Shown: in pieces, positions 1 through 64,000 of the stretch
How the letters are laid out: each line of letters begins with the position of its first letter
Position numbering within the stretch: position 1 is the stretch's first letter
Source: Plumapathes pennacea
Lineage: Eukaryota; Cnidaria; Anthozoa; Antipatharia; Myriopathidae
Reading direction: 5' to 3'
NCBI GenBank assembly: GCA_964036295.1
Contig: OZ038470.1
Location: 7,041,578-7,105,577 of the forward strand
Length of the DNA stretch: 64,000 nucleotides
Made by a program: the position numbers and the translations under genes
Notes under the pieces: model-generated
What the model saw: only the letters and a program-made list of their open reading frames with translations
What the model was told of the DNA's origin: nothing
The model's database searches: none

Positions 1-831
1 TTTAACAGCAAATTTCATCTTTTGATGCTACAAACGAATTTTAAACTAGTCGAATACACATCTTTCCGCACGCCGACTGGTCAACAATTTAGCTCTCCCA
101 AGTACTACCTTTCCAGTGTACTTCAGTTTACCAGTGCCGTTGACCTGGGGCCGATTCCATAAAACATTAATTATTTCATACGTTATATTGCACTTTAATC
201 CAATATCATGGCCGAACAACTGTTGCAACTATCCATATAAGATGATATTCTCTGTAACATTTTGTTGAATTTTGTCAGATTAGAGTCCGCTTAGTGGCGT
301 TTGACTAATGGACCAACTTGTAAAATACACTTGTAAATGTTTATTGATTTGGTCCCTGGTCTGTTTTTTTTTCCTCCCAGTAAGTGAAAAAGAGCGAACA
401 AGAAAAGAAAAGGGAATTTCAGCTGAACTACTTGCTTACTTCTTATTGAGTCACTTTGAGTGAGGCCCTGTGGGCCATAAACCTACACTGACTCCTTTCG
501 CGGCAAGTCTGATTAATAGTTAATGATACCGGAGTTCTGCTGAGCAAATAGAATCTAAAGCAGCTTTAAAATTCGGTGCAAACGATAATCGCCTAAATTT
601 AAGAGCGATTTGTGATTAGAAGAATATAGTGTACAAACAAGGGGCGACAAATCACAAAACACGTTTGTACTTAGAACACGAGAGACAAGTTTATGTAAAA
701 AGCAGGCAATGGACCGATAAATAGAATCCATGAACTGACTGTTTTCGGTGTAAAACTAAACACGGGGGTGTTTCAAAAATAATTCACATTTGCATACTAG
801 CTAAAACGACTAATCGAACAATCGTTTCGCC
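1..831. other. Intergenic, no gene seen
   Basis: AT-rich DNA. The open frames are short, begin anywhere and resemble no protein family I know. No splice-linked exon pair was found. Confidence 0.6.
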
Positions 832-1392
832 TAAGGCCCTGTTTATATGAGAAGAAGTTGGCCCGGGGACCCGAATCACCCTCTTCCCCGAGTCACCCTG
901 GGCGCGCCAACTATTCATACATTTCTTTATAAATCGAAGCGAGCGTTTACATGACAAATCACAACTTGTCTCGGAAAACAGGGTGGCCCTGGGGGCAGGG
1001 ACACTCGGTTGATAAGATAGGGTGACTCTGGGTGGCGGGACAACTTTTCTCCATGTAAACACTTTGGCTCGGGGGGAGGGACAACTCGGGTTTACGGAAG
1101 CCTGTTAAAAACAAAATGTCGGCATAATCGAAAACACGATTATGAAAAACACAAGAAAAAAACACAAGAGTACAGAAATCAACGATAGAGACAATCTTCC
1201 TTCGGTCCGTCATCCGTGAGCTTTATAAACTGAGTTTTAAACATTCTTCCCAGTCTCCAAACCTAGAGGGCCAGCTTTGACCAGGTTTTCCCGGGACAAC
1301 ATTTTTCTATATAAACGCTCGGTAAAGTCGCCTCGGGTGGGCGGGTTGCCCCGGGTCACCGGAACAACTTTTCTCCTATAAACAGGGCCTAA
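832..1392. repeat. MITE with TIRs and TAA target duplication
   Basis: The terminal inverted repeats GGCCCTGTTTATA (835 on) and TATAAACAGGGCC (ending 1389) match exactly, and similarity continues inwards for about 30 bp. TAA stands immediately outside both ends (832-834, 1390-1392). A 3-bp TWA-type target duplication and a 555-bp body without a transposase fit a non-autonomous PIF/Harbinger element. The family is inferred from the TSD only. Confidence 0.65.
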
Positions 1393-2848
1393 GGCCTTGG
1401 TGGCACTTGGGACTTTGACGACCATAATGTTGACACTGACAACTTTGAAAAGAAAAACGGTGATTTAGGGTAGTTTCAAACAAACCATCGAAAAACTGTC
1501 GTTTTAGTTATTATTATCTATAAACAGCCTGGTGCGACGGACCCTTATTAGGGCTCATCTCCGCAGGGGATTGGTGCGGAATCCTAGGACTATTCTTAGG
1601 TAAGCCATGTCACGCCAGTGAGTACGTTAGCCAATAGCACTTGTTTGTTTCGCCTCATGACAGGTGGCCATGCAGGTGTTCCGTGACTACTGAGAGAGCA
1701 CAGCCGGTCCACACCCAGCAAACTTGTCTCTTCTTCCCGATGTTTTTGCTCAAACCCACGACGACAATCGCTTGGTGGACGCTAAAACTTGTCGTGCGTT
1801 TTCTGTTTGTTGTCTTGAAAGTTTGTTTCGTTGTCATGTCCTGGTTCGTTCAGAAACTATCAGCATGTCTGTTTCGGCGTCACTCCACATCCACCTACCA
1901 GATGGACGGTACGTGTTTTGCATGTTGCTTTGTTTCATTTTTTTGTTGGTTAATTTATCGCCATTTGTTAAACTCCCTTTTCTAGTTGGACTGCTCGAAA
2001 CTAACAGCCAAACCTGTATTAAGCGGACACCCTGGGGAATTGTGAAGTGTCCGCTTAATACAGGTAACGCTTGCAGTATCTTAATAGTTAGTAGAATTTC
2101 AGAACTTGGACAACTGTCCGCTTATTAATACAGGTTTGACTATGTATACAAGAAGGATAAAACACAACTGAGCAGAATAAATATTATAGCAGCAGACGTG
2201 TGATTGACCCAATTCCTCGTCATTCCCTTTCGGCACATCACGAATAATCAGTAAAGTCAATTCTGGAAGCTATACTGTAAAAAGAAGACACTTATATCCT
2301 GACCAAACAAACATTGCTGCAAGAAGTATGGCTAAGTATTTCGAAAAAAAGTTAAACGCCATCATTCCATTCAACAGACTTGAACGATGGTTTAAAAGGT
2401 CTAATACTTGTAAGTAGAAATACACCATTGTATCCGAAATTCGCAAAAGTGTACATGCAGGGCAGTTTCTGGGTAATCAGATGGATCTGCTGTCTTAGTG
2501 TCCAAACAGTGTACATCCGGGAACCGTTACATGATTGTACTCAGATACTTCGGTTTTCACGCCGACATTACAATACAAGTTCCATTAAAAAGTTGAAGGT
2601 GAATTAAACGTAAATTGTAACTCATTTATTTCTGGTTGATGGAGGAATGGTCGCCCTTGTCAGTCCTGTGGACTGGAAAGAAGTATCCAAACAAGAAAAG
2701 ACAATATGAAAATTTCAAGCTCTGGTATCAACCAGTTGCATCGTTACCAAGGAAACCGCAACTTTACCGCTCAGAGTTGAGTAGCATGACGTCATATAAG
2801 CAACAGTGACAGGTCGTGTCGAAGTTCCGTGTTTCTTAGATCTACAAT
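1393..2848. other. Intergenic, repeat-derived in part
   Basis: No gene recognised. It contains the palindromic repeat at 2011-2137. The longest open frame (1724-2128, 134 codons) has no family resemblance and overlaps that repeat, so I do not treat it as a gene. Confidence 0.5.
2011..2137. repeat. Palindromic repeat with third copy
   Basis: A 19-nt perfect inverted repeat lies at 2012-2030 (ACCTGTATTAAGCGGACAC) and 2047-2065. A third, slightly altered copy of the arm lies at about 2115-2136. The motif (cgct-taatacaggt with ggacac) resembles the dispersed family seen at 27711, 50388 and 62628. Confidence 0.6.
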
Positions 2849-3159
2849 GGCAAAATGGCCGGAGAACAGGAGATGGTCAGTCCCCAAACCTCGTGTCCAT
2901 TTTTACGGTAAGATACCCCTGAGTAATTGACAAGATGGCCGTAGCTTTAGTTTCATCTCCCATTGAGAAACATCTGATCAACAGACTCTGTTCAGCGCAA
3001 AATGTATTGTCTAGTGTAAACCGCCAGTTTCAAAAGCTTCGCTTGCTTGATGCTGGATCAGGCGTTAAAGTCGTCGTAGCATTTAAGCCGCTTGGTGTGA
3101 AGCCTTCTGATTGCTCATCTTCGTTCGAAAAAGCGGCTCATTGCTACTTTCCACCTTGA
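2849..3159 (+). other. Orphan ORF pair, unassigned
   Basis: An ATG at 2849 in a fair Kozak context opens a short frame that reaches a GTAAGA donor-like site near 2909. A second ATG at 2935 opens a separate 74-codon frame ending at 3159 (begins MAVALVSSPIEKHL). I recognise neither. This could be the first exon of a lost or unseen gene, a small lineage-specific gene, or chance. There is no downstream exon I can link to it. Confidence 0.15.
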
Positions 3160-3949
3160 GACATCATTAAAAAGGTTAAAATTTTTTATGACAACATAAC
3201 GAGCGCAAATTTGCATGCAGCGAACTAAGTTCGTATTTTCAGTGGTGATAATTCTTCGAACTCGCGAAAAAGAGTTCCATCAAGCGAATCATGCCTCTCT
3301 TTTGATGATCTGATACTCTAGAAAAGTCCTGTGAAGTTGCTCAGTGAATAACAACAACTTAGGAACGTGTCAGTGCCGTTTACTGCTGTACCACGCGCTT
3401 ATCACCTGTTCATAGTCTGCAGATCCATTGTACAGGTCTTGCGGCACCTGTCTGGAACATTGAATGCGGCTGAGAAGTTTATAAACGCCGGGAGATTCAC
3501 AAGAAAATACTCAAATGCACAAGCGATACTGATGCTTAAAGCGAGAAAGTTCTTTTCATTAATAATGCGCAAATCGACATGTGCAACTTGCACTGCTGTT
3601 CGCATATTTTAATGTTCACAGCTTGCATCACTCTCTTCCTCCTTAATTTGTTTAAAACATCAGAAAGCGAGGTAACTTTTTGAACATTTTATAAATATCT
3701 GACTGTTTTTGACTCTGACAGCAGCGAGGTCAGGGCACACGATTCAGTGTTGCTGTAGTTGTGTGAACACGTGATGCAATATAATGCGCATGACAGTTTC
3801 AAAGGCGGACACGTGATGCAATATGGCTATCACGCGCACTGTCACACCGTTTGTCGGTTTATCTCTGTTAGAAGATATCAGCATTCCGTCGCTTAGCACT
3901 TGCATAGTTCGCAGATATATACTTCATAAGTACACAAAATTTTCATTCT
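3160..3949. other. Intergenic, no gene seen
   Basis: An 81-codon frame at 3367-3612 starts with ATG-like context but has no family resemblance. A short direct repeat (cacgtgatgcaatat) occurs at about 3768 and 3810. Nothing else is supported. Confidence 0.4.
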
Positions 3950-4168
3950 GATCCGCTTTCGTTTAAAACGAATACTTTTTTATGCGTTTTTGCTTTCCGT
4001 CCACACTAAAACGGTGACTCTAAACGAAGGTTTTAAAAACAGTTCTCAAGGTGGAGACTTTCGAAAACGGATGCGTTTTCAAATAGAAACGAATTAGTGT
4101 GGACGGGCGAAAACGGAGGTTTATGAAGACGAATATTTTTGAAAACGCATTAGAGTGGACGTAGCCTA
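3950..4168. repeat. Foldback MITE-like repeat
   Basis: The segment is built from inverted copies of a GTCCACACTAAAACG-like arm (about 3998) and its complement ATTAGTGTGGACGG (about 4093), with another GAGTGGACGTAGCC arm at about 4152. It is non-coding and folds on itself. Dispersed repeats with this GTGTGGACG arm are, to my knowledge, common in cnidarian genomes. Confidence 0.55.
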
Positions 4169-4252
4169 AGTTTTTCGCGAAGCCTGCCCCATAACGTGAT
4201 TGTTAGTTCCACGTCTCCACCACCAGCAATGCACAAAGAATCAATAAGACTA

Positions 4253-4546
4253 TCATGACACTGTATCTACTGACAGCATTGCTTGAATTGTGTGCCGGAT
4301 CCCAAGATATTCACAGTTAATTAATCTATGTTTATCGTTCCTGGTGAGCGTGCCACCACATCGAGCACACACTGGACAATAGTCCGAAACTCGACTGTAT
4401 AAACCGGATCGATTGTCTCGTCTCCAGTCTCGCGCGTATCTGAAAATTTTAAATCGTACCTGATCGATTCGGGCCATTTTTTGCGGGAGGTTATCCAGTG
4501 TAGAATCCCTAGGCATGTGGTGCCACTCAAAAATACACGAATGCAC
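4253..4546 (-). pseudogene. Possible non-LTR retrotransposon tail remnant
   Basis: A 97-codon minus-strand frame ends with a CxxC-x9-H-x4-C zinc-knuckle-like array (CARCGG... then H, then INC) followed by YLGIRHT. That spacing, with a hydrophobic and basic tail, resembles the zinc motif found after the reverse transcriptase in many LINE ORF2 proteins. No reverse transcriptase core is left upstream. It could be a chance Cys/His pattern. Confidence 0.25.
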
Positions 4547-5111
4547 AATGTTGGTTCACTGTCGGCATGACTGCTGAACTACCACTTGGATTCTCGTGAT
4601 AATCAGACCAGCTGTTCTCAGTTTCCAAGCTTGACGGACCACAATTGTTACTTTCAACGTTTTTCATGGCGAATTGTGGGCGTTTTACGTTGCCTTACTA
4701 TACTGTTAGTATCACTTAAGCACATGGCAATAGTAGTAACTACGGTTCGAAGATGCTTTCTGCAAGTGAGTAAGTTACAAGGACAATGGACCGAATATAA
4801 AACAGCTATGAATGTATAATAAAAGCTGGGTAATCAATCTGTCCTACGTTCTTTTAGGGTTGGGAGATTGGGGATTAGTTAATTAGGCTTACCTTTAAAT
4901 CTTGTCCAGGATTTTGTTTGGTTTTGGATATTAACTCGTTCCGAGAGGCATTCTGGGAAGTAGTGTCACGTGACGGCACGCAGCCCAGAACGGAAGCGAG
5001 GCTAGTCGATATATGTCAAGACGTAAACAGTATTTTGCAACCTCGCCCACTTCATGCCGGTTATTTCCTGCCTCACAAACAGAACCATTACTGCGATCTC
5101 GACCCAAAAGC
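4547..5111. other. Upstream region of DIP2
   Basis: This is the 5' flank of DIP2. The last 100 bases before the ATG are more GC-rich and carry no in-frame upstream ATG that I could link to the coding frame. No clear TATA box is visible, which is usual for broadly expressed genes. The transcription start was not identified. Confidence 0.35.
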
Positions 5112-8100
5112 ATGGCGGAGCCTCCTGAATCCAGCCTGCCACCTTCTGTTTTAGAAAAGCTTCGGGAACTCAACATTGAGCTTACGGAAGGTGAGTGGAG
5201 GAGCAAAGGGTCGATGTCTCTGGGGTTTTTGGAAATCTCACAAAAATTGACTGTTACGCAGATTATGTTTGCTCTCTCTATAATCTGATTTAGATGCATT
5301 ATCCTTTCATGTTTGTCCTGTAACCTGGACCAGCATTGTCATCGAGAAACTTTGGTTTTATTGTATTTTGTTCGTTCTGGATCAGTAAATTCGAAATTAT
5401 GCGAACTATGATGGCTGTAGCAATATTCCGGTTCAGGCAGGCAGATATTTAGTAATAGGTCACTCTGAATTTGTTGTAGGACTTTTCGTAAGACATAAGC
5501 CGACACATCATACGTCTTTAGGTTTTTTCCCGACTGCCTTTCGTGTGTACATAGCACAGTATTTGTCGTGTGTTTATGTTGTAAAATAAATATATTTGAA
5601 TTTGACTTTTGATCTGTGTATTTATAATGTTCCCGATGTCTTTCATTCCAACGAATCTGTAGAATTTAATTTCATATGTCGTCGTATCAGGGTGTAGTTT
5701 CACAAAGAATGGCTGTTCGAAGCACCAGATAAGTTGACCGGTGCATTTGATAGACAGGAATATGTGTAGTGCCAGTATTTCGCAGTTTACTGTTTTCTGA
5801 TTGCAGTAGTTATTGCAACAGTTGGGGGCAATTATTCACAAATCTCATGTTTTATTTTGACAAACAAACTTGTGTCATCACAAAGCATATGAACACATTT
5901 ATTGTTATATATGGTTTGTTTTCAACATTATTGTAGCACGTACATAAACTGTACAGACTGTTACTCCTCGTGCTACTTGGTCTCATTCCTATTACTTTTG
6001 TCAGCTCATGCATTAATGGTGAGTCTCATGAGCACAATATTTTGATAAGAGATGATGTGTTTTTGCGTGTGCACATAAAAATATTGCATTATCATCTATA
6101 CCGGCCCATATGTTCATTCTGCTATTAAAATTATTATTAAATGCAAATAATTTTGAAATAATATATTGTGTTGCTTGCTGCCCTTGACGTCTATAAACTT
6201 AATGTTGCATGACTTGTCTTAACCTCACTAGGAGAGGTTCATGTATTGTGCATATACAAGCATTAAAAAATTGTATCAATATACATATTGATGATGATGC
6301 ATTTATCTGTACGTGACACAGGAGACATAACACAGAAGGGCTATGATAAAAAGAGAGCTAAACTCCTGGCTCCCTATCAGACCAGAGGTAAGGCATGTCA
6401 TATGTACTTCAAGAGTTTCTGACTTCAGTTTACTTTATGAACCAATCAACAAGAATTATACTTATTTACTGGTGTTCTAATATTATTATAATTGTTCAAA
6501 GAAAGCAAAGAATCTAAAGGTGCACACATGAACTGAATGCACTATTACAGCTGTCAAAGCTATTGACATACTACAGCCCACATGCAAACATTGGTGCATG
6601 TGTAAACTTGGCTTGATGTTTGGATTGATTGTTGTTAGTATTTTTCTTGCTTTAGATACAGGTATTGGTTCATCCAGCAGCCCGGTAATTCAACATTATG
6701 CCAACTCAGGTAAGTCGAGATGTTGGTCACAACATTCAACAATAGCTGAATGGTCAGTGTCTCTATAAAGTATGACTTAGTTAATCTCATGATTTCTGTA
6801 CATCACTGGAAGTAGAGACAAAAAACAAAAACAGTTACTGTTGGGGACATTGGGTTTATTTGTGATTAATTAATCAGATCTGTGGTTATTATCTCGCAGC
6901 CCAGAGAGCAGAGGCTATTGCCGCTGCCCTGGCCAAGAGGAATGCTAATCAAGATCCAGATATGCCAGTTCCCTTTAAACGTCAATCCCTCATTCGTAGG
7001 GGGCCACTTGAAAATGGGACTCGGGTTCAGCAGTACGGCGGTGTGTTCCTTATGTTCTGATATAGTCTTTGTCTAGTTTACTGTGTAATTGAGTGAAATT
7101 AGAAAAGATAGGTAATCAAGATGTGGAGGGTGTACAGTAGATTTACATTAAGTACATACCTGTCCTTGTTTTCAACCTAAGGTTCTGTATCATCTCAAGA
7201 TTCCTTGGGACGTAATCTTGGAGCTGAATACACCCCACCAGATTCTCCCATGATGCGAGGTGTAACAAGTTCCATGACAGATGAATTCCCACCACCACCC
7301 ACATCTGAAGATCTGCAAAACCTGGGCAGACACAGTGGAGGGAGCTACTCTTCTCTGCCAGCACCGCCTGACATAACCAAAAAGTTCCCCAGTCAAGCAA
7401 CAAACACGCCTTCTATATCATCTATGCGCACAATTGAACAGGATGATAAGGAGGCTTCTGGTGAGGGGATAGTTTTAGTGTCTACTGTGCATGCGCATGT
7501 AGAAACTAATATACAATAAAACTATTTATTATATTGACACGAGTGTTTTACTGAAAAATATACCGTGCATAAAATCCATATGAAACTACACCCGGGACCC
7601 GAGTGGTATATTTTCCATATCCTCACTAGTGAGGATATCGTTGGCATCATTTCCCGCTTTTGCACGGTTGTTTGTGCAATTTCTCGTAAAACACTCATAA
7701 TAAAAAGAAAATTACACGGCGGCTTGAAGATATGGATTTTATTTTCTCGTGGTAAAAAAAATATTTTACTCACGAAGCGCTCGTTCGTAAAATATAATTT
7801 TTACCACTCGAAAATAAAATTCATATCTTCGTGCCGCCGTGTAATATCCTCTATATAAAATGTAATAAAACTATAATAAAAACCATATTAACTGCACAGA
7901 AAATATCCACCACTATTCACCTCCACTTCGGCAAATAATTGTTCATTATTTTGTGTCTTTTTGTTTTAGCTTCAAGCAGCCGGGTCTCTGCCAAAATACA
8001 GCAGCTCCTAAACACTCTCAAGGTAAGTTGGTGCTTTTACAACAAACTGGAAAATACAGGCAAATTGAAGGTCTGAAATTCCCTCTCATGGCAAGCCGCA

Positions 8101-8599
8101 ACAAACTTCTTGAGCAAAGAGTGAACAACTGTACTTTTTGTTTGATTAGTTCTGGCTGATGGTTTGAAACTAAAGCCTGGGGCTGTAATTCAAGGCTATT
8201 TTAGCCCCTTGACTACAGATTTCAATCTCACTGGTCTTCAGTAGAAATTTAGCCTTAATTCAGTCATTCTTGGTTGAGGCCACCATGCATGCTTGATTCA
8301 TTCACTGTGACATTGAGGGAGCCTGGAAAAGAGTGTTACAGACAGACAGATGCAATGCATGTACATTATTCATAGATTGTTTAAATTATGCACATATTTT
8401 GCAGAGACCTAAAAAGAAACCACTGGAATCCTATTACACAGAGGATGATGCAGAACTTGTCCAAGGTGAGCAAGCACATCACATAAATGAATACTTCAAG
8501 CTACTAGAAATAATTATGATATTCACAGATGTGCCCTTACCCTGAAGTTTAGAGACATGTAACTTCTTTATCAGACCCCACTGCATTCTAAGAGTATTT

Positions 8600-8640
<41 letters not shown>

Positions 8641-11600
8641 TTTGTCATACTGTAGCAACCAAACCTGACCCCAATGCTCCCAAACCTGAAGGTCAGACCC
8701 TGAAGCCAGTGGGTGGAGAACAGATGGATGTGAGTGTGATTAAGTATATATATTAAATTATCTTGACCACACGGAAAGCAAGTCACTCTTGTCAACCTAA
8801 AGTAACTTGCTTTTTCCTTGTTCAGCTAATATTGTTCATAGAAATGCTTAAAAAATCATATGGCAAGTTGGTTAATTTTATGATGAAGAGAATAAACAGT
8901 AGAATACTATGCATCTTTATAGATTGCACAATACCTGCCAAAGAGTTTACTGGAAGCCCTCCTGACATTTGGTAGTAAAAACCCAAAGACTCCCTTCTTC
9001 ACTGTTGTTGACAGTCATGGAAAATCCAGCTTCACATTAACCTATGGTACGTATTCAGATACTTCCAAGACAAGAGTTTCTTCTGTAATACTAATACATG
9101 CTCATTCTATATGATAAGCGCTTCAGTTATACAAGATCTCATCCTAATTCATAGATTGGACTCTTATTTCAGGGAAATTGTTGTCAAGAGCAATGAAGGT
9201 TGCATATGCGTTGTTAAACAAAGTTGGAAGTCACAAGGAGGGAACATCAATCATGATCGGTGACAGAGTAAGTGGAATACTGCAAGACAATGATTTAAGA
9301 CAGACAGACAATTTAAGAGGCTAATGGACATTCAGACAATAATAACCACCTGACAGGTGATCAAAAAATGGGGAGAAAAAAAAAAGATAACACTATGAGA
9401 TGTACAAAAGCAACAATTTATCAACTGATGGGAATGAAAGTGAAAATGGTGTTGTATGTGTCTATTCTAATGTAGATAAATCAATAAATTAAGACATCAA
9501 CTTACATGTAGAACAGCAGCTTGATTGACTCTTGTTCTTTCAGGTTGCCCTGGTTTATCAGCTGGATGACCCCATAAACTTTATCACTAGTTTTTATGGG
9601 TGCCTGATGGCCGGAGTCATTCCTGTTCCTGTAGAACCTCCAGTTGGCAAGGATGTAAGTACAAGCAGCTCATATTACAGTCTGCAAGTATAATCACCAT
9701 GTTGTTATAATCTTTGCAATGTGTTTCTCAGTTTCCAGGTTGTAAGCAGATTGGATTCTTATTGGGTAGCTGCAGTGTATCATGGGCACTCACATCAGAC
9801 GTTTGTCTGAAAACCCTGCCAAAAGACGAATCAGGACACTTGTGCACATTCAAAGGTTTGTCTGACTTCGAGATGCTTCACCTCAGTTATGCTAAGTTTT
9901 CCATGACCAAGGGATAACATTTTGTGACAAACTTCTACTTTAATTTAATAAAGGCTGGCCCAAGCTCCAGTGGTTTTCAACTGAAGGTCTTGGCAGACCC
10001 CCGAAAGACTGGCAGGCTCCCAGTTCCCTGGACAGGGCCTCACCGGCATATATTGAGGTACAGAACTTAATTTTGCTGCTGTCAACCAGTCAACCATGCA
10101 TTTCTGATCAGAAACAGAAAAATACAGTGTTCATGTTGAACATGGAATTGATGAAACTATTCACTTTTTCAAGTCAACAACAGGTAAAGACGGAGCTGTG
10201 ATGGGTGTGACCGTCACTAGGCACAGCATGGTCCTACACAATCAGGTTCTCAGCACGGCATGCACCTATGCAGAGGGTAAGAGTCATGATCACCATCACC
10301 ATCAATGTATCTACATATCGAGACAATAAACATTAAAATACAAAAAAAAAAAAAGAAAAAAAAAGATCACCATCACAGTCTGCAGTGTGTTGGGAGGACC
10401 TTCTTAGGCATGGCCTAAGCATTCAAAAAAAAAAAAAAAAAAATCAGTGTTTGTGGAGTTATTACATGCAGCTACATGGCTGACGTGTACCAGTGGACAG
10501 TACTGAATCCATAACTCGATAGACGCACGCTAAGCATGAACCAATTCTTAAATGTTGTTGTCTCATCCTTGTCAGGTGAAATCATGGTCAGTGTGCTTGA
10601 TCCCAAGAGGGAAGTTGGACTTTGGCATTCAGTGATGGCTGTAAGTACAATAGTATTCACACTTCCTTTCTTCAGACATTACAACATGTTTATTATTGGT
10701 CAGTTGACATATTTCTGTCTCATGATTGGTCAGTTGACGCATTTACTGTCTTATGATTGGTCAGTTGACATACTTACTGTCTCATCATTGGTCCGTTGAC
10801 ACATTTGATGTCTCATTCTCTCTTCAGAGTGTGCTGAACGGGTTTCAAGTCATATTTGTCCCTCCATCAGTACTGAAGAATTCACCTGCAATGTGGCTTC
10901 AAATGGTCACAAAACATCGAGGTGGGCTGGCCTGTTCACGTTCCTACTGAGGAAAATGATTAAACTGCTCACTGTTAAAAGATCGAGATTTATATGATGT
11001 GATTTAGAGAGTCGTTACTATGATAAATCAACTAAAAGTCAATGTGGGGAAGATACCCGCCGTTAAAGAAGTTTGAGTTGACGTTTCGAGTGTTAGCCCG
11101 TCGTACAGTCAACAGCTTTGACATGCTAGAATTCAGTGTTGTGTTGCTTTACTTTGCAGCATCCTGTGCCTTGGTGAGCTCCAGGGATCTACACTGGTCT
11201 CTCCACGCAAGTAAAGATCTTAAAGACATCAACCTTAGCACGCTAAGACTACTGCTTCTCGCCGACAGAGCAAGTCCATGTGCGTATAGCGGCCTTCACT
11301 CATTCTCTAATTGCTTGCTTGTATGTAGCACTCATTTGTTCCTCTCTGTTTCTGATTCCCCGATCAGGGTCACTGTCCGCTTGTGATGCGTTTCTGAACG
11401 CCTTTGAAGGCAAGGGTCTTAAGCCCGAGGCTCTCTGCCCGTGTGCCAGCTCCACTGAAACCATGACAGTTGCGCTACGAAGGTCAGTGTTTTGTCTTCC
11501 TTTTAAGTCTGGGCCCGGTTTTTCGAAAGCCGATTAAGCTAATCCAGGATTAACGAAATTCTTTCTCTCGACCTCTCTGCCAATAAACTGCAGGGTTTTG

Positions 11601-14600
11601 TTCAAATATGGATTAAAAAGCTTGTTTTAGCTGAAAACGTATCAAGGAAATCGTTGCAGGACAAAACCTTCACATTTTCAGGCTTATAAATGACAAGAAA
11701 GTTTACACCTAATCCAAGATTAGCCTAATCGTGCTTTGAAAAACCGGGCCCTGGGCCCTGGGAAAACAGGCTCCACGCAAGTGCAAGCACAAGGATCAAA
11801 ATATTTTGATGCTTGTGCACTTTTGCCGAGTCCGTTTTCACTGAAAAAGGCCCTTGTGTTTGCGGTTGTACTTGCGTCACTCGTAAAAACCAGGCTATAC
11901 TGGATCAACATTTCTTTATTCGTGTAGTAACGTTGTAACACTGTCTTCCTGCAGGCCTGGTAACGCTGGTGCTACGGCCACTGGACGTGGTGTGCTTTCT
12001 CTGTCAGGACTCAGCCATGGAGTTGTGCGGGTAGACAAGGAGGGCTCCCTCACTTCACTCACGCTGCAGGACTGTGGGACAGTATTACCAGGAAGTGAGG
12101 CTCATTCCTTCATGTTCTATGGCCATAAAGGGGAGAGGGTGGGGGAGATAAATGTTTCGGTTCACGAGGACAACGGAATGTTTATCGACTTCAGGGAAGG
12201 CCTGGCAAAACGAGGACTGCACATTAGTGGCGGAAACATTGCTAGCGTGCATGTTTCCCAAATGTTGCCACGTTTTGCCATGCGCAAAGCATTTGTTGCG
12301 AACACAAAATTTGTGTCTGGGACTCGAAAATTGCTTCTGGAAATCCTCAGAAACATTTGCTGTGTCCATGCAGAGTGCAACGATATGTTGCTGCACGTTT
12401 TGCCACCCTTCTTTGATGAAGCAAGCAATTTGCGGTAGCTTCAACAAATCCAGTGGCATGTACAGTGAAATGCTAGTACTTCCCGGCGTGGAGATAAAAC
12501 GTACGATGAATCAACTGAAAGTCGATACGGGAAGCAAGTGTAGATCATCTTTCCTATTTCCTTTTTTTTTTTTTTTTTTTTTCAGTTAAGATTGCAGTGG
12601 TTAAAGCAGAGGGACCCCCTTATCTGTGTAAGAGTGATGAAGTCGGTGAGCTGTGTGTGAGCAGCTCAGCAACAGGAAGCACGTACTGGGGTCTGGCGGG
12701 GAAAACCAACCACACTTTCAAGGTAAGAGAGAGAGATATCCTCATACGCAGTGATAAAATACAGTAATACACGTCTAACCTATGCAGCTGCACTGTACAT
12801 GTGTTTAAATGTTCAGTGACAGTCTATTTTAATGCGTTTAGACCGATAATTAGAGGTGGCTCATTCGAAAAGCGTCCCTAAATATGCCGTTTTTCTTTTA
12901 GGTCCAACCCATGAGTGAAGACGGCGCTCCGTTTGACCCTTATGCCCACCAAACTGCTGAATATGTCAGGACGGGTCTTCTAGGTTTTTTGGGACCGGTA
13001 AGACTGCCGTAGTTCATCAGTGTAGTCACCAAATTAGTTAGTTAATCGAATGCAACAATCGAGTACCCAACTGAGGGTATACAATACCAAAACACTGGCC
13101 GGCCGCGGTAGAAAACATAATTTGGCTCTTGTGTCTGTTTTAGGGTGGGCTCGTGTTTGTGTGTGGAACTGTCGATGGATTGATTAAAGTGAGCGGCCGA
13201 AGACACAACTGTGATGACCTAAAGGCCACGATCCTCGCGGTTGATCCCATCAAGTTTGTTTATCGAGGAAGGTAAACCTGTTGCTTATCTTTTGTGGTTT
13301 GATAATGTAGACTCCATGATATTGTCCTTTCCCTCCTCCCGAAAAAGTACAAGAAATTACATTATTCAGGGCGGAGGGGCTGCGGGACATTCGCTGTCAA
13401 GTCGTTAAATCATTTTATTCTTCGCAGAATCGCGATATTCTCAATGAATGTGTTGAAGGATGAGAGAATTGTGGTTGTTGCCGAGCAGAGACCGAACTGT
13501 TCTGAAGAAGAGGTGAGTTTTCTTACCGTTTGCACAAACCTTGCCACACAGGTATCGAAAACAGTGCCGGCCAAGACCAAGTGACTCTGCTTGTGTTTTG
13601 CTTTGTAGAGTTTCCAGTGGATGAGTCACGTGTTACCAGCTGTGGACAGCATTCATGGTGTAAGTTAGTTACGTCATCCTCAGTTCACGTGACCACAAAA
13701 GAATTTCTTCACCTTATATCTTCCTCTGCCTAACCCAGGTAGTAAGAAGTAGTCTGGGCTAGTGTTTTGTCGTGTATGGTGTGGGTGGGGATGGTAATTG
13801 ACAGGTCTCTAAATCCTGCCCAAAGTCGCTTTGTAACGGTCGATAGTTCGCTCTTTTTGCAGGTTGGAATTTATTGCCTGTGCTTAGTCTCTCCGGGAGG
13901 CCTCCCAAAGGTAAAGTGTTCTGATTTTTGCACGTGGTAACCATTACCAGAGATAAAAACGAGAACACAAAGAACGACAGCGGCAAATAGAAATGTAAAA
14001 ATATACATCCAAAGCTGACGAAAAACCGTAATAAATCAATAGCGAAATGAGTAAGTAGCACTTTTAGGTAAAAGAAACTAATATTCTCCTCAAGTGGGTC
14101 GGATGGAAAAGGATTGCTGATTCACCTTTCGAATTCGGGGCCCATAAAAATGGCGGGTCAAGGTTTTCGGCGCGCAAAGGACCGTGGTACCGGTACGTGA
14201 ACTTAGAGAAACGCTGCTTACCTTGCAGACAAGCTCAGGCGCTGTGCACATCCACGAAACGAAGCAGACATTTCTGGATGGTTCGCTGCATCCCGCTAAC
14301 ATCCTCATGTGTCCCCACTCATGTGTCACGAACCTCCCGCAACCGCGCCAGAAACACCCGGAGCCTGGGCCGGCCGCGACCATGGTAGGAAGCATAGTCA
14401 TGGGGTCGAGGATCAGTGGCGCTGCGGGCCGAGAAATCGCCGACATCGCCGAGGACACCGACATGGCTAGGAAGGTACGCGATATCATAGTGATGTTCAT
14501 CTGTGCTCAGACTTCGGATGGTGGAAACGATGTTCGCTTGAAACGTCTTCACGGCCCTTGACTTACTTATCACACGCAGATCACAAACTAAGTAGTTCTT

Positions 14601-17600
14601 ACAGGGAAAAGTATAGATTACCATTCTATCAGCTTCATGATCTGCAGATTACATCTCGAAGGCAAAAAATGAGCAATGATTAAAACGTGTTCCTTCTGTT
14701 TGCCGCATGCGCAGTACCAGTTCTTGGCTGAAATTCTAAAGTGGCGTGCCCAGGCTACCTCGGATCACGTACTCTTCACTCTGTTAAACTCCAAGGTACG
14801 AATCACAGATGAGCTTCCTTTATCTATCATCTTGCTTTTTTTGTTGTTGTTGTTCTTTTATTTCTGTGTTGCCTTGTTCCAGTGTTCCAGTGTCCTATGT
14901 TCTGCTTTATTTGCAGGGTGCTGTTGGTTCAACACTCATTTTCCTTTATTTCTGTGTTGCCTTGTTCCAAGTGTCCTATGTTCCGCTTTGTTTGCAGGGT
15001 GCTGTTGGTTCAACACTCACTACATTACAGCTTCACAAGCGAGCAGAGCGAGTGGCGCAGCTGGTGATGGGAACAGGCAAACTGTCATCTGGCGACAACG
15101 TCGCCCTCCTCTTTTCACCTGGAATCGATTTTATTGTAGCAGTGTATGGGTGCCTATACGCAGGTAAGTCATCAAGCGCTTCACGCTTTGAGAAAAATGT
15201 CAGTGGACACGCACTTGGCGATACATCGTACATATCAACTGGTTTGACCAGTTTGACTTGTTTTCTGTCTCTTGTCTCTCCCCAGGTCTAATCCCAGTCC
15301 CCGTGCGTCCTCCGCACTCCAACAACATCTCGTCCAGTCTCCCGACGGTCAAGATGGTGGTGGACATCAGCAAATCCCGCGCACTCCTCACAACGCACAA
15401 CGTCGCTAAACTGTTCAAGACCAAGGAAGCCGGCTCGGTAGTCGACAGCAAATCCTGGCCGGTCGTGATCGAAGTTGACGACGCTCCGAAAAAGAAATTG
15501 AGTAACCCATACCGCGCACCCACACCGGAAATGATCGCTTATATTGACTTCAGTGTGTCTACCACGGGGTCCCTCTCGGGAGTGAAGGTACCGTTAACGT
15601 CTTCTCTTCTGCTGTTTGAGCAACTCGTAAGGAGAACCCGACTGATAAGCTTGGTATTTTCCTCTTTTGTTTTGCTCTTGTGAATCACAGATGTCACACG
15701 CGGCCGTTACGGCGCTGTGCCGCTCCATGAAGCTCGCGTGTGAACTCTATCCGTCACGTGACATCGCCATTTGCCTGGACCCGTACTGCGGACTGGGTTT
15801 TCTTCTCTGGTGTTTAGCGGGGTAAGCATGTCTCTCCTGGATAACACCTGACCATCTTTGTATTCTTCTTGTCTTTCCATTGTTCGCTCTTGTCATCACA
15901 CCATATTTTTGTTGTTTTCCAGTGTTTACTCTGGTCATCACATCATATTTTTGTGGTTGTTTTGTTGTAGTGTGTACTTTGGTTATCACACCTTTCTGTT
16001 GTTGTCTTTTCATTGTTTACTCTGGTCACCACGCCTTGCTATTGTTGTTTCCAGTGTTTACTCTGGTCATCACACCATCTTTTCGTGGTTGTTTTGTTGT
16101 AGTGTGTATTCTGGTTATCAAACCATATTTTTGTTGTTTCCAGTGTTTACTCTGGTCATCACACCATCTTTTCGTGGTTGTTTTTGTAGTATGTACTCTG
16201 GTTATCAAACCACATTTTTGTTGTTTTCCAGTGTTTACTCTGGTCACCACACCATCTTGATTCCGCCTGGGGACCTGGAATCGAACCCTGCGCTCTGGTT
16301 GGCAGCGGTATCTCAACACAAAGGTCAGGCGTAAACCCTGCATTTATTACTAATGTTCGTACAGACTTTAAACTGTAGCTGCTGTGCTGATAGGATTGTC
16401 CTTTCTCTTCAGTTCGGGACACGTTCTGTTCTTATCCTGTCATGGATCTCTGTACTAAGGGGCTGGGACAGGCCATCCCGACTCTGAAGGTGAGCAGTGC
16501 CAATGTATTGTGATCCACCTCGATTTTCTCCTTCAGTTTCTCACCAGAAACATATAATACAGTGGGGAGAACTTGGCTTTTGATACCTTGCTAAGATAAA
16601 AGCTGATTAAAGTATCACTAATTCTCACTGCATTATTGAACATGTGTCTTCACCTGCAGGCCAAAGGCGTGAACCTGGCTTGTGTACGCAACTGTGTCGT
16701 GGTGGCTGAAGAGCGGCCCAGAATAACCCTGACCACGGCGTTCTCTACTCTGTTCTCTGGACTTGGTTTGTCTTCACGAGCGGTCAGCACTTCCTTTGGC
16801 TGCAGAGTCAACGTCGCCATTTGTACACAGGTCGGTCACGAGCGAGCAAAACAACTACATACGGGCCGTGTGACTCGTGTGCACGCATGCGTGCTTTTGT
16901 ATACGTTGTGTATGACTCATGTAATGATTTATATGTAGTGACTGGTAGACTTTGGGTTAGTCTGGGAAAAGGTGTACATGAAATCAGTTTCTTTTCTGAA
17001 AAGTGGTTATGGTAGTATTGAGACATTTTTCTCTAAAATAGTATTCAGCTATGAACGTTTTCTTACTGTTTCTCTCCTTTGGCTGCTAGGGTGCATCGAC
17101 TCCTGAAGCGTCAAGCGTCTTCGTAGATACGCGAGCTCTCAGAAACGACAGGTAGGAACTTCACACCAGTCCAGCTCCGTCTTGTCTGTTCGCGCATCGC
17201 GCACCACGCTTGACTCCAGGAAGGATATTGCATTGTGGGGGTTTCTTTTCTCATCGTTCTTGTTTATCATATTCCTTTGCAGAGTTACTCTTGTTGAACG
17301 CGGGAGCCCGAACAGTCTGTGTCTTCTTGAATCAGGAAAGGCAAGTGCTGAACTGTTTTGTACTAAAAGCTATTCTGTGACGTTAATGTCGCGTGTTCAG
17401 AAACCGTGCGCAACAAGCCTCGCTTACGTGCATTATGCCCAAGTCCAGACCTGCATCTGTATAACAACTGTTTCTACTTCATACGTTCCTCCGTTTTTTG
17501 GCCGATCTTTCTAAGTGGTCCTTGTGTTTCTTTAGATCCTTCCAGGCGTCAAGATTGTGATTGCCAATCCAGAAACGAAAGGAATGTGTGCCGACTCCCA

Positions 17601-18816
17601 CTTGGGCGAGGTAAGTGAACCCACAACGGCTCTTTGCACAAACTCCATCGACTTGCGCAGTTTACAAGGGTTTTGACAAATTCAATCTGTTTCTCGCTCT
17701 AAGATTTGGGTGGCAAGTCCGCACAATGGCAGCGGTTATTTTGTGAGCAACGATGAAGATGAACTGAAAGAGGAGCGGTTCAGAGCGAGAATGGCCACAG
17801 GCGATCTGACCACTACCTACGCGCGTACTGGTTTCCTTGGATTTATCAAGAGGACCGACTTTACTCAGACAGACGGCGGTAGGCGACACCTTGCCAATAG
17901 GCACTAAACTGATAATCTCGACAGTGTTTAACCTTTCACTCTCAAGCTCAAACTACAGATTCTCCCAATATTTTAAAAAGAAAATGTACGAGTAACATAG
18001 TGAGAATTGATAGTTTAGTCAACTTTCATCTGACTAGCAACAGGTATCAAAAGCCAAGTTCTCCTTACTCTATGATATATTTCTGGTGGGAAACTAAGGA
18101 GAAAGGTGAAGCTGGTCACTCTTGGGAGTGAAAGGGTTAAACCCTTCCATGATACTGAACACGCGATATCTGGACACGTTTGGCTGATTTCTAAAAAGAG
18201 AAAAAATCAAAATTTTTGCCAGCATAAGATCCTTAATAACACGAAGTGTCTCTTCGTGTGTAATTTTCTGTCGTTCACTTGTTGGCTTGCTGACTCACCC
18301 AAACTTAATGTTGTATTTTCAGCTCGTCACGATGCCATGTTTGTGGTCGGCTCACTTGAAGAAACCCTCATGCTACGCGGTATGCGGTATCATCCCATCG
18401 ACATAGAACACTCCGTCATCCGATGCCACAGATCCATTTGTGAATGGTAAGAATACGATCAAGCTCACCAGACAGATGAGATGTCCTTGCACATTTGTTC
18501 AAATGAAACTTTGAGGTATTTTTGTACTTTCAAACAAAATTTGAGCCCGCTGTTCTCTTGCAGTGCCGTCTTCACGTGGACCAACTTGCTCGTCGTCGTG
18601 GTGGAACTGGATGCGGATGAAAAAGAGGCTCTGGACGTGGTGCCGCTTGTGACGTCATCGGTCTTAGAAGACCATCAGTTAATCGTGGGGGTGGTGGTAG
18701 TGGTCGATCCCGGCGTCGTTCCCATCAGCTCCCGCGGAGAGAAACAAAGAACGCATTTACGGGACGGGTTTCTGGGGGATCAGCTGGATCCCATTTACGT
18801 CGCGTACAACATGTAG
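5112..18816 (+). CDS. DIP2: Disco-interacting protein 2 homolog, 39 exons
   Basis: Complete gene, 1,519 codons; human paralogs have about 1,570. Exons: 5112-5190, 6322-6387, 6656-6709, 6900-7040, 7182-7460, 7970-8022, 8405-8465, 8656-8729, 8923-9046, 9173-9267, 9544-9654, 9732-9855, 9954-10057, 10174-10276, 10576-10640, 10828-10921, 11160-11279, 11368-11482, 11955-12094, 12586-12722, 12902-12997, 13144-13271, 13428-13512, 13609-13659, 13863-13910, 14229-14474, 14715-14795, 14998-15163, 15286-15587, 15691-15821, 16232-16323, 16413-16489, 16660-16830, 17090-17151, 17283-17340, 17536-17610, 17704-17878, 18323-18446, 18564-18816. Phase is unbroken throughout. Residues 1 to about 120 resemble the DMAP1-binding domain (EGDITQKGYDKKR). 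Two adenylate-forming (AMP-binding, FAAL-like) modules follow, about 270-850 and 930-1500. Landmarks include VTNLPQPRQKHP, DFSVSTTGSLSGVK, LDPYCGLGF and the conserved end DQLDPIYVAYNM. DIP2 proteins act in lipid homeostasis and axon patterning. Intron 35 uses a GC donor at 17341; introns 27 and 30 hold duplicated acceptors. Confidence 0.96.
7711..7845. repeat. Long palindrome in DIP2 intron 5
   Basis: A near-perfect foldback of about 135 bp begins ATTACACGGCGGC and ends GCCGCCGTGTAAT. The arms meet at a CACGAAGCGCTCG-type loop near 7775. It is non-coding. A related-looking palindrome with a similar loop lies at 61730-61877. Confidence 0.75.
8608..8640. repeat. Poly-T tract, DIP2 intron 7
   Basis: An uninterrupted run of about 32 T lies upstream of the acceptor of exon 8 (8655). 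It may add to the polypyrimidine tract, or be the reverse-oriented A tail of a retroposed fragment. Confidence 0.7.
10690..10825 (+). repeat. 31-bp minisatellite abutting exon 16 acceptor
   Basis: Four copies of a 30-31-bp unit (core ATTGGTCAGTTGACA) start near 10698, 10728, 10759 and 10790. The array ends at the polypyrimidine tract of the exon 16 acceptor (10827). No exon sequence is included in the copies. Confidence 0.8.
11511..11751. repeat. MITE in DIP2 intron 18
   Basis: Inverted ends GGGCCCGGTTTTTCGAAAG and its near complement CTTTGAAAAACCGGGCCC bound 241 bp. Both ends continue with GATTAAGCTAATCC-like sequence. The same family occurs at 47736-48141 with the same subterminal GATTAAGCTAA. 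Confidence 0.75.
11775..11877. repeat. Short foldback element, DIP2 intron 18
   Basis: The arms ACGCAAGTGCAAGCACAAGG (11775) and the approximate complement ending ACTTGCGT (11877) form a 103-bp imperfect hairpin, just downstream of the preceding MITE and in the same intron. Confidence 0.55.
12130..12450. repeat. Probable inserted repeat, DIP2 intron 19
   Basis: The sequence is rich in internal inverted copies of GGCAAAACG / CGTTTTGCC and of AAACATTTGTTGC-like words. The accidental open frames here run on both strands and have no family resemblance, so I read it as a transposon-derived insert in the intron. Confidence 0.35.
14853..15019 (+). repeat. 81-bp tandem copy of exon 28 acceptor
   Basis: The intron end and the first 22 nt of exon 28 are duplicated. 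The upstream acceptor AG is at 14915-14916 and the real one at 14996-14997, exactly 81 bp apart. Both are followed by GGTGCTGTTGGTTCAACACT. The 81-bp interval has no stop in the DIP2 frame, so the upstream acceptor would add 27 residues. Confidence 0.9.
15880..16255 (+). repeat. Array of exon 31 start copies in intron 30
   Basis: Copies of the first roughly 24 nt of exon 31 (TGTTTACTCTGGTCACCACA) start near 15880, 15923, 15971, 16014, 16055, 16103, 16144, 16190 and 16232 (the real exon). Six upstream copies are directly preceded by AG; those at 15880 and 16014 are preceded by AT. Two unit types alternate (CTGGTCATCACACC and TTGGTTATCAAACC forms). No stop interrupts the exon 31 frame from 15858 through the exon. 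Confidence 0.9.
16500..16632 (+). repeat. Dispersed SINE/MITE-like repeat, plus copy
   Basis: This is a copy of a family of about 200 bp with ordered words TTTTCTCCTTCA, TTTCTCACCAGAAA, GGAGAACTTGG, AGCTGATTAAA and ATTCTCACT. Other copies are at 17925, 59370, 61010, 61375/61894 and 62408. It lies in a DIP2 intron. Confidence 0.7.
17925..18140 (-). repeat. Dispersed SINE/MITE-like repeat, minus copy
   Basis: Same family as 16500-16632 but inverted: it opens with AACCTTTCACTC and closes with GGGAGTGAAAGGGTTAA, giving short inverted ends. It fills most of the DIP2 intron before exon 38. Confidence 0.75.
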
Positions 18817-20007
18817 ACTGCAATGCAACCTGATCTTCAGGTGCAGGAATTAAGTTTGACTTCGAGAGAGGCGACCGTAAATTCCGGTTGTCAACCCGTA
18901 ACGGCCATTATTGTGTGACGCAGGACTTCACCTCTTTTACACCGAGCTCTGGTAATAGTGTGCTTAACACTTCCTTACCTGTCGATAGTTAACTGAACTG
19001 GTTTGAGGGAGGTTACAATTTCAAGACGCGGTTTGCTCTATGATGCCCGGTATGCATCTAACTTGTGTTAGTGCGTTCTACACGCAGTTAGAATGGTAGG
19101 TGGGATTGCTGTTAGTTAGGCACAAGATACAAGAGAAGCAATTGTATAATTTATCTGAAAGTTTAGCACATCAAAACTCGCACTGAGGGCCATCCTGTCT
19201 CGTGGTCGAGTTACTTTGCTCGAACCCTCGAGTTAGGAGTTTTTACAGTTTACACTGGAGAACGGCAATTTGTACCCTGCGAGCAGAACCTCCAAAACTG
19301 GAGGAGAGTAAAGGAGGGCAGGCAAATTGATGCAAGATCGTCTAATTTATTTGTCACATATTTTACTGACGATAGCTAGACACTCGCCCATGTAGTTAGT
19401 CTTGTACTGTGCAGTGCGCGGTTATTTCGCTCGATTGTCTGTAAAAACTTGTCATACGTCCTTTTTTGTTGGTACTACGGTAGCCTTTGTTAGGACAATA
19501 GGTATAAATCTGCCCAACATTACACTATGACCCAACCTTTGTTTAAAATTGTGCCCAAACTGAAATAACAGAACTCAAATTAAAGTTTCATAGTAAATGA
19601 GTACACAAGAAACCTTAGACCTAGAAGCATAGGACTATCTCCAAAGAATGGAGTTGTTTCGTCTAGAGTAGCTTATAGAATTATCAGCATCACGTTTGTG
19701 GAGCCCTAAGCTTAAGCAGAAACTCTTTTGCGGGTACGCATATTCTGCTCGATGACTTCTTCTGAGTTAGGAACTATACATAAAACAAAATAGAAAATCG
19801 GAAGTTTATTTTTCGTAATGTCAGTGTTTTTCGTTAGTTTAGTTGACTTCCTAGTAAGTATAAAATATCTGGTGTTGTGTCGGAATGCCGTACAGTAGAT
19901 TGCTATATTTTTTTGTGTAAATAAACAATGCCCAGGTCAAACATTGAGTGCTCGGTACAGCTCTGTCAAACACGAAACCCCGCTCTTTATGTCCAACATA
20001 ATACGCT
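18817..20007. other. DIP2 3' UTR and flank
   Basis: No gene frame is visible after the DIP2 stop. The likely 3' UTR extends to the AATAAA at 19920-19925. Short open frames here have no family resemblance. Confidence 0.5.
19920..19925 (+). terminator. Candidate poly(A) signal for DIP2
   Basis: AATAAA about 1.1 kb after the DIP2 stop, followed by a T-rich and GT-containing stretch. An earlier ATTAAA-like word near 19578 is an alternative. Confidence 0.4.
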
Positions 20008-20229
20008 GAAGGTCGTGTCACAGGAGAAATTTTTCCTGCAATTTGTCTCGCAACGCTGATGTCAGGAAGTTGCAAAATACACTTTACACGTTGCAACGAA
20101 ACTACAAAACGTTGTGAAAAGTAGACTGTTCAGCGTTTTTGCTCTGCAGTTACGAAGAGGGTGTCTCACGCTCAATTTTTCTGGTCTCGTAAGTTACGTT
20201 ACAAGAAAATTGCCTCGTGTGACGTAACC
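20008..20229. repeat. MITE, GTCACA-ended family
   Basis: The ends read GTGTCACAGGAGAAATTTT at the left and AATTGCCTCGTGTGACG at the right, which are inverted and related. The interior has GTTGCAA and TTGTCTCGCAAC words. A second copy with the same ends and interior lies at 46387-46563 in SLC35F5. Confidence 0.55.
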
Positions 20230-20461
20230 TATACACACCGATAAACACGAACGCGCACAGATGAATCGACAAACACGCGCACACGAATAGACAAATGCGC
20301 CCATGACACGGACAAGCATAACAGAAAAACACGCGCGCACTCGAATAGACAAATGCGTGCATGACACGAATAGACAAACACGAATGTACAAACGCGCTGA
20401 GTAACATGAAGGCACACACGCCACACATTCAAATAGGCACTCGCACACTCCAATAGACACG

Positions 20462-20493
<32 letters not shown>

Positions 20494-20525
20494 CATAGAC
20501 AAACACCCGCACACACGAATAATGG
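20230..20525. repeat. Degenerate CA-rich minisatellite
   Basis: Diverged tandem units of CACGAATAGACAAA with CGCGCA linkers, including a pure CA run at 20461-20486. The apparent Cys/Val-rich frames on the minus strand come from this repeat. Confidence 0.8.
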
Positions 20526-20661
20526 ACAAGCGCGAATACTCGATACATTTGCTATACGCTTCACAGGTGGACTCGGGCCTGAACTGGCGTTACAGTACGA
20601 TCGATGAGAATCAATACAACATTTTAATAATTAAAGTCAAGCGACGCGACAATTCTCGTCT

Positions 20662-20982
20662 CTAAGTCGCATGCTGTGTTGCTTGGTTGTGGTTCTGTAT
20701 TACAAGCAAAGTATAATTCTGCTCTGGTGCGATCATGATCTCGTGTTTCTTGGTGCGTATTCTCAGGAACTTGAGGCTGTTTAGCGGATCCAGGTCTCTG
20801 ATAGAATTCTGAGCCATAGCGGTCAGCTGTTGATAATAAGACGCATACAGTTGTGTTGTGGCGTTATCCAAAGTGCTGCGGATCGCAAGGCCTTCTGGGT
20901 TCAACACGAGCAGACCCAACACGCCTGCGTGCGAGTTGATACGTTTCAAAATCTCTTCCACTTCTTCTCCAGGTATTGCCAT
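20662..20982 (-). CDS. DYNLRB: Dynein light chain roadblock-type
   Basis: A 106-codon roadblock/LC7 protein. It matches the DYNLRB fold: [19 protein letters not shown], the [10 protein letters not shown] loop (31-40), [20 protein letters not shown] (60-79) and the final strand [16 protein letters not shown]. The family homodimerises and binds dynein intermediate chain as a cargo-side light chain of cytoplasmic dynein. I chose the ATG at 20982 because the frame upstream (FKPKIR) lies just after a plausible acceptor (CTTGTAG) and is not part of the family. A 5' exon upstream of about 21015 is therefore likely, either non-coding or adding a few residues. The C-terminal tail ([10 protein letters not shown]) is slightly longer than in vertebrates. 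Paralog number is not assignable. Confidence 0.9.
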
Positions 20983-22834
20983 TCTTATTTTTGGTTTAAA
21001 ACCTACAAGCAGCAAGGTTTGTAATCAACAGAAGGCGGGGCAGAAGGCGATCGTTTGTTTCATAAAGGAATGAGGAAATTGAAGAAACATTTCATTCGGA
21101 GTTCTGTTTTTATTCCGGAAATAGTTGCGGTACTGATTTGAAAACAATTAAAATGCTAATGGTTGGTATGGCAACGATGTGAGCTAGCTAGTACATACTT
21201 TGTATTTGATAACGCAGGTTAAAATGAATCGGCAAGACGTAAGTCCTGATGTGGACTGGATTAATCAGATTTTTTAAGAACAGTTTGTGTTAACATTGGG
21301 AACCCTGGACGTCTTTTTAAAGAAACCTCGAAACAAGTGACCTGAAGCGAAATGAAACAAATGTGACTCGATCAGTCATGCTCTGTGACCTCCGTGTGAA
21401 AATTGTCTGCGTTTCAATGTCCCTTGAGCCGTGATCTTACATTTGTCAGATATCCAAGGCTTAGTATTGAATGTGATTGTTAGTCGAATCATGCTTTGTA
21501 CGTTTGCCTCCGTCATTTTTGCCAAACAGGCTACTACGGAGTATTTTGATAGATGTAGATACAAGTAAAATACCATCACAGTCGCACACCACGAATCACA
21601 TGACAAGGATATGACAACGGATGTTTCTGCCGTTAGATCTCACCTTAGCTTTTCGTCTTCTAGAGCAAATGATCACACCCACCATTCGCTCCACTGCGAT
21701 ATTCCTTCGACGACACGACGTTCGCGGTCAATAAAAAAATGCTGCATACAGATATGGATCGTATTTCTATTGTCAGAAACTGTCAAGTAGTCGAAACAAG
21801 TTTCGATTACCCACTGGGTTTGGCTTTTAAACAATGGCTTGATCGACTTGAATGACAGGTGTGCAGATTAAGTAATTTGCAATGTTTTATTTAGTTACGT
21901 TGAAGTGTTGAGACAAGGTCTGCCTCGTCCCAGTCGCTCCTCGTCGATCACAGGGCGCGCGAGGAAAGATGGTGCGCGCGAGGAGCAGGGCGCGTGAGGA
22001 ACCCTCACTCGCGCTTCGCACTCGTGCCCAGCTTTCTCGCGTCGCGTGTCAAGTTTCTCGCGTCGAATCGCGCCTCAAGAATTAACCGGAGAAGGAGAGA
22101 CTAGAGGCACAGACGAGGTCGTAGTGATTATTTGTGGGTGGCCTGCAAGCCTTTCTCGGGGGAGGAGTTGCTCTCTATCGATTTCCATTCCGCGAATACA
22201 AAACTTAGCGTCTCTTATGTGGAGCGAACCGTTGAAATATCGGCCTGCCGTAAACTACTAGAAATACGATAATCGCAGATATCCCCTCGCTCAGTACTGG
22301 GTTTTCGGAAAGTGGGATTCTTGTTTATTTTTGGTTCGGAGATTATTTAAATTTTTTTTTGCAAACCACGGCTGTGTAGCGACGTCACCAGTCGGCCGCT
22401 AAAAAAAATCTTTGTCGTACGACAGTCTGGTTTAGTTCAGACAACGTGCACAGTCTGCAATTTTCGTAGACACTAAACTGAACTTCAAAATTCGCTGAGA
22501 CAACATTTACACGCAACTACAGAATACTCCCGACGCTTGAAAGCCAAGCAAAGTCGATCTTGGACACCGAAATTTTTATGAATTTCAAGAAAAGCGACGA
22601 TTTCTCCAGCTTTATCCTAACCACATACGTGTATGTTTTTTTTATTTTTTACTTTATAAGTTTAATACGCTTCTTCGAGTGCGACAAAATTTAGAGCCGT
22701 CAAAGCGAGTCGCTTGTTTACACGCTTTTGAAGTCCCGGGACCGTGTGAATTTTGGCAGGGATTCAATTTTGAACACAACAACTTTTCAAACTGCGTTTG
22801 ACGATTTTAAAATCTTTGACAGAAAAAAGAAATC

Positions 22835-22921
22835 AAGTCACTAACTAATACAAGGTCCGATTGTATTGAGCGAGCAAACCCGGTCACTAAATAATACAAG
22901 GTCCGATTGTGTTGAGCGAGT
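22835..22921 (+). repeat. Two-copy tandem repeat
   Basis: Two adjacent copies of a unit with ATAATACAAGGTCCGATTGT and TTGAGCGAG. The copies differ at a few positions. Confidence 0.75.
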
Positions 22922-23921
22922 ATCTTACGGGGTCCCGCTAGTAGACAATAATATACAATAGACTGTAATTGTTTAATTTGGAAAGCAGTGGCCGGATATT
23001 TTCTACTTTAATAGCCTTCAAAAAGCAAAAGCATTTTAACCCGGTTACATTTTATCCTTGAATACAGTGTGCCAACAAACGCGGCGACAAAACTTCACAG
23101 CATGTGTCAGACTGTCAGTGAAATTATGCAAATATGTCAGGAATCGGATGACACAATCTTGCACGAAGTCACTCTGAAATAGCTTTGAAAACTAGCGAAA
23201 AGATCACAGTATAATCCTACTTGGCCTTCATCACAGTTCCCGGGGCATCAAACGACAAACTATACGGCAATTGTTGAAATACCATAATGATAACACGACC
23301 GTCATTTAACAAAAGCGTTGTACGTTAATTGATGTAAATTTTCAAAACTCACCGGTTCCTGAAAGCCATAGCTTTAGCTCTTTTCCAGCAAAGGAAACAA
23401 AACCCAAAACACTATTGTTTACGTCTTCAATGATTTCAAAGTACACTGTATAGAGCAGTCCTCATACAGTACGAAAATTCCACTTTCCATTGTATTGTGT
23501 GTCGTCATCTTGTCAAACTTGGATTCTGAAAACTACATTCCTGTTATTGTAAAAGGTGAAATTTGCCACGATGATTGTTCGATTTCCATCACTGTATTTT
23601 GCTATTTCTTTCTGAAGAAGTGTCTGCGTTTTAACACAATACTGGCGTCTGGGATTGTGTTCAGGTGGACCAGTTGTGCCTTCAAGAATCCGTTTCACGG
23701 CTAGTAAGCTTGCCTCCCATACACCGGCAAAATATCCGGGCAAATTACAGCCGTCCGTCGAACTGCTTGGCCTTGTATCTGCATCTTATTGTACAAAATC
23801 ACTTCCGTTCGTACTCTTACAGCTACCGCATGTCACTAAGAAAATGGCGGTTTACAGTTAAGCTGCCGATGTAACCTCGCAGTGGTCGCTCGACGCGGAT
23901 GGCCCTGGGGACGAGTCGTAC

Positions 23922-23923
<2 letters not shown>

Positions 23924-23952
<29 letters not shown>
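23924..23952. repeat. CA microsatellite
   Basis: Uninterrupted (CA)n of about 29 bp. Confidence 0.9.
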
Positions 23953-23954
<2 letters not shown>

Positions 23955-24592
23955 ACATTAAATTTCGAGATGGCGACACGCTTGGAGTCTATGCGATTTT
24001 GCTACATTAGCGTCGTGATTATTTCCCTCACTTCGTTCGGGGACAAAAATACGCTCCTGTTGCTTTGATCTTTTCGGAAATTTTCAAACCACGTTTTGTT
24101 GGGAAACGCCGAACAAGGAGACTACTTTGCTGAATGTCCTACCGACCACATCGAGAAAATAAAAAGCATGCAAAAAGTAAAACTACTCGTATAAAATTAA
24201 GCAGACAAATCATCCCCACCCTCCTACCCTCATAATTTCATTCGCACCCGCCCTTTTCACGCCCACCAGTATTGTTCAATGAACCAATCAACACACAGAT
24301 CGCAATATCATCTAAATCTCCTGCAACTCAATGCGAAAGCTGTTTGGTCGCTATTCACAAACGAGTGAATTGAGAGTGGAGCATGTCAAATCAATTTTCA
24401 CGGTGTAGAAAGACGACAAGATGAAAGAACCACGTTCGTTTCGGTCGCCGGAAGTGCGGTTGACAACTGTGCATGTGAACATGCACGTGGGGTGACACAT
24501 AGCGACCAATCAAATGGCGAGTTTTCACATGGGGCCATAAAGTGTACATGTGCAAAACACGCATTGAAGGCCTGATGACAACAACAAAAGAA

Positions 24593-24598
24593 TATAAA
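24593..24598 (+). promoter_or_regulatory. TATA box of Spot14-like gene
   Basis: TATAAA lies 187 bp before the chosen ATG with no competing ATG that opens a long frame between them. A start near 24625 would fit the usual 25-30-bp spacing. An inducible, TATA-driven promoter would suit a Spot14-family gene. Confidence 0.5.
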
Positions 24599-24779
24599 TT
24601 TTAAAACTGAAGAGGATTTGGCAATATGTAGTTCGTTCCCTCTGAGGTGTTAAGTTATTTAGCTGCTCATCGTGCTGGGATCCGTTTCTTGTCGTTCTGG
24701 GATTAGTTTCGATTTTCTCAGCTACAGAAAATTTCAGCTGTCACGTCCAAACAACCAGCAAGGCTGCGCTTTGAAAATT

Positions 24780-25526
24780 ATGGAAACAACAAGGTACGAT
24801 CACTTCATGAATCGGTCCTTCGTCGCTGTTACGGAAACATTTATCCAAGCCGTCGAAACGATGGACTCGACTGTGATGTTTCCTAGCAGGCTGATGGATT
24901 TACCTGTCACTGACATTATGACGAGCTCTCCCAATGACGCTTGCATTCAAAACAACATGGATTTGAAAGCGTTTTACTTGATGGTCAAGGCGATGAAAAT
25001 ACAGCTAGCCATGGGAAAGAAACATGTCAACGAAGACGGCAATGTCCCATTTGACAGAGAACTTGCAGAAGTTCTGCAGCGTCTAAGTTACTTCACTTCA
25101 GTTGCCAAATACATTAAGAACTGCGCCCTCCTTCTTGTGCAAGGCGAAAACATTCCGAGTTTTCTTGAATTCGAAGCGAAGTCAAAGCGACCTGGAGAAG
25201 ACTGCATTCTGGCTGGAATTAAGAAGTTCATCCGCGAGGTGGAAGAGATGGAAAAAGCAGTTTTGCTTCCGTGTTTGCTGAAAGACCACACATTGACAGA
25301 GTTTGGCTTCCAGGAGGGTCATCAACTTCAAGCTGAAAACATCCACGAAGTGTTCAGTTTGCTTAAACTTCTCAAAACAGAACTGCTCTCAGGCTCCGAA
25401 GAAGTCGATTTGGCGGACCGAAAGCTTCATCAGAAGTTGTCCGATTTATCTCGAACCTTTCGACTTTATACTGTCATGACCAAGAATCTCACCACTAGAT
25501 ATCAACGAGAGATTCCGAGCTATTGA
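24780..25526 (+). CDS. Spot14/MID1IP1-like protein with duplicated unit
   Basis: Single-exon frame of 248 codons from the ATG at 24780; open frame continues upstream to 24672 but has no ATG. Both halves match the Spot14 (THRSP/MID1IP1) pattern. In the first, FIQAVETMDSTVMFPSRLMD (21-40) is followed by a helix 60-79 and a helix 99-117. In the second, FIREVEEMEKAVLLPCLLKD (150-169) is followed by a helix 186-205 and LSRTFRLYTVMTKNLTTRY (223-241), the typical end with RYQREI. Vertebrate members have one unit (about 150-180 residues), bind MID1 and promote acetyl-CoA carboxylase polymerisation and lipogenesis. Function here is by family only. No signal peptide or membrane segment. A poly(A) signal follows at 25814. 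Confidence 0.85.
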   Translation: METTRYDHFMNRSFVAVTETFIQAVETMDSTVMFPSRLMDLPVTDIMTSSPNDACIQNNMDLKAFYLMVKAMKIQLAMGKKHVNEDGNVPFDRELAEVLQRLSYFTSVAKYIKNCALLLVQGENIPSFLEFEAKSKRPGEDCILAGIKKFIREVEEMEKAVLLPCLLKDHTLTEFGFQEGHQLQAENIHEVFSLLKLLKTELLSGSEEVDLADRKLHQKLSDLSRTFRLYTVMTKNLTTRYQREIPSY

Positions 25527-25813
25527 CAAACAACGCAACTGAAATCTATTTATTTAGGTTATTTAGGTTGTCGCTTTTCGAATCTTGTAAGATTGTAAAT
25601 AATTTGTTCAGATAGCAAGACTTAATTTGGCGGAACAGACCCCAAGGACATTTTGTGTACTGCTTCGGTCGTTGTGTATAAAATATCGTATAAAATAGTC
25701 AACTTGTCAAAGACAAGATATAGAATTAGCGCATTGATACCTTTTTGAGGCATGCGAGTTTGCACGAAATTGATACGACTTTCTGTCTTGTTACCTTGTG
25801 TTTCGTAATTTCA

Positions 25814-25819
25814 AAATAA
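25814..25819 (+). terminator. Poly(A) signal of Spot14-like gene
   Basis: AATAAA about 290 bp after the stop at 25526, followed by sequence without other genes. Position fits a short 3' UTR. Confidence 0.6.
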
Positions 25820-27076
25820 AGACCGGGACGAGCTATCAAATGAATTTATGGTGATGATGCAAGAGAGCTGATGCAACGATTGCCGCTCCTAAATTTGTAT
25901 CTTTGAAGTTTGCACGAAACATATTCACTTTCGACATGGAAGATCGAAATGGTTTTGGGTGAGAAGTGTGGTAAAGGGATATTTTTTTTAGGAATTCCTG
26001 TAAACCGAACTGATAAAAGATCTTAAAGGGCGCGTCGCTATGCTGATTTCCGCCCGTAACTTATATTGGCCCCGGTATAAATCTCATTTTTACAGGCTTT
26101 ACGAGTTCAAAGGAATAAAGGCCCGTGCAGGCAACACTTCAGTGAATATATAGATTTGATCGACAGTGACAATCTTCGAGTACTTCCTTGTGGTTGATAT
26201 TGCTGATGCAGTGATATCGCACCAAGCAATCAAAAATAATATTCGTTGACCTCGGGTCACGGCCGCCGTCACGCACAAGCAGACGTACACGCAAGGGCGG
26301 GGGGGGGGGGGGGGGGGGCGAGGGGGCGAGGGGGGGGGGGGAAGGATGGTTGTTATTGGGCAACTCGGTATAATTATTTTCTAGAACGCCAGATTACTTC
26401 AGCAAATAGTTGCAAAGTAATACTTTCATTTTAATGGCGATCACACATTAAGTCTGTACAGAATATAAGAAATGCAGCACGTTTCTTGGAGGCATGTCCC
26501 CCCTGGTTCTCGTTTGCAAGATCCATCCAGTGCGCACGTGTACAACACATCCGCACTCAGAAAAGATTATCGAGCCATCATGAGTGGTTTTTAAAACGAC
26601 TCTGACGTTGCCGTGTTCGACTTGCCTGAAGTGCAGTTAGCGTCTTGATTTCACTTTTTTATCGGTGCTTTTCCTTTCCCGTTCTCTTTCCCTTTCCCTG
26701 CCTCTTTCTCTTTCCTTTTGTTTGTTCTTCCTGGGAGGAGTACGTTGGTTTCTTCGCCTACGAAAGAAACACACCAGACGTCAGATCCCGGGAAGGGGTT
26801 CTCCTCATAATTTGGGTGAGTGTACCTCCCGATTCTTGAGCCCCTTAAACCCTAATTCAGGTCCGAAGTACATGATTCTTCGACCCAATTTTAGATCTGT
26901 ATCCTCTTAAATTTCCCCTTTTCAGACCTGTGCACAAAAGTCTTCGCCCTGTGTCAAACCTGTATCCCAAAACATTTGAACCCAAATACCACTACATGTC
27001 CCTTCCCATCCCACCCCCTCTCCCCCGCGCCAGATTTTGTCTCAAAAAATAAACACCCTAAAACGTGCATGCGTGC
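25820..27076. other. Intergenic between convergent genes
   Basis: Gap between the 3' ends of the Spot14-like gene and CWC22. It holds a G-rich tract at 26295-26341 and otherwise no recognised exon. The 3' UTR of CWC22 (minus strand) should occupy the higher-coordinate part. Confidence 0.5.
26295..26341. repeat. G-rich tract, possible G-quadruplex
   Basis: About 47 bp that are almost all G with CGA interruptions. Four or more G runs are adjacent, so quadruplex formation is possible. Length is likely unstable and hard to sequence. Confidence 0.8.
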
Positions 27077-30000
27077 TTATTCCAAACGGGAGTTGAGACG
27101 ATACCTTGCGTCCCTTGAATCATCAGAATCAGATGACTCTTCGGACGAGGATTCTTCAGAACTGGAACTGTCTGTGTTGAGAAAATCAGCAAAAGACAAA
27201 TCAACACGCTTACACTCAGAGGAGGTGTGTGTGTGTGTGTGTGGCTGCACGTGTGTCCGGAGCCAATCAGCTTCAATGCAAACAACCCGAGTCGACGTCA
27301 ACAGTGTGCGGTATATGACATCGGCTGAACGTATAGTACATTTGGGTCATTCTAAGATGGGTTTTCTTTGGAATAGGAAAAAGTCTCTTACTGACTGACT
27401 ATACGCGGTGAACAAATAAGACTGACTGTACAGAGGCGTGTGTGCTGGAGCGTGCTTTCCGGATTCACTTCCGTTTCAGCCAACAAAAAACTACATGACA
27501 CGTCCCTACATTATGTAGTTTCCCATGGCATATGCTGAATAATCTTCTAACAATTTCGGTTGTTTTGTGTGTGTGTGTGTGTGTGTGTGTTCTGCGATAC
27601 CGCGGAAACTATCGTTACTACCACATCATTTACACAGCTCAGAGCATAAATATTTTAATGAGTTGCGCATCGGAAGCACTCCATTTGTGATCGTGATTTC
27701 CTGGTATACAGTCAACTCCCTGAGACTTAACGGACACTCCTCTATTAAAGACGGACACCTGGTCCCTGCCGTTTCAACAGTCATTTACTCCAACTGGAGA
27801 ACTCTCAGGAAAGACACACCCTCACTAAACGGAGAGTTGGAGCTGGTCGCAAGAGTGCCCATCAAAGGAAGTTGATTGAATATTTATCGTGAGTGTACGT
27901 GCGTGTGTTTCGTCCGACTGTTCAAGGGTCTCGCGTGTTGCTCTTGTTGCCCATCTAAATACTTTCGCGAAAGAAACATCATTTTTGACGGCGAACAGAA
28001 CATCGTGCTGGTTTTCGTCTTCAAAGACGAGCTTGATCGTTTTTGTCTGGTTCAATTTCAACTTGTGATAAAATTCAAAATGACGACCAAGCCCAGAAGA
28101 CCCCGCAGTGCGGGGTGCAACGGACCTTCCGTCATCCTTTACCTGAAGGTGAGGTCGCCCTGGACGTGGAGTCGCGATTAGTACCTCGCGGGGCATGGGG
28201 ATAATCCTGGTATGGTGGCACGTGGAGCGTGCGTGCTGTTCGTGTGTGTGCGAGTTGTGAGTGCCGTAGTGTGCGTGTGGAATCGCGCGTTTCTCTGCTG
28301 CTGGTCAACAGGTCTAATCTCCCCCGCTTACCTTCACTACTGCTGTCACTTGAGTCACTTGAATCGCTTGAGTCACTGTCGCTTTCCTCCGCTCGCTTCT
28401 GTGCCATTATCATTTTCGGTGCATTCTTCAAATGTTCACGGAGCTCATCACTAAAATACCACAAAAAACAAACATCAGGTGAAACAAAAAGCAAATGCAA
28501 CCTCTGAACGTCAGCCAACTTGTCACTCTGACGTCACTACTTACGTCACTCCGCCCAGGCCAATGGTCGTGAAAAAGTTAATGGAGAAACGCGTGTTTCT
28601 GGGGTTATCCCGAGGGAAGACGCCCTCAAAATACTCCACCAAGAACCTGTAAAAACATCAAATAAGATAAATTCACAAGACTGTGGAATACGTTGGCATT
28701 GAGCTTCATACTATATGGGCAATTAATCAGAAACGTACGGATCTTTGAGTCGCTCGTTCAGTCTCTGCAGTCCCATGTACTCGGCAAGCTCTTGGAAGAG
28801 AATCTTGATAAAGACACGACTGCAACATAACAGAGGCATGAGCTCATTATGGACTTGATCAGGAACGAGGAAAACAACCACGAAAAGCTGAAGTGAAAGC
28901 ACGGAGGGCTAGACGTGAGGTGTTGTGGGCGCTACATTTTACTACAAAATCTGCACTTAAATCCACGGTTTTGTGCAATAACCGCTGACTCAAAAGCAAG
29001 GTGACCGCACGGCCGAAACGCGTATTTCCGCGGTGTTCTATGATATACATACATCATACAAACATTCTTTATTATCTTTCCCCGTCGGGGCTTTTCAAAG
29101 ATAATTACATAAATTAATAGCTAAGCTGATACTGTAAATAACTTATTAATATAAAGAATATTCATAAATAGTAACTACTAGTAATTATATACAAGGAAAT
29201 TTGTTAAAAAAAAATTTCGCGCTATTTCTTCGCATGCTCCAGTGGAAACGCGTGCAACGCAGGCTAACTTACCTCTCTGACCAGAATATTAAAAACAGGG
29301 TATTAAATTACAGTATTTCTTTGTCGTAGACAGGGTAGGAAAATTTACATTTTTGTATCTTGAATAGGATCAGGGTTTTATAGAAGCCGCGGAACCCCCC
29401 TACCCAAATTCCTATTGAGTACACCCCCCCCCCCCCCCCCCCCCCGGGCCTTTTGCATTCGTGGTTTTCAAGTGGCGTTATCATAGCAGACATATTGCAT
29501 GAACTTTACCAAAAGATCACTCACCAGATGGCCGCGACTATATACTTAAGTTTGAATCTCCAGGGATTGGTTGAAAAGTAAACCATACCAATACCGTGAA
29601 ATGCTATGGATATTGCTTAAGTACGATACCTCCGAAGAAACACTAACCAGTCAAACCTGAGCACATTAATCCGAAGGAGAGATTGGGGAGATTGTTGGGC
29701 TACAATACCAGAGAAAAGCCACTTTACCTGGATGAAGTTGTGTCATCTTCATTGAGTTTGATACATGAAATCACCTGGTAAACAAATACAAGACACGTCA
29801 GAAATCAATCAATATAGAACTAAAACCGGATGCTGATAAAAGGACCTAAATGGGCTTTAATGTTAAGTGTTATGAATCTAAAAATACAGTTAAGTGTTAT
29901 GAAGCCAAATAAAAAATGTTAAAGTGTTATGTAAAAAAATACAGTTAAGTGTTACAAGACTACATAGTATTAAAACAAGACAATAGGGCCAAGATGGGGT

Positions 30001-33000
30001 TTACTGTTAAGTGTTTTTGGCTTGGATTTTTTACTGTTAAGTGTTATGCAGACCCCCCCCCCCCCCCCCCCCCCCCAATCTAGGCCCTCTGATAAGACAA
30101 ACTCACCGTCCATGGGATAGCGTCCGAGTAGAACAGATGAGCAAACATTTTCGCTACATTGCGCAGTTTGTTCGTCTCCAGGCGATGTATTGTCTCATAC
30201 TAAAGGAGGCAAAATGGACAGTTTCTAATTAAGTAAATTCATGAATCTGGAACTCATTTGCATCCTTGTTCCCAGGCTCTTGTCATGTGGGAATGAGGAG
30301 GACTGGTTTGAAGCAGCTGGGAAAACTTGAGGTAAACCAATATTGTTGATCTGGGCACATTTTTCTCTCCAAAAAATGAAATACAATGCAATGTCAAAAC
30401 ACTTCACCTGCTCCTGGAATATCTTCATAAACTCATCAATGTACTCCTTTTTTAGTTGACAGAACCTCTGCACAACAAAGACATTAAAAAATAATTAAAA
30501 CTAAATTAGTATCCAGGCTGACAGCTGAGAAAAGCCATGAGGTACACAAACAAAGTGGTCTCCATGACAACAGATGAAAGTCCAGATGCTCAGTGACTAG
30601 AGTTTATTTTTTTTAATTTTTTTAATTAATTAATTAATTTATATATAATTATACTGTATATATTTTTTTCAGTGACTACTGAAGGTGTGTAGTTTCTAAT
30701 CTTTTCTCTTCTTCTTACCTGAGCAAGAAGTCCAAAAAACTTCTCATATGATCGTTGCTGAGAGCAGCAGTCAACAATCATCTTGCACAACTCAGGCTGG
30801 AGAGAAAATAACAACAAAGAAGTGAGCTGAACCTGTCAAACAAGTAAGTTAAACCTGTCAAACAGGTAACTTAAACTTGTCAGACAAGTAAGTCAAACTC
30901 AAATCAAACAAACTGTCAAACAAGATGAGAGGGTTAGTTTACTTCTAAGCTCACCAACACTACTGGAGTCCAAGAAAAAGTGGGACTTTGCTTTCCATTC
31001 TCATTACTTACCAGATGTTCGGGTTTGAACTGCATTTTTAACAGCTTGTGCGCACACTCTTCATAGTCCAAACTGAGGAAAAAATGAAGACAAAAAATAT
31101 TGACAAGGCTGACCGCTGTCAACATAAAACAATGCACAAGCAGTGGTTGACTGTAGTAGCCCTAATACTATATTGTAGCTACCACCTTCATGAAGTGACC
31201 TTACCTGGACTGTATGGTGAGGTATACTGTCCTGCGAAGGGCCACCAGGTTTGTTTCTGTCTGGTCTAATATGGTCATTTTACTTTCTGGACAAAGAAAC
31301 AACAGGAACAAGAATTCCTTTAAGATACTGTATTAACTATTACAACACACCCTGCTACCTGACCTTGATCATGCCCAAAAAAGGAAAACCACAACTGCAT
31401 TATTCAGAAATCCATTGTTGACAACAGAGGGAAGTAGGTAAGCAGGGAGGTACAAACAATAACCATGCAATCACACGTTATGGGAACGCGAGCTTAAAAA
31501 TTAGCTGAGTATAAACAGACATTACAACGTGCTTCGGCAAAGGGGCAAGCCTCACCACCATCTTCTTCATTGCCACCCTCCTCATCATCATCATCATCTT
31601 CATCGTCACTGTCACCATCCTCATCATCAGAAGATTCATCGGACCCGCCTTCACCAAGAATGTCTTGAAGGAAGAAATAACGTGCGTCAGAAATGTCAGC
31701 TTTAATGGGTAACTCAAATGGGTAACTCAATTCGGTTATGAGGATGCCAGGACTGTGATCAAGAGAGAGTTAAACATCTTATGGTCAGTCTTGCCTAGTA
31801 CCTTAATAGGAGACATTCTGCAATTCAAGTTAGTCAAGTCTAGTCAGAACAACCCAGTACAAAGCCTTGACAATAACAGTAAACTACTCACCCCTTTTGA
31901 TCTCTTTGTATTTCTCCTCATTTTCCAGGAAATTTGGATCAAACTTAAAGATATCTGCAGAAAAAATATCAAGATCAGACTTGAATATTACCATTTCTCA
32001 GAAAAAGAATGAAAAAAGAGAACATTCAGGCACAGTTCACATACTCAGGATGTCTTCTGTGACGCCAGCTTCCTCCAGTCTCAACAGATGCGTAATCTGG
32101 TCTTCTTCCTCCACAAGATCAAGTCCTTCCGAAACTGCTGGGTGATCCTGTGATCACAAGCAAACAAACACCATATTAAAGCATTTATATGAACAGCTAT
32201 ACATCTAAAGAGATATGCCAAACAATTTTTGCCCAACTCTTAACCACACAATACTTTGCACAATGAAATCTTTGATCTCCCATTTTTAGGGCCCCAAAAA
32301 GTCAAAAGATTCATCAGCAATAAATTCAATTCCATCCAACTCATTGGTGTTTTTTTTGTTTGGAACCAAATTCACCCTTAAAATTTTTACACAATTTCTG
32401 AGATCTGTATAACAAAAAACATCAATTTTTTATATCATTTCCTTATTTTATCTGCACAATTTTGTCATTATATTGTACTTCTTATCTAGATGTTACTATC
32501 AATCCTTCAGTTGTCCATTCCTTTGTTAAGTATGTGTGCAGGTATTTCTTGCAGGTTATCTTCCACTGTCTTACTCTGTATATACATTTTATCAGATTAC
32601 CTTGAATCCATCCTTTCTTATGGCAAACATCACTTCTATCATGTATTGCACCCTGTTGTCAATATCACCTGAATGGAGAATGCTGCGTAGGCGCTCAAAC
32701 ACAGCTAGGGGTGAGAGAGAGACCAGGTCAGTTGAATCTAAACACATTGTTTTGGGCAGAAAACAAGGAGAGACAAGAAAAAAAAGTATACAGTAGAAAA
32801 TGTCACAACCCACCATTAATTCCTCTTGGGGACACCTCAGTCAACTTCATGCCACACTCTTTCAGGAAGCCAATCTAGATCACAAATGAATCACAGTGGG
32901 GAAAAACAGAAGATTACAAAATTTGTATGTAATATTTAATATTAATTAACACATATTATTTCACAAGTTTGATCTTCTTGTCACATTAAGGAAGATTTTG

Positions 33001-36000
33001 TGGTTCGTTCATGCTGACTGGAAGCTTTACCCTTACCTTCTTACCCTACTGTACTCTTTACACTGTAGCTTTTAATGTGAACTGCAGCTTATTTTGTGGG
33101 TACGGTTTGTATATGAGTGTTAACAGAGTAGGTCAGCCCTATAAGAGGAGTATTGTGTTACATACTGCAACTTCCACACTGTCATCTGTAGGTTTGTGGA
33201 GAAGCAATGTCAAGGTTTCCAATGCTAGAATTTCATGAGCCTGGAAAAGTGAAAACATGCAGTGCAATAGTTTTAGTAAAAAATATCCTCGTACAATAGT
33301 AAGACTACACTACAGGTGAGGCCATATTTGAATATCAGAACAGAGCTGAGGCAACCAGGACCAAAAGTGAGTGAACTATAGTAGGACATGGGTTGAACTT
33401 ACAACTTGCTGGTTCACCAGGTGTGCAATGAATCTGGATGCCGACAAGCACACAGCCTGAAAAATCAAGTGAACAAACAAGTAAACTCACAAAAAGGTAA
33501 TAATATAAACAACACTGACTATCTTTGAACCAAACACCCTAATCTGGAGTCACAAATAAACAGAATAACAGGTACTGGTCAGGACTAGTTGGTGGACAAC
33601 TGACCTTGGCATTCCTTCTGTATGATCGACGAAACAACAGCACAAGCCGCCGCAATATCAATTCTCCATTCTTGGGGAACTATTACGAGGAAATACAAAT
33701 GTTGATCTATGTAAACGCAATATATTCATATCATCTGTAGTTTCGGAAAGAAAAAAAAAAGTATTATTAAACACAAAACTTCAAATTCTACCAGGAGAGC
33801 ATAAAAAATTAAGATACCATAACTGCAATATTTTTACCCCAACCACACTTAATATCTTGTGTCATTTACCTTTGTGTTGATAATAGCCACAAGTGCAGCA
33901 TACACATGTGTAAATGTTGGTGATGCAGCTTGTGCTCTGATGATGGACTGTGCCAAGACACCCCTGGAAAAAACATAAGATGCATCAGTGAGGTTCTACA
34001 GTGTTATAGTACAATACCTTGAACTTTTTGTTTCTCCCAGAAAAGTGCCAGAGATCTTTCTTTCAATATAACATGCCCTTACCTTCCTCTGACGATGTTC
34101 TCCTGGAACAGCTCTCTTACAATCATGGCAATGTTTGATATGTTTACCTAAAAAAACATAAGATTAATAACTTTACTTTAAGTCCTGTTTCAAATGCTCG
34201 ACCAGTGGAACACCAGTAGAAAGAAGACAGGTTCAGAGGGGAAGAACCTAACAAAAACAAATATTTTATGTCAATCTCTAAATACTGCAAGTTGCTCAGC
34301 TACAGTACACCTTTTATTGCTGTATAATACTGTTGGTTATATATCCTACCAACCCCTGTGATGGTGTATACCTTGTTTATGAGACCATTGATGCTTTTCT
34401 TCAGAGCTTCCCAACTTAGCCTCTGGTAAGCTTCACTGTGAAGTGAGGAAAACATTTTATCAACACAAGATCTTTAGAAATGGAATTAAACAAACTTCAA
34501 TCAGTACATTATGGGAATCAGATGTATAAAAATGAATGAATACCTGCTCTTGTCTGCAATATTTTCTTGCATCATTCTTAGTCTTGCAGGAGGAATATAA
34601 GCACCACCTGTTCAAAAGAAAATAAACTGCTGTGTAAAATGTACAAACATACTGTTAGATAGTTAGTAGCTCAATATTTATATTAGTGCAACTCAAGTCC
34701 TAAAGAGTAATCAGAGACAAACATCTCCAGATTATTATGGATTAGTCAACTGCATGTAGCATATACCAATTGAAATAATATCTTGCTCAGGATACCAATA
34801 CTTTAATTGGTCACTTCTGAAATGCTTGTTACCTCTGCTTCAAACCAAGGCCTAGTGCAAAACCTTACTTATAAAAATGAGTTTGATTTACATGAAAATG
34901 AAAACTAATTTTCATAAAAAGGATTCAAACTAGCCCTCGATTTGAAACAGAGCCAACAGCCATGCATCTCAGAAATGGCCCATTCTCCTACAGTAATCAC
35001 CCATAAACATTTGTTCAGGGCATGTTGTTCACACTAACTTTACATGTACATGCAGCTGCTTGTCTGCTGTTCAGATTGGGAGCACAGTAATCATGACACT
35101 GACCTGTTCTAGACAGCAATGGGTTGTTAGGGTCAGCTTTCTTCTTGGCCACTTCACTGTTTGTTGGTACCTGCTCCTCTTCTTTTGACTCATCTTTTCT
35201 CTCTCCTCTAGTGTCCCTGTGACTCTTATTTCCACCATCATCATCACTTGCACTACGTCCTCTTTTCTTGTCAGACGATCTGTGTCTGCGATCTTCATCA
35301 TCTGAGGCACGCTCATGATGCCGTCTCCTCTCATGCTGTTCTTTATGCTGTCGTCTATGTGCGTCCATTCCATCTGCATCTCTCTGTCTCTGTTTGTGCC
35401 GTCTTTCGTCTTCTCTTCTTCTGTGTGACCTCCTTTCTCTGTCATAGTCGTCATCCCTTTCTCTTTCTCCCCTGTTTTCTTTATCTTCACGTCTTACACT
35501 GAATACAGGAACACAACTTCAATATTACTGACCATCACTAAAGAGAAAACCACCACATAACAAAAACAGTAACATGAAAACTACTATGCCAACAAAAGGA
35601 AAGTGGTTATATGAGTGAAGGGAAGCACCGAACTCTTACCGTCTTTCATGTGGTGACCTTGAACGAGATCGAGATCGTGACCTTGAACGCTCTTTTCTCG
35701 ACCAATGTGTGACTGGCGACCCAGGTTGTGGTTGCTATGCAGAAGAAATCAAGATGTACAGAGCACTGTAAGAACATTAAGTTATGTCTATTGTAGTGTC
35801 CACAAACCGTTCAAGCTACTGTACAACAGTATAGGGACATGATTGCATTCTGTGAGCTACCAGTGCTCAACACTTAACGTCTGCAAACACATATGCTATG
35901 ATTATTAGTACTTTTTTTATGTTTTTCAAAAATTAGATTTAGTACTTAAAGTTAGAGTTTTGGGTTTTAGTGGGCTAGTAAAATTAGATTTTTAGTATCA

Positions 36001-36582
36001 TAATGTTTTAAAAGCAGGTTATAGTGGCTAGGTTTTTAGCATCTAGGGATAAAATTGATCAGGTACATACTAGGATTTAGACTAGATTAATATATACTAT
36101 AAATGTATATGAAATTTTCTTATTTTCTCAATTTGCTGTTATTTCTTTTTTCGAAGATATTAGCTCTCCGAATTTAAATAAAGTTTATGTTGTATGTATG
36201 AGAAATGTTTACAAAATTTGCGTGGTGTCATACTACAATGGGCAATAAACTCTGTCACCAAGGTGGCCTGTTTCAAGAAGGTTCTACTAAACTGTATTCT
36301 TACATTATACTTGTTTGTCTGCAAGATCATACTATACCAATCCATGATAAAATTAGGATACTTTAATAGCCTGTCAGAGCTGGGAAGGAAATCAAGCGAG
36401 AATAGCTTTCCTTTCTGATTGTTCATGACCAACTTCGCCTCACGAAAATAACTATATACAAATAATTAACGTAGAACATAAGTTGAATGCTTTGATTTTG
36501 AACAACTACGACTGTTTATAGCAAGGATTTACCGTCTTACCTGCACCACGCTACGGATACGAGGTCGCTCCAAATCAGCCAT
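27077..36582 (-). CDS. CWC22: Pre-mRNA-splicing factor CWC22, 25 exons
   Basis: Complete, 759 codons. Exons from 5' to 3' on the minus strand: 36541-36582, 35640-35734, 35104-35498, 34544-34607, 34372-34435, 34083-34147, 33870-33963, 33605-33679, 33403-33456, 33166-33240, 32814-32874, 32601-32704, 32045-32147, 31892-31954, 31556-31663, 31205-31286, 31012-31072, 30719-30796, 30408-30467, 30107-30199, 29728-29774, 28739-28819, 28545-28646, 28332-28450, 27077-27171. Phase is unbroken. Residues 1-177 are Arg/Ser/Glu-rich ([16 protein letters not shown]). The MIF4G domain follows from [14 protein letters not shown] (about 178) to about 450, then an acidic linker ([12 protein letters not shown]), the MA3 domain (about 490-690: [49 protein letters not shown]) and a Ser/Asp tail. 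CWC22 brings eIF4A3 to the spliceosome for exon-junction-complex assembly. The tail is much shorter than in vertebrates; an alternative donor would lengthen it. Confidence 0.96.
27711..27860. repeat. Dispersed GGACACC-type repeat
   Basis: Words CAGTCAACTCCCTGAGACTTA, GACACTCCTCTA and AAAGACGGACACC in order, then CTAAACGGAGAGTTGGAGC. Related copies lie at 50388-50525 and 62628-62690. It falls in the last CWC22 intron. Two GT microsatellites flank it (about 27226 and 27567). Confidence 0.6.
29424..29445. repeat. Poly-C tract in CWC22 intron 21
   Basis: Run of about 22 C. One of several long C or G homopolymers in the window. Confidence 0.9.
29860..30076. repeat. TTAAGTGTTATG repeats ending in poly-C
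   Basis: At least six loosely spaced copies of GTTAAGTGTTATG lie between 29866 and 30050, and the last runs directly into 24 consecutive C (30053-30076). The segment is in the CWC22 intron just below exon 20. Confidence 0.75.
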
Positions 36583-37805
36583 GTTCCAAACGAAGCGCGA
36601 AAAGTGAGGTTTTGGCAAGACAAACGCTTAAGGAATAGATTCTCTCTAGTTACATGCCAGCTGACCCCAAAACCAAGACTTCAACGCGGAGTAAAATTAA
36701 AACCATGCACAAGAAGTATACACACAAATTCTTACACACGCTGAGAACAAGAAACGCAGCGCTTTGTAACCGCCTGTTCAACTTGCTGGGAAACTGGAAA
36801 CTAGTAGACCGGACACTCGTCTCCAGGAAGGGGGAAAATGGCTAAAAGGAACCATATTTACATCTCCGAAGGGTTAGGGTTAGGTCTAGGGTTGGAACTT
36901 TAGAGGTACATATTAAAAAGGGATGAGTCAAAAGGACCTCAACTCCTTCTGAGTCAGGGAGGGGATGGCTGTAACAGGTGGAACTAGAAGTATTTGATTT
37001 GCATGTTTATTTTTACTTTATCGACTTAATTTCAGTCCCATAACAAGGTTAAATTGAACTTATTACTGCAATGCAATAGCCTAACTAAAACTTAAAACAT
37101 GTGTTATGGTTGAAGCAAGACAGCATAACACATCTCATCTGAGCTTTCTTGGTCAGCTACTAAGTTATCGACAGAATGCTAGTATGACACAAAGCCAGTA
37201 TTCCCTAATGCTAAAGTCTTCCTGGAAGTTTTCACATAATGACAGCTGACTAATACATGTATGGTTACACACAACTACTGTACATTTCTGAAGCAAGTCT
37301 CAAGAACTGCTTAGCCACCAACTCGTGCAAACAAACATGCATGGCATTGATATAAGATCTGGTGCTACCATCAATTCACTTCTTATATCTTCTGAACTAA
37401 TCATTGTATTTTATTCCTTTTGGTCAAATTTCGTGTAAAGCAAACCATACTCCATTGAGTGTTGTCAATCAAGTCACACTGTCTGATTGTTATTATCTAT
37501 GTACTGTATGTCTTGCAACTATTGGCACACATTTCAAGGAAGAGGACATAACAGATGAGAATATGCAAGTCTTAACCCTGATATTTTGTTTTTCATTCTC
37601 TGCAGCTTCATGCAGAGTCTTCTGCAAAGTGAAAACATTCATCACTCAAGGATTCTCTCCTCCTTTGGCCTTTACATTATTTTGACAGGACAGCTTTGCA
37701 CATAATTTATCTACGTATTACATACAGTATCTACTATGACATACAGTAAGAAGATTAAAAGTGATGTCTAAAATTCAAAGCAAAATGTCAATCACCATTC
37801 AACAT
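36583..37805. other. CWC22 5' flank and stonin 3' UTR
   Basis: Both neighbours are on the minus strand. The CWC22 promoter lies just above 36582; no TATA box is obvious. Lower in this gene order, the stonin 3' UTR probably spans from 37805 down to about 37400. A complement of AATAAA (TTTATT) at 37410-37415 is a candidate poly(A) signal. No other exon was recognised. Confidence 0.45.
37410..37415 (-). terminator. Candidate poly(A) signal for stonin
   Basis: TTTATT on the plus strand reads AATAAA on the minus strand, about 390 bp beyond the stonin stop. Confidence 0.4.
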
Positions 37806-40607
37806 TCACTGCTGTGTACACCCCACGTCTCGCACCGGACTCCTGTTTGGTCTGTTCAGATCCATGTCAATGTCATAGTGATAAAAAGCTCTGTAGCAGA
37901 CCCACTTTTCTGGAAGGTTTTCGTCAGATGCCTTGATAGCAACGACATTGGTATCAGAAACCAGTGCATAGCTAACCTCATACTCCACTTCGGCTCGGGG
38001 CTTGTAATCCACAGGGCACTCCAAGCCCACTGGCAGTTCTAGTCGGCAAATCAGTGTCTGGGGTGCATCAACAGGGACCTTACTATGAATGAAGGGGAGC
38101 TTTTCGATGCGCCAAACAACAGCGGCATATTCTGGCTCATACTTAGCTGAGCCCAGACTCACAACAATTGAGCACTTGGCATTGTGGATACGGCTCTTGA
38201 ATCCAGTCTTGTGGCTCCTAGTTGATTTGATTGACTTCTCCCCTCTGAACAGCTTGCTAGTTCTGAAGAGGGCAACCCATGTATCTGGAATTGGAAACCT
38301 GAACACCACATTGTTGCGGGCATACTTTGCCATCTTCTTCTCCTGACACAGCTGGATTTCCGCCTTGAGCTCAATCCTTTGATCATTGAGCACACTGAGG
38401 GATGCTTTTACTTCAAGAGGCAGGGGTTTGGTGTTCTTCACTTGGAAACGCATCAACTCAAATGTACATGCATCCAGGGGGTGAAAGTTAATTGCATGTG
38501 ATTCTTCAAACTTGGACTTGTCAACACACTTGTGGAACTCACACTGTCGAAGTTTGATCCAGTGATGGACCCTCTGGGGTTTCACTTCATTCCTGAGCCG
38601 CTCTTCCTCTCTCCTCTTGACCACTACGTCATTAAGCACCAGCTGACACTCTGGATCACCTGTCAAGAAGGCACGGATCTTGACTAGCACCTTGCTGCCT
38701 TGCTTCAATATGGTGCCATCTCCTGAAAGCAGAACATTACAAACGTCGTCTACATCCACAAACATTTCATTGTAGCGATATGTTATTCCTCTGTCTCTGT
38801 AGAAAGGCAGAAACCGCAGGGAGTGAGTGACTGCTTCAATGAATTCTCGGAGAACAAAGCAACTCCTTGAACCAAGCTTCAGGATGGGTGTGGTGCGAGG
38901 CACATGCTCAATATTTCCTTTGTGATTGAGTTTTCTGCCTTCTATGTACTTCACATATTCTAGCTTCACTGTATGCACCTTTCCACCCTTTTCATGAGAC
39001 TGAAGTCTCACTGTTGAATATGCAAAGTATCCTTGAAGAGGGACTTCACGGAATGGGGCAGACAGTTCATATTCTTCGTAAATTTGCAAAGTGCATCCTT
39101 CTAGCTTTATAATAACCGGTTTCCACTCTCTTGAACCAATCCTTCTCTTCTTGTCTGGAAAACGCAATAGCAGAGACCATGAGTTGTTTGTTGATGAAAC
39201 CGGGTAATCCTCCAACAGCTCATCCTCTGTTTCCTCTGCAATTTCACCTTCCACGGCTGGGGGGAGGGGTGGGGCTGCAGCTGCAGCAATGCCATCCAGA
39301 AGATCCAGAGCGTTGACTTGCTTGACAGCATCTTGGTCAGCAGTGTCCATTTGAGAAACAATTTGTGGTGTTACTGGAGGTTGAGTTGGTTGGACTGGTA
39401 AGATACTGCCACTGGTTAACTGCCCTCCCATAAGTAATGCAAGGTTCTCACCCACTTGGAAAGGGTTTGTTCCAACAACACCCTGTAGGGGCTTGAATGG
39501 ATTTGCTCCTTGAGGAGTACTTGGACCAACAAATGGGTTGGGACTTGGGGCTGACCTTGATACTGGACTCACTTGGGGTGATAAACCAACATTGATCGTC
39601 AAACTGGTCAGATTTGGATTGGGGGCTGTTTTCTGATCCTCAAAAGTAACCCAAGAATCCTGTGCTAAATTTGGTGCTTCGCTTGCAGCTGGTTGATTTG
39701 GAGACACCAGAGGTTTTTCCTCAAAGTTGACCCAGCCTTCAGTGCCAGCATTTGCTCCGGTTTCGCCTTGCAGTTTCATCGAAGGTTCGTCTGTAGATAC
39801 TGGTGATGGTTTCTGATCAGGTTCACCACCAATGGCACCCAAATTATTCGCGGTTTCCCTTTGACTTAGAGTCGGCTCGCCATTTTTCACTGGCTCCTCG
39901 CCAAAACTGACCCAGTTTGCGTCAGGCTTCGATTCTGCAGGAATAGTAGTAAAGCCCTGATCACCTGGAACGGCTGTTTTCGATGGTTGTTCGGCGTTCA
40001 TTTCACCAAATTGCTTGGAGCCATATACCATGTTTACACCACCTTCAGGTCTGTCGGGAGCTGTTTTAGCGCTTAATTTGTCCCCAGAACTTTCGTCAAA
40101 GAAAGTCCAGTTCGGCCTGTTCGTCTCCAAGTCAGCTTGGCCCGTAGTAGCAACAGACAAACCCGCTTTGTTTTGAATCTCTTCGGATCGACTTTTCAAA
40201 GCGCTATGCCCTGGCGGTCGTCTTGTTGTCTCTGAGGAATCAACCCCGTCTTCTTTCACCAGTGAATCTGCTAAACTACGACCATTTGGGGTGGTAACGA
40301 TGTCTCGATCACTCGACTTTATCTCAGTTGGATCAAGTGACGGCCCTTCCGTTCCGAGCGAAGCAGGCTGAGGGCTTCCGACAGAGTTCTCTACGGTCTC
40401 ACACGGCGTGGATTTTTCAGCATCATTTTCTGTTGGAGATAAAACACCGAGTAGCTTCTCCTCTGGACTGTGGATAGTAATTACTTTATTCACCTTGAGC
40501 GACTTGCCTTCAACGGCCGCAGTATGTTGACTGGCATTTTCGTCCTCGAATCTCTCCCACTTGTCAGAACGAGCTACGTCAGACGGTATGTTTTTACCAT
40601 CTGCCAT
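37806..40607 (-). CDS. Stonin endocytic adaptor, single coding exon
   Basis: Uninterrupted frame of 933 codons. The N-terminal half is disordered and carries five WxxF motifs in acidic context (W17, W167, W232, W292, W319; for example WVSFGEEP and WVTFEDQ) and three NPF motifs (357, 369, 381). WxxF motifs bind the AP-2 alpha ear and NPF motifs bind EH domains of Eps15/intersectin. Residues about 477-610 form the stonin homology domain (FPDKKRRIGSREWKPVIIKL) and about 611-925 the mu-homology domain (VLVKIRAFLTGDPECQLVLND, FRFPIPDTWVALFR). Stonins link synaptotagmin and other cargo to clathrin-coated pits. The ATG at 40607 is the first in frame. A 5' non-coding exon is likely but not seen. It is a single stonin, so STON1 versus STON2 is not assigned. 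Confidence 0.95.
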   Translation of the reverse strand: MADGKNIPSDVARSDKWERFEDENASQHTAAVEGKSLKVNKVITIHSPEEKLLGVLSPTENDAEKSTPCETVENSVGSPQPASLGTEGPSLDPTEIKSSDRDIVTTPNGRSLADSLVKEDGVDSSETTRRPPGHSALKSRSEEIQNKAGLSVATTGQADLETNRPNWTFFDESSGDKLSAKTAPDRPEGGVNMVYGSKQFGEMNAEQPSKTAVPGDQGFTTIPAESKPDANWVSFGEEPVKNGEPTLSQRETANNLGAIGGEPDQKPSPVSTDEPSMKLQGETGANAGTEGWVNFEEKPLVSPNQPAASEAPNLAQDSWVTFEDQKTAPNPNLTSLTINVGLSPQVSPVSRSAPSPNPFVGPSTPQGANPFKPLQGVVGTNPFQVGENLALLMGGQLTSGSILPVQPTQPPVTPQIVSQMDTADQDAVKQVNALDLLDGIAAAAAPPLPPAVEGEIAEETEDELLEDYPVSSTNNSWSLLLRFPDKKRRIGSREWKPVIIKLEGCTLQIYEEYELSAPFREVPLQGYFAYSTVRLQSHEKGGKVHTVKLEYVKYIEGRKLNHKGNIEHVPRTTPILKLGSRSCFVLREFIEAVTHSLRFLPFYRDRGITYRYNEMFVDVDDVCNVLLSGDGTILKQGSKVLVKIRAFLTGDPECQLVLNDVVVKRREEERLRNEVKPQRVHHWIKLRQCEFHKCVDKSKFEESHAINFHPLDACTFELMRFQVKNTKPLPLEVKASLSVLNDQRIELKAEIQLCQEKKMAKYARNNVVFRFPIPDTWVALFRTSKLFRGEKSIKSTRSHKTGFKSRIHNAKCSIVVSLGSAKYEPEYAAVVWRIEKLPFIHSKVPVDAPQTLICRLELPVGLECPVDYKPRAEVEYEVSYALVSDTNVVAIKASDENLPEKWVCYRAFYHYDIDMDLNRPNRSPVRDVGCTQQ

Positions 40608-42157
40608 TATGACATGCTAAATCAGCATTGTTGAAACGGACCAAGAGAAAACGAACACCGCAACAAAAGAGAGACGCCTCCCTCACTGAGTTCTGCACAA
40701 TGAAACAAACTTCGCCTTACCCCTCCCCAGTCAGGAGCTTTGTTACAGCTGCATTTGAGACGGCTTTGAGTTTAATACTGACAAACAATAACTAGTGCAC
40801 TCTAGAAATCAATTTTATTCGTTATCTTACTCTAGCTGGATCGATTGTCTAATTTTACGTTGCGGTTTTTTGTAGCAGGGCAGTCTTATTTTTTTAATCG
40901 TTCTTTTTTTTTTTGGAGTATTTGTTTGAGACTCCAAAACATTCGTTTTAATTGTTGCATCGGCCTAACTCCTCTTGATGAATTTAAATAATGGTCATCC
41001 GGATCAATTTGATGCAAAGCGTCGACAACGAGTCAGCATCAGAACCAGGAAGATTTTTCATGGCCGACGCATTTAATATGATTCAGACGTAGACAAACTC
41101 TACTAAACGGAAATTTCCCAGAGCAAACCTTGGGTTCATTTCGGGGTGTCGACAATCACTTTCCTGAAAAGCGCAGACAGGTGTTTTAGACCATTTTTTA
41201 TCACTAATAGACGCACCAATCAGCAACACGATAGGAAGCCTACTTGAGGCAACAGGCCCAAATTAAATGGTTTTTCGTGAAGCGTATAAGCACGTTGTTT
41301 TTTCTTTGCTTTGAAGCTTTGACAGGATAAAAACACTGTATAGCAAATGTACCAAGCGACTTCCTTTCGTATATTATGGATAAAACATTTATACCCAAAT
41401 TATATCTTGACGAGTATCTCTGAATTCAGGACTCGAAGGTCATTGGACCGACTTCGCGATCGCTCTTGTGTTTCCCGTCCCCACACTTCCGGTTAGATTG
41501 ATTTTTGTGATAGTTGACCCGATCAAAAATATTTTCATTATTTTTTTATGGCTTACATTGCCTTAACAAAAAGAGAAAGTTCCTGGAGCATTGTAGGGGT
41601 TTGTAGTCATAAAAACAAAGAAAGCACTTTCCGCAAACAGCTGAAAACCATATATATATATATATATATATATTCACATGAGGCGCACGCGCTGGCCGTC
41701 TCATGTGTCGTATGGGCACGATCCTGTCTTTTCCGTTTTCAGCTGAATAGTATTCGAGGCGATCACTATAACATCACTGTCGAGATATGAAAATGACACC
41801 TTGAACTCTGCGCCGGCCACGGATACAATCATCAAGTGACTTGCAGGTGTCGCCCACAAGGCTATGCGAGCATGGCACGGACATGTCACGGCTTGTGTCA
41901 GCGGCTGTCCTGTTTAATGGCGGCCGTGGATGACAGAAAAGTTATCGGACCTTTCTCCCATAACTATATGAAGTTCATAAAAGTGCTGAACTGAGAGACA
42001 CATGCTAGGGCGACAAGGGATAACCTCTCAACGTGTAAATGATGTTTGTCAGAAACATAACTTTATAAGAACAGTTTAAAGTACGTTGCATCTTTATGAT
42101 ACTTGGAAGTGTCACCAGTGGTAAATTTATATAGGTCGCAGCTCTTCAACATTATTG
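40608..42157. other. Head-to-head promoter region
   Basis: 1.55 kb between divergent stonin (-) and SLC35F5 (+). It holds a TA microsatellite (41651-41674) and, close to SLC35F5, a short ATG frame at 41917-41994 of 25 codons plus stop (begins MAAVDDRKVIGPF) that could be an upstream ORF in the SLC35F5 leader or an unrecognised first exon. No coding exon of another gene was found. Confidence 0.4.
41917..41994 (+). other. Candidate upstream ORF of SLC35F5
   Basis: ATG in a good context (TTTAATGGCG) opens 25 codons and a stop 163 bp before the chosen SLC35F5 start. If it lies in the leader it may limit translation. Without transcript data it is only a possibility. Confidence 0.25.
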
Positions 42158-45100
42158 ATGGCCTGCTCATGTTTGTATCGGCTTCCGTGCCTTCGTTCCT
42201 GCTGGAACTCGTGCGTCCAGTTCTTCCTTTCCACCGATGAACGCATCAGAGCCAGACGTCGTATGGTTTTGGGAGTGTTGGTGCTGCTGCTTGTCGACAT
42301 TATATGGGTCGGATCTTCAGAGCTGACCGACGTATGTCTCAGCATTCTCCTCTATATGTGTGATCGGTTGCTTTTAGGCGACTAAAACGCTTGACAGGCA
42401 GATATACTTCCCGTCGTGTGCAATCGATGCATCAATCGATCAAAATCGATGTCAAATTGATACCAGGTTATCGATTGATTTCAATAATCGATAGGCAAAC
42501 GATGAAGTGAAATGTTTTGACCTTATCGATTGATATCAATTTTCAAGATTCATTGATTGGCATTGGTTATTGAGTTTTCATCAATGTTCATCATTTCATT
42601 TTCACATACATTTGAGGCACTTTCTTTGTGACTATCGATTGGTCATCAGTATTGCTGCTATCAATCAACATTAATTAACTGATTGACATCTTTATTGTTC
42701 AATTGGTTTTCCAATGATCGATTCTTATCAATTGCACATGCCAAGTATACTTACAGTACAGTTAAAAATGTAGCCATACCACAAAATGATACTTTGGTCA
42801 ACCATGCAGTTACATGCTCCTATACCTGCCAACCCTCATGCCTTAGGAGGCGTGAGTAGTCTCACACCTGTGGGTTGAAAACTTCTATCTCACGCCTGCG
42901 GACCAATTTCTCACGCCTGACTGGCTGTTACAAAAAACCAATTTAAACCACTTAAATTTGGCTAAAAACTATCACAAAAATGAAGGAAATGCCATTTCAG
43001 AGAGACTAGATTTCAAAATTTTTCCCGGACCCCTAGAAGCTTGTGCCTTTCAGGCACTCATACCAACCCCCCTCCCCCACCCCCGCAATTCTGAAAAAAC
43101 CTCACGCCTTGCAATCGAAAAATGTTGGCAGGTACATGCTCTATATATTAAGGTTCTTGAGGATTAAAATACAAATGTCTCTATGGTACAAATAATCATG
43201 TGTACATGTTAAGTAAAACATACATCTCATTAAATTTTTAATGTGTAAATTATTTTTTTGTTCTTTCAGTTTATCTTTCACACCGAAGGCTTTGACAAAC
43301 CATTTTTTACAACATATTTCAAGACATCCTCCTTCATGGTTTACCTTGCTGGCTTCCTCTTCTATGATCCCTGGAAGCAACAGTGTGTACTGTGTTTTGA
43401 CCATGAAATAGCCGTTGTTGTAAGTTTTAACTTTATATCCAGAGCTAATACCAGTTTGTGTGATTGTTTGTCCTTCTATAAATTAATATCAACATAATAT
43501 TGTACTGGGAAGTGCTGTCAACATGGTTTGACTCACTGTAAATTTCTTAAGGTGGGGCTGGCAGGGGAAATAAAATGCCCTGCATCTCCCCACCCCCCTC
43601 CCTTACCTTCTGCCCTGCTCCTTGGGCTCAACACTTTTGACACTTTAGGACATGGTGCCAACCATGATAAATTTGGTGGCACCCCATCCCTTATTTATAT
43701 AATATAATTTCACAATATTCAGCAACTCTCATATACCAACTGAGAGAACTTTGTGGTGCTGCTATAATGGCAGGTTTCCAGGCATGAGAGATTGACTGTA
43801 TCAGACAACTGTAGAGTGTCTATCAGTCATGCAGGAGAGGACACTTCACTTCTACAGACACCCACATCATCCAGAGCATCGTCCCCAGTCGCAGGGCCAC
43901 TTATGGTAGGTTAGCAACCTCAGCTGTTTACCTGGACATTAATCAGAACGACCAAATTACAAGAGCTCTACAGCTCTAGACTGTGTTTTATTTAGCTTTG
44001 CAATAGTCTAACTTACAATAATGTCTTCTCTTCACTTGATGCAAAAGGGTGAGTCCATGTTTGAAACCATTACCGATGATGAACTGTATCAAAGTAACTG
44101 CATTGATGGAAATATAAGTGAAGGTGAAGACATGTTTTGTTGTATTTCACATCTTTAATAATATTGTTTGCTTCCTTGTGTATCAGTGTTTAATCCATGG
44201 TATATCAATATTATCACAGCCTGTCAGGTTGACTATCATCTCATACTAACAGTCTGCCATCTTATCGTGTAGGCGGCCAAATTAACATGTAAAAAAACCA
44301 TTTACTCGTTTTACTGGCTCTTAACCAATGAGCATGCAGGAATTTTGAGCTATTTGTGACTGAGTAAAATTTTACCTGCTCTTAGCTAATCAGAGACCTG
44401 GGGAGATTTAATGAGAAAAATTGTCTGCCAGATGTTTGTGAAATCTCGTTGTTTCACGTCTTTGGAGGGCAGGACATAACTTAGTTACACTGTAACTTTG
44501 TATCAACAGAAGAAACAAGGCACGTCAGGTTCAACAGCATCAGAGAAGTTAGACATCTCTCAGGTAAGATATATTTATTATATAATAGATAAACATATTA
44601 AATAGAAGCATTCTGATGTTCAGACAGCTCTGCATATTTGCAGAAAACTTGTCGGTGCAAGCAAGAATGGCCAGAGTTTCCCATGAAGTTTCAGACAGAC
44701 TTGCACATGCTTCAGAAAAACTGCCAATCAAGCAAGTTGCCAAAGTGTCTTTCATGTTCTGTTTACTGGTGGGTGTGGCCTTGCTGATTGTTTCTCTTAA
44801 AGTGTTCAGTCGGTAATTTTTTCTTATTTTCACTCCTCACTGTTCCTTCATCTGTATCCTCCCCTCCCCCTTTTGTCAGTGTTTGTCCCACCTGACCCTC
44901 CCCTCCCTCAACATCTATTTTGTGCGATGAAAGTTGGTGTCCAAATAAAAGTGAATTAAAAATCTTACTATAATGTATTTCCACAGTGGTTCTTTGCCAA
45001 CTTTGGATACCAACAAGCCATCGCCAATACATCACCTGCTGCAGTGAATATCCTATCTTCCTCATCAGGTAGGTATACGTGTTGAGATCTGTACATAATA

Positions 45101-47590
45101 TGATCCCAACAAGAAATTGGTTGCCTTTTCATAATAATTTATCCTTGCACAAATAAAATTGTAAGACCCAGTTGAAAAGTATTTCTTTGCAGTTACTGCA
45201 ATTGTCTAATTCACGGAATTGACAGTAACCCCAACCATAAGCCTTAACCCTAACCCCAGGTTATGTTTAGGATTAAGGTTTAGGGTTCTGTCCATTCCAT
45301 TGGTGATATGAATTATTAGACATGCTGGCATATAACTTCATGTAAATTGTTTCCCATCCTCAGGTCTCTTCACTCTGATTCTGGCCTCAGTTTTCCCAAG
45401 TTCTACTTCAGACAAGTTCTCACTTTCCAAACTGTTGGCTGTCCTTGTGAGGTATTTAGAATTGATCAGACCAAATAATATTACATTTTGGATACTGGTA
45501 CTGTATAAAATAGGATCTGATTTTTTAGTGGGGTGGAGGAAGGCTTTCTGTGAATATTTAGTTGATGTTTTGTGATACAGAGTAATTTATTAGTTATAGA
45601 ACTTGAATGTCTCACATTGTCTGAAAAATATTAAGGGTGCGTTTGGTTGACCATACTCCAGAATAGAAATAGCTAAAATGATCCAAAGTTTTGCTTGTTC
45701 TGGGGGGGGGGGGGGGGGGGGGGGGGGATTTTTTTCAGGATTGTTTTCAAAACCTTCATGCTGACATGTCAAACAGCTTCTGATACATCTCGACATAGTT
45801 CAGCTACAAAGCAAAATATTTCATCAATCAGTATTGCTATTCCTATTCCAGAATAGACCCAATCGAGCATGCTCTAAATTGGTTGATTATAATATTATCT
45901 CCTAGACTTATTTCATAATTTCTTTTTTCTTTGGCCACAGCATCACAGGAATAGTTTTGGTTACTCTGTCAGATTCCAAAAGCAAAACAGGTGGCATCAG
46001 TTTTGGAGCTTTGTGGGCTCTGGAAAGTGCTCTGTTGTAAGTTATTACTGAATGTGTGCACACTAGAGCATGAGAGTTCCTATAGTTTGTCTGCAAGTCA
46101 TTGCTAAATATCTGGACACTTTTAGGACATGACTGTGTGGTGCATGGTGTGAGAGAAAAGTAACAAAGTGAATTTCTTTCCCACACTACAGATATGCATG
46201 CTATTTGACAATGCTCAAGAAAAAAGTACCAGATGAAGGAAAAATCGACATTCCAATGTTTTTTGGTAGGTAAAGAGGTCATTGACACAGTGGCCAGAGT
46301 TTTGTTATATGATAGACAGATGTAAAAGTACACGATTTCATGAATCTTGTTTGCACAATCAAAATATCTTGTCCAGTTTGGCCAATGTCACACAAGGTAA
46401 TTTTCCCCACAACTTGTCACACAGTGCAACAAGACCATGCAACATTGCACTGTTACATTTCACGTTGCAAGGTGGTGTCTCACACACAATTTACTGTTCT
46501 ACAACTTGTCTCGCAACAGCATTGCATTGCAAGTTGCAAGAAAACAATATTGCCTCGTGTGACTTGGCCTTTAGTGTGACTAAAAGAAAGAAAACTTTCA
46601 CAATTCAGTGTAATATACTGTCTACTTCACCTGTTCACTTGTGGCATTTTGCTTACAGGGCTTGTGGGACTGTTTAATTGTGTCCTTATATGGCCTGGAT
46701 TTTTCATATTGCACTACAGTGGACTGGAGCCATTTGAACTTCCTCCCAGTGCCACCACATGGGGCTACATCATATTAAATGCATTAGTAGGAACAGTCCT
46801 CTCAGAAGCTCTTTGGCTGTGGTGAGTGCCCTGCCCATCTGGTAGATCATTCAGTTACTAGTAAAAAGCATGAATGTCTCACTTTAACTTTCTACTCTAG
46901 GGGATGTTACTTGACATCATCACTAACTGCCACGTTGTCGCTGAGCCTGATAATGCCACTGACAATGCTGACGGATGTCTTTGTGAAGAAGGTGACTTCT
47001 AAATTTTGTTATCAGTCCACTGATACAGTCATCACCTTGTCAGCCTCGATGAGTCTTTGTGTTCATACTGTTTTCATCTTTTTCTCCTGTCTAACATCTT
47101 ATACCTTTGTTGGCTGCTTGTCAAAGTGATTATTTTCTCTCGTTTGACAGTGTAACTACGCCTGGCTATTCTATGTGGGAACAATCCCTGTGTTTCTGTC
47201 ATTTTTTGCGGTCAGTCTTCTCTCACATTACACAGACTGGGACCCAGTCTTGCTTGGCCTCAAGAGGCTGCGGTGCATGCATAAAGGATCTGGGGGATAC
47301 AGTCAGGCCAGTGGGTAGGTCCAAATAATATTGTTTGTTGACAAATGACCCAGATGGAGATTCTGAAGTAAAGTAACCTTGGTGTTCATTTGTGGTTAGA
47401 GAGTTACATCCCCCCATTTTTGGGTCATGGCTCAAGAAGCTCTGTTGATGCACTTTCCTCAGTGTCTAACAAATGCTGTATTCTATGGCTTAATTGTGCC
47501 CTTTATAGAGAAGAGGAGGAACAAGAGCAGCTGATTACTGAAGAAGATACAACAAGCAGTGACTCCGCAGAGAGAAATGTGGCTGCATAA
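42158..47590 (+). CDS. SLC35F5: Solute carrier family 35 member F5, 14 exons
   Basis: Complete, 516 codons (human 523). Exons: 42158-42331, 43270-43419, 43774-43905, 44048-44123, 44510-44563, 44644-44768, 44987-45068, 45364-45451, 45941-46036, 46192-46265, 46659-46821, 46901-46991, 47151-47314, 47509-47590; phase is unbroken. Diagnostic stretches are [17 protein letters not shown] (first membrane segment), [17 protein letters not shown], a polar loop encoded by exons 3-5, then the EamA-like half with [55 protein letters not shown] and [12 protein letters not shown]. About ten membrane helices are expected, with an acidic C-terminal tail ([13 protein letters not shown]). F-subfamily members are putative transporters with unproven substrates. 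The start is the first in-frame ATG of exon 1; the N-terminus is the least certain part. Confidence 0.94.
42420..42735. repeat. ATCGAT-rich intron segment
   Basis: About 315 bp of SLC35F5 intron 1 hold at least seven ATCGAT words (for example TTATCGATTGAT) and many one-off variants such as ATTGATT. The array has no fixed period. Confidence 0.7.
42825..43132. repeat. MITE with CCTGCCAAC ends and TA flanks
   Basis: Inverted ends CCTGCCAAC and GTTGGCAGG are exact, with TA outside both. A TA duplication fits Tc1/mariner-type non-autonomous elements. The interior carries TCTCACGCCT words. A related copy in the other orientation lies at 55683-56015. Confidence 0.7.
45702..45727. repeat. Poly-G tract in SLC35F5 intron 8
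   Basis: Run of about 26 G. Confidence 0.9.
46387..46563. repeat. MITE, GTCACA-ended family
   Basis: Left end GTCACACAAGGTAATTTT and right end ATTGCCTCGTGTGAC are inverted; complementarity continues outside as GGCCAA / TTGGCC. Interior GTTGCAA and TTGTCTCGCAAC words match the copy at 20008-20229. Confidence 0.65.
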
Positions 47591-47721
47591 ACACCATCAC
47601 GGGTTCAAGATCAGCTTAGAGCCAAACATGCAGACTGAATCACATGACTAGACAGTTTGTCATCAATGTTACCATTTTAATTGAATTTCCACAGAACAGT
47701 TTTTAGCCAGATTAATAATAT

Positions 47722-47727
47722 AATAAA
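47722..47727 (+). terminator. Poly(A) signal of SLC35F5
   Basis: AATAAA 132 bp after the SLC35F5 stop. Confidence 0.65.
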
Positions 47728-47735
47728 ATTGATCT

Positions 47736-48141
47736 GGGCCCAGTTGTTCAAAGCCTGATTAAGCTAACCTGGGGTTCACCAAATTCTTTCTCTCATACTT
47801 TTGTTCAAAAACTGATTAAAAAAAAAAGTTCTACTACTTTGGTCAAGATGTTGAGACACTGCATCTGCTTCAGCCTCCCTCCCCTCCTCCCCCATTTAAT
47901 GTTGCTAAGCAACAGCATGTTGACCAAGCTGTGGACAGCTGGTATTTATGGTTCAACATTGAAAGGAGGGGAGCAGGAGGTCATTGGGGGTCATCAGTCT
48001 CTCAACAGGTTTTGTCCAAGATTGTATCTCAAACAAATCGGGAAAGTTGTCTTGTGAGCAAAAACGTCTCAATTTTTAGGCTTGGAATTTAGGTTAGACT
48101 AAACCCAGGGTTAGCTTAACCATGCTTTGAACAACCAGGCC
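47736..48141. repeat. MITE downstream of SLC35F5
   Basis: Left end GGGCCCAGTTGTTCAAAGCC and right end GCTTTGAACAACCAGGCC are inverted. Subterminal GATTAAGCTAACC on the left and GGTTAGCTTAACC on the right continue the pairing. Same family as 11511-11751 in DIP2. It begins only 9 bp after the SLC35F5 poly(A) signal. Confidence 0.75.
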
Positions 48142-48842
48142 TTGGTCAAAACTTAATTCACAAACCATGTTGGGCACTGCAGGCAAATCTGTCCATAATG
48201 AATAATGTTATTATTTAATGTACATAACACCCAAATCATACCAAGAGTTTCCTTTTACCTGAATAGGACCACATTTTACACTGGACTATTAACATCTGTT
48301 GAATCAAGATCAAATAACTTGAATACTGCTTGAAAAAAGCTGATGGAACTGACAATTCAGAGGAGAACTTAGCAGCTTCTCTAAAACAATATTAAGCTGG
48401 TTCACATGTATGATGCAAGCATAAACACCAGCAAGAATGACATGAATTAGGATGATGCATGCACATGTAAAAGGATTGTTTCTTCTTGTGCTTACATCCC
48501 ACTGTAAATATGGACAATAAGATAATATTTCAATTCTCTCAATACACAATTCCAGTTGGCCTAAGATAAAAACAGCATGCAAATCACATCACCAACCAAG
48601 GACCAGTCTGCCAGGCAGTTATTCAAAGCACAACATTACTCTAAAACTAATCCTGAGGACACTGCAAGGTGAAAGGTATCCAGCTAGAACAAGCCCTTCA
48701 GACCAAACCTCTGCATTTCAGTCACCAAGAGATGGTGAGAAGGAACTTGGTTACATTAATTCTGTCTTTGAACAACTGGGTCTGGAGGTTCAGTCAGTTT
48801 GGTTCAGACAAATAATTATTCATCTCCTGCCATTAGGACAGA

Positions 48843-51800
48843 TTAGTTGTCTTCACCTTCATTCTTCTCTCCTTCAATTTTGTCTCTGGCAAACTCACCC
48901 AAAGTGTCGTCAGGTTGGACAGCTTCCTGCAAAGTTACCACAAACAACCAAATCAAGATACAAAACTGAAATTGATTCCTTGTTCCCGTGACTGCTTCCC
49001 TAACAAGCACCTTCTAGTCACAGCAGGTCCATAACAATGACGTTATGATAAGGACTCCTGAGATAATCTTACCTGCTCCATTTGAACTTGTGGCTTCTTT
49101 TCTTCGTGAACCATTTCGAATGGCAGTGGTTCAGAATATTTAAACAGAATTTGTGCCAGAACCTCACGGAACCTAACAGAAGGCTCTATTTCTTCTGCTT
49201 TGAGCTTGTGATACACAGCTGAGGCTGATTTGGGATCTTGAAGAGCATCTGATGAAACAGGACAAATTTAAATATTGAGTAAGAAATAGAAAGGAATAAA
49301 AAGGAACCCCCAACCTCCAGCATAAAACTATGACAGTGCAACAGACATTGGGATCTGAACATTAAAACAAACACTCGTTACACTTTCATACTGACCATAA
49401 GCTCGGATAAGAGGAATAGAGAGTGCCCCATAGTTGAGCCCACGTTCCTTCATATACTCCATGCAATTGAGAACTGCAGTAACCTGCAGGAAAACAAGCA
49501 ATAATGTAAAGGGACTGTTTCCTCTACCTCGCATTCCTTATCAGTGAAACAAATACAGAGACATAGTTGCCAATATTACCTCCCCTCTTGCTGCTGAGCT
49601 CCCAGAAAGCTTGATGAACTCACTGTTGTCCAACTGTACTTGATGTTCCTGATTAAGTTTACAGAACAGTCCAAGACCACCGTTATCATAAAGGCAATTA
49701 ACGTCCTACCCCTGTAGGCTTCTGTACAACATAACATTCTAATCAAAATTCAAGGACTTCTCAAGGACATTTTTTTCAAAGACTGAAAAATTACCTGTTT
49801 TGCCTAGAAAAAGAAGTTAACATTCTTTAAATATTTTTAGTTTCTTAAAAGATTCTTGTCACCTGACTGCACCTGAACAGTCTTCAAAGCTGTTCTTCAA
49901 CAGTGTTTGGCTTGGTAATCAAATTGCCGGTCCATAAAGTTCTGCATTGATTCAACCTCTTCTAATCAATTATTACTTAGAAATTCATGACCTTGTCAAG
50001 GACTGCTGTCCAAACTCTAGGGTGTTCAAGGCCTCATACAAATTCAAGGACTTTTCAAGACAAGCAGTTGAATTCAAGGGCTTTACAAACCCTGCACTGC
50101 AACACAACACAAACTGACAATAGAGAACTCAGAAGGCATTGTAATAGATGCTGTGAAGGTGAATGAAACATTTAACAAAAAAAATGCATGAAACATTTAG
50201 ATTTCAAACCTCTAACAGTTGTGCTGCTAAATCCTTTTTGCCTGCATGTACACATCCAAAGATGACACCCTGAAGGAACTGCATCCATGTGGCACTCTTC
50301 AAATGCTCTACTTTGTTGGCCAACATGTCTTGTAAAGCTGGAAAAACAATATCAACAAAATATAAATAAATGCAAACAAAATGATTTACAGTTAACTCCC
50401 TTTTAACAGACACTCCTCTGAGACCAACACCTCTCTCAAGACGGACACCATACGTTTCTTCAGTCATTTCCTCTGTAGCTGAACTCTCCGACGGACACCT
50501 CTCTAAAACGGACAGTTGGTTGACTGTAATAGCAAATTCAATATCTCACCTTCTTCAAAGCGGTCCATCTTTCCTGTCCTAGCCATTGTGTTGAGCAACA
50601 GGAAACATGTGCCATTAGTGGCATACAAGCCAGCCTCTTTGCACTCCTTGAGTGCGTCCAGGGCTCCTTCAATGTCCTCCCTAGAGAACAAGAACTACAG
50701 CTTCGAACTTGTTGTTGCAATTGTCACCAGACACCATCACAAGAAATAAAAGAATAAAGGACATTACATTGACCTACAGTAAAGCCACATTTTCACTCAC
50801 TTGATCAGGTAGGTTGAGAGAATTTGTGAGTAAGTGAAGGAGTTGATTGAAATGTTCTTCTCCTTCATCTCTTGCAAAAGTTGCCGCTGACAGTCATGGT
50901 CACCTGCAGAAAATGAATTACATTCACATCATTCACATCACCCTTAGTAAGTGACAAAAGAAACATTACACTGAAAAATTGGAGATGACCTCCCTAATGT
51001 CACTTCATGTCTATGATATACATTCAGCAAACATTTCTTGCTGTTCCCAAATTGACTCGAGTGCGATTTTGCACAATCAAATAAATTTATAAAGTATTTT
51101 ATTCCTATTCTGGAAAAAGCCCAAAAATTGCAATTATTGCAATATAACAGCATGCTTAGGACATGCACATGTGTGGCAGTCAATACCTTCCAGAGTTTCT
51201 ATGCTTCTTAAAAAAACTGTCCTCTTTTTGTCAGCTTACCATGGAACTTGTACACAGCAATCATCTGATTGTACACAAAGGACGACACTGACTCATTATT
51301 CCTCCTCATGTTGTCAAAAATCTCTTTCACCCCTGCAAGTAAAGTGAAGATCTTATATTGTTCCTTTATTTTAAACTAATGCACCCATCCAATCTAGTCC
51401 CACTGTACTTACTAGCTGATGCCACCTACTGAATAAACACTTCCTCAGAGCAGTTGAATCTCCTCGCTGATGATATTTAGCTCTCATGTACTCTGTTTTA
51501 GTAGTAAAACTTACTTGCTATGTCTCCTCACTGGAAGAGCTCTCATGCACTCTGTTTTAGTAGTAAGACTTACTTGCTACATCTCCTCGCTGGGAGTAAG
51601 CTCTCATGTACTCTAGTAAGACTTACTTGCTACATCTCCTCTCTGGAAGAGCTCTCATGTACTCTGTTTTAGTAGTAAGACTTACTTGCTATGTCTCCTC
51701 GCTAGGAGTAAGCTCTCATGTACTCTAGTAAGACTTACTTGCTACGTCTCCTCGCTAGGCGTAAGCTCTCATGTACTCTAGTAAGACTTACTTGCTACGT

Positions 51801-54800
51801 CTCCTCGCTGGGAGTAAGCTCTCATATACTCTATTTCAACCTTGTATTCCTGTGATCCAGGCCCATACAAACTGTTAGGACAAAAAATTTTAAAAAGATA
51901 ACTTTTTCATCTTTTGCAGTGATTCTTGGTTATCCCTTATTTTGTTCCAGAAACAACACAGTTCCAGTGAAATTTTGCTATTTTTTAACAGACAGTATTT
52001 TTGCACTGAAATTGCCATATACTGTAAAATTCTGTAAAATAAGCCCCCCCCCCCCAAAAAAAGACCCCTAAATAGTAATCACAAAAAAATAAATCCAATA
52101 TTATAATATATTGGCCACCCGCTCCCCATACATGAAAAACATCCAATGGCCAATGAATGTTGTTGCTATACTCTTGATGTTTAATCGCAAAACATGAAAA
52201 TAAATCCTCCCAGAAAATAAGCCCAACAAAAGTTCCATTGCCCAAATAATAATACTTACAAAATAATATTAATAATAATAATAATAATAATATATAATAT
52301 ATAATACTTATTTTTACAAAATTTATGGGTAACCTGGCACATTCCAGTGCAATGATACACAATAGCGTCAGTCACCTTTTGACAGTCTCTGCTTCTTCCA
52401 CTCTTCCCAACAAAAGGTTGGCTATGATGACAGAGGACACTGCTCGGGGACTGGGCCTGAGTAGACACACCAACAAACAAAATGAGATGCAACTTGGGAG
52501 TTGGCACTGCTTCATAACACACTTACTGTAATTTAGGTTTGAGGAATTCTGATTAAACAAACACAACTTACTTTAAACCATCTCTTTTCATAAACTCATA
52601 CAACTGATGCACTCTGTCCAGATTCTGCAAGAAAGAGACTTTGTTTAAATTTAGGCCACAATCTGGGGGTGACCCCAAGGGTTTGCAGGGGTGCTTCCAT
52701 TGCTTGCTCATGTGCTCAATCGTCACGGATCACTTGCTTACATAACAAGTCCGGGCAAATTTTCACCCCTTCCACCCTCTCCCCCTGGTATGTATGTCTT
52801 GCAGTAGTTTTCCACTGATATTCAGTGTGACTGGTGCCGTGGTGTTGGGGGTGTGGCAGGGTTGCCATGGATACCTCCTTGCTAGGTTGTTAATGCTATT
52901 AGGCAGCCCCTCCCTTCCCTAGGCACCTACCCCCAGGCTTATCTGGATGATGAGTTTAAAAACAGATATATATAATATCTAAAAGTACACTAAAAACTAA
53001 CTAACTGAGATCAATGCTGTGGCATCAGCTAAATAAAACAAATCACATACTCTGACTTTTGGTGGAACTGAACTGGCTGGTAAGAAACCTCCATCTGAAG
53101 AGTTGGCATATGCATTGATTAGGTGTGAATACATCCGGTTGTCTGGTTCCTCAAGTTTCTGTTCCAAAAAGACAAGTTAGACCAATGTTACTTAGCTAAA
53201 ATAATATAATGTAACTCCTTGCAGTGTTTTACAGAAATAGTGCATGGATAATGCAGGTAAGGAATAAAATATAATGAAGAAAAGTAAGCAAGGGAAAAAA
53301 CAGAAAGAACATGGGGTTAGATGATTTATCTTCGGCTGAGTGGAGCGAAGCATAACAAAACAGATGATAAATAGTTTCTCGAATTCCCAAACAAGAGGAT
53401 GGAATGTGTGCAAATATTTAGTGCAGAAATGTGTTGAAGCTTGTGTAAATATTTGCGTTATGCATAGGCGTGCATATGCAAAGGATGCTAGTATATTAGA
53501 GATGATTAAGGTTAAGAGAGTCATTGTGGTCTACTTACTCGAAGCAGACAGGTTCAATTTAATTTTCTTGTTTGAGCGGAAAAAGTACATGTACAAAGAA
53601 TAATGAATATGATTAAATGGGCTAAGCTTTGCGTCTGCTAGACCCGCACCGCAACCTTGTGTGTCAGTGTTTGGTGCGGGATATTCGAGAATTGGTGATA
53701 ATATTACCTTGAACTTATCAAAGCAGAACTGGGCTGCTTCAGCTTTTCCTTCAAAGGCAAGAAGCTAAAGAGAAAAACAAAATCATCAACATTGTGAAAT
53801 ACAGCAATCTGATATATCAATCAATATTATTCCAGTGCTCCCAGATGACTATTTCCACCTCGGTCAATCCCTGGGATTTGTCAGACCTGGTTGGCCCAGA
53901 GATGAAAAATTTGCATGGCAACTGTAAAAATTTTATAGATAAATAGTGGGAGAAAGGGTGAATTGTCAGTTTTTCCTTGCCCAGGAGGAAGGGACTAGTT
54001 GTTGGCCCAGATAACATGCTGGGGTCCGTTACCTTGATCATTTGTCGATACTGGTGTTGGTCCAGATCAATTCTGTGTTGTTTCATGATCCTGATAAACT
54101 GACAAGATAGAAGTGATTAATGACAATATTATATATTACTATTATATTATTACACACAAAACACAACTTTAAACTTAAAAAATACACTCACTTCATAAAA
54201 CTCTTCTGTCAGTTTATGTCTGTTTAGCCAGTGCAGCATTGAGGTGTATGTCCGTGAATCAATGCAGTCTGCCAAGCCCTGGAAAACACAAACAAACAAA
54301 AAACACCAATGGTAAGTACTCAGGCATGCACTAGTAATATCAGTCATTACTTTATATGGTCCACAGGGATTGCTTTAGTATGAAGATTAGAAAAAGCTGC
54401 TAAACTAGTTGTAGGACAATAACTAAAAGTAAACAAGTAAAAATAAACAAGTAAAGTAAACAAGCAAAACAAGGCATACTTCTTCAAGCAGTGAGGTGAT
54501 GAACTTCAGGACCTCCTTGGTTTTATCATGTTTTTGGCAAACTTCTTTTACAATTTCATTGATTACCATAGCTGCAGAGGCATAAAGGAATAAACATTAG
54601 TATACAGCAACATTATTTTGTTACTTATACTGTATATCAAACACTGGTAGAACCAGTTCAGAATCTCTGCTTGTTGGAGGAAGCATGTTTACAACCTCTG
54701 CCGAGATGCGGCAACTGCAGATCAAGGATAAACCATCATTGACATTGCCTCTTTTTTTGAATGTTTAGACTGCAAATTAAACATCAGCTTGGCACTCTGA

Positions 54801-57800
54801 AGCCCAACAATGCCCAACTAGCATAGTGAAAATGTTGCATGCTTACGCATTTTAGGCATAATTCCAGACTCATGAAGCTTCTTCAGAACCTGAAAGCAAG
54901 GAACAGAATTGAACAAAGGTTAAATAATGAAATTTGTTAAAGCAGTACAGAACAATATTGTCAAAAAGATAAGAACATTGGGTTAACATCATAAAATCCA
55001 CCACATACCTTGAGAGCCGTGTCTGCAGTAAAATTCCTGGAGTAGAAAGTTTAGAACTTTAGTTACAGTAAGTTGTAAAATCAAGTTAATATACAATGTG
55101 TACTATAACTTTGTGTCTGGATGTTGTGTAAATAATTATTCACCTTTTCATTGCAGCTTCAAAGGCTCCTAATATCAGAGACTTGTTGTAAGACTCTGCC
55201 TCTGCATAATCCACTGTCAAAGGAATAAAAAATGACATGTAACTGACAAAGCTTACATTCATATTGTGAATAGAATAAATAACTCTAAACTGATCTAGTG
55301 TGTTAATATCACGGTACTCATTATGCCAGAGTGATGCATGACTGACGACTCAATTTAGCTGAAGTAGAAATTTATTACTGTATGCACATGAACAACAGTG
55401 AAATTACCAATTTTATTATTTATTCATTAAAAATCGAAGTTATTTGTTTCATTGGGACTTACACAACTTTGCCAGTTTTTCCACATTTCCCACTTCCATG
55501 GTCAGCTGTGCCATAGTTTTCAGCAAGTACGGCGACAATGGAACATCCTAATTGTTCAAAAAACACAACAACAACAACAACAAAAACAACAAGTTATGTA
55601 CAGTAGGTAAACATTACAGTATTAAACTATATTTTTCTTTGAATGAGAATCCAGCCTGTGGATACAGCCACTTCACATCAGTATACTTGCCAACATTTTT
55701 TCAATTCCAAGGCACAAGTTTTTTACAGAATTGTGCCAGGGGTACAAGTGCCTGAACAACATGAACTCCTGGAGGGGTCCAGGAGGATGACCCCCTAAAA
55801 AATTTTGAAATCTAGTCTATGAAATGACATTTCCTTCATTTTCAAGGTAGTTATGAGCCAAATTTTATGCAGTTTAAATTGACTATTTCAAGAACGTTAG
55901 GCAGTAGCCAGCCAGTCATGAGAATATTAGTTCATAAGCATGAGTTGGCGTGAGATCAAAGTTTTCGACCCGCAGACGAGGGACTCACGCCTAAGGAGCG
56001 AGAGTTGGCATGTATACATCAGGGGCTCAGTTGGAGGCACCCTGTTGTGAAGTGGTTAAATCCACAGGCATATGAGAATCAGACAAAAGATCACACACAA
56101 CAATACTGTACAGCACAAGTTATGACCTTAGAGGCAGCAATGAAGTCTTCAACATCAGAATCCTGTGTTTGGCCAAATGACTTCACAAGAAAACCAAGGC
56201 TGATAGGGTCCAAAGGGAATCCACTTTCTGCCATGATGTTAAACACTTGCTGGGCTCCTGCATGATCAGAGGCAAACTTCTCCTTTCAATACACAGTCAG
56301 CAGTGTTGTATCCAGGATTTCAAAACTGGGGGTCCTTTGGACCCCCTCATCCAAAATTTAGGGGTCCAAATAGGATTTTGTGGGGTCCAACTAATTAATA
56401 TTCATTTTTAATATTAATATTCGTGGCGCGTCATTAGGGAACGCTTCCAAATATCGGAATCGGGTCCGATCATCGGAATCGGAACGGAACGGAATTCCGA
56501 TTGCGGAGAATCGGGTGATTTCTTTCGGGCCCGATTTGAGGTCCCGATTCCGATTTAAAGATTTCCGATTCGACCCGATACATGTCATCCGATGCCAGAA
56601 ATTCCGACGATGGATTAACTCACGAACTTTCACGCCATGCTGCTCGGAAAAGATACGATTCTTCTTCGATACAATAATTCAATTAGGTCGACATCAGCAT
56701 GAGCGGGACTGTCACGCAGTCACTGAAAGTGATAATCTGAAAGTTCAACAAGAACTGCTTGTCTCGTTGATTCAAGGCGGGAAGAAAATTCGATGAGTAC
56801 ATTTAAGGAAACTGGTAGCACAGTTAAAATCTCCGTTCTACACAACGAAGCGCCACGGTTAATGAAAGCTTTCTTTGGCTAAATGATACCTAGTGGATAG
56901 CAAAAATCGACAAATATGTTTTTCTACTTTCGTAAGAACCCACTGGAACCGGCATATCTGCACGACATGTTTGGCCGGCACGGCGGTCACACTGGCGCTA
57001 GAACCACGCGCGCGCTTGCTTCTTGTGACACGATGATTGAAAGTGTAACAGCGTTTTCTGGTTGATTAAAGAAGGTACCGCAGCATAATTTTCTTGCTAA
57101 CTAACACTTACTTTGGCAGCTCGTAATATTATCATGTAAGCGTGATGTTGGCCCAGTGCCGTAATCGGCTGAAATATGAGCCACTTAAGAGTTTTATTTG
57201 TGAAATATCAAAGGGAAACTTTGTCGCTGTTGTATTATTGAAATGAAACAAAAACAAGATGCTGGACAATTTTTAACAAAGGTATTTGAGCTAAACCAAG
57301 TAATTCTGCTATTATTTGACGTTTGAATCATGTATTAAAGAGCGCCCCGTGGCCAGCACAGACATGTAAAGCTGAGGAATGTATCAAATACAGCAGTGAA
57401 TCACGCAATTTTTCAAATTGACTATGCTTCCTTGAGTTATTTCTTAAGTTCTTCTTACTGAAATCATAGAACGTTAACATTGAAACCGCTGTTAGACTTT
57501 TGTGTTCAAACGGCAAACCATTTGTATAACGCTAGTACTGCAGTAGAAAACCGCGCGCGGGCGCGTGTCAATTTCCTCTGCTGCTACCATACCGGCTCAA
57601 GCGCTTCAGGCTTTGTCGGATCAGAAACACAATTCAGACCCATATGTAAATTAATAAAACGAGACTCTTGACAAGGCAGCGTTGTAAACAGAGTTTGAAT
57701 TGGATAAACTTGCTTGTGACGTTTGAACTATAACGTGCCTGCACACTCAAAGAAACATTTTCGAAACTGACACGACATGAATTGCTGGCTGCACGCCGAA

Positions 57801-60800
57801 CACAAATTTACTGTAATTTCTCACTGCAAGACAGCGTGGTATCCAGTCTATATTCCCGTAAAATAAATAGCGCATGTTCGCAGCATCAACAAACTTGATA
57901 GTCTGCAACAACGAGAAAAGTTGTCTATTACACCGAGCGCGCCATAATCTCAGTCTCCGGGCAGTGCGATTAGAGTCCAAGCGAAAATTTTAGACAATCT
58001 AAATGGTGAACCATCGTACGAAAGAATTCAGCCTGTTGTCAGCACGATGCATGAACAAAACCAGAGAGCCTTATTTGTGTCGGCTAGCTCTTGCGTGACT
58101 CGGATTTTCGTCGGAATGCTTCCGATGAAAGACTTATCTGATGACTATGAAGTTACAAAGACCCGATTCTCGGACCCGTTCATCGGACCCGTTTATCGGA
58201 TCCGATTCCGATGCAAACGGCACCGATTTGATCGGGCGGACCCGATATACGGATCGGAAATATTATATTTCCGATTGGAGTCAATCGGTCGGACCCGATC
58301 CGATATTTGGAAACGTTCCCTTATTCACATTGCTTATTTTTGTACCAAACAAATAACAAGCCGATAGGACATTTTTATGTTCCTGCCACATTTTGTTCTC
58401 TTTTGAGGAGGTTTTCTTCTAAAAGTATTTTAATGACGTCCGCCATACGCACAAAACATATTTATGCAAATCTAACTCAATTCTTTGGGTTATCAAATTT
58501 CACCACGCTACGCGAAAAGTTGACAGCTTGATTTTCAGTCGATGTGCAAGACTACAGGTCAGTGTTTTAAGATTTGTATGCAGACAGATTTCGACCGTTT
58601 GTCATATTAAAAGTGGTGTCGTCGTGATCGATAAAAGGTGTGCACGTCGCGATAAACTGAGCTGCTCGAACAGCCAGTGGTTTACAGTAACATTTGATCG
58701 AATATTTTTTCAGTCACACTCGCATTCTAGGATTTAACCCTTAGAAATTGTACTACTTTTTTCGTGTCGTATGCGACAGAAAACCAAATCACGGAGTGAT
58801 TTTTTATTCGTGTCGTAAGCGAAAGTTGCAACGCGTAAATCGGGCTTTACCAACGCGCTATCAGTGGTGAAGGATCAGTGTCGGGTTTCCGCTTAGCGGG
58901 TCGCGTTCCGAAAAGAGTCGCTTGTCAATTAATTTTTCGAGTGCGTCCAAGCGGACGCACTTGCTGGAATTTTTTGCGTCCAAATTGAGATTTGTGCGTC
59001 CCAGGACGCAATGACGCGCTCTGGATACAACACTGAGTCAGCTGTATGTAGTTCAGTATGGAGAAAATGAAAGGTGATCTCTTGTTTGGGTTAAGAGTGA
59101 TCAGAGACAAACTTCTCCTTTCAATACACAGTCAGCTGTATGTAGTTCAGTATGGAGAAAAGGACTGGTGATCTCTTACTTGGGTTCATGCTGGTCAGAC
59201 CATCAATTGTATCCTCCTAACACTAACTCATACATTTCACTCAGGGCAGGTTGGAAGAATTAGGTGATTTCTTCCCTGGATTCAAGCTGGTCAAACTATC
59301 AATATTCTCTTTATACTGATACTCACACAAAGATTTATTGTGGGCTGGGAGAATACAGAGCTTCAGGTTAACCGTTTCACTCCTGAGAGTGATCAAGTTC
59401 AATTTTCTCCTTCATTCTCTCCCCAGAGACACATCACACAGTATGGAGAATTTGCTACTTGATAGTTTGCTTAGATAAAAGTTGATTGGCCTATCAATTC
59501 TCACTACATTACTCATACATTTTCTTCTTGAATGGTTGGGAGAATTTGTATTATGAGCTCAGGAGTGAAAGGGAAAGCACTCACCAGCAGCATCTCCCTT
59601 GTTAGCATACATGGCCAGGATAGGATAGAAGTAGTGGATTCGAACTGTCATGCTCTGAAATTCAAACAAATATCACATTTTACAACTAGAATTTGTAGTC
59701 TAATCATTTATATGTATGTACATCTGTATATCTATATTCCAATCTACAATCCCAGACAAAAAGATCTGAGACACATGACAAAAATGTTTCATGTATAAAT
59801 TGACAGTGTCTTTCATAGCCCCATCAAAAGTTCACACAGACATTCAGTCAATAATAGATTCTACCCCTCCTCCTATTCTATGTTGAAAAGTAGGTACAAG
59901 GCAAATGTCTTACTTCTTTGTCCAGCCAATTGTCAACATTATGAAGGGAGGGGAGGGGGTGTATGCTCAAGGTCTTGTAAGACCTTGTTGTTTTTTCTGG
60001 GATTGTAGTCCCAATAGATATAGCAATAACAGCAAGCTTTCAAACCTGTGCCTTCATTTCTTGAATCAATGCCAAGCTTACTTCTACAATGAAAGGAATC
60101 AGATGACACCACTTAAGTAAATAGACATTTTTTTGTTAAAAGGCAAAAACAAAAAGCTTGAAAGCATCAAAGCATCTTTACTCCTGACCTGGAATATTTT
60201 TTGAGTAACTGAGATCCACAGCAGTCTCAAACACATTCTTCATCATGCCCCGTTTGTTCAGCTCCTTTGTGGCCATAAGGACCTCATCTACAGGCTGAGA
60301 AGCAGACAACGACACAGGGCTTAAATTAGTTCTTATCCTGGAGTCCCAGACAGCTGCAAAATGTGCTTGGGCAACCAAAATTTCACACTGTACATTGATG
60401 CTACAGTAGAACCCTGCTATCTTGAACAGAATCTGATTTCCCTCAGATATGAACTCGGTAAAGATTTCCCATGGTAGAACCCGCTATCTTGAACAGAATC
60501 TGATTTCCCTCAGATATGAACTCGGTAAAGATTTCCCATGGTAGAACCCGCTATCTTGAACAGAATCTGATTTCCCTCAGATATGAACTCGGTAAAGATT
60601 TCCCATGGTAGAACCCGCTATCTTGAACAGAATCTGATTTCCCTCAGATATGAACTCGGTAAAGATTTCCCATGGTAGAACCCCTCTATCTTGATCCCCT
60701 AATATCTTGAACTATTTCTCACTTCCCCTAAGAGTTCATAGCGAGGTTCTACTGTACTTTTCAACATTATGAAATCAAACAAAAGAGGTGTGGGTAACCA

Positions 60801-63800
60801 AGATATTGGATAGACACAGCTGAGCACAAAAGATAATTTCAAACCAGCAATAGACCAGTTTCTCAAGGTTGTACATGCATTCAAACTCGACAGGCCCATC
60901 GAGCTTGGATGCATACTCAACAGTGAGAAGCTGGTCTGTATGTGGGAACTCATGATCAGCTTCAATTTCTCATTTACAGATATAATTTATATATAATTAT
61001 CACACAGTATAGAGAACTTGGCATTTGATATGTTGCTCAGATGAAAGTTGCTTGAACGATCAATATTCTCGCTACATCTCTATTACATTTTCTTCTTGAT
61101 TGGTTGGCAGAATCTGTATTATATGTGTAGATGTGAATACCCACCCGTCCGCTCATGATGACTGTCCTCAAGAGGAGGAACTCTGGGGAGTTCAGCCCTG
61201 ATGTTAAAGGATAGCGAGGCACATGAGCCAAGAGTGCAAAGGCACTGTTGAGCTCACCACGACCAGCAAACCTCAGCATCAAGTCACGCAAGTCTGTGTA
61301 CCAAGAAAAATAACATAAATGAGGCACTGTATTATCGGGTATTATTATTATTATTCAAATGCATCCTTTTATTAACTCTTTTACTCCCAAGATTGATCAA
61401 TTTTCTCTTTAATAACATGCATACAATAATTTCTTCATTCTGATTGGCTGAGCGCATGTCAATTTATCCCAAACAGTGCAAAAATGTGTAATTAACAGTG
61501 CAGAAATGTGAAATTAAGAGTGCAGAAATTTGAAATTAAAATTGCCCGACAGCTGGTGCGCATATTTGCGAAGCCAAACAAAACAAAGGGGCGTGTTTTC
61601 TTTCCTCAGGACAATTCCGATTCTGTTTGCGAGAAAACAAAGTTCTTGAGGGACACTTGTGAATTGTAACGAAATTGAAAAAAATTGCGTGACGTAAATT
61701 ATTGTATGCATGTTATTAACAAGTAATCACATGATTTCTCGTGCAATTTTGGAATAAATAAGCACTCGTAAATTTTTCAAAGACCACCAAATTGCACTCG
61801 CGCAGCGCTCGTGCAATTTTGTGGTCTTTAAAAAATTTACTTGTGCTAATTTATTCCAAATTGTACTCGAAATCATGCAATTACCTATATTTAGTCTCTC
61901 ACCAGAAATACATCATACAGTACAGTAAAGGAGAACTTACTGGTTTGATACTTTGCTCAAATGAAAGCTAATTGGACTCTTAATTCTCACTACATAACTT
62001 GTACATTTTCTTCTAAAAAGTTGGGAGAATTTGTATTTTAAACACTATGCTCACCTGCATCTACAAGTGTTTTGACTGTTCTTTTGTTAATTAGCTGCAA
62101 AAATAAACAAAAACATTGTGACTTATATACACTTGTATTTGAGCAACACCAAAACACCCTGCATCAACACTAAGTGGTGTTTTTGGGTGCGTTTCCCTAA
62201 TGGATCATGGATCCAAAGTATCCGATTTTGGATATGATCCAGTGAATCGGTCTGAAGTGTGGATCACGTGGATTCATTATCCAGATTTGGATTTCAGTAA
62301 AGAAACAGATGATCTGTTTTTGGACTTGTGATTCAGATTAGGATTCTTAAAAAGAAATGCACCCTTTATGCTGGCCCAGCTGTGGAGCTAAATAATCTAC
62401 TGAACTCTCTTTAACCCTTTCACTCCCAAGTTCAAAATGCATAAAATTATTCTCCCAACCTTTTAAGAGGAAAATGTATGAGTGATGTAGTGAGAATTGA
62501 TAGTTTAATCAGCTATCACCTGGGCAGTGTATCAAAGGCCAAGTTCTCCTTGCTATATGATATATTTCTGGTGAGAAATTGAAGGAGAAAATCGAGGTTG
62601 ATCACTCCTGGGAGTGAAAGGGTTAAGGTGGACACCTGTCTAAAATTGACAGTGGGGGCTGGTCCGTCTTAGAGAGAGCTGACTGTACCTATCACCAGTG
62701 TCGTGTACTATGTTATAGAGAGTTTGCCCTTACCTCAAGCATCCCATTGAAATGACCAAACCTGGACAGAGTGTCCAGCAAAGACACATATACTTGATGG
62801 TTTGGATATACTCTTTTCTCTTGCATCTCTTCGATGGTCTACAAATAAATTAGGGCAACATTAGTACATGCATGTAACAAACAAAATAATATCATTAGGT
62901 AACATTACAGTGTAATACGAATCAGCAGTGCATATACATTGGACTCACAGCAGTATTCACAAAATCTAAGCATCGGACTCAAACAAAAGCTGAAGCACTT
63001 ACCCTGTTAATAACATCCATGTCTCCACTCTCGGCATAGATACACAGAAGTGCACTGTAGCTTTCAAGCCCAGGTTCCAAGCCGTTCTCTCTAGAACAGT
63101 AGCAAATAACAAATTCATGTCCATGTCTCTTATAAACAGCAACCCACTAGATATATGTAATATGAAATAAGAGGATCAAAACAGGACAGTAAGTTTGACA
63201 AAACTGTGTTTTGGGTAAAAATAGCTCACTTCATGAGAGAAAATACTCCAAGTGCACTCGTCTGGTCGCTGAAAAAAAATAGCAGAGACATTCAGTTATT
63301 GGATGACACATGTACACAATGTCCAGTTACTAGTGACTGTCACTGCAAAAGAACCCACTGTTTCGCTTTACTCTTTAAGCTCGGCTGTACAGTACAAGTA
63401 TATAAACATTTTCACAGGCTGTTTTCATAACACAGCATTACATCCTAAGAAATCTCTCTGGTTAGCAATAAGGCTTAACTAGCATAAAAGTGCTCATGAA
63501 AACAGTCACATTCTCAGACTTACAGATGGAATTTTATGATTAGAAGTTACTCACCCATTTTTTCCATAAGCCATTACCAATGCAGCATAAACTGATTCAG
63601 TAATGGGCATCTCATAAGCTTTCATGAACTCCAGCACCTTACTGCAAACAAAAGATGCTTCCTCAGTCATAAAACATAGACAGTAGCCAAATGCCACAAC
63701 AGAAATCCCTTTAGCAAAAAAAGAAACAAGACTTTCAGAATAATGTAGAGCACTGCAATGTAGCCAACTTACAATACTCCGGCAATGTCTCCATTCTGGG

Positions 63801-63831
63801 AAAACGCTTGCACTAGCAACACCAGTGTGGT
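48843..63831 (-). CDS. LRPPRC: LRPPRC, 3' part, 31 exons, 5' end outside
   Basis: 877 codons are in the window; the N-terminus lies beyond 64000. Exons 5' to 3': 63773-63831, 63555-63641, 63230-63268, 63003-63090, 62734-62838, 62055-62094, 61145-61293, 60189-60294, 60046-60083, 59585-59654, 56127-56257, 55463-55547, 55144-55213, 55009-55036, 54847-54889, 54480-54571, 54192-54278, 54033-54098, 53708-53764, 53051-53158, 52572-52624, 52376-52456, 51792-51871, 51240-51332, 50801-50903, 50550-50680, 50210-50337, 49580-49648, 49396-49483, 49073-49248, 48843-48926. Phase is unbroken. Pentatricopeptide helical pairs repeat throughout (NGDIAGVFKVLEFMKAYEMP, LEPGLESYSALLCIYAESGD, YSQRGDVARVKEIFDNM). 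The C-terminal ILFKYSEPLPFE corresponds to the vertebrate end. LRPPRC with SLIRP stabilises mitochondrial mRNAs. From the first visible repeat to the end, this protein is shorter than the vertebrate one. One donor is tandemly multiplied. Confidence 0.92.
50388..50525. repeat. Dispersed GGACACC-type repeat
   Basis: Ordered words CAGTTAACTCCCTTTTAACA, GACACTCCTCTGAGAC, AAGACGGACACC and TCTAAAACGGACAGTTGG. Same family as 27711-27860 and 62628-62690; here in an LRPPRC intron. Confidence 0.65.
51450..51840 (-). repeat. Array of exon-end plus donor copies, LRPPRC
   Basis: On the minus strand, the last roughly 35 nt of exon 51792-51871 together with its GTAAGT donor are repeated downstream in the intron. 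Donor copies lie at plus positions 51733, 51680, 51621, 51568 and 51509 (real one 51786-51791), spaced 53 or 59 bp. A further eroded copy of the exon part lies near 51455. Every copy keeps a perfect GTAAGT. Reading through the real donor reaches a stop (TAG) within 18 nt. Confidence 0.9.
55683..56015. repeat. MITE, CCTGCCAAC family, LRPPRC intron
   Basis: Begins TACTTGCCAACATT and ends GAGAGTTGGCATGTA, inverted ends with TA-containing flanks. It shares TCACGCCT and GACCCCCTAAAAAATTTTGAAA-type interior with the copy at 42825-43132, in opposite orientation. Confidence 0.65.
56301..59035. mobile_element. hAT-like non-autonomous element, 2,735 bp
   Basis: Perfect 15-bp terminal inverted repeats: CAGTGTTGTATCCAG at 56301 and CTGGATACAACACTG ending 59035. 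AGTCAG flanks both sides (56295-56300, 59036-59041) as a 6-bp target duplication. CAG-G-type ends suggest hAT, although 8 bp is the usual hAT duplication. Subterminal hairpins (GGTCCTTTGGACC; GCGTCCAAGCGGACGC) lie inside both ends. No transposase frame is visible. It sits in an LRPPRC intron, 43 bp from the acceptor of exon 56127-56257. Confidence 0.85.
56437..58320. mobile_element. Nested Harbinger-like element, 1,884 bp
   Basis: Inverted ends GGGAACGCTTCCAAATATCGG (56437) and the near complement ending AAACGTTCCC (58320), with TTA on both sides (56434-56436, 58321-58323). Both ends carry clusters of CGGAATCGG / CCGATTCCG words. No transposase frame is visible. It lies wholly inside the 56301-59035 element, so it inserted later. 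Confidence 0.8.
59036..59160. repeat. 94-bp intronic tandem duplication
   Basis: AGTCAGCTGTATGTAGTTCA recurs at 59036 and 59130, each followed by GTATGGAGAAAA. The segment between also repeats the sequence that directly precedes the hAT-like element (TTCTCCTTTCAATACACAGT, 56278 on), so the duplication predates the insertion. Confidence 0.75.
59370..59560 (+). repeat. Dispersed SINE/MITE-like repeat
   Basis: Same family as 16500-16632: GTTTCACTCCTGAGAGTGATC at the left, TTTTCTCCTTCATTCTCTCC, then GTTGATTGGCCTATCAATTC and CTCAGGAGTGAAAGGG at the right. Confidence 0.7.
60407..60700 (+). repeat. 67-bp tandem array, four copies
   Basis: Units begin TAGAACCCGCTATCTTGAAC at 60407 (one extra base), 60475, 60542 and 60609, with a partial fifth at 60676. 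The copies after the first are nearly identical, which indicates recent amplification. In an LRPPRC intron. Confidence 0.95.
61010..61120 (+). repeat. Dispersed repeat fragment
   Basis: Partial copy of the 16500 family: GTATAGAGAACTTGGCATTTG, then GATGAAAGTTGCTTGAACGA and ATCAATATTCTCGCTACAT. Confidence 0.6.
61375..62045 (+). repeat. Dispersed repeat split by insertion
   Basis: A copy of the 16500 family is interrupted. Its left part ends near 61411 (ATTTTCTCTTTA) and its right part resumes near 61894 (GTCTCTCACCAGAAA). TTTA is present at both junctions. The inserted segment (about 61412-61893) holds three 22-23-bp tandem units (CAGTGCAGAAATGTGAAATTA, 61474-61540) and the palindrome at 61730-61877. 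Confidence 0.65.
61730..61877. repeat. Long palindrome in LRPPRC intron
   Basis: Foldback of about 148 bp that begins CATGATTTCTCGTGCAATTT and ends ACTCGAAATCATG. Arms meet at a CTCGCGCAGCGCTCG loop near 61801, resembling the loop of the palindrome at 7711-7845. Confidence 0.8.
62408..62627 (-). repeat. Dispersed SINE/MITE-like repeat, minus copy
   Basis: Nearly complete copy of the 16500 family, inverted: starts TTAACCCTTTCACTCCCAAG and ends TCCTGGGAGTGAAAGGGTTAA. These two ends are inverted to each other over about 15 bp, so the family is MITE-like. Confidence 0.8.
62628..62690. repeat. GGACACC-type repeat fragment
   Basis: GGTGGACACCTGTCTAAAATT and GGTCCGTCTTAGAGAGAGC, related to 27711 and 50388. 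It directly follows the previous repeat. Confidence 0.55.
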
Positions 63832-64000
63832 CTGCACACAATACAAGACGAAAATAAGTTATGACAAGACACAAGCTTGATCCAACAGATAACCAAAATA
63901 CAGTAAGATGAATGATATCAGGGTCAATAGCGCATTCAAGTCAACCATATTGTACAGGAGGGTCAACACTATGGTACAAAACAATTCTATTTGTGTCTAA

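Follow-up and report, generated by a model that had tools for sequence, protein, structure and literature searches.

A minisatellite spanning a 3′ splice site in a DIP2-like gene is probably a mirage

Introduction

An intron of a gene with an AMP-binding domain is filled mostly by copies of its own 3′ boundary, i.e., of the acceptor together with the first part of the exon that follows. This locus raises the question of whether such an array is maintained as a set of alternative acceptors, or whether it is a minisatellite that happens to span a splice site. We analysed the array in the window, by which we mean the whole 64-kb stretch of DNA under study, and then in wider scans of the same genome. 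The coordinates of the features are collected in Table 1.

The gene, which we take to be DIP2 and call DIP2-like here, gives a joined translation that matches the Pfam AMP-binding family (E 5.8e-34) as well as solved adenylate-forming enzymes, including fatty-acyl-AMP ligases, with the best match to 7r7f (deposited as polyketide synthase, E 4.9e-23).

Table 1. Positions in the window of the exons, the intron and the boundary duplications discussed in the text
Feature	Position	Strand	Details and basis
Exon 5′ of the array, ...CLDPYCGLGFLLWCLAG	15691..15821	+	Donor GG/GTAAGC at its end; gene model chain and sequence
410-nt intron, mostly array	15822..16231	+	Sequence
Minisatellite, nine boundary copies (8 upstream and the real one)	15861..16258	+	Spacings 42, 48, 43, 41, 48, 41, 46, 42
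309-nt open stretch, first AG-bearing copy to real acceptor	15923..16231	+	103 residues in exon frame
Real exon (VYSGHHTILIPPGDLESNPALWLAAVSQHK), within the AMP-binding domain	16232..16323	+	Gene model, Pfam, structure matches
Second boundary duplication, DIP2-like gene, upstream intron	14857..15018 (limits approximate)	+	Acceptor and exon start doubled once
Third boundary array, PPR-repeat gene, end of exon 51792-51871 and donor GTAAGT	51479..51836	-	

Anatomy of the array

At 410 nt, the array intron compares with a median of 156 nt for the modelled introns of the DIP2-like gene (n = 45). Every repeat unit combines intron sequence, in the form of a T-rich tract and the acceptor position, with ~27 nt of exon. 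The initial annotation had described eight copies of the exon start upstream of the real one, and a repeat search recovered all of them along with the real boundary, nine copies in total with spacings of 41–48 nt. The upstream boundaries end at 15880, 15922, 15970, 16013, 16054, 16102, 16143 and 16189, and the real one ends at 16231. The fourth of these boundaries required correction: it is 16013, which lies 218 nt upstream of the real acceptor and out of frame. Tandem Repeats Finder (TRF) gave the array in five overlapping rows with periods of 41, 42, 89 and 132, e.g., 15887–16255 with period 41 and 8.4 copies. An inverted-repeat structure was ruled out as a reading of the array, since a search of 15700–16500 found 0 pairs.

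The AG is kept in six of the eight upstream copies (15922, 15970, 16054, 16102, 16143 and 16189), as had been annotated, and is replaced by AT at 15880 and 16013. Listing every AG of the intron gave these six repeat acceptors, the real one and the AG of the donor GTAAG itself (ending 15826), and none besides. The AG-bearing copies lie 309, 261, 177, 129, 88 and 42 nt, respectively, from the real acceptor, and all of these distances but the 88 nt of copy 16143 are multiples of three. The five in-frame putative acceptors would add 103, 87, 59, 43 or 14 residues to the protein, so that both the distances and the insert sizes given earlier are right.

Within the intron, a single stop interrupts the exon frame (15849); it lies upstream of every AG-bearing copy, and the frame is thus open from each of these copies to the exon, in agreement with the initial annotation. 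The second forward frame of the intron has its only stop at 15823 and the third frame has four, showing that openness is not peculiar to the exon frame.

Copy types and growth of the array

The copies fall into types A, B and X, arranged in the order X-A-B, X-A-B, A-B, real, so that the types recur as blocks. The six AGs are therefore not independent of one another. Ungapped identity over 47 nt ranges from 55 to 91% among all pairs, reaching 91% for A2/A3, 85% for B1/B2 and 91% for A1/real. At the edges of the array, the outermost copy X1 is 55–74% identical to all other copies, and the real copy is 91% identical to A1. Simple stepwise growth does not explain this pattern of similarity, in which the closest copy to the real boundary, A1, is no neighbour of it.

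When the array DNA was searched in the 290-Mb genome, one place matched among the best candidates scored, namely the window, and the protein of the gene region gave five matches among the best candidates scored, all within the window. Given the single DNA match and the confinement of the gene matches to the window, we rejected a dispersed or paralogous origin of the array.

Frame, openness and coding constraint

A naive binomial calculation gives 0.018 for an in-frame position of at least five of the six copies with AG, a value that treats the copies as independent. When the observed unit lengths were drawn randomly, at least five in-frame spacings out of seven, as observed for the boundaries 15922–16189, occurred with P = 0.12. 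The open exon frame had P = 0.52 under random unit draws and 0.275 under dinucleotide shuffles. Comparison of the exon-derived codons with the real exon gave 17 distinct changes, of which 5 are synonymous and 12 nonsynonymous, where 26% synonymous changes are expected without constraint. The sequence that a functional alternative acceptor array would insert thus shows no visible coding constraint (5/17 synonymous, 0.26 expected), although weak constraint would escape detection because few changes and sites were sampled.

The initial annotation had held that an array keeping acceptor, frame and openness is hard to dismiss as intron noise. The part of this claim that stands concerns the copies themselves: they are copies of an exon start, they carry six ordinary or high-scoring acceptors, and five of these could extend the exon in frame. 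The part that does not stand is frame and openness beyond what a minisatellite gives, in view of the P values above, the second open frame and the proportion of synonymous changes; selection on both properties as an established fact was dropped. The array itself is beyond chance; for frame-keeping beyond chance, the case is weak.

Acceptor strength and the insertion point

Acceptors were scored with a position matrix trained on our own gene predictions and partly on the array sites. The scores are 9.5 for both 15922 and the real 16231, 8.6 for 16143, 6.4 for 16054, 5.8 for 15970 and 16102, and 5.4 for 16189. The upstream array acceptors thus span 5.4–9.5, as compared with a mean of 5.3 for the modelled chain, which includes doubtful exons. 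Because 15922 scores equally, the choice of 16231 is unexplained by acceptor sequence alone. Judged by these scores, the silence of the upstream acceptors would not be self-evident and is not to be assumed, 15922 being predicted to be as strong as the real one. A normal protein nevertheless requires the last AG (16231), since the intact exon is found only past the last copy.

The insertion point, LWCLAG/VYSGHH, falls in a region that is ungapped in the two alignments to the acyl-AMP-ligase-like chains 7r7f and 7r7e, suggesting that 14–103 added residues would probably disturb the fold.

Elsewhere in the gene, a 31-nt array of 4 copies (10695–10816) sits in the intron just 5′ of the modelled exon 10828–10921, stopping 11 nt short of the acceptor without spanning it. 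This modelled exon resembles the exon of the boundary array and is located in an upstream AMP-binding-like domain.

Other boundary duplications in the window

The window holds two further boundary duplications. First, in an upstream intron of the DIP2-like gene, the duplicated AGs end at 14916 and 14997; the 81 nt between them keep the frame and contain no stop, and use of the earlier AG would add 27 residues. Second, 35 kb from the DIP2-like array, a gene that matches Pfam PPR families (presumably LRPPRC-like) has six GTAAGT donors, at 51791 (the real one according to the model), 51738, 51685, 51626, 51573 and 51514, in steps of 53–59 nt. Use of the extra donors would extend the exon by 53, 106, 165, 218 or 277 nt, of which one is a multiple of three and four are out of frame, and an in-frame TAG occurs at nt 12–14 past the junction. 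Frame and openness are therefore not required for such arrays here, as the donor array, most of whose extra copies are out of frame, runs into a stop straight away.

Of the 126 boundaries modelled for the DIP2-like gene and the PPR gene together, three have a tandem copy of the boundary, scoring 39.5–43.0, whereas swapped flanks under a distance rule gave 6 matches of at least 14 (maximum 15.0) over 40 replicates of 126; without the rule, flanks could reach the same array (1.55 matches per replicate). The 126 boundaries are those of 63 of the 134 chain exons (37/69 DIP2-like, 26/65 PPR), the count having left out low-scoring exons, the first 20 exons (5′ part) of the DIP2-like chain and five chain exons inside arrays. 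Tandem copies also occur at interior positions of both genes (58 of the 749 positions sampled, with many of them lying within the same three arrays), and boundaries are dense in the DIP2-like span, at one per ~170 nt. For these reasons, we claim no special targeting of boundaries.

The window also contains a 67-nt array at 60406–60694 (4.3 copies, 98% matches by TRF), which looks younger than the other arrays.

Wider scans

The gene models used throughout, in the wider scans as well, are home-made and over-predict exons. The codon model was seeded with eight pieces, three of them in the wrong frame (4, 2 and 1 stops), and was later retrained on its own predictions. At scores >12, the predictor gave 310 exons vs. 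320 in reversed sequence (before overlap removal), and at scores >15 it gave 172 vs. 78.

In 264 kb of C9, 619 boundaries were predicted, and 15 of them carried 19 matches of at least 14, vs. 0.6 per control replicate (5 replicates). Five of these 15 boundaries belong to exons scoring >15, namely the three arrays of the window and the donors 7159882 and 7182044. We rejected the former donor, at which the open frame continues past the predicted site and a partial duplication follows, and the latter, which looks like a dispersed repeat. The remaining ten lie on low-scoring predicted exons and were left uncounted; judged from the match rows only, they are ordinary minisatellites and one apparent whole-exon duplication. 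The scan of C1 and C4 covered 80 kb, where 96 predicted exons scoring >12 gave 13 matches, none of which was accepted as a mirage: those on C1 are apparent whole-exon duplications, those on C4 are repetitive open frames, and the one viewed in sequence, at L027 9401, was rejected because it looks like a hairpin element. The three accepted boundary arrays thus cluster in the window, with none further in the 264 kb of C9 and the 80 kb of C1 and C4.

Three side observations were made in other parts of the genome. An apparent tandem exon duplication, with copies ~560 nt apart, lies at L028 ~5030–5600 (C1:5015030–5015600), in a gene that we take to be a caspase from its appearance. At C9:6964955–6965190 (script positions 23378–23613), a simple gene finder reads the units of a 77-nt minisatellite as small exons. 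On C24 (4629–6872), the profile matches of a mitochondrial-type COX1 are split by 854 nt (5131–5984), with overlapping profile positions 264–279; an 818-aa open frame surrounds two of the three matches, and the first match holds one TAA, perhaps running into an intron. This split suggests an intron in COX1 and makes a lancelet an unlikely source of the genome; the animal could plausibly be a coral or an anemone, or else a relative of sponges.

Interpretation

We read the array as a mirage, i.e., a boundary-spanning minisatellite produced by near-neutral tandem amplification, in which the outermost acceptor is used and the earlier copies drift as intron, and we give this reading a probability of about 0.78. 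The repeat unit spans the exon–intron boundary, and the splice dinucleotide occurs in many but not all copies. The steps of this account that are seen directly are the anatomy, the block structure, the lack of visible coding constraint and the two further boundary duplications in the window. The array would have arisen when a short segment that chanced to include the 3′ splice site, with the polypyrimidine tract, the AG and ~27 nt of exon, was duplicated in tandem, and duplications of whole blocks, seen as repeat spacings of 132 and 89 nt, would have enlarged it, the probable cause being replication slippage or unequal exchange. The last AG would stay in use and the earlier copies would become intron, where drift may account for the two copies without AG, for the out-of-frame boundaries 16013 and 16143, and for exon-derived codons that appear freely changed. 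Predominant use of 16231 would be favoured by exon definition (a 92-nt exon with its own donor), which we invoke since the acceptor sequences of 15922 and 16231 score equally and so do not separate the two sites. It is possible that upstream acceptors are used at a low level, giving minor in-frame isoforms.

Weak selection against aberrant splicing is an unlikely alternative, in which upstream acceptors would be leaky and out-of-frame copies would be purged via message decay, producing a bias toward multiples of three although no isoform would be useful. Both acceptor duplications are indeed mostly in frame (five of six AG-bearing copies, and the 81-nt copy). However, two acceptor arrays provide few independent spacings, and copy 16143 retains a strong AG (8.6) despite being out of frame.

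We consider it distinctly improbable that the array provides functional alternative acceptors, with 14, 43, 59, 87 or 103 residues inserted into the AMP-binding domain and with frame and openness under selection. Such a function would fit the five in-frame, stop-free copies, the upstream acceptor scores relative to the chain mean, and the neighbouring 81-nt duplication, which is likewise in frame and open. However, frame and openness also fit the weaker nulls (0.12; 0.28 and 0.52), the copies lack visible coding constraint, the insertion falls in a region ungapped relative to two solved acyl-AMP-ligase-like chains, AG is missing from two of the eight copies, and another keeps its AG but out of frame. 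A mirage that serves as a ladder of in-frame acceptors, with graded isoforms carrying 14–103 mostly hydrophobic residues in the adenylate-forming domain and a copy number that differs from one individual or cell to another, would be very improbable. Wrong expansion of a short repeat during assembly is extremely improbable: tandem arrays are error prone, and one lancelet mirage is reported to appear aberrantly assembled in a genome draft (PMC3087553), but the copies here mutually differ (55–91% over 47 nt) and were found at one place in a 24-contig assembly with one contig of 42 Mb.

Comparison with known systems

Arrays of this kind would offer natural experiments on spliceosomal choice between acceptors that are almost the same, on intron lengthening and on whether out-of-frame copies are purged. 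NAGNAG-type tandem acceptors also present several candidate AGs to one donor, with in-frame choices. The DIP2-like array resembles them in offering several candidate AGs for one donor and in-frame options, whereas its AGs are tens to hundreds of nt apart, minisatellite-made and predicted from sequence. Intron gain in Drosophila by tandem duplication of a proto-splice site (PMC2891723) likewise creates new candidate splice sites; the DIP2-like array, in contrast, makes no new intron and lengthens an existing one.

The closest parallel is given by the mirages of lancelets, described for Adh3, troponin C, the globins BflGb6 and BflGb9, and PGBD5 (PMC3087553, PMC3902484). There, mirages occur at both boundary types, the copies carry splice signals, the length differs between haplotypes, and regular splicing was undisturbed in the cases tested. 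The arrays of the window are alike in being minisatellite-like tandem duplications of an intron–exon boundary, 3′ or 5′, with AG or GT in many but not all copies. The DIP2-like array differs in lying in a genome whose split COX1 argues against a lancelet, in its spacing of 41–48 nt, in its eight extra copies and in having most AG-bearing copies in frame and open. The titles and abstracts listed in searches of open-licence literature included no report of boundary-spanning minisatellites outside lancelets. Three boundary arrays in 64 kb of a probably non-bilaterian animal genome would suggest that mirages have a wider origin than lancelets.
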